Below are positions 1 to 64,000 of a stretch of 64,000 nt of DNA, piece after piece. Below the pieces are notes generated by a model. That model was given only the letters and a program-made list of their open reading frames with translations, was not told where the DNA came from and searched no databases. The stretch's first letter is position 1; the number at the start of each line of letters is the position of its first letter. Position numbers and translations under genes: made by a program. Origin of the DNA: Kondoa malvinella (taxonomy: Eukaryota > Basidiomycota > Agaricostilbomycetes > Agaricostilbales > Kondoaceae); NCBI GenBank assembly GCA_039545315.1, contig BCIM01000001.1, positions 1,955,783 through 2,019,782 on the forward strand, read 5' to 3'.

Positions 1-2
1 CA

Positions 3-534
3 AAGCTGGTGTTTCCCGGTAGACCAAGATGCGGATTTTGCAATGCTTGTTACAGCTATCAGCAACGAAATGGTATACCCAGGCCATTCACTCTATTTCG
101 CCCTGGCAAGACGTCGCTCGGCAGCGTTGACAGAGTTTTCAAGCATGTCACGACGAGCAGGGAACGCAAAGACCCGATCGCAGAAGTCAATGTAGAGGAC
201 AAGGAGGGACATCTGGAAAGCGACTCGCTGACTCTGCCTCGTCTCATTCCTACCGCAGTGACCGTCGAAAGCGAGAGAGACATTGCGGCCTTTTCAGACG
301 CTTTACGGCGTTTGAGTCCATGCCTGGGTCCTGCTGTTGCCTTGAAGCTGTGGAAGAAGGGCGTGCGAGGAGTAGAGGATCTGCCTCAGCTGCAATGGCA
401 TGAGTTTCACGATTTGATGGGTGTTCACCGGTCAGTCACCTCTGTACAATACTTTGGCTCTGCTCATTGACTGTAGCATGCTGATCGAGATCGAGATTAA
501 AAGCATGAAAAGCCAGCAGAGAGAAGTCGCATGA
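3..534 (+). CDS. GATA-type zinc-finger protein, C-terminal part (5' end outside window)
   Basis: Open in frame from the left edge, so only the C-terminal part is present. The first residues hold the second half of a GATA-type zinc finger: C-N-A-C followed by Y, a spaced G and an R-P pair (positions about 30-95), which matches the CNAC...G..RP signature of GATA factors. The first CxxC of the finger would lie upstream of the window. About 60 residues further on, a short helical stretch ending near 430 (LSPCLGPAVALKLWKKG) resembles a SAM-like bundle; this is a weak reading. The last intron is 431-476 (GTCAGT...TGTAG) and the final exon stops at 532-534. By family, a DNA-binding nuclear regulator. 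The target cannot be told. It converges on the FAD monooxygenase with only 48 bp between stop codons. Confidence 0.6.
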
Positions 535-582
535 GCAGAAGCTGGACAATGAGACACATCTAATACGATTCCGCTTGTACAT

Positions 583-2272
583 TCACATTGACGCAAAAAG
601 TTCATTGTACTTCTCTTCAGCATTCTTGATGCAGTCGTGAGCATACAAAGTTGATTGTGTCGTCCTTTGCAATTGATCAGCGCGCATATCTGAATCGTTA
701 CGAGGAAGCCTTACTTGTCGACCGCCTTGTCTGGATTCGATCCGCCCGATGCTTTGGCTTTTCTGAACGCTTCGTTGCGTGCATCTTGAGCTGCTTTGTC
801 TTTGAGATGCATTTGTTTTCTGCTCATCATAGCATGTCAAAGCAGGAACGAAGAGCAACATAAGCTACGTACCCATTAGCAGCTGCCGTTTCGACCGCCC
901 AATCTGCTCTGCCCTTCCGCAATGCTTGGTAAACTCGTAAAGCCTTGTTGATCTCTTCTTTCGATCGAACTTTGCTCATGACCACCCCAAGCACCGCTCC
1001 GTCCTACATTCTCATTAATGAATGCTAAGCAGTCATCAGCGGAAGTACCTCTATCGCCAAAGCTGCACCCTGAGCCAGATCTACATCTCTATCAGCTCGA
1101 TCCGCCTCGCTGACAATACACTCACGAGGTAAAGTAGGATGGCAAGCATCACCAACCAAACACAGATTCCCTTCTACCCAAGAAGGCAAAGGATGATGAA
1201 CGCGCAACTTCCACTCCAACACATCCGCATCAGGCACGAGATGCAAGAGCTTCTGGACTCGAGGGTTGTACATTTCGAATGTTTCCAGCATTTCTGCTCG
1301 CGAGCCTGAAGCTGTCCAGTTGTCACCTTCGGCAAAGTGGATATCCTGGAGGATATCAGATGAGCGCCTGCAAGGCAGCAAAGACATACAGGATGGGCAG
1401 TAGACATGTTGAAGACTGTGCCGCCGCATATGGGGTAAGCGATAATGTGTCGGCCAGGAGCGATCCAGCGATACGAAGTGTTGTCGGTAAAGAATGGAAT
1501 GAGCTCGGGATCTTCCTTGATCTGATCTCTATGAATTAATATCCGGTAGGCAGCTTGATCAGTATCCACAACCGAATCCACTTGGCCTATGAAGGCATCA
1601 GCATTAATCAGAAGAACAGCACGACAGACCGACCTTCTTTCGCCAGCATGCTGCCTCTAGCTTTCGATTTCACTCCATCCGCTCCAATTATCAAATCATA
1701 CTCCTGCCATGATGACGATCCATCCCTGCTCTCTACCTTGATGCGCGGGGTACCTTCGAACTCATGTTCAGTAACTCTTTGGCCAACTTGAATCTTGATT
1801 CGATCTCCTTGCCGCCTCACACCTTCTAACAGCGTCTTTTGTAGGTCTTTTCGATGCAAGACCTAAATAAAGGGTCATTTAGGTGGTAGGCGGACGGGCA
1901 AAAGACGTACAATGAAAGGATAACCAAACTCTTCTTTAATGTACGAGTAATCAACTTTGGATAAGATCTCATCGCTGACCGCATCCAACACCTGAACACC
2001 TTTGAGCAGCGTAGCTTCTTTCGTAGCATAGTCTAACAGATCCCATTGATCCAAGATCCGAGCTACGTTCGGAGAGACGTTAATCCCAGCACCTACTTCG
2101 CCTATCTGTGCAACATCAGCTAACGTCTATATAATGAGATAGAGCTCACTGAAGAAGCTGCTTCAAGAACAGTACAAGTAAAGCCTTGATTCGCGAGCGC
2201 GATTGCAGATGATAATCCACCAACCCCGGCGCCAATGATAGCGACGCGACAGTTCTCCGCGAAAGAGCTCAT
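583..2272 (-). CDS. FAD-dependent monooxygenase (salicylate hydroxylase-like)
   Basis: Flavoprotein aromatic hydroxylase family: NAD(P)H-dependent hydroxylation of a small, usually aromatic, substrate. The start at 2272 gives the N-terminal dinucleotide-binding motif GAGVGGLSSAIAL (GxGxxG). The middle exon carries the DG motif (IIGADGVKSKAR, near 1680-1720). A later exon carries the FAD-ribityl GD motif (LVGDACHPTLP, near 1130-1160). Across a 38-nt intron the frame continues as RDVDLAQGAALAIE, and across another as DGAVLG, the usual order in this family. The last exons are Lys/Glu-rich and end with LYAHDC...ELFASM, close to the family's C-terminal tryptophan/tyrosine-Gly-x-Asp region. At least six short introns. 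Substrate unknown. It shares a 271-bp divergent promoter region with BCP1. Confidence 0.8.
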
Positions 2273-2543
2273 AATGATAGACAAGGTAGGAGGAATGATA
2301 GAGCAAAAGGACAAAGAATGGCCGATACCTGGAGAAGGAGAGGAAGAAATAACAGCCGAGGTTATGACAAGTCGCGAACAGCAAGAAACAGACGTTTGAT
2401 CGGTCACTGAGTGGATGTATACTGTCAATGAAGCTGCTGTAGCAATATCAGCTCATTCACGCGCTGGTCGTTCTCGCTAGACCTCGTCATGAATTTTTCC
2501 GACCGAGCCTTGTCAACTCACCACGATACCCTTCAACAGCACA

Positions 2544-3583
2544 ATGAGCGCAGGCAACAAGCGGAAACCAGGCAGCGACGAAGTAATGGAAACACCAGAT
2601 CTTGTCGACGTTGATTTCGACTTTTACGATTTCAAGGAAATTGACTATCACTCGCTTGGACTCTTGTTGAGGCAGCTTTTCTCGCATGACTCTGGCGAAT
2701 TCGATATCGCTGCTTTGACGAATTTCATGATTGAACACAAGTTTGGGAGCACGATAAAATGTGATGGAGAGGAAAGCGACCCGTATGCTTTTTGCACGGC
2801 TATCAACCTGAATACGCAGCAAGAGGTGCACTCTCTTCTTAATATCCTCACGTTGAAACCCGTCTGATCGATGTACAGAACGCTGCCATAGCTCAACTAA
2901 CAGCTTACCTGCTCAAGAAAACAACTTCAACCAAAGCGAAACCGATACATGACCTCTTATCCACTTTATCGACATCAGAATCGCATACCGGTCTGGTACT
3001 GAATGAGAGATTGATCAACATGCCAGCGCAAATCAGTGCACCTCTATTGAGGATATTAGGCGAAGAAGCTCAATCCGCTACAGCTGAAGTAAAAGCCCTT
3101 CCCTTCCCTTCCCTTCCTATAACTCGGCTGATGAACAACCCAGGGCAAAGCATACAATTTCTCTCAGCTTATCTACTTTTCCCGCATATTCGTGCCATCT
3201 GGAACAAACGCAGACGACACGACGATGGATCAAGAAGAAGAACCAACAAAACCAGCACCTAAAAAGTCGAAAAAGAAGAAACATCAATCTGCTACGCAAC
3301 CTGTTGCGCCTACAGCCGCGTCGAATGAATTCTTTGCTTATCACCCGGAAGACGAGGTGATTGAAAAGGTCAGTCTCTCTGTATCTCTCAAGGCACAAGT
3401 TGATGGATAGGCTCGTGGTATTCACAGTTTGCAACTTGCGTATGCGATTTCGACTTTGATAATTCACCTGAGCGAGGGGAAGATGCATTCGGCGTAGAAA
3501 CCAAAGGTCGACTTATGCTCGTACCGGCTGACAAGCTGGGAGATATTGCGTCTGCATTAGAAACGGAGGGACAAGCAGCATAG
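2544..3583 (+). CDS. BCP1: BCP1/BCCIP family protein
   Basis: Homologue of yeast Bcp1 and human BCCIP, a nuclear chaperone for ribosomal protein L23 that is also linked to export of a lipid kinase. The N terminus has the typical acidic VDVDFDFYDF segment followed by a helix with LLRQLF. Four exons join cleanly: intron 1 starts at GTGCACTC after NTQQE, intron 2 removes the CCCTTCCCTT-rich stretch near 3090-3150, and intron 3 ends at the CACAG just before FATCVCDFDFD. The third exon contains a lysine-rich patch (KKSKKKKHQ). The C terminus has the family signature GRLMLVPADKLGDI and stops at 3581-3583, 31 bp from the convergent neighbour's stop. Length about 270 residues, usual for the family. 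Confidence 0.85.
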
Positions 3584-3614
3584 CATTAGGATTGCATTGT
3601 AACAATACACTCAT

Positions 3615-5147
3615 TTAGGGAGACTGTGCGATTTTGCGCTTCTTTGCTGGTTTCTTGGGTTCTTCATCTGATTCCTCCTCTAAAGGATGCTTGTTGCGCC
3701 AATCAGCGTCAATGAGCCATTCTGGAGTTTCTTTAGGCGGTTCGGCGTCTTCCTTTGGTTCACCAACACGTCTTCGATAAGCTCGTTCAGGGGGTTTGAT
3801 GGTATCCAAGCGGTTGTACAAGCTTTTCAGAGATGCGCTGCGCCATTGAAGAGGTCGAACCAGGAACAATTTGCTCTTGTGGCCTGCTTGGGGCGCTCTC
3901 TTGCTCGATGCGAGTAAAGCGTCATCGTCCTTCTCTTCATCCTCTTCCTCTTTCGAAGACTCTTCGCTAGACATGTACTTGATCTGCACACCTTCGCCAT
4001 CAACCCATTGCCTTTCAGACTCTTTGAATCCCATCTCGGTCAATTCCTCTTCCAGCCCATCGCGATTCTTCAACACTTCCCAAGCTGATTTCCTCCTCTT
4101 TGTCTTCTCCTCCTTCATCCCACGCCGTCTGTTCTTTCTACGAGTCTCATCCTTTTTCGCTTTTTTCCCATCGTCCTGCCTCGCATCCCTCTCACGCCTC
4201 AAATTCACATAAGCAGAATCAACAGCCTTCTCCAAAGCAGACCAATCTTCCTCCGGTACATCTTTCCACCTCACGCCTTCGTCACGGACGCGCTGAACCT
4301 CTTTTTGAATCGCATCAGAGAATCGCTTGTTATCCTGAGAACCATTCATCGTCTTCTTCCAATGCCAGAACCATTGTTCTTTTGTTGTTCCGTCTGGTAG
4401 AGTGATGGTTTGATGTGACGTACCAGGCCAATCGGGTAAAGGGTCAGAAAAGGTTTTGAGGTTCATCATTTCGCACATGGTTGTCCGGACAGCGCGGGAG
4501 AGCTCTACTTTGCGGTTTTGGGCTCGAGCTTTAGTAGTACTTGCTGGACCTGGTGTCGTCTTGGCAGTAGACGGAGCGGCGCTTGTTGATGCTACTGGAC
4601 CTAAAGTGGACGGCTGTGGAGGTTGAGTCACACGCTGAGCTTCTGGACCGGGAGCCGTTGATTGACTAGGTAGACGACTTGCAATGATGTCAAGAGCAGC
4701 GTCTATGTCATCATTCTGTCCGAGCAGCGAGTTTGCAAATTGACGAATATCTCGACGCAAGCCCTCAGACGAAGGCGTCGATGATGCATTGTACTCCAGT
4801 ACATCGAGTCTCAGAGAGAAGCCAAGAAGCTTGGACATCGTTCAGCCCGCAAATTGTCTAACGCGGGAAAAGACACTCACGACATTGCTCAATGGCAACA
4901 AAATACGTGTGATGCGATCGCTGGGAACAGCTCCGCGAATCTCATGCAGTATATCAAGGACAGTCTGCGTCTGGGAAGATGTATGATGCGCAGGTGTTTC
5001 TAAAGCAGCTTGCGCTGAACTCGAAAGGGTGGAAGACGCTGCTTCAGTAGGATTCGCTTGAGATGAGACTGCACTTGATTTGGCTGCTTGAGCATCATTT
5101 TGAGCTTGTTGCTGTTGCGGTGCCGGAGCCATGAGAGCGTCGGCCAT
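3615..5147 (-). CDS. unknown charged nuclear-type protein
   Basis: Two open stretches in the same frame (5147-4842 and 4838-3615) are separated by a TGA and look like two genes. A GTGAGT...CCAAG intron of 51 nt removes the stop and keeps the frame, giving one protein of about 490 residues. The N terminus is Ala/Gln/Ser-rich. A helical part follows (VLDILHEIRGAV... LLGFSLRLDVLEYN ... LRRDIRQFANSLLG). The middle has a tryptophan-rich patch (EQWFWHWKKTMNG). Long Lys/Glu/Arg coiled regions come next and an acidic stretch follows, and the end is a basic nuclear-localisation-like tail (KKPAKKRKIAQ). I do not recognise the family. The composition suggests a nuclear protein, which is inference. The short distance to the BCP1 stop implies overlapping 3' UTRs. 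Confidence 0.6.
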
Positions 5148-5559
5148 TCTTCTGGCAAAAACCTGTGAAAAGTCTTGAATCAGAGACAGATTGATATGTC
5201 ACAGGGTGCACCCACTTCGCAAGACAGGAGAAAGGTACCAGAAGGACACCTAGCGCAACCTCAATGCAAATCTGAGAAGAGCGGATGGTGGACTCTGAGC
5301 AACATGACACCTTCTATGACGCGAGATGCAGCTCGAGTGTCGCTGAACGAAGTCTATAACATTATCGTGCAGCCTTATCAAACATATACAAATACACCTC
5401 TTAGCGGCCCAACGCTTCGCTGTCTTTGCGTGACGCTGAAGCCGAGCTGCCCCGCGTTTAGGCTCAAGAGAGAGCAGACCGAACTCCAGTGCTCTATTGC
5501 CTAAGGGCTGGTTAGGACGAAGAGGGCCATAGTTTGACAACCACTCACAGTTACATCGC
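5148..5559. other. intergenic, 412 bp
   Basis: Lies upstream of the charged protein (-) and downstream of the Fta4-like gene (-), so it should hold one promoter and one 3' UTR. Open stretches on both strands here have no recognisable protein features. Nothing else seen. Confidence 0.4.
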
Positions 5560-6324
5560 TCAGCTAGCCTTATCAAGGAGCTCCGAGCACTTGTCCAGTT
5601 CGTTGCCTAGAATCGTCCCCGGTACTGGCATATTTTGCTAGAAGGCATTCAGCTACGCGTTACCAGTGCAGAGATGGCTCACCTGTACCGCTTCAGGATG
5701 CAAAGAACGCGTCAAGCGATGTATCGTCTGAGCAGCATCAGTCGAATCGTACTTGAGAGCCAAAGTCAATGCTGACCTCGTACTGTGCCTTTTGCGCTTG
5801 TAGCGCGTCCCTCTTGCGCTGAGCTGCCTTCACTCGGACCAGTAATGCAGCATAAGCTTCCGCATCCTCGCCTTGATCGCCTGGCCATTCTTCTGGTAGA
5901 TCAGCGTACCAGCTTCTTATAGTCAAATTTAGCCTATAGTATGGTAAGGAGGAACTCACCTGTCTTTCGATAGATCTAGACTGACAGTCCCGTCCCTATC
6001 AATCTGCCTTTCAAGCTTACGTCGTTTCCTGAAGTTCTCCTCCTCCAATACTTCAAGCTGAGCTGCAGCTTGCTTGATAACACTGTATAGGTCACTCAAC
6101 ACGCGTTGACCTTCAATCATGTCTACTCACCTCGGCGCAAGTTTAGCAGACCGTTTGTCCTTCTGCGACGTCGACAAGGCTTTCAAGGCAACACTGAGCT
6201 CTTTGCTGCCTATTGCTGCGAGTCCTGGACGACCGGCAGCTCCTTCTGGCAGGGCAACAGGCGTTTGCAACAACTTGACTTGAGAATTGAGAAATTGGGC
6301 ATAGGGATTGGCTTTGGGAGGCAT
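5560..6324 (-). CDS. small coiled-coil protein, possible Fta4-like inner-kinetochore subunit
   Basis: Starts at MPPKANPYAQFLNSQVKLLQ and stops with LLDKAS at 5560-5562, about 200 residues in five or six exons. Exon joins are clean, for example DLSKD followed by RLNLTIRSWYADLPEEWP after a 26-28-nt gap, and HPEAVQ followed by QNMPVPGTILG. The N-terminal FLNSQVKLLQTPV and the central ELSVALKALS...VIKQAAAQLEVLEEE resemble the Fta4/Nkp1 family of the fungal inner kinetochore (FLRxQxRLLxxPL, followed by a long heptad region). The match is from memory and is weak. The protein is otherwise a charged coiled coil with an Ala/Lys/Arg-rich helix (VKAAQRKRDALQAQKAQYE). If correct it would act at the centromere. 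A generic coiled-coil protein is the alternative. Confidence 0.45.
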
Positions 6325-6523
6325 TGAGGGCAGCAACAGCACGGGAGACAGAGCGAGAGGTGTAGCCTGGCTGATTCGGACGTCAGGAGTGGTGCTAGGC
6401 GAAGGAAGACCTGCAGGTCCGCGGTGTCGGGCAAAGTGAGTCCGCTTCTGTCCCTTGGCAGTGTAGTGTCAACTGTGTGCTACAGACAAGTAACCGACTA
6501 TACAAGCATCACTGCAACGAGCC

Positions 6524-7689
6524 ATGAATCTGCTGGATTTGTCTGCAGAGCTACTTCTGGCCATCTTCGAGACGCTCGACACGCCTGCCCTGTATAATTT
6601 GCTCACTGTCTGCCGCCAGATCTCTCTATTGGTGAAAAGCGGTCCGATCTACAGACATGTCTGCTTCGAAAGTCTACAAAAGGCGACCAAATTCCTTTTC
6701 TATCTGCAGCGCAATATTCATTTGGCAGCGCAAGTGGTATCTCTAGACTTCGGTCGATGCATGCTGGCTCAAACGCAGTCCGCCGTTCAATTACCATACG
6801 CCTTGTCGCCGACGCATCTAGTTCACTTGTTGCCAAATTTGGCCAGAATACGAGAACTCCCAGTGTTTGAAGCCGAAATCGAACCCGTCATGCAGCGACT
6901 AGAAGACTTGCCGCTGTCGCACCTTTCTTTCTCTTCTTCAGCAGTCTACGGATTCTGCCACCCTACTTTTCGCGATCTTTTTCCCTTGTTGCGGCGAACT
7001 ACGACCTTGAAGCACCTTATGATAGGTAGGATACCTTGGGACGCAGAAATTCCGCCAGTGCCATTGCTTTATGCGCCAAATGTCATCACCTGTCCATTGT
7101 TTCGACTCCAATTATCCTTCGTTTCGAATTTCGATGATGAAGACTTGTGTCGCTTGATGTCAGCGTTCCGTCAACCTCTCAAAAGCCTCTACATCTCGTT
7201 TTGCGACAACCTCACCGGCGATGGCATATGTACCGCTCTCGAATTACAAGGTCAACATCTAGAAGATCTGCATATCGTCATCAGCAGTGAATCAGCAATC
7301 AAGTTCCCAGCCGACATTCTTCTGCCTTGCAGATCCTTGCAACAGGCACGCCTTTGGGGGAAGTGGCAAGACGGCACCTGCGTAATTGAAGTACCGCGTC
7401 AACTGCTTCGATTGTCTTTGTCGCTGGAAAATCTCCCCGTCTCCTGGCTGTGTGTCACTATTGCTAAATTTCCCCCTGCGTTGACCCGATTTCACCTTCG
7501 AACGGTTGATTATGTGATAGGTCACGAGTTGTCAGTGCTCAAGGTATGTAATAACATCTCGGTCATCTGTGCTACAAAGCTAAGCTGCTTGTGTATCAGA
7601 GTGTCTGCGCCGACCGGGACTTGCCTTGGAGAACAGTTTGTGGCAATTGGCAAGACGCATTCAGCATGGAGTACGCTGCTGTCGCCTGA
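6524..7689 (+). CDS. F-box protein
   Basis: The N terminus (LDLSAELLLAIFETLDTPALYNLL...VCRQISLL) is a typical F-box, the helical Skp1-binding module of SCF ubiquitin ligases. The rest has irregular leucine-rich segments (LKHLMIGRIP, LKSLYISFCDNLTG, LQQARLWGKW, LLRLSLSLENLP) that would form a substrate-recognition face. One intron near the 3' end (7544-7599, GTATGT...TATCAG) gives a stop at 7687-7689. Reading straight through it would instead run to 7756 with a less protein-like tail. It shares a 200-bp divergent promoter with the Fta4-like gene. Substrate unknown. A second F-box gene, broken by a stop, lies near 35-36.7 kb. Confidence 0.7.
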
Positions 7690-7857
7690 TGGTATGGATC
7701 GTGAGGCAATGTCAAAATCGGCAATAATGTACAATGGAAGCAATAGGTCGCAATAGCACCGGATCCGGCTGCCATGCAAAGAGTGTGCAGGCATGCTCAA
7801 GTCTATGTACACAACTACGTATCTATGATAAGGAAAATATAGCATCTGAATCAATGT

Positions 7858-10800
7858 CTATGCGATCTTAGCACCCTTCTGCTTTTTCTGCGGAACGAGA
7901 GAAGACATAAATCAACGCTGCAGTCTCTCGTTTGCGAAGTACAACATACCGGTACTCTCACCAGCCAGTAAAGGAAACAGGCAGCGAATGCGTTGAACTG
8001 TTTGCGACATGAGCGAATCGTGCTGATGAACACACTGCGAACTTACAATGATAAACACCTAGATAGCGAGTCAGCAAAAGAACTGCAGCGCTTAGATAGA
8101 CTTACCCATAAGATACCAATGTTCCGACCGACATTCGAGTACGAAGCCGTGAGCTGCGACAAGAAAGTATTTGTATCGCTGATCGGGCAGAAAGAGCACG
8201 CGGATTGAGCTGTAGGATCTTGAAGATAGCCTCCAAAGTTTGCGCGATATGGTTCGATATACTCGGCACATGATTGGCCCGTAGGTGGTTCGAAAGCCAG
8301 ATATTCAATGTCCGAGCACACGACGTTTGTGTTGGCGATGCCAGTTGTGAGCATGCCCTCGACCAGATACGTGAAGGGGCTGACTCTATAGTAAACACGC
8401 AAAGGTTTAGATATCGTCGAAGGCGTAAGAATGCAGACTTATCATAAAGATCCAGAAGCGAGGGAACTCGTTCGGACTGGCGAGTACACCTAACGCGCAC
8501 AATTGATCAGCACATGAGGCTCATTATTGTAGAAGCTGCAAACTCACCACAAAAGATGAGGGACAGTGAGAATATCAGGTTGGCGATATTTCCGGCAGCC
8601 TATCGACGGTGTCAATTCGATCTTCCTTGTTTTACAATTACTTTGCACACCTCAGCAGTGCTGCACAGATGGTCAGTGAGTGGCAGATGGCATGCAAGTG
8701 GCGGACTTACGCGATCGCGGCGACGGCCATGTGCGTGAAGGTCTAATTCGATGCGGTTTGAGCAACAATCAGCTGGACGACTGGTTTTCCTTACAGATGT
8801 GAAGAGCAAGAAGCATCTAGAGACCCATCAGTAAGTGCAGAGTGAATGATGTATCTGCTTACAGCAAAAACATGAACATCAGGAAGCCACGGAGATGGAC
8901 CTCGTCTGTAGGCACAGCGTTCTTATACAAGCCGATGGGATAGTACCTACATTGGTAAATTAGAGCGATCGGCGTCCAATGGCAGGGGACTTACCAGGTG
9001 AAGAAGATGAAGACAGCCTGGTCAACGCATGAGCAAGGTCGAACACTATGGCAATTACCGTCGCTTACCATAAGAGCGTTCCATGGGATCTCAACGAGGA
9101 TCTAAAGCGCAATTGCAAATTTGAGCGGACCGCGATTGTCTTTAAGGTAAGCTTACCATCGCAGCCATCCATACCTGCCAGCTGTATGCTTTGGAAGGTC
9201 GCTCTCGGACCTCATATAAAGCTCGCTGTGCGACAAAGTGCGGCTAGAGAATGTCGTCGTCAGCTTACTTGATGGACGGAAAAAGTGTCTCACCATGATT
9301 TGCTGGTTGAGTTGCCCAAAGCTGAAGGCGAGTTCAGAGCAGTCTGATAGGGTAGCAGTGACCTTACATTGTCAGAAGCAAGAAGACCGCAAACCTGCAA
9401 GAAGATGATTAGCCAATCCTCCGATGCAACCGTCAGACGGCTCACATCTGGTTCTGGAGTCCCTGTTGAGATGTGCCAGCATTAACGAAGCTGAAGCCGA
9501 TAAACAAACCACTGGCGACACAGAGGAGAACCTTTGAAGCGATATACGACCTAAAGAAGATGCCGCATTAGTGCGCCGCAAAAATAATCCCAGACGATGC
9601 AGAGAGACTCACGGTGTTCTCCAATATTGCTGGAAGACACGTTTCATCACAAGCATCTAGGAGGAACATCAGCCAAGCTTTGTCTGGTACAAGGAGCACA
9701 AACGAATTGGGCAGGGGTTGAAGCAGCAAATTCGCGGTAGGCAGTCTTGTCTTCTGGATTGCTCTCGACCTGCTGGGTAGTCTCTGGCAGGCTTTGTTTG
9801 TACTCTTCCAGCTGAGCGCGAACAGCTTTCTTCTCTTCCGAATCATTCCACGCTTCTGGCCAGTCGACTGAGGACACCATCTTAGCTAGAGCAGCACTGA
9901 GGTGAAGTCAGAGCCTACCGTCAGTTGTAGAGCCAGGTGCAGCACCAATGACCTGCGGCGATATCAGCAGAAGTAGTAAAATTAAAGATACAACTTTACA
10001 GCCAACATCCATTCGGCAGGATTTGCGTCAGGAGGGCAAGGGAAGCCGCCTTTCGACTCGAAGTACTTGGTCAAGACGTGGGCATTCTCTGTATTGAGTT
10101 GATTAGAGCAGGTAGCCTCAATGACATGCTGAACAAACCTCCGACTTCACCAAAGTATACAGTGCGACCCCTGCATTCCGGTCAGCCACAAAGCCAACAG
10201 TAAACACTGCACGTACCCTTTTGCCAGAAACAGTAGGCGATCAAATCGTTGGAAAAGCATAGCACTCGGCTTTACAGGCGCGTCAGCTTAGGCTGCGATT
10301 CAGATCAAAGGCGTACTTGATGGATGGTGCACAAGATAGCTTGACCGCTTTGCGATAGCTTTTCGAGAAGATCCAGAATTGCCCACGAGGTTTGCGAGTC
10401 CAAACCACTGGCTAGAAAGGGTTGCACGTATGAGCGGGAATGACGAGCAAACGAAGACGAAGACAGCCTTACTTGGCTCGTCCATGAATAGCAACAGTTG
10501 TGGCTGTGTGTGCATTAGTATTAGTATTGAGACGTTGGCAAGAAAGGCAAAAACGTACCTTTGCAGCCAATTCAACACCGATAGTCAATCTCTTTCGTTG
10601 TTCACTGTAGACCAGGTCAGATGACTACTAGGAGGTAATGACTCTTGCAGCTCACACATTCAGACCTTCACCAGGCACACCAACAACTGCATCTGCATAT
10701 TCTGACATATCTAGGAGCTTGATAACTTCATCGACATAGGCCAGCTTGTCTTCCTTGGATACATGTGCAGGCTGACGAAGAAGAGCAGAAAAGTTGAGTG

Positions 10801-13800
10801 CTTCCCTAACAGTCGTGGTCGACAAATGCAGATCTTGCTGTTGTACATACCCAGTCTTGCGCTGGAAAGATGCGTCTCTTTGTCTGCCATCGACCAGCAT
10901 CTGTAGACCCTTGCATCAGCGTTGCTGTGTATATCCCAGCAATGTAATGTACCTCTCCGCTGAGAACACCCATAGTCACACGGGTCGCGAGACAATCCAG
11001 GAGCGTTGTTTTACCTGTGCTCTTGATCAGACTGCGCCGTTGTCGCAACGAAAGCTGACGTACCAGCACCCGAGACCTAGAAAGAGGCCTTTTATCAGCG
11101 AAAGACAGCAAGCAGGCAGGGAGCACATACACCCATGAGAGCAGTAAGCGTTCCGGGCTTCACCCAACCATCGACATGATCCAGAATGCGACGAGTCTCC
11201 TTCTTGATCTTCACATCGTAAGTCACATCTTTCCAAGAAAAGATGGCCGTCTGCTTCTGGATCATGTTGCCGACATCCGCTTTTTCGCTTGAGGGATGCT
11301 TCTCAGCGACCACAGTCTCGTTGCTACCTCTCTCGATATCGTCGTCGGTCTTCTTGGTGAGTATAGCAGGCTCGTGTCCTCTTCTGAACACCAAAACTTC
11401 ACCTTTACTTTTCTTGGATGACACGTTCTCGGCTAAATAGATATAGATGATCATGAGGCCAACGACAAAGGCGATGACGATGCCGACGTTCCTCCATTTG
11501 TTTGAGTTGTAGTATTCGAAGCTTGTATTGATGAAGTCGTCCCTGCAATTCCAAATCAGTACAGTGAGCGTGAATGCGACAGAAGAGCTCACCCATTGAC
11601 AATGGCGCTGCCAGGAATAGATCCGACAGTTGAACAAACTCGCTCAGTACCAGTAGCGCCCTCGTAGCCAGGACCAGAGGGAACAAAGTTGGTGCAGGCA
11701 AAGTCCCGATTATGAAATTCGTTGACCATCAATGCCTATGAAGCTGTGTCAGCTGAGATACGAGACCGGTTGGAAAATTTCGACCTCGAAGGCATAAGCG
11801 ATTGGATCAAGGTACTGAAGTGGTCGCGAGCAAGCTGTAAGCCGAAACTTGTACTGCTCGGAGATGCTGAAGACCTACGTTGATCCAACGACTCCAGCCC
11901 GGCATATCTCTAGTCGGAATGGCAAACCCGGTGTAGATGACCAGCGCGAGAATCAGGATAGCGGCAGGTGCGAGTGCTGCGGGTCATCATCAGCATCAGC
12001 ATCAGCACCGAATGGCCCGCAATGCGAGGTATTTACCTTGAGTCAAAGTACGAGAAGCTGAAGCGATGGTGCGGAAGAACATGGACATTGCCAGAACCAG
12101 CAAGAAGTTGACCAGCAGGAAGAAAACTAAATCTGAGATGAGCTTGATCCGCTGCGCCAACACAGGCGAGCAAAGCTCACAGAATGCCCCAGGCTCTCGG
12201 CGTAGATTGGTCATGAAATACAACGTGATGTTGAAAACAATTGCGTTGGTGATCTTGTATGGCATATCAGTGAGTACCGACGCGAACGCTTCTGCCGAAG
12301 GATGGTAGAAGGCATAGCGGCTGTCAAAATCGTAATTCAGCAGTGTACCGTAATCGAAAAAGTATTACTGACTCGTGTTTCTCGACGATCGGGCGTTGCG
12401 CGTAAAGTGTCAGGATCTGGGCGTAACGTTAGCACGGAATCTTAGCAGCAGCGACAAGCCTACCTCAAGCGCGCTCGAGAAAGCATTGATCAGGATACTG
12501 AAGAAGAGGAGAGCACCACGTTGGAAGAAGCTACCAGTAGTTTGCGGCAAGTTGTAGAAAATACTCGAGATAATCAGACACATGACCGTGTTACCGAAGA
12601 GCTGAGTGAAAGTCAAGGACGGATCTGCTTTGAGGCGCATCCAGCCTCTCCATAGACAAAGCTTGATTTGCTGTGTGTACGACAAAGTGTATGGCGACTT
12701 TTCTCGGCTGAGCAAGTGTCAGCGCATTGTGTTCGAAGCTAGTCTAGCCAACTCACTGTCCCTTGCTTTGTTGAGCCTGACGCGATTCCAAAAACTTCTC
12801 GGCATGCTTTCCTCCGACGCCGAACTCGTTGTTGTACTCTTCAATTTCGGCGATCAAAGCAGCATATTCCGGAGACGCTTTCCATCGAGCCGCAAACTCA
12901 TCCGGAGTCTGAGGCACACGTCCTTCGAAGCCTTTTGCGACCACACGTTCGATCGGACTTGTAAGAGAGGTGAGGAAATCAGCAACCGTCTGTCGATCCG
13001 GACAATGGAAGCCCATAGTTGTGAAGAACTGCCTGGCATCCGTGGTCTTGCCAAAGTAGATCTGACGGCCTTCGTAGAGAACAGTGACCTTGTCGAACAG
13101 TTCATATGCGGATTGAGGTGCTTGATAGATGGCAACACAGCAAGTCATGTCTTGAGCTTCGGTCGAGGTGCGGAGGGTCTTGCAGAACTCGATGGAGTTT
13201 GCTGAATCGAGACCTCTTGTACTGTTGTCCCAACATTGAAGCGGTGCACCAGAAAGAGCGGCTTCACTGATAGTCACCCGTTTGCGCTCTCCGCCTGAAA
13301 CACCGCGGACAAAGTCGTTTCCAACTCGAGTATTGAGTGTATGCGAGATGCCAAAAGCTGGAGCCGGCCTATCAGTTGAATGCTCTTAGCGAAGAAGCTG
13401 GAAACTGACTAGCCATAACCACATCTCTCATGAATTCGGCATACTTCTTCTTGCTGATGCCAGAAGGTAGCATGCGTTGCTGGCGGGCGCGGGCAGCAAA
13501 GTAAAGAGTCTCGCCAACAGTCATCTAGAATCAAATTAGCTTCTCTCGCTGCTACAGAGTGATTCAACATACCTGCGGGAAGTGCACATCTTGTTCTCCA
13601 ACAAGGATCGCCTCACCCTTGAATTGAGAATGCATCTGTTTTGCGCTGATACCTTGATAGTTCAGTTCTCCTTGGACTTTGAAACCGTGCGTTTCACCGG
13701 CCAGCGTCTTGAGGAGAGTCGAACACCCAGATCCAGGAGGACCAAGAACGACCAGCATTTCTCCCTTGCGTACGAGACCATCAAAATCTTTGAGGATTTC

Positions 13801-14558
13801 GACTTTGCGACCTTTGTCCTTTGAAATTGCGGATTTGACAAAGTCGGCAGCTTGGTAGACCCAAGTTCCGACCGTCTTCTGATAGTCTGCTGCTGAGCCA
13901 TGACTACAAGACAATCTTAGAATTGCCTCATTGCTGGGGTAAAGACCTACCCCGTGGCGTTAAGGTTTCGGAAAGATACACCAGCTGAATATAAGATAGG
14001 CGTCAGTTATCAGATGAGCTGATGGAAGGTACACTGACCACTTCGAGGCAGATAGGTGCCTTCTTCCGCTTGAGCCAATGCCAGCACAGCTTTCACCCAG
14101 CGCTTAGCCACGAAGTTGGGAGAGTGCTGTCATCGGAAGTCACCGAATACCTAGCATAATAAAGAAGAAGCTCACAGGATCCAAAGCAGAGTCCTGTGTG
14201 GGCTCAAATGGGTTCATGCTGTTGTCTACTTTTGAATAGGACGAGTGATGGGAAGCCTGGCGAGCCAAATTGCCCAGCTCTTCCGTTTGCAGCCGTTCTC
14301 TAGTCTCATCATCTTGGTATACCTCTGACTCTTCTTTATCTTGATATGGAGTCTTCTCGTTTACGTAAGGCAAACCACCAGTACCAGCTGATACAAGTTG
14401 CGATAAGCTTGTGATTTGGAAGCACATTCCTATGGCTTACTGGTGTGCTTCTGCGCCTCGCCTGTGCATGCGATAGTCAGATCTTTTTGTCCCTTGCCAG
14501 AAATGTCAACAAACGACGAACCATCATAATTGCTCGTGATGTTGCCGACCAACGACAT
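7858..14558 (-). CDS. PDR-type ABC transporter (ABCG full transporter)
   Basis: Plasma-membrane multidrug efflux pump of the fungal pleiotropic drug resistance family, with (NBD-TMD)x2 order. The start at 14558 is followed by a disordered acidic N terminus. NBD1 has the PDR-typical degenerate Walker [13 protein letters not shown] (cysteine in place of lysine, near 13700-13740), the signature region before RVTISEAAL and a Walker B-like [16 protein letters not shown]2 has a normal Walker A GVSGAGKTTLLD, assembled from three exons including a 13-nt exon (11064-11076), a LNV-ending exon before the signature, and LLLFMDEP. The C-terminal half has TM segments and ends RVP...[10 protein letters not shown] with stop at 7858-7860. 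Many (about 20) short introns. A Ser/Lys/Glu linker (11200-11400) precedes NBD2. Substrates cannot be told. The 1.4-kb upstream region is long for this window and fits regulated expression. Confidence 0.9.
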
Positions 14559-15986
14559 GCCAGGCTTATGGCTGTTTGCTAGCGATACAGAAGAGGTGGT
14601 ACGAGTGCAAGATGCGCGAGAAAAGAGATAGAAACACTAGACGGGGAGCGAACCATAATGGCCGCCGTATACCGCCTTGGCCCTCGCTCTTTCCTTTATC
14701 TCTCTGTGCAAGACTCCTGAAATTACAGGATATCCGGTGGGCGACAGAACAGCATGTCTACCTAGCTTGGCCAGGCTGGCATTTCGAGCGAAGCGACCCT
14801 ATCGCACGAAAGACCTTAATGCGATCCACGTGGCCCCGGTCGCCGGAATACACAACAACTCAGAAGCAGTCAAGAGACAGCGCGCAACAAGAAAGCTTGA
14901 AGGAACTTTAATGGCATCCCTGTGCATCCCGTATCTACAATCTGCTGCTGTTCAAGTGCTACTCCGATGCTTGCGTTGTGGTGAATACCTTCTATTCTAG
15001 CCTGTCTGCCGCCTGGCCGCCGCTAAGGCCTTCTTCCGAATCTCTTATACCAGTGCTGCTGAGAATATACCGAAACTGCTCTCGCCTCGTCAACAAAACG
15101 TCTTCTCATTGCTGCAAAGAGGGTTCAGCTGCGATGTTACAGTCTACTTTGGTTTGCTCTCAACATGGCCTCATGTAGAATCCGTAGCACAGAAAGAACT
15201 CTGCTCGGATAGTCGACAGATCCAACTAGGAAGCTGTTGGCATCTCGCTCTGCTTAGGTACAGCATATCGTGATCCAATTCGCAGAGATTTGCTCTCTTA
15301 GTCGCATGCCTGAGCGCGTTTGCCATTGTGACTTGTGCGGAACAATGTCGCCAGTACAAAGCTCGAAAGTTGGCCCTTCCATCATTCAGCCGGAAGTCAT
15401 CAAGGTACACATCGACGCGAGCGCTCTCTTAATTGAAGACTTGTCTGTCTGGGCCTGTTATTCGTAGGGGCGACATTGCAATATGCAGGAGACCAGTAGG
15501 AGACCGGTGAGATTCACGATGTCTAACAAAAGGAACCATTGGGCAGAGCCGCCAAGATCGGTTGGATCTCCGCTATTGCAACATGCTGTGTACCATGTAC
15601 TCGGTGGAATGCGGCTCCTCATCTAGCATCCGCGATGGTCATCTCGATGATCATCGAAGGGCACCTGCGAAGGGTAAATGCCAGCCTTGGTTCTCACACT
15701 CTTCATAGGCTTGTGTCTCGTATAGCTGTGCATTCACGTTATTCAATCCTGGTGGCGGCCGCCATATCCTTGCTTCGCCTTGAGTCGGCTTGCTCTGTCA
15801 GCACGACACGTGACCTCATCCGTCTGTTTCTTCCGAAATCTGTCGCTCTTGTTCCCGCACCAACCTTGAGCTCGAGCTCGAGCAATACCCCTTAGCCGGC
15901 TCATATACTACCACTTGATACACCTACTACCACCTCAGATCAACTCTCTACACTCTTTAAACACCCCAAATCCGCCACATTTCAAA
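14559..15986. other. long divergent intergenic region (1.4 kb)
   Basis: Separates the ABC transporter (-) from the fatty-acid hydroxylase (+) and should hold both promoters. The last 80 bases before the hydroxylase ATG are CT/CA-rich with ACTCTTTAAACACC, typical of a fungal core promoter and 5' UTR. A short repeated GAGCTCGAGC palindrome lies at about 15869-15883. Several open stretches on the + strand have no protein-like features. No specific regulator site is recognised. Confidence 0.4.
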
Positions 15987-17347
15987 ATGGCAACAAAGCG
16001 ATCATCGCCCAAAATCTACATGCCGGCTGACTTGGAACAGCACAAGACTGTCAAATCATGCTGGGTCTCACTAGGCCGTAAAGTATACGACGTTACTTCG
16101 TGAGTCTTTGCGCTATTTGATCAAAAGTGGAGTATATTAAGCAGCGCCTTGTAGCTTTCTGTCGGATCACCCAGGAGGAGAAGAGCTCATTACGAAATAT
16201 GCTGGTCAAGACATGAACGCTATCATGGCTGATCCGGCCGAGCATGTCCACTCGCAAGCAGCCTATGAAATCTTGCAAGACCTGCAAATAGGCTTGATTG
16301 GCAACCAGGAGTCAACATGCAGAGAGGACACGGTGATAGATGAGCATTTCGTGCCGGAAGTGACAGAGGAGGACAAGGACTTTGAAAGGAATCGTTTCTT
16401 GGACCTCAAGCAACCTTTGGTCATGCAAGTCTGGCGGGCCAACTTTAGCAAGAACTTTTACCTCCAACAAGTACATCAACCGCGATATCTGCCCGAACCA
16501 GCACGGCTGTTTGGTCCCCGGTGGATGGATCTCCTTACCCGGACCAATTGGTACGTGGTGCCCATCGTTTGGCTGCCAATCACTCTACACCTCTTCAACC
16601 AATCCTTACTACAACAAGCGACGCTCAACCCAATAACACAACAAGTAGACTGGTACAGCCAAGCAGCCGTCTTCCGCACCATGCTCTGCTTCTTCTTTGG
16701 CAATTTCTTCTGGACAATACTCGAATACACCATGCACCGCTTCCTCTTCCATGTGGACGAGATGCTACCAGACGCCGGATGGGCGCTCACACTCCATTTC
16801 CTCCTACATGGCGTGCATCACTACCTTCCGTACGTCTTTTCTAACTTCATGTAGGTTTTGCCCTGACGCTATTATTAGATGCGATCGACTAAGACTGGTC
16901 ATGCCGCCTACACTTTTTGCTGCTCTGTCGTACCCCTTCTGTCGACTGGCACATGCGCTCTTTCCTAATTGGATGGCGAACGGCATCATCGCTGGATCTT
17001 TCGCTTTCTATATTCTCTACGACATGATGCAGTAAGTCTCAACATCTTTCTAAATCATTGCAAAATGCTCATACGTCTCTCGTTAGCTATGCCCTTCATC
17101 ACACTGTGAGTGCCGGATACTTTTGGTATCGTGTTTCAGTCGCTTACATCCCTTTGGATGATTTTAGCAATTACCTCAGTACATGCGAGAGATGAAGATC
17201 TACCACATGGCCCATCACTTCAAGAACTTTGAGCTAGGTTACGGCGTAACGAGCAAGTTCTGGGATGTGGTAAGCTCGTCTTTCGCTCTCGCCCAATCGG
17301 AAGCTCATTGCGTTTGTCAGATTTTCGGCACGCAGCTGAGAGTATGA
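15987..17347 (+). CDS. SCS7: fatty-acid 2-hydroxylase with cytochrome b5 domain (Scs7-like)
   Basis: ER membrane enzyme that alpha-hydroxylates the very-long-chain fatty acid of ceramides. The N-terminal cytochrome b5 domain has the heme motif FLSDHPGGEEL, split after VTS by the first intron. The membrane domain carries the histidine clusters of the di-iron hydroxylase family in order: HRFLFH, HFLLHGVHH, YALHHT and YHMAHHFKNFELGYGV. Hydrophobic segments include VVPIVWLPITLHLF and MLCFFFGNFFWTILEY. Five introns: the later ones fall after HHYLP, after YDMM, after HHT and before the last exon, which ends IFGTQLRV at 17345-17347. The start follows a pyrimidine/A-rich leader ending TTTCAAAATGG. 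About 390 residues, normal for Scs7. Confidence 0.92.
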
Positions 17348-17733
17348 TGAGATGTAGAAGCATAGCGCAGGTCGTTTAGATGGAATATTTTGCACGTTCA
17401 GCATGGATGTAGAGATAGCTTATTTAGCATTGCAATATCTGTATTAATGCCCAATGGCACTGCTTCACACTGCTTGCCCGTCCTTGTGCCTCCTTGAATA
17501 TTATACTACGCCGTGTGTTTCCTTCACACATCGTCTGTTCTCACTGACCAGCATCGGCAACGAAAGAGAGGCGCTGAAAGCAGCAGACAATCAAGCACGT
17601 GTACAAGCAGATGAGAGAGCGCGAGCAGCGAAAGAAGTAATCAGAACAATGCAACGCCTATTGACGACTTCATTGCAAGATACAATAGTCTACTCCTTGT
17701 CAGCCTGTAGCCAATCATCAGCAAAGACAACAG
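17348..17733. other. convergent 3' intergenic region (386 bp)
   Basis: Between the stops of the fatty-acid hydroxylase (+) and thioredoxin reductase (-). It should hold both 3' UTRs. An open + strand stretch from 17454 runs through the reductase's last exon in antisense and shows no protein features. Confidence 0.4.
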
Positions 17734-19225
<1,492 letters not shown>

Positions 19226-19535
19226 AAATGGTGCAAGAAGCGGAACATTGATCAGTCAGCCGAAGCCACTCGCTCACTATGTACAAAGTTATGTCCCGTT
19301 TCGAAAAAGGACATCATGTCACGTGATTGGTCCGAAATTCGAGAATCTGGTCAAGACAACCGCTTGAGACCTTCCTCTGCCCCCGGGCGGCACAAAGTAC
19401 TCACTAGAGACGAATGGTATCTGTAGAATATATGAGCAAAGCTCGCAATGCCATCTCAGTACATACCCGACGAGTCAAATAGAGTGGACAAAGAAAGAAA
19501 AAGAAGGGCATCTACAGTCAGCTCATCTTGATGGA
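19226..19535. other. 3' flank of the Fanzor candidate / promoter of thioredoxin reductase
   Basis: 310 bp between two genes on the minus strand. It must serve as 3' UTR of the nuclease gene and 5' region of the reductase. In known Fanzor/TnpB loci the guide (omega) RNA is usually transcribed from the 3' end of the nuclease gene, so this is where one would be expected. I could not identify a specific fold, and no terminal inverted repeat was recognised by eye. Confidence 0.3.
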
Positions 19536-22500
19536 TCAAGGGTTGAAAGCACGCACATATGATGGTGCGATTTCATACACCGTCGTCTGCAGTAATAGCC
19601 TGAGACGTGTAAAGATCTGTAGTGCATGATCAGCTTCTGCATGGATGATGGCAAACCAAGACATGCCCTCTTTGCGGTCGAACGGGTGACAACCCCAGAC
19701 CAGCCAATGCCAAGCAACAAAGGCGATATTGCAAGCAGCCGCCAGATCGCGGTTGTACTTCTTTCGACACTTTTCACATTGTTGCACTCGCTGACAAATG
19801 TTTCCAGTAATGTTGTATTTCGGTTTGTGCAACCTAACGGCCGGACAGTGAGACAATAGCAACGACTCTACTAGCACACTCACCTCGACCGAATCCAATT
19901 ATCCTGCACTACCTCATACTGCTGCCAATCCTCACCCGGTGCTCGAATACAATCCTGATCCGGACAAGCTTGAGAAGTGAAGCCCTCCTTGACAAGCATC
20001 GTTCGTGCAGCTAAGCGTTGCCAACCGATCTCTGCTATAATCGCACGCAAGATCGCGTTGCGGAAGTCTGCTGTGTGTACTTTGATTCCTTGGGCGGGTT
20101 TGCAATCAGCGCCGAGAGCAAAGATGACTTTCAGAATCGGCTGAGTGTGCTGAGAGAAGGTGCCAGTTGTATGCGCGAAGCGTCCAGCACGAGCACCACA
20201 TGCTTCCAAGACCTGATCTACAATTCGGTCCATCTGTTCTTGCCTGCGCTTTCGAAGTAGCCAAGCCTAGCTTCGGACCTTGAATGACGTGCGATGCAAG
20301 AGCTGTAAGATGTTGAGCGCTGCTGCAGTCTTGCCATCGTTTCTTTGTCTGCTGTACTTCAGAAGCCAGTCGAGTGGACTAGGAAATTGCCTTCGAAGCT
20401 CAGCGACATTCCGACTATGAAGTTTGATTGTTTGCTGGAGACTCTTCGGAGATAGAAGAATGCGGCGAGAGACAATTTTCGTTAAATGTGCGCATGTACC
20501 AAGCATGGGTGAACGTATGACCTGCATCGTTGCCGATAATGACAGTCTTCTCAAGTGCCTTGGCGACATCAACATTGGCTTGAGGGAGCTTTTGATCAGG
20601 TTGCGGATATTCGTGGACACGCAGCACATGATCTCCCTGCTTGATAATTAGCTTGAGCATTGGCCTTCTCGCCGCAGGTTGGCCTTCTGAGGCTTCTACG
20701 CTCGAGAGTCGTCTTTTCGTTCGGAGAGGTGGATTCAGATAAGGCAGCGTTGAGGTAGATGCTTGACTAGGCAATGTAGCAGCTTCAGATAGGGCTGGCG
20801 GATTCGAAGGATCAGGCGGATCAACGACGTTCTAGATGAGATCAGCAACAGACAAAAGGAGGACGGAGATACACTCACGATAGGAGCATGAGCAGGAGGA
20901 TCTAGTACCCAATCTCGCAACCCTTGCACCGTTGTTTCGTTCAACATCTTGATGCTTCTAGGTAGCCCGTCCTTGGTAGCTTCTTGCTTGATGAACGGAA
21001 CGTGGGCATAGCTTCTAGTCATTTGATCCATCCGGCACGACTCATTGTTGGAGTAAGTTGGAAAGATGACTTCTGACGTTGGATTTGAAGCGGAAGAATC
21101 TGTCGCATATTCGTAGTATTGTGCTTTCCAGCTGAGCTGATCCATTCTCGCAGGCCTGAGTTGGGGAGCAGTGCCGGTGACGAGATCTGCGCATACATGA
21201 AGAAATTGATCTTTGATGGATAGATTGTCTGGATTGGATGCCTTGCCGCGACAGTTCATGATCAGCGTGACGCCATCGAATTGAATTGAGCCAATGGGTA
21301 GGAGATAGGTTGGTAGCTTGTGAGTGCTGAAGACGTGATCGACCATACGGAGATTGAGACCACTCAGATTGGCCAAAGAGAAGGTGTTCTCACCACACAT
21401 GTGCTGGGCGAGAACTTGAGCATATTTCCCAGCTTCGGCCAAGAAAGACGGGTTGATCTGAAGGCTGAAGGCTGTGTCTATTCCAGAAGCAGCTTGAAGG
21501 AGACTTCGTCCAACGGTGACATGGGATCTTCGAGTCGCTGATCTTTTCTCGTTATGCAGAAAGCATGGTAGCTTGAGCCTTGTTATAGGATTCTTGGGAA
21601 ACGGTGAGTTCGTCGCAACCTAGAACAAGAACAGCGGCAAGGACTCCTATCTCGATCGATATAGTGCTGTCCGAACTGGTGACAGTTGTGTTGGCCGCAT
21701 CGCCAAGTTGCCCGATTCGGACGATGAGCATGTTGCGGATGGAGGAACCAGTCAGATCCGGGGCGCATACGAAATGAGGTAGTTGATTAAAATGGCTCCA
21801 GGCTGCTACGATACAGTCGAATGTAGATGCCGTCATTTCGACCCTGTTGAAGGACATCGGTAGGCAGCAACCGGTTGAGCACAAGACTTTTTCGACGTGA
21901 GTAGATGAATGAGACGAATAGCTGGACGCTTTAGAAAGACGCGGATCCAGCCGTTGGATAAAGAGGCAGGGGATCGAGGATAGATGTATTGACGACGATC
22001 GTTTTGAGCTTCTTCGCTGCTTTGCTCGGCTTGACGCTTTTCTTCCTCTTGGTACCCATAGTAGCCTCCTCGTCGTCGCTTGGTTCCGAAGATCTCTCAG
22101 CCTTATCATGATCATCCAGATGCTTCCCATCTATATCCACTTCCGCTCTATCAGCATCTTCTGACAGAGCGCCGACATGATCCACAACCTTCGACAGCTC
22201 CTCTTGACTACCTCCAACGATCACCCTCATCGTACTCCTCGTCGTGAAACCCTTCTAAACCATCTTCATGCTGTTGTGCTCTGCCTTCTTGTGAGCTTGG
22301 CTCCTTCTCTGCTGCATCCTCAATGAGAAGTTGCTTCATCAGGTCAGCTTGCTCGAGCAGTTGGACATTAGGTTCTTCATCCCGGTCTGGATCCTGGCTA
22401 ACGGATAACATTGATCTTGTTGCGCTCGAGGATTACTGAGACCTGAGCAGGCTCTAGCCCATTTCGCGTTGTTGCATTCGAGGAGGAAGGAGGTGCTGCG

Positions 22501-22598
22501 ACATTGTCGGCTGCTCGTCATGTCATCTTATAGAGCAGCTTCTTACCGCCCGCCCCTCGCTTGGGTGGCTGATTACAAAGTTGGCCGAGACGGAACAT
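19536..22598 (-). CDS. Fanzor-type nuclease candidate (eukaryotic TnpB/OMEGA relative)
   Basis: The C-terminal half reads like a RuvC-type TnpB/Fanzor nuclease. RuvC-I is KTVIIGNDAGHTF (Asp codon 20526-20528). After a helical insert comes ILKVIFALGADCKP. Then LVKEGFTSQACPDQDC has the glutamate at the rearranged Fanzor position (codon 19985-19987), the TSxxC signature and the first Cys pair. The second Cys pair is in CQRVQQCEKCRKKY, running into NRDLAAACNI (RuvC-III Asp codon 19746-19748). Fanzors are RNA-guided DNA endonucleases spread by transposons. The N-terminal part is disordered and acidic (DEEYDEEDADRAE) with a lysine-rich NLS-like block (GTKRKKSVKPSKAAKK), then an unfamiliar middle region. 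About ten exons join in frame with canonical introns, for example a 64-nt one joining EEYDE to EDADRAE. The ATG at 22596-22598 (MFRLGQLCNQ) is the likely start. All three acidic positions are present, so it may be active. Family call rests on motif order only. Confidence 0.72.
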
Positions 22599-23830
22599 GG
22601 CTTGATAGATCAGGAAGATCATCATCATCTGAATCTTCTTCTTCTTCCTCACTATCGGAATCTACAGTGGCTTTGGTAGCAGGTTGTAGGGAAGCGGTAA
22701 AGTATGAAGAGATGGATTCTTGTACATAACGTTGAGTGATCGTTTGTCATCTCCTCCTGGCCTTGAACCCTTCAGTATCAATATTACATACAGAACAGGG
22801 TGCAGCCAAGATCAGTACACACGCAAACAGTCAAGCGCTTCGACATCTACGAATGCCATCTCATCTTCGCCTTCCACGTTGATCTCCACAAAGGCCAAAC
22901 TCCTGAGAAGCGTCACTTGCGATTCAGAAGAAATAGGTGCTATCTCCCTGGCTAAGTCGTGCAGAGCTGCTACTGAGATTGGTGGATGCGCTATACTGTT
23001 TCTTGCATGTCGGACATTACGTTTCAGGTCGAGTAGCCGTTGACGCAGGCTTGTCTGGGCTTCCGTTAGATTCAGCTTGAGCTTCTTTGCGATAGCGTTT
23101 TGGCTAGATAACAGCCGAGGCGCTACGGTCACGCCGTCAGTATTAGATTGGGCAATTACTATGTAGCAAATACTTACTGCCGTCGATTCCGGCCGCTTTC
23201 AATTGCTGGTGCTCAGAAGGCTTGAGGCAATCCCAGATCTGCGCGTCGAGAGCTTGCTACGCATTAGTCATGGCGCTAGGAGGCGCAACAAGCTTTACCT
23301 TTCCGCGCCCTTGTGAGCAATTCCGCCCGATTCAAAAGCTGCTCCCTCGCATCTCTCTCCTGTTCTTTAAGATCCCGCTCCCGATCTCTCTGATCCCGCT
23401 GTTGATCTTTAAGATCCCGCTGCCGATCTTTAATGCTCAACTTCTCTATCTCCGAAACCAACCATTCGTGTGAGGTCTGTGTCACAAGTGGAGATGATTC
23501 GACAGTATCTAGCTGACTCTATGCACACGCACGGTTTTACGCTCATAGACAGCTTGCGCCGGCGGATCGGTACTTGAATCAAGCGAAAGAAACGTATAGT
23601 TTCCTGCTTCTGCACTAATTGGTTCGTAAAGCAGCAATGGCTTCAAGTCCGAAAGATCCAAAGGCCCAGCAGTGCGAGGTTTCGAGGCAGACTATGCATC
23701 GTCGCTGGATGAAACCCATGTGCTTCGTTGCCGTATGAGTGCTGCTTGCAGAGTGCGGTCTGCCCGTACCGAATAGGCTGGTAGCGAAGAGGTTCGACGA
23801 CGTTCGCTCGTGGTATGTGAGGGTACTATT
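22573..23830 (-). CDS. unknown charged helical protein (5' end unresolved)
   Basis: Several exons in series look coding. From the 5' side they are: a Ser/Arg exon near 23770-23830; ASKPRTAGPLDLSDLKPLLLY with following residues (23530-23690); a long charged helix of KDRQRD/DQRDRERD-type repeats (23370-23450); AQIWDCLKPSEHQQLKAAGIDG (23190-23260); and a helical exon with LKLNLTEAQTSLRQRLL (22815-23130). The 3' exon is strongly acidic (VDSDSEEEEEDSDDDD) and stops at 22573-22575, 26 nt inside the start of the Fanzor gene. I do not recognise the family. No ATG could be placed with confidence. It may join the cysteine-containing exons at 23986-24440 into a single gene. Confidence 0.4.
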
Positions 23831-23985
23831 AGTCACCGTGCGAAAGCGAAGCGGAGAAGAGCTCAAACGTGAACAGAAGCTAACAGAAGGTTCTGCCTTA
23901 GCGGTTAGTATAATAATTACATACAAGAAAGAAGTACACCGCAACATCCCAACCAATATTTTACATCCGCATAGTCCAAGAGAGT

Positions 23986-24440
23986 TCACGTCGCTGCCGC
24001 TGTAAGTTTGTATGACATGACGCTGTAAAGGAAAAATTAGTTATTTTGCAGCATCACACGGTCGTCAGGCAACGTACGAGTCATCATTCAACTTCGACAA
24101 TTCCGCTTGCGTTGTTTCACAGAGTCGTAGATCTGATCTGCCGAGCCATTGGCCGCAGATGAGGCAAGGTGACTCTTCGTCATTCTGCACGTCGACTACC
24201 GCCTCAAGCCAGCCATCAAGATCAAACGCCTACGAGAGAATAAGCCGCTGCAGTGATTTCTATCTTTCAGCTCACCTGGACATGAGTGCGTTGTTGTCCT
24301 CGCACCGGCGTAACCACGCGTTTGCCGCTTTGCGTGTCCGCCAAAGTAACTTCCAACTCGCCGCGATCACCAAGAGCATCTTTGAAAAGTCGTGCTTCAT
24401 GTGATGCGTTTCTCAGCTTCTTTGTCTGCTCGAAAAGGTG
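23986..24440 (-). CDS. short cysteine-containing coding exons (start not found)
   Basis: Two or three exons: one with LFKDALGDRGELEVTLADTQ ending THVQ, then after a GTGAGC...CGTAG intron AFDLDGWLEAVVDVQNDEESPCLICGQWLGRSDLRLC, and a short last exon reached through a GTACGT...TTACAG intron and ending at 23986-23988. The CLICGQW...LRLC spacing suggests a zinc site. No in-frame ATG precedes the first exon, which is limited upstream by a stop just 5' of it and by the helicase 3' end at 24589. So either a small first exon is missed or these belong to the gene downstream. Function unknown. Confidence 0.35.
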
Positions 24441-24588
24441 ATCCCGAGACAAGTTTCAGAGATCTGAGCTGTGTCTAGATTTGCAATGTACAGAAATGCT
24501 ACAAGTACAAGTATGGTTATCTCTTCTGGAAAAGGATGCAGTGCCGTAAAACCCCGAATGCAGTGAAGTGTTCAAAAAGTCGTTCTTT

Positions 24589-27110
24589 TTAGGACCGTTC
24601 GTACGGCGGCGGCCGTCTGTCGCTGAAGCTTGATGGTCCCCTGCTACTGCCGTAGCTTGATCGCTGATCGTTACGGTCGTTGAACCTTGGTCTTGGAGGC
24701 CCTCGCTCCTCAGAATCTGCTCTTGGGTCTCGGGCCTAGCATCAGAAGATCAGCTTAAGCCACAGGAGAAGGGTAGAGTAAAACATACGCCATAGGCTGT
24801 CCGCGGAGGCCTGTCTGAATTGGACGAGCCGAATGGCATGTTCCTGTCATCAGGGTTCATTCGACGTCCCTGCGCTCAATGTCAGACGGTAGCTTCTCAC
24901 AATGTGAAAGCACTTACATATGCTGCGTAATGATCTCCAGGCTGTTTCGGTACATAGTTTTCTGTTGACTGGCCGAAGGACCTTCGCACTCTTCCTCCCG
25001 GTTCATATCTTGGATCAAGGTTTCCGCGTTTGTCAAACTGCTCCATCATCAGCTTTGATAAACATGCTGAGAAGAGACACTTACGCGATCGCGACCTCTA
25101 CCCTTTGTTCTGTTGTCCCTCATACCAAGCTTGTCCAAGAATTGTTGGCTGACATATGGCTCTTCACCCAACCCAACCCCAGACTTGGCCCAATCCTTCA
25201 ATCCTTGCACGACCACCGTCTTTGTTGTCCTTATGTCACTCGCTTTCGTTACATAGTATCCCAACAACGACGCAAATGCTTCCTTAATCGCAAAGCTGTC
25301 CAAAGAAGGGAAGAGGTCTTGATCTATCGCTTGATCCAAATCGGCCAGCCTCTTTTCTACTTGAGGTGCCATAGGACCAGTAATAGTGACCGAATCGTCC
25401 CTCGTAAAGCCTCTACCTCTCGGTCTACGGGCATCTTCCGGTTCTGCTTCAGTAGGTAATTCATCTTGCGTTTGAGCCAAAGCCTTCACTTGATCCGCCA
25501 ATTCAACCACCGTCAAAGGCATCAAAGGTAGATCTTGTAATTGCCATGTCATGTACCCAACTTCCCAAGGTAGCAATACTATATCACCACGACCTTGTTT
25601 GCCTGCTCGACCTGTTCGTCCAACACGATGGATGTAGAGATCTCTTGAACCTGGAATACCGACTTGGATGACTCGAGTGACGCCTGGGTAATCGACACCA
25701 CGAGCTGATACATCGGAAGAAACGAGAATTTGATAACCGCCTTTTGCTCTTCGGAATCGATCTGCTGCTCTTTCGCGCTGGCTTTGTGTTTTCCGAGAAG
25801 AGATTTCAAACACGTTGGTCTTCCTCGCGCCCCATGGTAGATGTTTCGTCATGCTGTCTACGATGAGCGAAAAGAGTTCGGTGGATTTGGTAGTAGGTAG
25901 GAAGACGATGGCTTTACCGCCTTGAGGGTTGAGGAGCATGTCTTGTGCGAGAAGTCGAAGAATATGGGCGACTTGGTGAGATGGATCGGGGAGGACGGTA
26001 GCGTATTGTGGGATGTGCATGTGGACGTTCGATTCGTTCTCTGGAACAGTGTCGATGAAGAGGTGCTCCTTCTTTAATGAAGAGCGAGCGATTTGTCGGA
26101 TAGCGGGAGAAACGGTAGCGGAAAAGAGGAAGGTTTGACGGCTGTCCTTGTCTGGGAGGTATCGGAAGATGTTCTCCAGTTCATCTTTGAAACCCATGTC
26201 GAGTAGTGTATCTGCTTCATCGAGGATAAGACAGCGAGTAGACTTCATTGCGTCGGCCACATCCGGTGCAGATTGCAGGATATCGAGCATTCGACCAGGT
26301 GTAGCAACGACTATATCCCTTCTGCCCTTGCTCCAACTCCTCAATTGAAAGCCCTTGCTAGCACCACCGACAAACAGACGGACTTCAGCGTTCTTGACGT
26401 GGTGGATCAACTTGACAGCTTCATTGGCAATTTGGGTCGCAAGTTCACGAGTAGGACTGAGAATGAGTGCACCGACGGAGCTCTTGATTGCATTTCTTCT
26501 GTCGTGCACCGGTTGATCTTTCATTGTCTTGTTCAAAGAGGCTACATGTTCGTTTCGTGCTTGAAGAGCAGGGACAAGGAAAGCCAGCGTTTTGCCAGTA
26601 CCCGTTCTCGCTTTGACGAGCAGATCTTTCGGACCAGACATGCTGTCTTGTGGAGTATCCAGAGGAGCAGACAATCCAGGCAACAGAGAAAGCACGGCAT
26701 CTTGAACGGGAGACATGGTCGTATAGCCAAATGGTTTCTTTGTCAAAGCATCGTAGATAGCAGGATCAAGGTGTTGCTGTAGCTCTTGAAATTGCTTGGA
26801 TCTGATCTTTTCGACCTCATCTAGAGCTTTGGCTGTCGGCGCTGGTTCTCTTTCGCGGACTTGCTGCACAGAGTCTAGTCCATCCTTCATCGCTTCTTCC
26901 GAGAAGTCATGTGAAGAGGCTTCATTGCTCTGGAAGCGAACATGCTGGGATGCTGCAGAGAGAAGTATCAGTTACTGATCATGCAAGTTTTTGTAAAGGT
27001 GACGAACTAGTCGGGAGGAGCCTTAGCAGACGTGGAGATGGCCTCTGGACAGCTGCTTGAGATCGAAGCGCTGCTGTTCGAGCCGCTACAAGGCGAAGGC
27101 GACCTATCAT
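24589..27110 (-). CDS. mitochondrial DEAD-box RNA helicase (Mss116/CYT-19-like)
   Basis: ATP-dependent RNA helicase and chaperone of the mitochondrial group I/II intron type. The first exon encodes an Arg/Ala-rich, acid-free leader (MIGRLRLVAARTAALRSQAA) and joins across a GTTCGT...CTGCAG intron. Helicase motifs in order: Q-motif region (GYTTMSPVQDAVL), motif I ARTGTGKT, PTRELA, GG-type SKG, TPGR, motif II DEAD (LILDEADTLLDMGF), SAT, and in the second RecA domain IVFLPTT, SDVSARGVDYPGV and motif VI HRVGRTGRAG. The large central exon spans 25095-26900. The C-terminal tail is Arg/Gly/Ser/Pro-rich over several exons and ends DRRPPPYERS at 24589-24591, the basic tail typical of Mss116-type proteins. 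About 760 residues. A T10 tract lies just upstream of the start. Confidence 0.87.
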
Positions 27111-27248
27111 CGATGTTTTGCCTTGACGAGCGTTTTTCACTTTTTTTTTTGGCAACTTGTCCAGTTACCGCCACTATTCGAATGCTGCAGATCACAATGC
27201 TGCCATGATTCTATTTCACATTATGTATTACTTTTAACACTCAGCTGA

Positions 27249-30200
27249 TCAGTCCTCCTCGAGTGCAGCAAACGTCCTTCGATTCGACTTGCTCGCCGCG
27301 CCTCTTTCCCCTCTACGACCCCTCGTGCTCTTGCTGGCTCTGCTCTTGCCTCGCCCTCGACCTCTTCCGCGACTTCCTCTAGAGCTTGAGCGGCTTGGTG
27401 CCTCTGCATTTCCACCTCCAGGACATGCGTTGCTGAAATGACCTAAGAGATGTGGCATTCAGCCTTTTGGCGAAAAGCAAAAGGTAGCTCGACTGACCTT
27501 CTTCACCACATCTGAAACACGAACTACATACTAGGCATGAGCTTGGAAAGCCTGCTTTACATAGATACTCACTAATTCGATCCACCAGCTTGAGGAGCGG
27601 CTCTAGGTCTCTGAGCTTGTCCATCTTGAGTGTTTTCGTCCGCCCATTGAAAGCTGTACTCGAAGGCATAAGACTGGTTTGAGACTGGGGCAAAGCAGCT
27701 TACAATCGACATTGCGCTTGTTTGCTGACATTCGGACAGCAGAAGAACTGTCACAGTCAGTCAGAAATGTTCGCGTAGCAATTCTGCAGACTTACCTGCC
27801 TGCCCTTGTTGTCACCCTGGGAAAATGATTAGCCCATCCACTTCCTCGTATGAGATGACAGATATGGTCTTACCTCTTTAGAGACTGTCTTCAGCTGTTG
27901 AAGATTCTCATCAGTCTCAGCTGCTTGATGACCCTGTCGGACTCACATTTGCTGTCAAATTACACGTACACATGAGCGCAGATTCTTCTTCATTGCTGTT
28001 GAATCGCTGTCGCACTTGTCGAGCTTGTCCACGCTATCGAGACATAAGCCAACGCATCCAAGTCGAGGGAGCGACTGTACCTGCTGTTCCGCCAGCGGAC
28101 GTTTCTTCGTACCAGATCCGGCTTCATCAACCCATTCAAAGAACTTGCAACCTTCATCACGAGGCTTTGAACAAGTATAGAAGCGTCTGCCCTTGTTTTC
28201 TGAATCGCGCGTGACTGTTCTTTCGACAGCCGTATCTGGACATTGGCACTGAGGAGGTTCGGCTTCGGTACGGGCTGCGTCGGGCTCCTTGCGTGGTCGG
28301 GCTCGAGGTCTAGAAGGTGGTGGGTCATCTGTTAGACTAGTTTAGCGACATAAAGCGACGCAGAAAGGGACAATACCATTGTCGTCAGGTCCAGAGTCGG
28401 CATCATTTCTTCGAGTGTTCGCTTGACGCCCCGATCCTCTGCCTCGACCTCTACCAGCTCCTCGAGCTCCTCGTCCGCCACGCCCGCCTCCATTCCCTGG
28501 TCTGGGTGGTGGCGCATCGTCATCGTCTAGTCCTCTATCTCCATCTGAAGCGTCATCGTTATCTTGTTGTCCCTGCCTGTTGTTTCCTCCGGGATTGCCT
28601 TGCAAATATCGCCCGACAGACTAAAAGAAGAAAGGTCAGCCAAAGCTTGAAGTAATAAAGCAAAACTTGCATCTATCAGAGTCCCGAACTGTTGTCTAGC
28701 TTTGAGGAAGACTTGACGGTACTCGTCAAGCGTTTCATCAAGGACTTCTCGACGTGCGCGTTGTCCGTCACAAATCAGCACCATGCGCTGCTCCATCTGA
28801 CCAAGGCGCCTCAGTTGGGTAGTATGTGCTTGAAGCAACTGCTCACCTCTCTACGCAAATGTGGCTTGCTGAGAGACTTTTCAAAGCCAATACGATTGTA
28901 GCCGTCGACCAGTCCGATACCCAAAGTTGACGGTAAGAGGTATTCAGTCTGGCCTTCTCGTTGCTTCATTACATATTCTCTATCGCAGATCATTGAAATG
29001 TGCTGAGCGATAGTAGCATCGGTGCCTTCGAACCGAATGAGACTTGTTCACACCAAAGATGAGATGGCTCACCAATACCGTTCTTGTCCATCAAATTGAC
29101 CAGATCAGCTTCCGTTAACAAATTAGGCCGACTAGTCTGTCCCTCTCGCAATTCGCAGACGCTAGGCATGAACTTTTCGCCGACTCTGAAATCTGGTACG
29201 TAAGAGCCATCCCACTTGTCGTAGGGATAAACGTCGAGATAGTTGCGTTGATGTACGACCAACCCTGAACACTCGTCAGTCGTTGTATATAGCGCTCGGA
29301 CACTGCTCACCTGAAGTATGAAACTCTTCGTCCGAAATAGTGATATCAACAGTGGTAAGCGATCCAGTAGCATTCTTAGAGCAGCAAGCGAGAAAGCGTC
29401 TTGTGATCAATTCATAGACTCTCTTCTCGTCGCCAGTCAGGTTCGAAGCATGTGCAGTAGGGTGGATTGGAGGATGGGCTTTATCATTCTTCTTTCCGTT
29501 GCGAGGACGTTCAAAGCCACCGTTTGTAAGCCTACTCATCGTCAGCGCGATACTACTCTTCCACAGATGCTCACATCTGAGCAAAAGCACCCCAACGAGT
29601 ATCGGTAGTCTGCTTCTGTACCAGTTCTTGACAGTTAAAGTCTTTGTCGAATTGATCTGTCTCTGTTCTTGGATAGCTGACGAAACCGCTCTGATACAGC
29701 TTCTCTGCAGTCTAGTGAAGACATGAGCGGAATTGCATTTGTATATGAGCTGGAACATACTTCTAGAATGCGCTTCGGGCTCATGTGCAGCAAACGAGAT
29801 CCGCTCTTCTGCATCTCGACTGTAGTCAGAGGCAAAGGTTTCCTACACAACATGAGCACGTATGCGTGCACAAAGAGGGAATGAACATACCATTTCTGAC
29901 TTGGCTTCGTCTGCACATTGACCACTTCCGCTTCTGGATCACCAACACACATCTCATACAACACATAAGTCGCCTCCCAATCGAATAATCGGTTCCTCTT
30001 CCAGTTGAAGACCGTCTTTTTCTCCTCGCCCTCCTTTTCCAGCTCGACATAAATGTACCAAAACGTCTCTGGAGTGAAGTTCTGGACTTTTTCATACTGA
30101 TCCACGACGAAACCGAGCGTAGGAAATTGACATGGGCCATAAGAGAGGACTTTGGAATCTAATTCGACTGGGAAACGACCTTGTAGAGTGAGGGTTTGGG

Positions 30201-30863
30201 CCCGAGTGAGGGCCGCTCCAATGCGCAGGTCGAGATCCATTCGAGCTGTCACGGCTGCTGCTTGACGAAGATCGAGTGCGACAGGTCGACGACATGCTTG
30301 GTGGATTTGACTGCAGCAAAATCAGTCAGGTCAAAATGTAAGGGAAGAGAAACTGACGCGGGAATAATAGCAGAGAAACGAGCTCGCTCGACCTTGATGC
30401 CTCTGTTGACCTTTCTCACGATATCGGCAATCTCGGTACCGATATGTTCTCCCTCACGATCGCAATCCGTCCAAATCATCAGCACGTCCTTGTTTCGTCC
30501 TTCTCTTTCCAAGTTGGACGCAATGCCTTTGCCATCCTTCTTGACGAATGCTTTGATCTCTGCGTCGAACAGATCATAAGGATCGCAGTTTCGCCAACCG
30601 CGCAAGTTCTCGTCCGCGAATTCAGTTTCCGTGACGTGCCCTGTTACAGCAGTCATAGTGAAGGAAGCTTCTCGGCCATTGGCCAGACGATATGTGAAGT
30701 CATAGTTCTTGATCCACTTGACTGAGCTTTGCCTCTGTATTCATGTCAGCGAAGTCACAAGGTAGTGCAACGAGCTCACGGTCGTGTACTGGCCTCCAGA
30801 CAATATCTCGGTCACGCTCTTGGAAATGGAAGGTTTCTCTGCTACTAGAAGATAGCGGGACAT
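27249..30863 (-). CDS. TOP3: DNA topoisomerase III (type IA)
   Basis: Type IA topoisomerase that acts with a RecQ helicase to resolve recombination intermediates. The start MSRYLLVAEKPSISKSV is the Toprim N terminus; the Toprim acidic motif is WTDCDREGEH. The domain-II hinge has RIGAALTRAQTL. The active-site region is GFVSYPRTETDQFDKD, with the catalytic Tyr at 29673-29675. Further exons carry KAHPPIHPT and TEADLVNLMDKNGIGTDAT. The C-terminal part is expanded: an RGG/RG-rich acidic-basic exon (28342-28560), cysteine-bearing zinc-finger remnants, a FQWADE motif of the GRF type, a zinc knuckle CFRCGEEGHFSNACPGG joined over an intron, and a second RGRGRG tail ending at 27249-27251. About 15 introns. 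Only 139 bp separate its stop from the start of the helicase. Confidence 0.92.
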
Positions 30864-31653
30864 CGTCTAGCGCTTCAGCTGCATTGCTGATATGCCGACC
30901 AACAGCGCGTCGACGGGTTTGAGGATAGCTTCAATACCGCTTCACGATTCAGCTCGCAGTGTCTATAGAAGGGGTATTTGCTGTTGAAGAGTATCTCTAG
31001 CTTGTTTCAGAGCGTCTTACAGCTCTTGCGAGTCGGTGATGCTCGTCAAGAACGCTTCGAAAAAAGTAAACAAGATGTTTTCGTCTCTGCAGCCATTCAA
31101 GATCAGGACATAGGTTCAGTGATTGACAGCGCGTATGTATCCTGCTGAGGCTCGCGTCTGCTATGGCTAGCCTGTTTGACTTTTCAAATTTCGTCGCACC
31201 GCAAATCTCAAGGGTGGTGTGCCTCTGGGTCTCTGATTTCGCTTGCTTTGCTCCTGCCTTGCTTCTTCCTCGTCGCAGAACAGGTCACTACATCCCCTTT
31301 TCTTTTCTCGCACGTGTCGCCTAACGTAAAGTGGTCTACATGACTTTGCACATCCGTCCAATCCTCTATCAAGCTAGCAGTGACGTTGCTCACGCTCTAC
31401 TGCGTCGTCGAGCAACGCTTCGGAATCTTTCTCCGCAGTGACGCACTGCCTTCATTACCGGCACTCACGTCAAGATGATCACGTTGGCCGACCGCTGAGG
31501 CCTTCTGTTCGCTTCCGAACGACAGTCTAAGGAGCCAAAAGGCGTAAAGGTAATGACGTCTACGCCTTTTGAACAATAAGTACTGCTCCTCTTCTCCCTT
31601 TCTCGTCTCTTGTTCCGCTTCAAGCATCTTACTTTACAAGCTTTAAACACATC
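30864..31653. other. divergent promoter region (790 bp)
   Basis: Lies between TOP3 (-) and the exon-repeat protein gene (+). CT-rich stretches and a TTTAAACACATC element lie just before the + strand ATG, as expected for a core promoter. Short open stretches on both strands show no protein features. Confidence 0.4.
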
Positions 31654-33354
31654 ATGAACTCTAACACTTCCAACACTCACACTGCTAGAGACGGCACTGT
31701 CCACAACAGCGCATCGTAAGGTCATCTCTCCTGTCCTGAAACTGTTTCTAATAACGTGTCACAGAGCCGCAAAGATGCAAGTCCACAGCGAAGCTATCTT
31801 TGTTCGCGCTGACAGCTTCTGTTTGTCACAGTCACGACCTAGCAAGCTCTCAGCCTGGCGGGATCGGTCAACAGAACACCGCATATGACGAGAACAACCT
31901 AACCGTGAGCTTGTCACTGAACCTCTGTAGACAATATTGATATCTGTCGCAGGGTACTGGCATTCCATCCAACACCGGGAGCTCAAACACGTACATCTCT
32001 CGGGACGGAGACTCGCACAATACCCAGGCTGTTCGTGTCATTAATCTATGTTACTGTTTGCTGGCTTACCTTGCGATTTATAGGGCGCTAGAATGGATAA
32101 CGCTACAGGCTCATCCAACTCTGGCTTGGGATCGAACAGCGGAATGGGCTCAAACACCGGCTCAAACAGCACTTACGTTTCGCGAGACGGTGATCAACAC
32201 TCGAGCAGAATGGTACTTCATCTCTTTTTTACAATTTGTGCATGTTTGACATATCTGGTGTAGGGCGCTGCTGTGGACAACATGACTGGCAACTCCAGCA
32301 ACCAATATTCGGGTAGCAACACTTATTCGAGCGGAAGCACGGGAAGCAACAATTACCGATCCAACGATGCTGACTTGCACAACAGCAGAGCAGTACGTAT
32401 CTCTCGGATCGCTGTACCGCAGTTCCTGATGTCTTGCTCAGGGAGCCGCAGCCGATAACATGACTGGCAACTCGAACCGTAACACTGGTGATAACTACAT
32501 GTCAAAGGATGGCGATATGCACAGCTCGCGTACAGGTGAGCCTGCTTGCTGCATGACTTGACCCTGACTGATTCACTGGTCAAGGCGCTGCCGTCGACAA
32601 CATGACTGGCTCAGACAACTACAGATCCACTCAAGCTGGACCAAACACCGATGTGATCGGAACCACCGGCTCCGGCATTGGCAGCACTCAGCACGGAGCA
32701 CCAGGCGCATACGGAAGTTCCGGCTCAGGTCGAAACCACATGAGCAACGACGGCGACATGCATCGAACTTCAGCAGGCGCAGGCTTGGACTCTGCTACGA
32801 ATCGCTCTGGAACGCACGCTACTACCGGTTTGAGCAACTCGGGCGAATCCAACTTTTCTTCGCAAAAGTATGACCCTGTTACTTCAAGCCACGCTCACAT
32901 GGGAACTGGACACACCAATGATTCATCTCATTCGTCTACTGGTGCATCTGGGTAGTGAGTGGTGTGAAAGTATGAGTTTGAACATGACGGTCTTTCTAGC
33001 AAGTCCAACGATGCTCACAACTCTACCACTGGTGAGCAACACAAGCCCACAATGATGGACAAAGTCAAGGTCAGATTACTCCGACTTGATGTCCATGTCC
33101 ATGCTGACGGTAGCTCTTAGGGTACTGTGGACTCTATTTCTGGCAAAATGTCGAAAGATCAGACCAAGGTCGAGCACGGTAAGTTTGCAGCTTATTCAGG
33201 CGCGATCTCGGTTCGCTCATGGTATGCTTGTGACTGCTACAGGCCAACAAGTCAAAGAGGGTCTTATTGACTCCAAGGTCCGTACCACACGCGAACGCGT
33301 GACGGGAATCTGCTGACGTGATATATTTAGAGTGACAAGCACCATCTTGCTTGA
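31654..33354 (+). CDS. exon-repeat hydrophilic protein with CsbD-like C terminus
   Basis: Low-complexity Ser/Gly/Asn/Thr protein in about ten small exons. Four or more exons are copies of one module: each starts GAxxDNMTG (GARMDNATG, GAAVDNMTG, GAAADNMTG, GAAVDNMTG) and ends in a D-G/A-D-x-H-x-S-R motif (DGDQHSSRM, DADLHNSRA, DGDMHSSRT), with introns at the same place. The last exons contain DKVKGTVDSISGKMSKDQTKVEHGQQVKEG, resembling the short CsbD-like stress proteins of fungi (a few helices; by family often induced by stress, role unclear), and end SDKHHLA at 33352-33354. The protein has no membrane segment or signal. Start at 31654-31656 (MNSNTSNTH). A desiccation/hydrophilin-type role is inference. 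Confidence 0.65.
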
Positions 33355-33554
33355 GTGATTGTAAAAGCAAAAGGCACATGGACTATCTTAATGTATAGCG
33401 TATGAATGCAGACACGGAAGATCTTGGATTGCTTCAATTTTCCCACGATGCTCTTTGACCAGAACGACCGACTTCGAGCATATCCGTGCCATCTTTTATA
33501 CCTTAACATGCCATGACTGGCTCATATATCCGATATTCACATAAGCCGTGAAGC

Positions 33555-34617
33555 ATGTTTCGCTACGGTAGGCGCCTATCCGATAATGGTGTTGAGAAAC
33601 GACGTTTGATTTGCCATCCGTTGGCAGCCTCGAGCTATCTTTGGACACCAGCAGAAGCAGAAGCAGCCAAAGCAGTCCAGCAACAATCTTTAGCAAGCTA
33701 TCAAGACGCTGGTCGCCCACCCTTCGCTGCCTCCTCTGGACCTGCGACTTCCGTTCGAATTCTAGTCGAAAGTATATGCACCGAGAAAGACCTCTACGCT
33801 GTTCTAGGCAGTACGAAGCGCTCATCAGCCGAAGATTTACGCCGAGGCTTCCTTGCCCGAAGCAGAATCGTGCATCCCGACAAGCTACCAAATTACGCAC
33901 CCGCTACTCAGGCATTCCAACGTCTTTCGTTCGCTTATGAAATACTTTCGGACCCTGTCACAAAGAGAACATATGATCTTACGGGCAAGACGGATGCGAG
34001 AGTGGATAGACCGCCGGATCAAACGTTGAATGGAGTTCTGAGCATGGTCTTGTCTGATTTCTTGGCTGGCGATTTTGGGTTCTTGAGGACTTTGATAAGT
34101 GAGTAGAATGTCCGGTGTCTGATACACAGCTGACGGAAGGGCAGATACATTGTGTGAAGCCAACCCGAATTTGTCAGTTAGCGAAGATACATTTCTGGTC
34201 TTGGAGAACTCCTTGGCAAAGCTGAGGGAAGTCACATTAGGTCAGCTGGATCTTCATCGCAACCGTGTCTGTACTGATTTTCATATGTGTTGTCAGTCGG
34301 CTCGAAGCTGGTTACCACGATTAGATTCGAGCTTTTCTCTCTATATGAAGTACAGCAGCAAATAAGACAGCTATCATACTTTAATCTCACCGGTCGACTA
34401 CGACTCACTGTCCAGTTAGCTCGTATAATTTTGCAAATTCCCGTACGTACCGTACATTACACGAACTTTCCACAAACTAATTCGATTATAGATGGCGATA
34501 GATAAAGCGCTCAAGGAAGATAAAGAAGGTCCGAATCAAGGATTGCTGCCGACACGCGTTGCGAGTGTACTATCACTCGCTTGTGCGGTTCTTGAGAAAG
34601 GGGAAGGTATTTTGTAA
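33555..34617 (+). CDS. J-domain (Hsp40) protein
   Basis: Co-chaperone that stimulates Hsp70. Residues about 73-135 form a J domain: DLYAVLGSTKRSSAEDLRRGFL, the HPD motif in RIVHPDKLP, and FQRLSFAYEILSDPVTKRTYDL. The C-terminal region is helical (TLCEANPNLSVSEDTFLVLENSL; FELFSLYEVQQQIRQLSYFNL; MAIDKALKEDKEG) and spread over three further exons, resembling the fungal J-proteins with a C-terminal helical domain of unknown role. The last intron is GTACGT...TTATAG before MAIDKAL. Stop at 34615-34617. No mitochondrial leader or TM segment is evident. About 300 residues. Confidence 0.75.
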
Positions 34618-34931
34618 CTTGGTCATAGGTTGTACACAGCTGTTAAGGGCACGGTGATAGCATTGGCATTGTAAAGATAGAGGTATTGGTTCCGATAAGA
34701 TTGTCTCGTACTAGTAGCCTTCGTCGACTTCGAGTAGGTTATTGTCCCGGTTGGATCCTGACGACCAAGTAAAAGGCTCTCAACAGCAGCTTACAGCCCC
34801 TGACACTCGCTAGTCTACATATCTCCTGCCTAGCAATCAAGGTTTCCTCGGCCAAAGTCCATCACACAGAATCGTCCTCATGTCAGAGAGCTCCACGTCC
34901 AGTGATGACCTGCAGCACGTAGGTTCTCCAT
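34618..34931. other. intergenic, 314 bp
   Basis: Between the J-protein stop and the ATG of the next gene on the same strand. It holds a 3' UTR and a promoter by position. No specific signal seen. Confidence 0.35.
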
Positions 34932-36665
34932 GTGTGCCTGTCAATGGCTGAAAGTACTGCTTGCCCAAAGACCAATGTGCGAGAGCTGCCTCGCGAACTC
35001 GTCGAAATTGTTCTGTCCATTTTGAGTCTTTCGGAACTTTATACGTGCAGGACAGTCTGCAAGTCATTCTGTGCGTCTAAAACATTCCGCTGTCGTTGCT
35101 GTCATGCGCCAATGCTGAGGTGGTCTCCTCATACAGATGCTATTGCCAGCGTCCTGCGGTTACGCTCAATCACTGTCAAAAGCGAGCCAGAGTATGATTG
35201 CCAACAAGAGTGTGGACCATCGAGGTCGAAACATCGGCATCAAGCTATCGAAGCGATACAAGCCGACCCTTCTCTCGCCAGACACGTCAAGCAGCTCAAG
35301 TTCGACATGGCATATTGCTTTCACGGGCTCGACATGTATATGCACGCTCAACGCATGACGGCGAATGAAGAGTTAGTCAACTTTCTGGTCAGTGCAGCTT
35401 GGGCCGAACTGCAGCTCTTCCACAACCTCTCAAGCTTCATCCTTACACTTCACGATTTCGAAGATTTTGCCGACTTTGCTAAAGCTCTTTTCCACCATCT
35501 TCGACCTTTGCCCTTGTGGAAGACTTTGCGCTCCCTGACTATCAACAATTCGGGTTACTGCAGCGACTGGGGACACCAAGCTGGTCTTGTCGCCATCAGT
35601 GAGAGTCACTATATGATACAAGATCTGGTGGCCTCGGCAAGTCAGCTCCGCTCTTTGTGCTTGGGCGATGATCTCGACCTTGAGTGGCTCGCGGACAAGA
35701 TGCCCAGTACAGATCAGCTACCACACCTACAGTCCTTGGAATTGATTGTTCCTCAAGTGCCGGAGATTCTGTTGCGCAAACCGAGCTCTACAATCATCCG
35801 CTGGATGCTCAATTTTCGAGGACAGCTGATCAACTTGACCCTGCAAGCGTCTGACGAGATGTTCGAAGACCATGAAGATATCTTCGCAGAGCTCCAACGT
35901 CTCAGTAACCTCGATCTGCCAACTTTCTCCGTTCTACAATTCTTGAAACTGGTTCCAGTACTACAACCCAACTCTCTGAGTAGCGCCTTAGCGATCATCG
36001 CGCCATCGCTTTAACGTCTTGAGCTTCTTGTCTACGGCAATCATGAAACTATCTCGGCGTCTCCGGTTGCTGTACTGCCAAATCTGCACACATTATCTTT
36101 GGAAAGCCATTACCAGACAATGACGCCCTTCATCGAGCATTTTGCAGCTATAGCACATAATCTAGTGGACGTCCGAGTCAATGCTAGTGGATCAGCAATC
36201 TGTCAATCGGCAACTGGTGCGGGCAAACTGGGCGTTTCCATTGGCTCTTCTATTTCTCCTCCTACACGCCAGCTCACCGAACTATCTCTTGACATTCCCC
36301 ACTATCTATCTGCCTCAACGTTCAGAGGACTGCAACCACTCTTGCCACCGAGACTGAATCTGCGAGTCACCTTCACGGGACGACCTGCCAACTCAATCTA
36401 CCACAACGTCTGCAGCCATTGTAACGCACTAGTGGACCCTGAAGCGATCGCACGCACATCACTTAATGAGCATTACGACTCTCTATCGGCAGCATTCAAG
36501 GAGATTGAAAACCACCTTGACCCGTCCTTTTTTTCTTCGTTTCGGGTTGATGTTGTTGGACACGGTTATCCTGCTGACGAGTGCGGGCAATGTGCGACTA
36601 TGGAAAGACTAGGGATATTAATCAATGTGCGAAGGATGTGCTCGCGGTTGTGGTTGAAGGACTAG
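34932..36665 (+). pseudogene. F-box/LRR-like gene interrupted by one in-frame stop
   Basis: The N terminus (VRELPRELVEIVLSILSLSELYTCRTVCKSF) is an F-box. Leucine-rich segments follow (LRSITVKS, LRSLTINNS, LRSLCLGDDL, LQSLELIV). The reading frame meets TAA at 36012-36014, after IIAPSL. The same frame then stays open for another 217 codons with the same character (RLELLVYGNHE, LHTLSLESHY, LTELSLDI) up to 36663-36665. No GT..AG intron around the stop rescues it. Either this is a recently broken F-box gene, a 360-residue truncated functional version, or an assembly error at one base. Intact length would be about 578 residues. No introns seen in it, unlike most neighbours. Confidence 0.6.
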
Positions 36666-37022
36666 CGCAACATTACTCTTCGTCCGTGACTCGCCTATTT
36701 CCTAGATATGTACGCACGCTCAATAGCTCAGTACAGGATCGGATACTTGAATGTTTCAGCTTCGTCAGTCTGCTCTCTCTCAACAAGACGCCAATACGTT
36801 GCATCAGAAGAATGGACCAAGTACTCGGGCTGAACAAACTGGAAACGATAGTTGAGTATCTTGATACCGACATTAAAGCATGCTTCCTTGTACATGACTG
36901 ACTACGCGTGCTGAATTATACTACTCTTCTGTGAATCTGATGCTCATCTACTACTGAATGTTCTATTTGCGCTGATGCTCTGTACCTCCTATGCAGACCA
37001 GCTCCATGAAGTTATCCTCCTC
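36666..37022. other. convergent intergenic region (357 bp)
   Basis: Between the interrupted F-box gene (+) and the MYND protein gene (-). An open + strand stretch (36581-36901) overlaps it without recognisable features. Nothing else seen. Confidence 0.35.
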
Positions 37023-37882
37023 CTACAGACACAACCTGTTACATGCCTACCAATAGGCATTAGCTCGCAACGAAAATGCAGAATGAAAGGCTGACCTGCT
37101 TATGCCCTCCTTGTGTCTTATTCCAGTCAGCCCTCTGGCATGCTTCTCCACAACTAGTGCTCCGCGATCAGCGAAGAGGGGACACAGGCCAGCTAGAAGA
37201 CCTACTACATGGCGAGACAGCAACCTGCGCAAATCCTGAACTTGCGTTTCTTCTTGCCATAACCTGCCCGACTATACAACCCACATCCACAACAAACTTG
37301 CAGCCGAAACTGACTGATAGCGAACGGCCAGTTACCATAGACATGAGCGATCCGGCTTTCAGCTGTTGGTAAGACCATGGCCGGTACGCAAGCTTCGGCT
37401 ACGACTTGACAAGGAATGCAAATTTTGGGCGCGACACCAAGGGCCAGATTCAGAATTATTAGAGGCTGTATTTGAAGGTCGGCTTGTTTTGCGTCTACGC
37501 GGGAAAGTCGTATCGATTGCAATAATTGAATAGCTTTTGTGGAGTACATCTTGGCGGCGCCCACGTTTGGATCCGGAGTTGGGGCCATGTAACAGCATAG
37601 AACAGGCATTTCGAGATCTGGTTTCAGTCTGGGATGACGGGAAAGCACTTCTGCGAGCATCCTAAGATTGTGATACGAAGCAATTCCGAACGAAAGTTCA
37701 GGGTCGATGATTTTGACAGCTTGTGTTTGATGACCAGCGACGCGTGCGACGGTCAGCGAAACGCTTAGACATATGGCGAAAAGACGTTGGAGCTTGGGCA
37801 GAGGAAACTTGCGAAGAGTGACGAGATGTGGGCATAACAGAGCAACAAGCTCACTGCACTTGATCATCTGCAGAAGCTTCAT
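37023..37882 (-). CDS. MYND-type zinc-finger protein
   Basis: The C terminus assembles into a MYND finger over three exons: VCCGCGLYSRAGYGKKKRKFRICAGC, then after a 55-nt intron (GTAGTAGG...CACTAG) CGEACQRADWNKTQGGHKQ, then after a 48-nt intron ACNRLCL with stop at 37023-37025. The C-x2-C...C-x3-C...H-x3-C spacing fits the family, which binds proline-rich peptides. The rest (about 230 residues) is helical with no recognised domain (LLQMIKCSELVALLCPHLVTL, YHNLRMLAEVLSRHPRLKP). The first ATG in frame is at 37882. The frame is open further up to about 38030 (QFRSFLVVKLILVS), so the true 5' end may lie there or in another exon. Role unknown. Confidence 0.6.
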
Positions 37883-38030
37883 CGATAGATCCAAGTCCGC
37901 CTGAGGAGGCAGAGCTACAGCTTCGAGTCGAGCAAGGACCAGATCCAAATTCGAGACGAGAATGAGTTTGACAACCAGAAACGAGCGAAATTGTTCGCTC
38001 CTTGTATTGCATCCTGGGTGCCGGCTTTAA

Positions 38031-39031
38031 CACAGACAGGCAATTGACCCATTCATCCAGTTCGAGCAATATGCTGAGAGATGAATTTGCAAACGATCAT
38101 GCTTTGGCCAGTCAAACGCACATGAAATCGGAGACGTCGTCCTTTATTGCATCCATCTGATCAGCTGATAAGCGCCGAAGCTGCCATTCCTCCGTTTCCG
38201 CCTATAATTCGAGTATCAGCGAGACCACCGAGAATGATGGGAAGAGAGGCTCGTACCGCCTGATCTCCCGTCATACTGGTATATCACAGCACTACACGTA
38301 GCCATGTATGACCAAACGCAGCAGAGAAAACTTCGTCGAGGGCGTCAAATGCGGTCATGGCAATTCCCAAGTTTCCCAAGTTTGCTCCAAGACGCCTCCA
38401 AGCGCCTCCAACAAAGAAGTCTAGCGTGCTAATACGCCTACTGCAGTCAAGTATGTATGCATATATGTGCTCTACAGCTTAGCGGAAGCCTGTGGACATA
38501 ATTTGGCCGCTCAAGGCATTTTACGCAAAGACTTAGGTATCCTAGCCATTAAGACGCTGAAAGCGCCCAAACAGGCATGACTAGCACACCTGTGCATTCA
38601 CAACACCTTTAGAAAGCATGCTTGGAGGTGTTCTGAGACCCTTTAAGTATTGCCCTGGTCTCCTGCCAAATAAACCAGCCAAGCGGTAGCAAGAGTAGCA
38701 GCGACAGTCTGACGGGCGCAGCGATAGATAACTTTAGCATAGCATACACGGAAGGTGTAAGATACATGGCGGTCTTGGAACACAACTTGCAGCAAAACTT
38801 GGAAATTACGTTGACCGGGTCAAATGACATGGACGAAACGGAAAACCAGCCGCTTTGTTGTCGCAGAACGACGATCCATTGATACCCTGGACCAGCCGAT
38901 ACCTAGACACTCGAGAATCTCATACCTACAGCACGTTTGCTGGCACGTCGCAGCATCCTTTCGGTCTGCTGCAGCTACCCCACACTATTTTGATCTGTAA
39001 CAAAGTTGCCTTGATCAGACGACTGTATTGC
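38031..39031. other. intergenic, about 1 kb
   Basis: Divergent region between the MYND gene (-) and the EVE gene (+). It contains short direct repeats such as CCCAAGTTT (twice near 38367-38385) and CGCCTCCAA (twice near 38390-38410). A minus-strand open stretch at 38609-38830 has one hydrophobic segment but no other support. Part of the 5' end of the MYND gene may lie here. Confidence 0.35.
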
Positions 39032-40262
39032 ATGAGTGATCGCGTCAAATCGCTCAAGAAAGAAGCATCAATGTCGAATTCCAATTGCTGGCTGATGAAA
39101 GCCGAACCTGGAATGCATCTCTCACACCAACGTAAAATGTCGCTGACTTTCAGCGAATAGACTCGAGGATGGTCAAGGGGATAGATGTAGCCTTCAGCGC
39201 TAGCATCTTTGAAGCGAAGCCGGATGGCGTAGAGCACTGGGATGGCGTTAGCATGTCTTTTGACTTGGCGCAGAACTTCTCAGGCTAACGCGCGTCTGCA
39301 GGAAATCGACAAGGTACCTCGCTGCCCACGCCGTTGCTGGCGTCAAGCTGATTGTATGCTTCAGCGAAAAACTTTATGAAGGTATGCTCGGCTTTCTGAG
39401 GCTTTCTGACCTGCTAAATAGCTGCAGGACGAGATGAAAGTTGGCGACCAAGTCTTATTCTATCACAGGTAAGGTCGAGGCTGTGCGTATCTACCTTATG
39501 GCTGATTCCTCACATAGCAATACCAAGACACCTGGCGTGGCGGCTCTAGCAACCGTGCATAAAGAAGGTTATCCAGATTGTGAGCTCCGCATCTAACCAA
39601 GTCGATACAAAGCTTGACAGTGACCAGTTACCGCTTTCGACTCAACACATCCGTACTACGACCCAAAATCATCGAAAGAGGCGCCGACGTGGTACATGGT
39701 CTGTCCTTTCCAGGAATTTTCGTTTCTCGACTTGATGATGAAGCAACAGGTGGACCTGAAATTCTCCTCACATTTGCCAAACTTTGTTCCTCTCAAATTG
39801 CTCCAAACGCTGGTGACGATACCAGAAGATCAGCTGCCAACCTATTTGACACCAGAGCATCTTTCAGCTATCCGAAGTATGCCTCTGCTAGCCAAAGGTC
39901 AGAGGTTGAGTGTACAGCGAGTCAGCAGTGAAGCGTATGAAGCTGTTGTATTGCTCGGTGAGAAAGGAGGATGGGAAGAATTAATGCCTGTTAAGGGCAA
40001 GAAAAGGGTCAAAGCTGATGAGGATGGGGAAGAGAAGCCGGCAAAGAAGGCTAAGAAGACGACGAAGGGAAAGAAGGCTAAAGCATCAGTGTCTGACAAT
40101 GAACGGGATGCGGTTGATGGTAACCCTGCTGAACCCACGGACGGCATAAAGCCAGAGACTACAGAGGAGATGCCAGAAATTGCTAAAGAGAAGGTCGAGA
40201 CGAAAAAGCAAGAGAAAGTGGCTGCGGATGGATCTAGACGTAGTACAAGGACAAAGGCGTAG
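39032..40262 (+). CDS. EVE-domain protein (THYN1-like)
   Basis: EVE/PUA-like fold that binds modified bases in DNA or RNA. The N-terminal motif is NCWLMKAEP. After one intron the frame reads SRMVKGIDVAFS and DGVEHWDGV. Two tiny exons (39302-39313, 12 nt; 39365-39381, 17 nt) restore the conserved WDGVRN...AKNFMK run, followed by DEMKVGDQVLFYHS, NTKTPGVAALATVHKEGYPD, TAFDSTHPYYDPKS and WYMVCPFQEF. The intron 39251-39301 has a GC donor. The C-terminal tail is long, Lys/Ala/Glu-rich with KKAKKTTKGKKAK, a likely nuclear signal. The exon 1/intron 1 border is unclear: it may be a 29-nt intron. An in-frame second ATG lies at 39071. Stop at 40260-40262, inside the convergent CUE gene's last exon. Confidence 0.78.
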
Positions 40263-40980
40263 CTGTACGACTTTTGATCGAATGTATTGGGTTGTATACT
40301 ATGGTCACGAAAGCTTTTGGGCTTCCTTCTCCATCATCTTCCTGTTCGCGCAGAGCTCTGATCAGCCGGGGGAATCACTATGCAGACAAAGACAAACCTT
40401 CGCGCTTCCAGAACCATTCTCGCTTTCCTCTCTTTCAATATCTTCTCCCTATCACTAGCAGTTGTAGCCCAGCTCTGCAAGCTTTCAGGCTGTGTTTCTT
40501 TCCCTTTACCCTTGATGTCAGCTTCTATTCGAGATTGCAGGCCGTATTTCGCTATCAGGTTCTGTGCGTTTGTCGATAGTCCAGCTGATGTTGCAGGCCG
40601 CGAAGACGTAGTAGGTGCAGGCGTATCAGGAAACAGGCCTGGAGGAGGCTGTACGTCAAATACAACAACTATCATGAGACTGAATCTCAAGGCAATCTGC
40701 GTCGACGTACATCTGGCAACCTCCCATCCCTCAAGATCTTCTCAATAGTCGTCTCTACACTTCCACTCCTTCCTAAATCCCACCTCGCTTGATTTGGTGT
40801 CACTTGAGGGAACGCAGCGCAAACAGCTTCAATCTGAGCTTCGGGCACAACTCTCGTTGGCCTTGGGGGCTCATCTGAGCCTGCTGGAGCTGAAGCTTGC
40901 GTGTAGACCCATCGCGCGACGATGAAGCAGACTGCTATAGCTAGACCGGAGCTAATGTAGGATTGGTCCATGTTGGTCAA
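40234..40980 (-). CDS. CUE1: CUE-domain ER membrane protein (Cue1-like)
   Basis: By family, an ER-anchored cofactor that recruits and activates a ubiquitin-conjugating enzyme for ER-associated degradation. N-terminal TM segment (SSGLAIAVCFIVARWVY), a Pro-rich linker, then a CUE domain (EAQIEAVCAAFPQVTPNQARWDL...VETTIEKILRDG) with the usual FP and terminal leucine positions. After an intron follow a Pro/Ser/Thr linker and a helical E2-binding-like part (NAQNLIAKYGLQSRI; REKILKERKARMVLEARR). The last intron (GTTTGT...GATCAG) leads to ALREQEDDGEG and a stop at 40234-40236. Two nearby ATGs (40980 and 40971). The last 29 nt overlap the EVE gene coding end on the other strand. Confidence 0.75.
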
Positions 40981-41344
40981 CGCGGTCAGAGAGAGGGTCT
41001 CAAGTCAAAGTTAGGAGCTAAAGGATCTACTGGCTCTAAACAAGTGTTTCAATCATAGCCATCACATTTCAAACCTTTGCTCTCAACCCTTTGCAATGAT
41101 GTCCTCTGCAGCAGAATGTCTCGAATGGCTAGGGATGATCGTTGTGAGCAGAATGCATGTCTAATTGAGTGAGATGTCGCGAATGCTGGTTCGAATGTTC
41201 TGGTATGCAAAGATGCTGGATGATTTGGCTGAAGTAAAGGTGAGTACTGGATGCTGGTGAATAAAGTGAAAGTGGTATTCTGCTCAATGGTCAACGACTT
41301 TGTCAACAGCGTGACACCTGGAACGCACAAACAGTGTTTGATGA
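40981..41344. other. intergenic, 364 bp
   Basis: Between two minus-strand genes; promoter of the CUE gene and 3' UTR of the RING/RRM gene. Nothing specific recognised. Confidence 0.35.
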
Positions 41345-43349
41345 TCATCCCTTGGTACTTGAAACGCTAGGTATGCGTTCCCTCGGACCAGACAAAGGCT
41401 GCTGTGCGACCAAACCAAGACTCATCCCAATGGGCAATGAAGCGACTTGTTGTAATTGCTCCAGAGAGTTGAGCTGGCGATGGCGAGGGACAAAAGCGGG
41501 TGGAAGTTCCGATCTTGGTCGGATTGGAATAGGTCGATGAATGTTTGGGGCAGGCGGAGCGACGAAAGAGCTTGGCGGACGTTGGGCTACAACGGCTGAG
41601 TAAGGCATAGGAAGATGAGGAGGTCGGTCGGGAATGGTTGGTGCGCTTTGCTGAGACCATTGAGAGCTAGGTAAACTGGGAGATTGATGGTCAAGCATGG
41701 TCTAGCTATCGCATTAGTACACCGCAGATATCTGGCAGAAGGAGACTCACCAGAGATTGCTCGCAAGCAGCAGACGAAGACAAAGGTACGAGCTCAGTCT
41801 GATTGGCTTGGACATGGTCATCAAGGCGATAGTTGACCTCTGGCAAACATTGCGCCTTCCACCATCCGGCGCATAGAGTTCCTTGAGCTGGCTCGAAGAC
41901 ACCTCGCAAGCAGGATACGTGGATCAATTCGTACATGCTATTCAAAGCTTCCGCTCGTGAAAAGGTGATGCTGGCGGCGGAAAGAAGTTTGAGCAGAATC
42001 ATAACGCCTTGTGCAGTCTTTTGGTGTGAAGTGATAGAAGCGACTATCCACGAGCATCAGCAGTACATCCCCAATCTACATTGAATGACACACATTGAGG
42101 GATTTGCCAAGGGTCTTTGCGCATGTATTTAGCCTTCTATCAGCCCTAGCTTGTTCAGCACCCACATTTAGCAATCATGCTGACCAAAGTAGTCAAAGTC
42201 CGCTCGGGAAGATCAGTCTGGCGAGCGGCCTGTCCTGGATTGTCAGCTCCATCTTTAAAGGCCAAAAGAGACTGACAGCTCGTTCGCACTCTTGGATCTG
42301 GTCCAGCCTATGAGAAACTTGGCTTGTGATAGCTCAGACTTACTCACGATACGGGCAATGTCGCGAGAAACATTCGAGATTGGCTCGTTCCTGGAGAGGC
42401 AGTAGAAAGACTCGGGAAAAAGCGCAGCCATCATCTCCTCGGCTGAAGTAATGCTAGCAGCAAGCTTGCAACCTAAAAGCGGCTGATTGTAGTCCAGTAC
42501 CAAGTGTGCAATCTCCACCGTGGACACCTCAATGTAGGCCGTACTGCCATTCGTCAGATGACTGGAAGGCAGCAGGTGAATTGATGGGCCGTAGGCGACT
42601 TTGTCGGGCAATATGCATAGTCCTAGAGGGCTCAAGTAGTGTTCAATGTCTCGAGTGCAAACTAGCTCTGGTAAGCCTTGTAACTGAATCTAGGGATCAG
42701 TCAAAGCAAGCGTATCCCAAGTAGAACGCACTCGGACAATGGGAAAACGACAATTCATAAAGCAATCTGGGTCAAGATAGGTTTGGTTTGAATGAGATGG
42801 GGTTTCGACCAAATCCGTGGGAGCGTCCACGAGGCTCGGCAGAGCGACATGAGGGAACGACTCATCACTTCGTCCAGCTGGAACATCGATAGAAGTGGAG
42901 AACAGCTCAGGAGGTTGGCGAGATCGTAAGAGTTGATGTAGTCGCACAACAGGATCATAATGCAATGCCTCGAGATGCTGAATGCGCTGACCGCAGTAGC
43001 AAGTAAAGGTCTTGAGGTGTGTAGCCTGATCCGTCTGTACAGTTTTGATGATCTGCGTAAAGCAATCTCGACATGCGGAATGTTGACAAGGCGATAGCAC
43101 AGCGAAGGCTTGGGAAGCATAGCAGCATGATGTGCGAACATCGTAGATTGGGACATGCGGCAAGTCGAGCCCGTGAAATGCTACGCCAGAGTCGTTTGGG
43201 TCAACAGGCTGACTCTTGGGTAGATTGACAACGCGCATGGGCGTTGTCGAAGGTGGTGAAGGGGTCATGTCCTGCTGCGCTTCGAAGCTGATTAAAGAGC
43301 TCAATGTGCCACTTCTTCTGTGACTTCTGGACAATCGCCGTTCTGTCAT
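41345..43349 (-). CDS. RING-like and RRM-containing protein
   Basis: The ATG at 43347-43349 directly follows a TTATTGCAG acceptor, so a 5'-UTR intron is likely. The N terminus is basic and Ser-rich. A cysteine/histidine region (RTSCCYASQAFAVLSPCQHSACRDCF...FTCYCGQRI) has RING-like spacing but a CC pair where a CxxC is expected. After an intron the frame reads IQLQGLPELVCTRDIEHYLSPLG, an RNP2-like start of an RRM, followed by TAYIEVSTVEIAHLVLDYNQPLLGCKL, its C-terminal half. A further helical exon (MYELIHVSCLRGVFEP) and a Pro/Gln/Ser-rich tail follow; stop at 41345-41347. This looks like an RNA-binding regulator with ubiquitin-ligase-like features. Whether the RING is functional is not known. 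Confidence 0.6.
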
Positions 43350-44092
43350 CTGCAATAACCAAGTAAGCTGCTACAGGGAGAACAGCATAGACACTCACCT
43401 GGAAGAGCGAAGTGGGAAGTACAAGCTTGGTGGACGCGTTTGGTGTGCTGGCTGGCTACGTCCTGAAAGAGCAGCAGGTACTGAGACACTCTACAGCTGA
43501 TAGTGATGCAAAGACGCGTCTCTAGGTGGTTCGCATGAGAGGAGCTTGTTCGTGAAGCAAGGCAAGAGGTCTGTGCGCACAGACGCCCTGTGTCGCTGAC
43601 AGCTAAGCACAAGTTAAGTAGGAAATATAATCAAGCTGTACAAGAAGGCCCCAGCTTCCTTGATCACGACCGGAGTTGGCGTTCACTGCATGCTGTGAGG
43701 TGCCTGCCCTATCGCTCTTTGACCAAGTTAGATCTGGTTCGCTCAAGCGCTGTGTACGGCGTCCATATGATATGCCAGCTGGCAGTGCATGGTTAGTCCA
43801 GTGTCCATGTTACAGTAGTCGGTCATACCTGGCTCGATCTGGCGAAGCCATTGTCGCCAGACCTTTTACAATCCTTCACTGTGCACGGGTGCTGCGGTTG
43901 CTCGTGAACATCTCGATTGTGTTCGGCCCTCTGTTATCTCGATCTCAGTTGAATTGGAGTGATGAAATCATCAAGTACTCAACTCACCAATTTTACTTGA
44001 ATTTCTCTGCCGCCGCAACTCACTTGCTTTCCATATTTACGTTCGTTGCATTTGTAGGTATTCTTATCAGGCAGCGCAGCTGTTCGGCTGTG
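43350..44092. other. intergenic, about 740 bp
   Basis: Holds the 5' UTR and promoter of the RING/RRM gene (a non-coding first exon ending near 43400 is likely) and the 3' UTR of the upstream gene. A + strand open stretch (43676-44116) has a hydrophobic C-terminal part but no other support. Confidence 0.35.
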
Positions 44093-45814
44093 TTAGAGCG
44101 TAAAAATCTGGCATAACTTGTAAATACCTAATCCCATGTTCTTCAGATCTTGCGCAGTCGCATTGCGATGGTTGTTGCCCACGTGTGAGATGAGCTGCTC
44201 TGCCAGATCAATTAGGCTGTACTTTGACGCAGCCTCACACGTACGCTGCGCTTGTCCTTCCATCTTTCTTTGCTTGGACAGCCGTTCACCGTACACTTGT
44301 GAACTTTGCTTGCGGCGGTAATCCCTGTGCCAATTTGATGCGATGCCAGAGAAACAGTGAACTGTTCCCGAGACGGCGCTGCGTCGATTCGCGTTTCAGG
44401 TGCAGCAGGTAGACGTTGGCTCTGCATCTCCGGAGTAGCGTGTTGTAGCGGCCGGGAGTTCGCGCACCCGGAGAAGACATGTGCGCCAATCTGTTTTCTG
44501 GTCAGACGGAGCATGGTTGAAATGATGGTTTGATCTCACGTTATCGAAAGTGAGGCTGCATGTTGAACAATAGCCGCTTAAATAATTGGGCATAGGCTGA
44601 TTGCGAGCATGCTTAATTTGACGATCAGATCAGGTAAAACTGAGAATGGCCTACCTGATGACCTCCATGCTGATTGTATGGAAGGACACCCATGCGAGAT
44701 CCTCCGGTCTAAACAACATGAATCAGCTCCAGACCAATGCAGTAGAGCAAAAATTTACTGGACGTTGCTGCCAGCGAACCGCTATTCGTATTCGCGCAGG
44801 ACGCTTGGCAATGAAAAACTCACAGCATTGTGTTGGATTAAGTTCTTCGGACCAGGCGACATTGCAGCTGTCGAATGTCCTCCGTTTCCAAATAGCTGTG
44901 TAGCAATGAAGTGTTCAGTGAAGATGGGATGTAACGCGAAAATGCTTACTTCAAACGCCGCTTGGCGCTGCCTAGGCATGGCACCACCGTCTTGCGGCGG
45001 ATGAGAATCGCGACCATACTGTTGTGTTGGTAGGAGAGGCGGCTATTTCATCGCTTGAATGAAGGCAAAATGTACCAGCGAGCAAAACGACATACTCGCT
45101 CAACGCCATGGGGAGGTCCAGCGTTGGGTGGATGGCCGAGATGCTGCAGATAGGGATCAGAAGAGGTAGCCTTAGAGGTATAAGGCATCTACGTACCCCC
45201 AAATCGCCAGGTATATACCAGGTGCACGAGCTATCATGCCCTCGCTACTTGCCTTCAGCCATAAATGGGCTAACCGAGAAGCACACTTACAGTGAAGCCA
45301 CAATCCACACAGTAGGGCGGAGACTGCGCAGCGATATTACCGATTTGATTGCCTGCCGGTGTATGGGTAGCCATCTGCCCGGCGATCAGTCTAAAACAAC
45401 TCGTGCATCGAGGGACTGACATTAGGAAGCTGCCCCTGACCGTACTGGGATGAAGCATCAATCATGAAGTTCGAATGCCGAGATGGATTGGCTCGTACGT
45501 TTGGTACGCGCTGAAGAGAGGGCGTCAGTACGGATCTTGATGCAACAAAGGGAATCGGACCGGTTGCCAATAGCTAGCCTGAGCGAATTGAGCGAATTGA
45601 GCGAATTGAGCGTTGTAGTACCCAGGAGCACCTCCACGAGCGGGATCCTGGCAAGCAGAAGTCTGATCACAAGATCTAAGTCCGAAGAAAAGAGCCGTAC
45701 TGCGAAGGCGCGCGTGCGACCAGAAGGACTCTCACTTCTGCGACTTGGAAGTCCGGTATTGGGTATATAGTTGCGCTGGCGATGAGATTGATCTGGTGTT
45801 GTGTTTGGGTCCAT
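44093..45814 (-). CDS. disordered protein with cysteine pairs (unknown)
   Basis: Start MDPNTTPDQSHRQRNYIPN at 45814; about nine exons inferred. The second exon is Gly/Tyr/Gln-rich with a QFA triplet repeat (coded by a 9-bp repeat at 45581-45612). Later exons are FMIDASSQYGQGQLPN, LIAGQMATHTPAGNQ ending YCVDCGFT, and several short Pro/Gln-rich ones. A cysteine-bearing exon is probable around 44280-44330 (KCTVNGC in one frame). The end is SKYSLIDLAEQLISHVGNN with stop at 44093-44095. The YCVDCGF pair and helical C terminus hint at a zinc-binding regulatory protein. I do not recognise the family, and several splice borders are guesses. Confidence 0.4.
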
Positions 45815-46738
45815 TTTCTTGGATTGGTGTCTTTGGTCGGAAGTAAGAATCAAAGAGGGAAGAGTTGCTAGGATAATTCTGAAGAACAAAGGGGCGGACG
45901 TAGTACTGGTAGCCTTTAAATACCAGTGAAGAGGGACAGAAGAGTATCAAACTCCTCGCTCGATTGTTGACATGGTCCAGGCAGTCCAACCAACACGAGA
46001 TGGACGCTGAGTACACGACAAGGTAAAGCATTACTTTATATCGCTGCCAGCTTCTGTACTATGCGATGTACATAGATCGTGACTGGTGGATGAGGGCCTT
46101 TACGAGTTCTGCTTGACAAAAGCAAGAAGGTTCGTAAAAGGAGACGGAGAAGGTAAAAGGAAGAAATGAGCGCTGCTTCCCAGAAGAGAGCGTCTTCGAT
46201 AAGAGCATGACTGTCTACTACTATATCTTAAACAGGCTTCGAAAAAGTCTCCGTTGAAGCGGGAATTCGACATCATTTCCCAGCGCAACGCGAGCTATGC
46301 GTATGAAGGCCTGGATATGGTTCGTATCAGAGTCTTGCTGTAGCATGGCCTGAGGCAATGGCTTCCTGTTCCTTTCGCCATTAATATTTGGAGCTGGATG
46401 AACGGACTCACCACAGCCCCGGCTAGACGTGCTCTACGCGTTGGCCGACATGCTTCAGATTGCTGTCGGGCTTGTCTGAGCGCGATGCGGTGAGGTCTAG
46501 CCGCGGCTGCCGAAAGCAACGCTTCGTTTGAAAGCGACAGCACGTCTTCACGCGAATGGCCATCACCTCATCAAGCGAGATACCCGCGAGAACAGCATGG
46601 CAGCCTGTATGATACCCTAGGACAGCGAATATAGCCCATAACGACGCTCGCATAGCAAATTAGAAGACAATCTCGCGCTTTGGCCCTCTCAAAGAGACGC
46701 CAGGCCTCGACTCGACCCTTTTGTAGCTTTCATTGAAG
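45815..46738. other. divergent promoter region (924 bp)
   Basis: Between the disordered protein gene (-) and the RasGEF gene (+). Open stretches on the minus strand have no protein features. A CTTTTGTAGCTTTCATTG leader precedes the RasGEF ATG. No specific site recognised. Confidence 0.35.
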
Positions 46739-49700
46739 ATGCAAAACAGACTGCGAACTCGTTCAAGCACCTCAGAGCCGAGGAAAGGTGGAATGAACGA
46801 TAGTCAGCCAGTGCCTTCGACGTTCACGACTCGAGAGATTCAAATACCTACGAGCCTACAGCAAGATGCAGAAGAAGAGAGTGGACCTATCAGCGCTCTG
46901 CCAGATGAACTCATGGCTGCACTCAGTAGAGATCCGGGCGAACCTACTTCAAGGCAATCCTTCTCGACGAGCAGACCTACCGTTCATAGCGTCACCTCTT
47001 CACCTGAAAGTAGTCGAAGGCGCTTCTTCAATACTCCCTCCGTCTCTCCTGTAGCATCACGATCAGCTCAAAAGTCCTCTGCGTCACCCGCAGCAGGACC
47101 GCAAATACCTTCTATACACAACAGTCCGTTCACAGTAGATACCAGCGCATGGAAGAACAGCTCTTCAACACCTCCACTAGGTCACAAACCGAGCCATTCG
47201 TCGCTTAGACCGGAAGCACCAGGCAAAGATTCCGCTTCATCTGAAGGCTCAATTGAACGAGAAGTCAAAGCTCAATCTTATGCATTTCAATCGCATCAGA
47301 ATCTACAGAAAGCTACTGAGGGGCAGCAAGTCGGACTAGGCTTTACTATGGATTCAAGCAGATCCAGTATCAGAAGTGGTCAAAGTTCGCAAAAGAATAC
47401 ATCAGGTACAGCCAGATTCTGGAAGCAATTCGGTTTTCAATCCAGGAAAGATGCTCGACCTAGGAGACCTACCGATTTAGCTGCTTCAACACCTTTGCCT
47501 TCCACGCCCAGACGAGTTTCCATGTCGGTTGAAGAGTCTGAACCTGTTCGAAGATCCGGTTCTCGCGGTTTGGGATTAGACGAAGAGCTCTCGATCCAGG
47601 AAAAGGAGGAAGAGAAGCAGCGAAGAGCAGAATTGACGCAACAACCGGGAATCTCTTTTGTCCCTAGTGTAGATGATGATCGGGAAGACGACTGGTTACC
47701 CCGAGAAGAGACATTTGGTTTAGATCTGGCTGATCGGAGTAGAAGGAGAGAGCTGGCTAGACCGAACAGTAGGAACGTCATGGCAGATGAGCAGGATACG
47801 GATCTGGAAAGCGATATGGATAGCATAGGCGAAGAGCGAGATGAAGTGGACGAAGCTTGGCCAGAAAAACGAGGGACTCTCAAGCCTTCTGCACTATCTG
47901 AACAGCCTACTACATCTGCCTTTGCTCGAAATCGCGGTGATCGTCAACCAAAGAAACCGAACAACGTTCGCATCGATTCTGTGCCTACTGCACCGAGAGG
48001 TCCACAGACGGCTCCTTCGGATGGCGCTTCGTTCGCAGCGATGCAAGATGCTAATACTGATTCGAACGATCCAGCTCGAAATCGGAGTCAGAGCGATTCC
48101 GTTGTGCAGCCGAAGAGCCAAGGCTACCAGACAGCTGCGACGGACATGATTGGGATCACAGAGAAGAGGCCAACGCCTATCTCTCGAGCTCGCAGCAGTA
48201 GTCTGGTCAAGACTGTCACTGTGCGCAATCCCTTGTGCGCTTAAGTTCGCAAGCTGAGAGCGCTCCCAGGTCAATCGGCAAGCCAGAAGATCACAAGCAG
48301 ACTTTGTGATTGCCGTCGTTGGTCCGAAAGGTGTTGGCAAATCTACCATCATTAGCAAAGTCGTGCGCAAGACTGCAGTGCCGGAAGTCTTGCTTAGTGA
48401 AGAGGGAGGCAATCAAGGTGAGGCAGCGAAGCTTTTGCCAGTTCTTGGCTAATAGGAATCGCTGTACTTCACAGTCAGATCGTACGAAAGTTGCATCTTG
48501 CTCGCTGGCATCAACCGCTCAGTCGAGATCCTTGAAGTCGATATGGCCATTCTGCGCTACGGTCAAGAAGGTCTTCTTTGGCCAAGCTTCTTGCCGTCAA
48601 TTGATGGTGCAATGCTGTGCTATGATGCATCGAATAAAGAAGCATCGTCGTATCTGCGGCGGATGCTTGGCGGCTTCTGGACCAAAGGCGACATCTCCCT
48701 TATTGTTTTGGGTTGCAAATCAGCACGAGACGCCTCGATGAATGCGCTCGATCCAGTCAAGGTGTCAGATCTGTGTAATCCCTATCGAGCAGGCTTGGTG
48801 CAGCTTGATGGTGGCTTAGAGGACGCCTCTAAGAAGATGAAAAACTCATTCAGATGGCTCATTCATTCAGTGGTCAAAGCTAGAGGTGATACATTTTGCT
48901 GGCTTTGTCACGCTGAGCTGATCTGATCATATAGGTGAAGCTCCTCCTTCGCCAAAGCGCCATCGCAGCAAACAACGAGTATCGAGAAGAGGATCAGTCG
49001 AAGGTCCAAGCAGATCAAGCTCTAGACCTCCATCGCCTGTCAACTCCGTAACAAGTTCAAACAACGAAGGAGAGTCGTTTGTCCGATTCGCCGCTGAAGT
49101 CGATGCAAATCAAGTCAGTGATGCCAAACCACTAAAGAGGCAAACGTCTGGTCTGCCGACTGTCTTCAGCTCGCCTTTTGAGTCGGACGACCGAACGTCA
49201 GCAGCCAAAGACCTACCAACAGAATCAGCTCCCGTTGCTGCACCCAAGAGAGCTTCAGTGGTATCGCCCAATGCAGGTAAATCCGGCGAACTAGATCTGT
49301 ACTACAGCAGAGATGAAATCATCGAGAAATTTCTCTTTGCTGCTGTGACGGACAACGGTGCGTCGCATATGCAATCGAGGTGCTGTAGCTGAAAGCATAT
49401 GCCCAGATGAGCAATTCGTCCTCTTCTTCATCATCGCCTTCCGTCGATTTGCTCGACCGTCCGATGTACTCAGCAAGCTTATGGAGCGTTATGGATTTGT
49501 CGAGACTCGCATAGAAAGTGATCCCGTCTTGGCTCGATACGCCCAATCAAAGTGAGTGTCCTTTCGAATAGGTCGTAAAGCCCAGCCGTGACACTGCATA
49601 GGCTCTCACACGTCCTCGCCATGTGGATGGAAAGCTACCCTGGCGACTTTGCCTCTCCGAGCGCCTACTACCCGCTGCAAGGCTTCTTGGAGCGTATGCT

Positions 49701-51138
49701 CCTGTCTTCCTGGGTCTCGCACTATGCGGTCGAACTGCTTCCGCTGCTCAAACCTATTGCACGGGAACCAGATCCCGATGAAGGCTGGGCTCTGCCTGAA
49801 CAAGGCATGGAAGACTTGGAGCTCGATTCTGCTGTGCGGCAAGCGATTACTGCGCAAACCGATCTTTCAGCCAAGTCTGTAGCCAGCTCCAAGATGACCA
49901 AATCGAATAGCAGGAAAAGCTTGTTCTCCGTCACTGACAGCTTCGACGATCGCGACTCGGCTCCCGGCACACCTGTCGAATCATCTTTCAAGTTTCATGC
50001 GAATAGGCAGCGGGGCGTCTCTGATGCAGGGACAAATGAATCGGCTGGTTCAAGCTCGCATCATAAAACTTCATCCGGGCTACCCAGACGAGCTGGTCAA
50101 TCTCAAGTATACTCGAACCTGGTCGACATGTCGAATGCTGTCAGTGACTTCGATAGTAAGATGATCGCACTTGAGATTACTCGCATCGCTTGGGAAATCT
50201 TTGCCTCCATTTCGGTTAGTACACTTTCGATGTACCATGCTCGCGCCTGAACATCATATCACAGCCTCGAGATCTCGTTCGCTTTGTCTTTGCCCCTCGA
50301 GATCCAGTCGATACCGGCGGCGGCTTCTCCGAACGAAGTTTGCATAATCCAGTCGCACGCTCTATCACCTTTGTCAACTTTCTGTCCGACTGGGTTGCTA
50401 CTCTAATTCTCGTCCAAAACAAGCCGAAACATAGAGTGCGTCTGTTCGAGAAAATGATCGAGATAGCCAGTCACCTTCGCGATCTGGAAAACTTCGACAG
50501 CCTGATGGGCGTTCTGGCTGGACTGAATGCACAGCCTGTATATCGACTTGACTCGGAAATGGAATCCCTCAAGCTCAAACCTATCTACAAGAAGTATCGT
50601 AGCTTGAATCGGTTGATGTCGACGGGGAAAGGCTTTGCGGCCTATCGACTAGCTCTAGCCAATTCGGGAACTCAGCGATTGCCCTATCTGTGAGTATTGT
50701 CAATCGAATAGAAGCTTCACCTTACCCCTTGTACAGTGGCTGTCACCTGCAAGATTTGATCCGGTACAGCGAAGGCAAATCCGACATGAGGAACGGCCTA
50801 TGTAATTGGACAAAATTCCAACAAATGGCCAACACGGCTGCAGTGGTGATTGACTGCCCTAGTGTGGCTCCAAATTTACCAGTGCATCAGCACATAGAAA
50901 CGCTGTGAGTGAAGCAGCCTTCTCCATTCTATTTTGCTGATTTGTCCATAGTATCATCGATGTACCAGTATTACGACTAGAGGACGGTCAGTACACTATC
51001 CTCGCAGCTGGTGCTTCCTTGAATGCTTTTGCAGACACACTTTACGAACTGTCCTACACTTACAAACCACGAACAAAGCGAACGACAACCGAACGAGCGC
51101 AAGCAAAGCTACGGACTTTCATGGACTCGCTGACCTAA
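46739..51138 (+). CDS. Ras guanine-nucleotide exchange factor with degenerate Ras-like P-loop domain
   Basis: A CDC25-type exchange factor that activates Ras-family GTPases. The long first exon (46739 to about 48215) is a disordered Ser/Arg/Pro-rich region. After an intron (GTGCGC...CCCAG) comes a small GTPase-like domain: P-loop VVGPKGVGKSTII (48321-48347), ILEVDMAILRYGQEG at the switch II position, and IVLGCKSARD where NKxD should be. A second linker follows. The RasGEF N-terminal motif lies near 49310-49860 (LFFIIAFRRFARPSDVLSKL, MWMESYPGDF). The catalytic domain lies near 50130-51000: EITRIAWEIFASI, NKPKHRVRLFEKMIEIASHL, FDSLMGVLAGLNAQPVYRL, YRSLNRLMSTGKGFAAYR, LPYL, GCHLQDLIRYSEGK and NWTKFQQM. 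It ends RTFMDSLT at 51136-51138. About 1,300 residues, with eight or so introns. Confidence 0.85.
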
Positions 51139-51301
51139 AGAGCGCTTTACGAAGAATAGAAATGGATTTGTAGATCTTGTATTTTGCTCGGGCATCACTG
51201 GGTTCGTTCAGAGGGAATTTGTGCATAATACCTGCATTTGATACAACCGACAGCGTGAAGGCTGCCTATCATGAACAACTGTCTCGCAGCAGCGACACAT
51301 T

Positions 51302-52380
51302 CTATGTTTCTGCCTTCTTCGTGTCGTCTGTACTTGAGTCGTCGTCCGAATCCTGATCTATCGCATCCAGCTCTTCCGCACTGACATGCGTTCCAACAGC
51401 AAATAGATATATCCTGTATCGAATTAGCCCTTTACAGCATCCTACCCGAGACTAACTCACAAAAAGCACACGCTGACAATCTGGCCAATTTTTTTACCCA
51501 AACTAACCGCCTCACCCGCACCTTGCATCGCGCTCTTCTGTGCATCTTCCTTTAACCTGGCACTACTACCCCAACTACTCCTGTCATGCATTCTCGCATA
51601 CCTCCTGGCAGTCTCTTCAAACGCTTCTCTATCCCTTTCCTGCTGCGAAGAAGCAGACGATCTCGCACCACCACCACTCGAAGCATATTGTGATTTCATT
51701 CGATCATTAGCTCTTTTAGTAGCATTCCAAGCATACGTAGCAGATTGTCGACGTTGTTCGTTCCTGTTTAAACCATCCCAACTGTACCCACCGCCGTATG
51801 AACCCGAAGTGCTAGAGTAGGAAGGAGAGGAGAGTGATTGATCGTAGCGTCGACGAGAGGTATCGTCGGAAAGGACGTTGTAAGCTTCTGAAATGCCGGC
51901 GAATTTGGTTGTGGATTTATGTGGGGAGGAAGAATCGGGGTGATAACGTTTTGAAAGCTGTTTAAGATAGAGCGGTATCAGTATGTATGCATTGGATGGA
52001 TCGGTTAAAGGAGAGATGGGTATGTGCAGATCATCGCTACAGAGGACTAGGCTGCTGATGACCGCTTGAGCTCTACATTCCCTGGATCGCTCGAAGCTGC
52101 TGCAGTCCTAGCGGAGCATGCAATCGCTTGTCGACTGATTCCAAGAGAGCAAAGCAAAGCAAGGTAGACGAGACCCGAATCAAGTGAAACGAGAATTCAC
52201 TTTATGGAACGCAGTCTTGACTTCCGATTTAGTTGCAGACGGTGAGACTTGTAAAGTGGTATAATGACTCCAACAACATCTTGTCGTATGCAGCGATCTT
52301 GATTTCATTTGTGAAAGTTGAGGCAGTTGAGAGGTAGATCCGATTGGGACAAAGGGCAGCCCAGGCAGACGTGGGCGCAT
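51302..52380 (-). CDS. mitochondrial-type J-domain protein
   Basis: N terminus MRPRLPGLPFVPIG...MKSRSLHTTRCCW is a basic leader with a likely presequence cleavage region. The J domain follows (HYTTLQVSPSATKSEVKTAFHK) and continues across an unusually long 243-nt intron (51958-52200) with LSKRYHPDSSSPHKSTTKFAGISEAYNVL, so the HPD motif is present. Then come a Ser/Gly/Tyr linker, a Ser/Arg/Gln-rich helical region (QERDREAFEETARRYARMH), a Gly-containing helix (GAGEAVSLGKKIGQIVSVCFL) leading, after a short intron, into YIYLFAVGTHV, a likely TM segment, and an acidic tail DAIDQDSDDDSSTDDTKKAET with stop at 51302-51304. By family, an Hsp70 partner in mitochondria; membrane anchoring is inferred. 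Confidence 0.75.
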
Positions 52381-53304
52381 GGTATTAGCTAGAAGGCCGT
52401 GAGAGAGGTATACTGCTTTGGGGGATATGTGGACGACAGTTGACAAGGAACCATTGAAGCGATATCAAGTTTTGGCAAGCTCAGCCGTTCATACAGCTGA
52501 CAGAGGCCGTTGACAGCGTAGAGCAGACCCGCAGTGCAATAGCTTTGATATAACATTGATTCGCCATTTCGCTGCCTTTCACCGATCACCCAGCATCATG
52601 CCTGATCACCGACATCCACGTTAATCTCCCTATGCAGCAAGTCTTTTAATTCCGTGTCCAACAAGCCTTTAAGCGTGCTATCGTCTCTTGAATAGAACCA
52701 TAGCTTTGAGTCTGAGTCATAGTCATATCGTTTCGGTCCTCTATTAAACAGCCAGGCTCAAGATCAGGACAGAGTAGAGAGTAGTTAAAGGCAGAGCAAC
52801 GAACGACTTTGGACTCGATAACCAAATCTGCTTGTTGGGCGGTTGCTTGTTCACGACATAGGTATCGTCGCCAATCCTCAACGTGAGTACACCCGACTTG
52901 CAGCTCTACACCATCAGCAACCTTTCCCCTTCAAAGAGAGAGAGGACACACGGAGTATTCAACATCGCTTCCACGAACATCATCGCCTATATCTTCTATC
53001 AATTCTTCGAAATAATCAGAAAGTGATTCCATTGTAGTGTCAGACACGGCATTGTATTTCTCAATCGGTAAATCACTGCGGCCTATTCAGCTTGCGTCTA
53101 CTCAGAGGCAAAGTATTGAACGAACCTAATGTTGTATCGCAGCAGGGCACTTGTACTGAATCGCTGACATGGGCAACGTGGCAGTACTGATACAGGCCGG
53201 AGTGTTGGGATTAGCCTAGCTTGTCTGAAGAGTCGAGTCGCTTGCATGGCCGTGTCAGGATGACAGCAATGTTTTGATTTTCCCAACGTTGGAGCAAGAC
53301 CGCC
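52381..53304. other. divergent promoter region (924 bp)
   Basis: Between the mitochondrial J-protein (-) and the ING protein (+). Short open stretches on both strands lack features. No specific signal recognised. Confidence 0.35.
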
Positions 53305-54611
53305 ATGCCGCCTAAAGGATGGCAAAAGCCTAGACCAGTCGAAGAAGAGCCAGAAGTGGTGAGTGCAGTGCCTGAAGAAATAGAAGAGCCAGGTCAAGCA
53401 TCTGAACCCGTCGAACCAACCTCGCAAGCAGACGCAGACGCTCCAGGCGAAATAGACGACGAAGCCTTCGCAGCAGCTTTAGAAGAAGAGGAAAAGCACT
53501 ATCGACTTTTCGCAGAGGATTACTTTGACAGTTTGTGCGCGTTTGTCTGTTATGCTGGCTAGCTAAACATGGGTGTATGTAGTTATCGATCAATTACCTA
53601 TTGAGCTACAACGGAATTATACTCTGTTGCATGATCAGGAGAAATTGGAAAAGGGTACGCTCTTCTCGTCGCGTATACGGTTGTGCTGATCTAGAAGTAA
53701 CAGCGAACCATCAAACTCTTGTCGACTTGTTGACTTCTTACAACCCTTCTACTTCAACGAGGGAATCGCGACGTGCAATCTCACAAGCGCGTAAGTACCG
53801 CAGCCTCAGCTATTTCACTCCGCTCATGTTCACGCGAAACAGAGAAAACACTCGCACAATCTTCAGCAGATAAACTCTCCCTAGGTTAGCTTTATACATC
53901 GTACAGCCTCCCACAAACTAATTCCTGGTCTTAGCACAAACCTGTTACGCTCTAGTCGATCGTCACATCAACCGACTCGACTCTGATGCCAGACGAGCAG
54001 ACGACGCTATAGCACTAGGTATTCGAGAAGGAACCATGGTTTCTGCTGAAGCTCCTTCTCTTGCTTCTGTTGGTGCTGGTGGCTTAGGGAAAGAAGGTAG
54101 AAAGAAAAGAGGAGCAGTGGGTGGTTGGATGCCGCCTGTGGTGGATATGAGAGGGGTTTTACCTAGTGAACCAAAGTACGTGAGCGTCAGCGAGCGATTA
54201 AGGCTGGCTATCTGGAAAAAAAGGGCTGATTGCGCGCAGGTATTGTTATTGCAATCAAGTTTCGTATGGAGAGGTGCGTTCATCATTCTCCTCATCCTTT
54301 TTCGAGATCTAAAAGGTATAACAGATGGTGGCTTGCGAGAACGACGGTTCGCACTTTCAGAACTCTGCTTGTCTGCAAGCTAATTTTCTGCGTGTATGAA
54401 CAGATTGCGAAAGAGAGTGGTTCCATTTCCAATGTGCTGGGTTGATAGATACGCCAAAGGTTCGTCCGATTCGATCAATTCAGCCTTGTGCTGATTTGTT
54501 CGAATTCTCGAACAGGGGAAATGGTTTTGCGTGAGTGTGATCCGGTTGATAGAGTGGCTGAGCTGATGAGCATGATAGAGGGATTGTGTTGGGTTAAAGA
54601 AGATTCGCTGA
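53305..54611 (+). CDS. ING-family PHD-finger protein
   Basis: Subunit of a histone acetyltransferase or deacetylase complex that reads H3K4 methylation. After an acidic N terminus, the ING domain is YFDIIDQLPIELQRNYTLLHDQE, HQTLVDLLTSYN and ALVDRHINRLDSDARRADD, spread over five exons. The PHD finger is broken over five small exons: EPKYCYCNQVSYGE, MVACENDD, CEREWFHFQCAG with LIDTPK, GKWFC and RDCVGLKKIR. The order C-x-C...C...C...H-x2-C...W-x-C-x2-C is complete. The last intron (GTGAGT...GATAG, 48 nt) splits the final zinc pair. Stop at 54609-54611. A basic Gly/Lys patch (GKEGRKKRG) lies between the domains. Which complex it belongs to (Yng1, Yng2 or Pho23 type) cannot be told. Confidence 0.85.
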
Positions 54612-54644
54612 GAGGTGTATTAGGAGTACTAGAGTTGGGCCAGG

Positions 54645-55580
54645 GTGGGTCCGCATGAATTGCTTCGGCTTATGGCTGATGCGAGGTTGTGGGATCTCAC
54701 AGGCCGAATGATTAGATGTAAGCCTACACGCATTAGTTTTGTGGGGTCAAACTAAGATGCATTGGATAATTGGACCGGGCCTGACTGTCAGGACAGCTAT
54801 CGTGTGGACGAAGGTGGGTGAGTTTGGATGGATTCGGCTTTTGGCTGATATCCATCCAACCCTCGGCCACAGCGACCTCCGAAGCTTCGCTATAACTATG
54901 CCTTGTCAACGCTGTTGCTTCATAACTTCTTCAGTAACTCAGAGGTGAGGCACAATAGTCAAGATTTGACGTCAGCTGATTTCGCTATTAACGCTCACAG
55001 CAGCAGCGTGCGTTCCTCTCACTCTCACTTTGTGCTTGAGCTGACCATCTGAATAGCGGACTACACCGAACCGAAGAAGATCTCTGACCCGTATAAGTGA
55101 AGGCGGGCCGATGGGAGGAGATTCGGCTTCTGGCTGATAGTCTTTTCTCGCCTGGTTCACAGCGCAGTATATGCGAACAGTTCCGGTGAGAAGGGCCCGA
55201 TCAATATAGGCGCAACGTGCCGACTACAAGCAAGAATATTCAAAGGTGGGATCGGGCAGACTCAATTCAGCTTCTAGCTGATTAACGGCTTGATCGACAC
55301 ACAGATTCGATGCTTCCCCAATGTTGAACTCTCTGCGAAGCAATCGGTCCTGGTCTAGTAGGAGGTACATCACTAGGTGAGTCGAAAGAAGCTCATTCGG
55401 TCTTGACTGATGATTTTTCTCGTGACTTACAGTAGTCGGCCGCGTGTATAGGGACTACAATGTCTCTATTGGCTACAATGGCCTTTTCGGGATCCAATAT
55501 CTGATCGTCTTGTCGAAATGAGGTGGGTAGTTGATGTGTGCCATTCGGCTTTAGCTGATTACACTCTCTCGTACTTACAG
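54645..55580 (+). ncRNA. candidate spliced non-coding RNA: row of seven introns with stop-filled exons
   Basis: Seven consecutive intron-like units lie on the + strand: 54645-54702, 54814-54872, 54945-55000, 55097-55162 (donor may be 55091), 55246-55304, 55377-55432 and 55523-55580. Each is 56-66 nt, starts GTGGGT, GTGAGT or similar, has a GCTGAT/ACTGAT branch-site-like element 20-36 nt before the end and ends CACAG or TTACAG. The intervening pieces are 72-111 nt long. At least three of them (54703-54813, 55001-55096, 55433-55522) have stops in all three frames, so no protein can cross the array. No snoRNA C/D or H/ACA pattern was recognised. Direction is given by the introns. Start and end of the transcript are unknown; it lies between the ING and SUN genes, both on the same strand. 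Could also be an extended 3' or 5' UTR. Confidence 0.45.
54662..55561 (+). repeat. shared intron-internal sequence (six copies)
   Basis: Six of the seven intron-like units contain close versions of TTCGGCTTNTGGCTGAT: near 54663, 54832, 55121, 55265 (TTCAGCTTCTAGCTGAT), 55396 (TTCGGTCTTGACTGAT) and 55543 (TTCGGCTTTAGCTGAT). The third unit (54945-55000) keeps only CAGCTGAT. The similarity extends about 10 nt upstream of the branch-site-like GCTGAT, which ordinary introns in this window do not share. Confidence 0.6.
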
Positions 55581-56269
55581 GGCACTGAAAGCTCTACAAG
55601 GAGGCACGCGTGCACTTGCATGCCGTTCAAATAGAGGGAGCACTCGTAGCATGCAAGGAGTAGTAACATGTACTCTCGCAATTTTAGATGGTCTTGTAAT
55701 TACACTCCTACTATCCCTGTGTCTCTCTCCTGCCCATCATTTGAGTAACGACGCAATCCTCCTCTCGACTTCTGCTGCATCTGCCGCATCCCTCAAATCA
55801 ACCTGTTTCTCCACTCCTCTATCTGTACGCGTGCGTCGTACGTAAGCACCACATGCGCTGAAGTAGATAGCACTGCGCACCAAATCTAACAAACGCCCTC
55901 GGAGGTGTCCCTTGCGCTTCTCGAATCATGACTGGAAGATCTGGATTTGCCTGTATTCAACACTGTAAGCTGTTGTCGGCAACAGCAAAGGGCAACAAGG
56001 GCATACATCTTTCATAGCAGGATATACAGAATTGACAAAGGCGCTGCAAACACATCTTTAGGCAAATACTGAGACTTGTAGTATCAGACGCACCGAACGC
56101 CCTGAGACGGTTCACTAGTTTGACAGAACAAGAGCCGAAGCTCCCGTAATTGCGGCATTGCCTTCCTCAGTGGTCCTGCCATAATTGCTGTATTCGTCGT
56201 TGATAGCTTAGAGATCAACGACCGAAGAAAAGTGGATGATACCGTTGGCTGCGAGTTGGAGAATATCCG
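55581..56269. other. intergenic, about 690 bp
   Basis: Downstream of the intron array and upstream of the SUN-domain gene (+). It should contain the latter's promoter. Open stretches have no recognisable protein features. Confidence 0.35.
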
Positions 56270-58800
56270 ATGCGCTGTAGTTTGGGCCTGCTGCTGTGCT
56301 TGATTGGACATGTACTGGCTTTGGAAGAATGCTGCGAGAGGCATCAAGCGCTGAGCTATGGCGTTTCACCCACTTGCGCTGGTTTGAAGCCGTTGCCTTC
56401 TCCTAGTCTGGTGACTGCGTCTGCAACACCTGTGGAAGAACAGACTTCCTCTATTGTCTCGTCAACGCAAGAGGCCACATATACACCAGAAGTGCCTTCT
56501 CATGCCGAATCTAGTTCAGTCGAGTCTACCATCACAAGCAGAGTAAGCATACCAACACCTCTCCCTACACAAGCGCGCACAGAAGATTTGCCTTTCCTAT
56601 CTTTCGCAGCCTGGAAAGAACGACAAGAACAGATCTGGGATGCCAACTATTCCTTTTCCCGCCGACCTGAACCCAAAACGCCTGCTGCTGTACCTCCACC
56701 CGAGCTCGAACCAGTTCAAGAGGAAGAACAAGCTTTAGCTGAACCGATTCGCTATATTCACCCTTTACCTTTCAGCGGCACTGGCCTACCTGATGATCCG
56801 CTCACTCGACTATCTTCTCGAACAAACTTTGCAGGCGTAGATTGTTCCGCTTCCGTTTTAAGATCGAGCAAGAATTCAAAAGGCGCTTCTTCAATTCTAC
56901 ATTCAGCGAAAGATCGCTACATGCTCACTCCTTGCGAGGCAAAGGAGAAATTTGTCGTGATTGAATTATGTGAAGAGATTGATGTGGATTCTATCGTTTT
57001 GGCCAATTGGGAATTCTTTAGTTCCATGTTTAAAGTCTTTCGAGTCTTGGGCAGCGCGAATTATCCAGGTTCAGAAGGCGATTGGACAACGCTGGGTTTG
57101 TTTCGCGCTGGGAACGTTAGAGCGCCTCAGGTATGTCTTATATATTTCCTAGGAATCAGTACTGATGACCATGTAGGCATTCAGTCTACCTAGACCGGCA
57201 GCACCCAGGTTCTTCAAATACCTCCGCCTCGAATTCCTCTCCCATTATGGGAGCGAGCATTTCTGTCCTGTATCTCTGGTCCGAGTGTATGGTCGAAGTC
57301 AACTAGATGCATTCAGAGATGAAGAAGCCACTAGACATGCTCAGCAAATTCTGTTGAGGGATTTAGAAGAGCAGAGGGAGGACGTGCATGTTGAAGTGAG
57401 GTTGAGCGAAGCTGAGAGCCCTAAGATGGAAGAGGAGCAGACTGTGGTTCAGCAGAAGAGTCGGGCGGAAGAGTCGGCTTGGCCTAGTATTGAATTGCCT
57501 AGCCAAGTGGAATCAAGGCCGATGACCACCAGTGTGCCATATACGTCTACTACTACAAGTGAAGAAGTCGATTCTACCCGTACTCAAGATCACGTTTCGA
57601 TCGAAAGTCAGAAGACAGTCGAATCTATTTCCTCTTCTGCATCCACTACATCAAATACCTCGATCAGTGCAACAGAGTCATTAGCGACACCAACAGTGCC
57701 AATCCTCTCTTCCTCCGTCTTGTCAAACCAATCCCTGCCCATCACCGAGTCACACAAAATGACTTCAGAAGCCATCATTTCCTCTAGCAAATCAGCCGAA
57801 AAGCAAGCTGACTCACCTGTCGCACGCCGGAATGAGACTCGTCAAATCCCGCCTCACGCTACAGGCGGTGAATCCGTCTATGGCGCGATCGCGAAACGCA
57901 TTACAAATTTGGAAAGGGATTCTTCGCTTACCCTCAAGTACATTGAAGAGCAGGCCAAGTTTTTTCAAAGGTTGTTTGGTCGTTTGGAAGCGAAATTGGG
58001 TGATGTGCAAATTGCTGTGAGTAGTGCTGTTTCGGTGCGAGAGGGTGGTGCTAATGCTGTCAGATAGCAAAACAAGAATGAGGCTATGTTGAGGAAATTG
58101 GCAATGGAGTTTGAGTTTCATAGAAGTAAAGTAGAGGAAGAAAGGTTGACCATGTCGACGCAGGTCAATATGCTTGCGCAGGAGGTAAGTCTCCACAGCT
58201 TGATTGGGGACGTGTCTGACGCGGAGATAGATCGTCTTCGAGAAACGACTGGGAATCGCTCAGCTCATCGCATTGCTTGGTTTACTGCTCGGCTTTATCT
58301 TTACTCGATCTTCCACTGGACCTTTCCTGCAACTGGTCGATCCGAAAGGCACTTATTCGTCGCATCGCAATCGAATACCGCCTGTACCTCCTTCTGCACG
58401 GCGACCGGAGAAGGAAAAGATAGTTCGGTCAAGCAGAGATGTCACGAGGCAGAATTCTAAGAAAGGCGTGTCTCGCGCTCCAGCTCGATTACCGCTCCTA
58501 CCGATCCGCAATCGACATGATTCTGCTCCGCCTCAACTCATACGCAGTCTGACACCTCCGCCTAGACTGGAGACTACTAAAGACACTTTTCTCGTTCCGC
58601 CGATACCTCCCAGGTCGACTGGCAAGAGAAGACCAAGGTTAAGGGAGCCTTTCTCGCCTACTGTGCCGCTGCAAGAGAGTCAGGCCACGTTGAAGCGGAT
58701 GCCGTCTGATAGATGGACGACGGACGCGGATTCTGATTTGGATGAAGGCTTTTCTGGGGTGCATTCGTTCACGGAGAGATTGGGAGTGACTGTGAGATAG
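56270..58800 (+). CDS. SLP1: Slp1-like SUN-domain protein of the ER
   Basis: ER membrane protein of the Slp1/Osteopotentia group, which with Emp65 protects folding proteins. The N terminus (MRCSLGLLLCLIGHVLA) is a signal peptide. A Ser/Thr/Pro-rich stretch follows, then the SUN-like domain (about residues 180-330): SRTNFAGVDCSASVL, DRYMLTPCEAKEKFVVIELCEEIDV, ANWEFFSSMFKVFRVLGS and, after a 56-nt intron, FFKYLRLEFLSHYGSEHFCPVSLVRVYG. A second Ser/Thr-rich part, a coiled coil (NKNEAMLRKLAMEFEFHRSK), a TM helix (AQLIALLGLLLGFIF) and a Pro/Arg-rich cytosolic tail ending ERLGVTVR complete it. Four introns or so. Stop 58798-58800. Confidence 0.85.
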
Positions 58801-59454
58801 TGTATAGATGTGTTGTAGGGCTGGAGCTGGTACTCTATCATCTTGTTCGGCGACTTCGTCTTGGTCTTGCTCGTCCACTAGCACGACGGAAGCGAAACTC
58901 AGCGAATCTCGACAGACAATTCGCATGGTACGCTGCGGTTTCATTGGGGCTCATGATCACGCTGACTACCAGCGGTGTGTTTCTGGCCAAGCTACCATGT
59001 TACGACTTCACGAACCTCTTTCGCTGTCGCCATGACGGGATCGGTCTGGCCAACCGTGGATGCTACTGGCAGAACAATGATTATCTCTCTCAAGCATTCG
59101 CCGGTGTACCGCCTTGTTGGCTTCTCTCGCTGGTACAGCCTCGCTACAAAGATGATCTTTTGTCATGTCCCTTTTGGCGGTCTTGCCCTACACCTCTGCT
59201 CTGCTATGAAACTGCCTATGAAGGACAGTCATGCAAATTGCCTCACTACTTGGGCTAATGACCGGTCGACGATGAGACTTGTCCACTGACTGCGTTCGTT
59301 TATCGTCTGCGCACCACAGCTGAGCACGCCCGCAACCTCAATAGCTCTTGATGGCTTCTCGCGGTTGCCACTCCCTTTGTGCTTGTATGGCAAGCTGCGG
59401 CGTCTTTTCTCTTCTCTTCTTCTCTCCATACCATATCTTGCTCTTACCATCAGC
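58801..59454. other. intergenic, about 650 bp
   Basis: Between the SUN gene and the C2H2 gene, both on the + strand. CT-rich sequence (CTTTTCTCTTCTCTTCTTCT, 59403-59422) just before the C2H2 ATG is typical of a fungal core promoter. Other open stretches have no protein features. Confidence 0.4.
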
Positions 59455-61144
59455 ATGTCCAATAATCGCGAAGTCTATCGGTCTGATCGTGATAATCGCG
59501 ATACGCGCCGCAGTGGAAGTCCTGCTTCGGTAGGTAGAAGCGCTTCCCAACCAGCGAGTCCAGTACAGCCTCTTTTACTGCTTGTCATTTCGCGCGGCTG
59601 ATCTTTTGGCTGCTTGAATAGGCCCCTCAGTACAATTTTCCGCTGGGTCGTGATGCTCGCCCAAGCAGACTGTCATTCCTCAGCATGCACCGCCTCTTTC
59701 GCAAGACGGACTCCAGCGTCTTGCGATGTCTTCGGGACTTCCAAACGCGTCTTCCATTACTCGAACCCGCCAGCTTGCCATCCCAACCTTTTGCAGCCAT
59801 GTTCAGTGTACGGATTCACTTACGACGTTCTCTACGATTGAAAACGTGAGTAGCGTCTCCATCGAAACATGCTGTCTGATCACATTGCAAAACATAGCTC
59901 AAAAGACATGAAAAAGAAGCACATGGACCAGGACTCTTCTGCCGCACAAAGCTTGAAGTCTGCGAAAGGACTCAAACGTCTGACGAGTCTGAAAGGTACC
60001 CTTTCGGCCGTGTATATAACGTAAACTTTCAGGATCTCTATCGTTGCCGCGTTGACTTCAGCATACAGTTGTTGGACCATACAAACCGGAGACATCCTTC
60101 AGAGCTTGAGCTGATTAAAGCTGAGCTGCAAGCCGAGGGCCTTTGCAATCCCAAATCGCGCGTTACCGCCGCTCCGGCAGGCGCCGCCTTACCGCCTTCA
60201 GGTGGTTCTACGCCCAAAGGCAAGCAACCCAATACAACGCCTGCGCTGAACAACACCAGAATTAATCCTCAAAGTGGTGCAATCCAAAAGCCCCAAGCTC
60301 GGGTTGAACAGCAGTCGCAAGCCCGTAGCAGCCGACAGGCTCCCAATCCGCAGCAGCTGCCCTCAGGAGGAGGCGGTGCAATTGCTTCCTCAGTAGGCTC
60401 AAGCGCAGTCTGTCTAGGTCAAAATTCACTTTTGCCGTGCAGTCGCGACCGAGCAACACTGGTCGTGGGAAATATGGTGATGAAGCTCGGTCAGTAATGC
60501 ACTGTAACTGCTGACTCGTGCGTTAGTCCCGGCTTGTCCCGTCGAAAGCTGCCAAACTACTTTTCTCAAGAACAAAGAGGTAGGGTCTCGTATGCCCGGA
60601 CCAAGGGGCTAGATCCTTATATCGTTTGGTAGAGGGTTGAACACATAGCCACTTCACATGGATGGGATCACGCACAGGTGCGGACAGCGCTTCCGAAACG
60701 CTGCAACGGATGCGAGCAATCCTTTAGGACGACACATGAAGTAAGATGAATCACTGGTCTGGCCGCTGAGCTGATGTTGATCTTTTAAAAGCGGGAAAGG
60801 CACGAGAGCTCCCACCTCGGTTCCAGGTTATCGTGTCCACACCCAGACTGCAAAACTTCCACAATTACATATACAACGGTTAGCGTATGTCTGCTTCTCT
60901 GCCTTAAGTGCGATCCGAAAACATTGAACTCTTTGTTCCAGTTGAAGAGGCACGACACAGATAAACACACTGCCAAACAGTCTTTCTTCTGCCCCCACTC
61001 AGGATGTGCAAGACACGAAGATGGAGCAAGGCCCTTCGTTAGGAATGACGGTGTCCGTCTTCTACTGCTCTTTCGTCTATAGATATTGAAGTTCTTGTCT
61101 AGCTGCGAGACCACCTTAAGCGTATTCATCTCGAAACACAATAG
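59455..61144 (+). CDS. C2H2 zinc-finger transcription factor (three C-terminal fingers)
   Basis: Start MSNNREVYRSDRDNRDTRRS at 59455. The middle is disordered (Ser/Pro/Gln; PAGAALPPSGGS, QPNTTPALNN) over several exons whose borders are not all certain. Three C-terminal fingers appear once introns are removed: CNGCEQSFRTTHERERHESSH (C-x2-C-x12-H-x3-H), CPHPDCKTSTITYTTLKRHDTDKH with a 63-nt intron (C-x4-C-x12-H-x4-H), and CPHSGCARHEDGARPFVRND joined over a 59-nt intron to DHLKRIHLETQ with stop at 61142-61144. The third finger is longer than usual between Cys and His. DNA-binding regulator by family; target genes unknown. Confidence 0.65.
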
Positions 61145-61309
61145 ACTTCCGCAGAGTGATAGTGTGCGCCTGGCAACAAGGTGCTGTAGCTATCCTTTCA
61201 TCCTCCAGTAGAGCCGTCCGGAGCACTTGTAATGTAGCAATAAACTCTTGTCCTATACCTAATATCGAAGTGACAAACCCGTCGAGCTCCTGATACTACG
61301 CACGCTCCG

Positions 61310-63739
61310 ATGGCCAATTCATTCACCCAAGAAGACCTCGAGCAACGACTTGCAGTGCTGAGCTTTGTTGGAGGAGCAAACCGCGCAACTAATGACGATA
61401 TTCGCGACTCTGCCCATGCGATAGCAGACAATCTGCGTACAAGTAAGCTCGATAGCTGACAGGCCGCTTCGCTGCTTATTTGCAAGTCAGGCGAGCTCCG
61501 CGACGCTATGGGCTTCCACGCATTCGCATCAATAGCCAGGCAACTACATAATAAAGAGACCAACACAGCAGCAGCGACACAGCTATTTCGTGTGCTAGGC
61601 AATGCATGTATCGATCATGGTCCGTGTCATCCTGCAAAGTCGTCCCGAGCTAAAGTTTCGATAGATGTCAATCGAGACCATTGTCTACAGCAAAACATCT
61701 GCAGGCCTCTACTCGCGAGAATAAAGCAGTTGACTTTGCCCGAGTACTTGCGCGAGGAAGACTTGTTGTGCTTAAAAGCCGCCATGGGAGCGCTTCTGAA
61801 TCTCATCATGGAAAACCGTTAGCTTTAGCATCAAGCCTTCATGACAAATGCTGACTCACATTCAGTGCCAGCTCAAAGAACTGTGATTCAATCATCAGCC
61901 ATTCCTCTGCTGTTATCCATCATCAACCCTTTCCCCCCTCAAGGCCGGCCGCTATATCTACTTTCGCATTGGGAGGAAGACATCTGGACAAAGACAACCA
62001 AGATAGAGCTAGCCTCTACTACTCATTTATGGGCATTGCGTATCCTAGAAGAGATTGTTTCCAACAGTAAGCAAATCGTTGGTGCAGTCAGATCTACTTA
62101 ACCAGAATCACAGAGTCGAAATTGGAGGATGTCTTTCCACAGAATCTAGATATCCGGCCCATTGCTTCCATGCTCAGGATACCGAAAGCCGAACGCACAA
62201 CGCACAAGTCTGATTTCGACGTGTCGGATACAGATTGCTCAATCATGCTCATTTGCGCTGAAATACTTGAAAGTCTTACTCTCGATCTTGCTCCGGTTCG
62301 AAAGAAGCTTGGTCGCTCAGATCAACTCTTAAAACGCTTGTTTGATTTTGTGGAATTTGCCCAAGTGCCGCAAATATGGCCTGATGAGAATGATGAAGAG
62401 GGTTCAATGACGCGCAAGACTTGGGGAAGCATCAAAGCGGCCGTGTCGAGGTCTATTATCGCTTGTGCCAGCGAAGACGAAGTGATGGATTTAATTATGG
62501 GTGACGAGAGCAAAAGCTGGGTCATCAACAGACTGAGGGAGTATCTGACGCAAGAGGCAAGAGGAGATTTGGTCATCAATGCTAGTATTATGCTTGCGAA
62601 TTTGGGTAGAAAAGGTTTGCAAAACCGTGTTTGTTCAACCGATCAAGGTGCTAATCTCTGTACGTCAGATGCACATTGCGTTACTTTGGTACAGATACAT
62701 CAGCTAGTACCACTCCTGGCATCGATACTGCGGAAACAAAGCGCAACAGAAGCACCAATACCCGGGGCTACGAAAGTCTCTGGCGAAAAATACCAAATTC
62801 TGCATGGCGTCGTCAGCTTGCTCAAGCATCTAGCAATACCTCGTAAGTACTAACCTACTTTTTGTCTACAAGTAGTGAGAATATGCGCACAGCCAGCAAC
62901 AAACCAACAATCGGTCAAGCCGGCGTTATTGAACCAACGACCTCATTGCTACAAGATTCGTACGACATGGCTCAACCTGTGCAGGTAGCAGCGATAGGTC
63001 TCTTGAAGCACCTCACCCTTTCTAATCTGCCCAACTGCTTGGCTTTCCTCAATAACCCAGACGGTCTGCCGCGACTCTTGGGCATCATTAGTAGATCAGA
63101 CGAAGTTCGGCTCAAGAGCGAAGGCAGTCGAATTCTAGTCAATCTCATACATACGCTATGGTCGCAGTCTGCATCAGAAGCGGAAAAGCAGAAGCTATCA
63201 CAAAACAGCGAGGTGTATGCTGCGCTTTCGGAAATGATTAGGTCGAGCGCGAAATACCCTATATTGGTCAATCAGGGTGTCACTGCACTGGCTCTGTTAG
63301 CGACCAGTGGTGCTGAAGCTGGTATGTCAGATTCATGCCTTTGTACACCTCTAATGTCTCAACTCTAGCCGAGAGTGCGGCTTCACGTCTTCTACACAAA
63401 TCCGCACTACTTGCTATGCCCGACGATGAAGAGTCGGAAGAGCAAGAAGACGATGCGACGTCTGTTGCCAAGGCTGGTAGAAATTCGAAACCGCCAAGTA
63501 AGAAATCGCCTGACTCCGCTTCCCTCCAGCTAGTCGATACCCTGCACAAAGTCGACACGCAGAACGAGATGACCCTCAACATCATTCAGCTGCTCCAGAT
63601 CTTGCTTGCTACGCTTCCTGACGAATCGACGTCGCGGCAAGAGCTACAAGCCATTTTCAGACAACCCATCGCCGAGCTGATAGGTCGAACTGACGGACCG
63701 TTATCAGAACGAGCCAAACAAGTTCAAGAACACTTGTAA
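61310..63739 (+). CDS. SmgGDS-like armadillo-repeat protein
   Basis: Homologue of Rap1 GDS1 (SmgGDS), a chaperone-like exchange factor for small GTPases with polybasic tails. It is almost entirely armadillo-type helical repeats: LRDAMGFHAFASIARQLHNK, AAATQLFRVLGNACIDH, LCLKAAMGALLNLIMEN, IPLLLSIINPFPPQG, CSIMLICAEILESLTLDLAPV, LVINASIMLANLGRK, QLVPLLASILRK, ILHGVVSLLKHLAIP, QVAAIGLLKHLTLSNLPNCLAFL and VRLKSEGSRILVNLIHTL. Start MANSFTQEDLEQRL at 61310; eight or so introns of 40-60 nt. An acidic stretch (MPDDEESEEQEDD) precedes the last part, which ends SERAKQVQEHL. Typical repeat organisation and length (about 650 residues). Confidence 0.8.
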
Positions 63740-63771
63740 ATTCACCTCAAATGTAAATGTATTACCACCTT

Positions 63772-64000
63772 TTAGACCTTATGCGAATGAGGATTCTTCT
63801 TCAGTTGCGCACTCTCGGCATCTAGTTCTTCTATGCTGCTCGAACACTCTTCTAGCTGTTTCTTGAGTGCCGCGGCGTATTCTTTATCGTCTATCTTGCG
63901 TACAGGTAGATACGCCATCAAGCGGGATTTGAACGATGGTGCATCGTTCGACTCGACGGATGTAGGTATGGAGGTAGTATCGCGTGTGAGGAAAGCGAGT
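63772..64000 (-). CDS. C-terminal end of a coiled-coil protein (5' part outside window)
   Basis: Open minus-strand frame from the right edge to TAA at 63772-63774. It encodes about 75 residues: LAFLTRDTTSIPTSVESND, FKSRLMAYLPVRKIDDKEY and a charged helix AAALKKQLEECSSSIEELDAE ending KKNPHSHKV. No family recognised from this tail. Only 32 bp separate it from the convergent SmgGDS stop. Confidence 0.5.
   Translation of the reverse strand, partial: LAFLTRDTTSIPTSVESNDAPSFKSRLMAYLPVRKIDDKEYAAALKKQLEECSSSIEELDAESAQLKKNPHSHKV

Follow-up and report, generated by a model that had tools for sequence, protein, structure and literature searches.

The minus strand from position 22598 to position 19536 of the window (the whole 64-kb stretch of DNA analysed here) raises the question of whether it encodes a working Fanzor-type nuclease, hidden by about ten introns and extended by a new acidic N-terminus, as the earlier note had proposed. 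The motifs behind that proposal were re-read from the window letters and stand where they had been reported, in the right order and on the minus strand: RuvC-I (IIGNDAGHTF, with its aspartate at 20528-20526), VKEGFTSQAC with the rearranged glutamate at 19987-19985, zinc-ribbon cysteines at 19966, 19951, 19778 and 19769, and the NRD of RuvC-III with its aspartate at 19748-19746. All three acidic residues, D, E and D, are therefore present, and the RuvC-I aspartate is an invariant column in an alignment of the family's RuvC parts. From the evidence set out below we consider it quite probable that the window locus is a decayed 3′ fragment, and that the intact members of its low-copy family are fusions of about 1,700 residues that join an XPG/FEN1-like part to a Fanzor-type RuvC and zinc-ribbon part.

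The genome (19.09 Mb in 20 contigs) was searched in six frames, which gives lower bounds for copy number. It is judged to be fungal from 25 Zn_clus matches at E ≤ 0.001, a family without a match in any of 14 control genomes, and from its introns of about 50 bp. At least six copies of the family were found: the window copy on contig C1 and others at C2:974k, C2:507k, C3:1105k, C12:578k and C2:338k. Four of these yielded intact models of 5-6 exons with no internal stops, falling into subfamily A (L014 at C2:507k, 1757 aa; L015 at C3:1105k, 1743 aa) and subfamily B (L016 at C12:578k, 1680 aa; L017 at C2:338k, 1664 aa). The copy at C2:974k, L018, is truncated and is the closest to the window copy. 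All 18 introns in the four models are GT-AG and 46-55 bp long, a uniformity that is partly by construction, as these are predicted models whose splice sites were picked by eye under the guidance of the paralogs. Intron phases derived from exon lengths are 1, 0, 0 and 2 at matching places in every model, and subfamily A has one extra intron. N-terminal identity is 33% within subfamily A. That frames and intron places are common to both subfamilies despite an N-terminal identity of only 20-23% between them points to long conservation, and the common phases across such diverged subfamilies argue for a single transcription unit.

Read against these paralogs, the window copy takes on a simpler layout. 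An exon remnant at 21571-20879 precedes the RuvC core; it lies in an open frame (20735-21619, minus strand) and is homologous to residues 1105-1316 of L015, with a tblastn match over 21571-20903 at 35% identity to L015 (E 7e-33) and 31% to L014 (E 3e-28). It is followed by an intron of 47 bp (20878-20832, GTGAGT..TAG), assigned from the sequence and from the 49-bp and 50-bp introns that L014 and L015, respectively, have in the matching linker. The next exon piece (20831-20471), placed by reading frame and paralog homology, carries the linker and RuvC-I and ends at a frameshift near 20470. Paralog homology continues through 20470-19884, which holds the remaining RuvC, the glutamate and the TSQAC site with the first cysteine pair; a TAG in frame at 20269-20267 breaks this piece at a point where the paralogs' frames stay open. 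A second intron, of 50 bp (19883-19834, GTGAGT..TAG), is identical in the C2:974k copy and sits at the position of the last modelled intron of all four intact paralogs. The last exon (19833-19536), read from the sequence, contains the second cysteine pair, NRD, WHWLVWGCHPFDRKEG and a tail to the stop; this tail diverges more from L018 than the other parts do (85% as against 96-98%). The count of about ten introns did not survive this comparison, since two have counterparts in paralogs and the other breaks in the homologous stretch are the frameshift and the TAG. It is best explained by reading across a broken copy plus its flank.

Family homology begins only at 21571, corresponding to about residue 1105 of the 1743 in L015. 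Upstream of this point, the best match of the coding strand to the four paralog proteins has E = 0.14, and under default statistics the best E is 0.93, no better than antisense matches. The proposed start codon at 22598 sits in an RRP5-like relic (22713-22578, minus strand), inside its final 21 bp. This relic lies outside the family gene and has 73% identity to a stretch of contig C17 over 142 aligned positions. At the C17 locus, the RRP5 S1 domain scores above cut-off and the RRP5 OB domain slightly under it; the frame bearing the relic-matching stretch itself reaches only E 0.005 for RRP5. A gene start at 22598 must be given up, given that it sits in this relic and that the gene copy is 5′-truncated and broken. 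Between the relic and the family homology lie the acidic, lysine-rich open frames (22432-21931, minus strand) that the earlier note had joined into an N-terminal extension. Against the four paralog models their best E is no lower than 0.14; the C17 RRP5 locus does not match them, and neither does any other DNA of the genome at E ≤ 0.001. Their membership of the gene is unsupported, as they resemble neither the family nor the RRP5 locus; they may be flanking DNA or a family linker decayed past recognition.

The recent history of the window copy can be read from its closest relative. Over about 1.5 kb (window 20767-19273) the DNA of the window copy is 94% identical to that of the C2:974k copy, a stretch that takes in the 50-bp intron, unchanged between the two, together with 263 bp of the 3′ flank. 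In the RuvC frame, the comparison with L018 gives 14.5 synonymous changes in 161.8 sites and 11.5 non-synonymous changes in 561.2, so that synonymous change per site is about four times the non-synonymous. The dN/dS values of three segments of this frame are 0.24, 0.28 and 0.08, and a wrong-frame control on the last segment gave 1.04. These values suggest, with the caution due to small counts, that the RuvC part probably encoded a selected protein until recently. As judged from its sequence, the window locus is a 5′-truncated, inactivated copy of the family that lacks the XPG-like half. With that half missing and the frame broken, no such fusion protein is expected from it.

The Fanzor-type call on the C-terminal half is upheld across the family, as two profiles and the rule of the rearranged glutamate agree. 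At E up to 10, the OrfB_Zn_ribbon profile named in the earlier note (PF07282, OrfB_Zn_ribbon/TNB) is listed in all five members searched, the four intact models and L018, with a best E of 1.7e-6. L014 reaches 27.9 bits (E 2.7e-6) against a cut-off of 26.3, single exons fall under the cut-off, and the last exon of the window copy alone scores 21.5 bits (E 2.7e-4), also below 26.3. With the same E limit of 10, the guided_TnpB profile NF040570 is likewise listed in five of five members (best 1.5e-4), with L014 at E 0.055 and 12.7 bits, far under the 100-bit cut-off. The Fanzor/TnpB motif D-X(125,275)-[TS]-[TS]-X-X-C4 zinc finger-X(5,50)-RD, as given in a passage of PMC3627910, is found in all four intact models, with gaps of 168, 171, 189 and 195 residues from D to TS and X = 5 before NRD. 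A passage of PMC10711439 describes the glutamate of Fanzors and their bacterial kin as repositioned six residues ahead of the zinc finger; in the four intact models, L018 and the window copy, the pattern E-[GD]-[FW]-[TS]-S-Q-x-C sets it the same six residues ahead of the first zinc cysteine. The distance from this glutamate to the last aspartate is 65 residues in L014 and L015, 56 in L016 and 55 in L017; for SpuFz1, the E541-D606 pair named in passages of PMC10432273 and PMC11423790 is 65 residues apart.

Other features are less typical. The same source (PMC10711439) has DPG at RuvC-I as near exclusive to Fanzors and a CxxC first zinc knuckle in its Fanzor search expression. Here RuvC-I reads DPG in two of six copies (L015, L017), DAG in three (window, L014, L018) and DMG in one (L016), and the first knuckle is Cx4C rather than CxxC in all six, with four cysteines kept. 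Most Fanzor1 members are 600-700 aa long according to a passage of PMC11423790, a range that the paralog models, at 1664-1757 aa, lie outside. Compared with Fanzors (Fz1/Fz2) as portrayed in the relevant passages of PMC3627910, PMC10432273, PMC10711439 and PMC11423790, the family thus has in common the RuvC D-E-D, the repositioned glutamate, four ribbon cysteines, RD and PF07282, and differs in its length, its Cx4C knuckle, DAG or DMG in four of six copies, its XPG-like N-terminus and, within flanks of about 1 kb, the absence of inverted repeats around the intact genes. TnpB and Cas12f (NF040570, PF07282) are alike at the zinc-ribbon and RuvC-III end and differ in glutamate position, size, host and the extra domain. 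AlphaFold2 gave a poor model of the RuvC part (pLDDT 43.5, pTM 0.32) with the RuvC-III exon outside it, and a PDB sequence search with either end of the protein returned nothing significant, LaTranC at E 0.64 being a hint only. Together these sequence data support a Fanzor-type C-terminus homologous to TnpB and Fanzor, which we assign to neither the Fanzor1 nor the Fanzor2 clade.

In the intact members this C-terminal RuvC and zinc-ribbon part follows a long linker and middle region, and an XPG/FEN1-like 5′ nuclease domain appears to form the N-terminus. The middle, presumed to be REC/WED, gave no Pfam family up to E 0.5 for the two of four paralogs searched (L015 and L017). All four intact N-termini start with MG. 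They also carry, in order, seven acidic positions of FEN1 type, identified with patterns written by eye: D, D, E-x-[DE], D-x-D and a GxD turn, in that order, which we take to be the FEN1 active-site acids. The first and second aspartates are 69-70 residues apart in four of four models. Five of the seven positions are invariant columns in the N-terminal alignment, in which the first aspartate is unaligned; that aspartate and the second acid of ExD/E were the two placed by eye.

A profile of the four N-termini was aligned by hhalign with a profile of five XPG-type genes of the same genome, the latter pieced together and trimmed by eye, and scored 45.2 (probability 79.4, E 1.5e-5). As controls, 200 column shuffles scored at most 21.4 and the reversed profile 16.3; windows wholly outside the N-terminus scored 12.0-15.8 against the XPG profile, and one that overlaps its second half scored 39.3. 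Subfamily A alone scored 33.7 and subfamily B alone 14.7, the latter no XPG signal, and in a forced global alignment the probability fell to 11.8. The N-termini of the two subfamilies match each other at 97.2% probability (E 3.3e-11, score 87.3, with 100 shuffles at most 24.8). Pfam at E up to 10 listed no XPG family (XPG_N or XPG_I) for any of the four N-termini, an XPG_I search of the genome found five places, none of them a fusion locus, and scans with FEN1 and XPG pieces for further profile sequences found no relatives. When searched against the genome, the L015 N-terminus matched fusion loci only, reaching three of the four with an E threshold of 1. In common with the XPG/FEN1/EXO1/GEN1 5′ nucleases, the family has the MG start, the seven acids, the GxD..G.G turn and profile similarity; it differs from them in lying below Pfam detection, in its long inserts and in being joined to a RuvC nuclease. 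On this basis the N-terminus is likely, although not proven, to be homologous to the XPG/FEN1 5′ nucleases. The suggestion that the unfamiliar N-terminal sequence could be a fusion therefore seems right for the intact paralogs, by way of this domain, and fails for the window copy, which is without it.

Three other explanations compete with a decayed fragment of a fusion family, and the one closest to the original proposal fares worst. A functional Fanzor gene with ten introns and a novel acidic extension at its N-terminus would account for motifs that are present and in order, for two introns with counterparts in paralogs and for an acidic stretch at 22432-21931 that is otherwise unexplained. 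Against it stand a TAG at a place where the paralogs stay open, a frameshift, a start inside an RRP5-like relic and a region upstream of 21571 with no coding-strand paralog homology below E 0.14, and we find it scarcely credible. The separate idea that the XPG-like and RuvC-like parts belong to two adjacent genes encoding separate proteins draws on the fact that the fusion rests on predicted splicing. We consider it very improbable given that order and orientation are identical at four loci, that the exons join in frame with phases common to both subfamilies, and that the L015 N-terminus matches nothing in the genome at E up to 1 except three of the four fusion loci.

The more serious alternative concerns the N-terminus itself. 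The family might consist of diverged Fanzors whose very large N-terminal region is peculiar to them and resembles XPG through convergence or by chance. The silence of Pfam on XPG and the lack of signal from subfamily B alone would fit this, as would the variability ascribed to Fanzor N-terminal halves in a passage of PMC3627910. Against it speak the hhalign score, which is 45.2 where 200 shuffles reached no more than 21.4, and the MG start and acidic positions in four of four models, with the first and second aspartates 69-70 residues apart in each; we regard this alternative as unlikely. Our preferred reading remains a family of XPG/FEN1-like and Fanzor-type fusions, of which the window holds a decayed 3′ fragment.

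These data allow us to propose what such a fusion might do. We judge the chances to be evenly balanced that the intact proteins are fungal double nucleases in a single chain, combining a Fanzor-type RuvC effector guided by RNA with an active XPG/FEN1-type 5′ flap nuclease. By analogy with Fanzors, the 3′ end of the protein's own transcript would supply an RNA that guides DNA cutting by the RuvC end. At the cut site, the XPG-like end might then trim back the 5′ strand that has been displaced or has formed a flap, and such trimming could favour homing, in which another copy serves as repair template, or else elimination of a target. If this is correct, one protein would both make the guided cut and remove the flap, in the service of either element homing or a domesticated host function, and the union would illustrate how guided cutting is linked to the processing of ends in eukaryotes. 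A natural union of this kind would also suggest editor designs. Fanzors would then span a wider range of sizes and domains than is now known, and would be found, in few copies and with frames kept over long periods, in a compact fungal genome. Low copy number and long-kept frames are the expectation for a domesticated gene rather than for a spreading transposon.

Protein searches beyond this genome found at least two relatives among the matches listed. P0001 (262 aa) is 97% to the window copy. A distinct member, P0002 (255 aa), is at 48-57% to the four subfamily A copies; the source contigs of the two are at most 1909 and 3074 bases long, respectively, which leaves the N-terminus outside view. 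A search with the family alignment, in which 8000 candidates were scored, gave only P0001 and P0002 among the matches listed, and none of 1570 long protein candidates scored at E ≤ 1. Viral contigs scanned with the RuvC alignment gave 22 pattern matches and no relative. Bacterial TnpB was considered as a recent source and set aside; none appeared among the matches listed, and the family has introns. Our literature search, the scope of which excluded most subscription papers, found no paper naming both Fanzor and basidiomyc-, and no Fanzor-XPG fusion in titles or the beginnings of abstracts among the matches listed. A preprint (PMC11071296) mentions in passing "Fanzor flap endonuclease homologs (Fendons)" for viral contigs; this passage brings Fanzor and flap endonuclease together in one phrase, is about viruses and states no fusion.

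The flanks of the genes bear on guide RNA and mobility. The 3′ non-coding flank of the window copy (19535-19261, minus strand) is common to the C2:974k copy up to 19273, and folding it for a guide RNA gave results no better than shuffles. Rfam at gathering scores had no match within the 64-kb window, and the Fungi_U3 model had none in the genome, the control genomes being equally without a match. Inverted repeats bracketing the intact genes were absent within flanks of about 1 kb. Weak inverted pairs bracket the two truncated copies, one of 19 nt at 79% around the window copy (18872-18890/21745-21763) and one of 16 nt at 88% around L018. The end of the 3′ flank (window 19347-19261) recurs on its own at C4:100833-100920, at 94% over 88 bp. 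Together, the sequences of the two truncated copies and this solo 88-bp 3′ piece suggest past duplication and possible past mobility.

The copy of the nuclease family closest to the one in the window (L018, at 974k on contig C2) is also 5'-truncated, and its frame is shifted just upstream of RuvC-I. Because L018 is itself truncated and carries a frameshift, both close copies are relics. P0002, a relative of 255 aa from outside this genome (longest contig 3074 bp; source lgn), is a distinct member of the family and as such is absent among the copies found here.

Adjoining the truncated copy in the window, 22578-22713 on the minus strand shares 73% identity over 142 aligned positions with an RRP5-like gene (C17:57936-58076). 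The segment is a relic, a stray gene fragment, and it encloses the start at 22598 proposed in the earlier note. The acidic, lysine-rich open frames at 21931-22432 (-), which that note had joined as an N-terminal extension, have no counterpart in the family models and none in the RRP5-like locus. Further open frames lie at 22812-23518 (-), with a weak, below-cut-off match to PF18736 (HEPN-like; E 0.012) on the side of the RRP5-like relic. A charged heptad-like repeat, IKDRQRDLKDQQRD..., was also observed within them at 23276-23518 (-).

At its other end, the repeated 3' flank of the nuclease relic stops just upstream of the frames at 17963-19255 (-), a downstream gene that, from its motifs, presumably encodes a thioredoxin reductase-like protein. 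A lone 88-bp copy (94%) of the end of this flank lies on another contig (L048, C4:100833-100920), where nuclease searches gave no match. This solitary piece is comparable to the 'ghost' elements of SpuFz1 described in PMC10432273. A KAVKDDVKAVKDD repeat is also present at this C4 locus.
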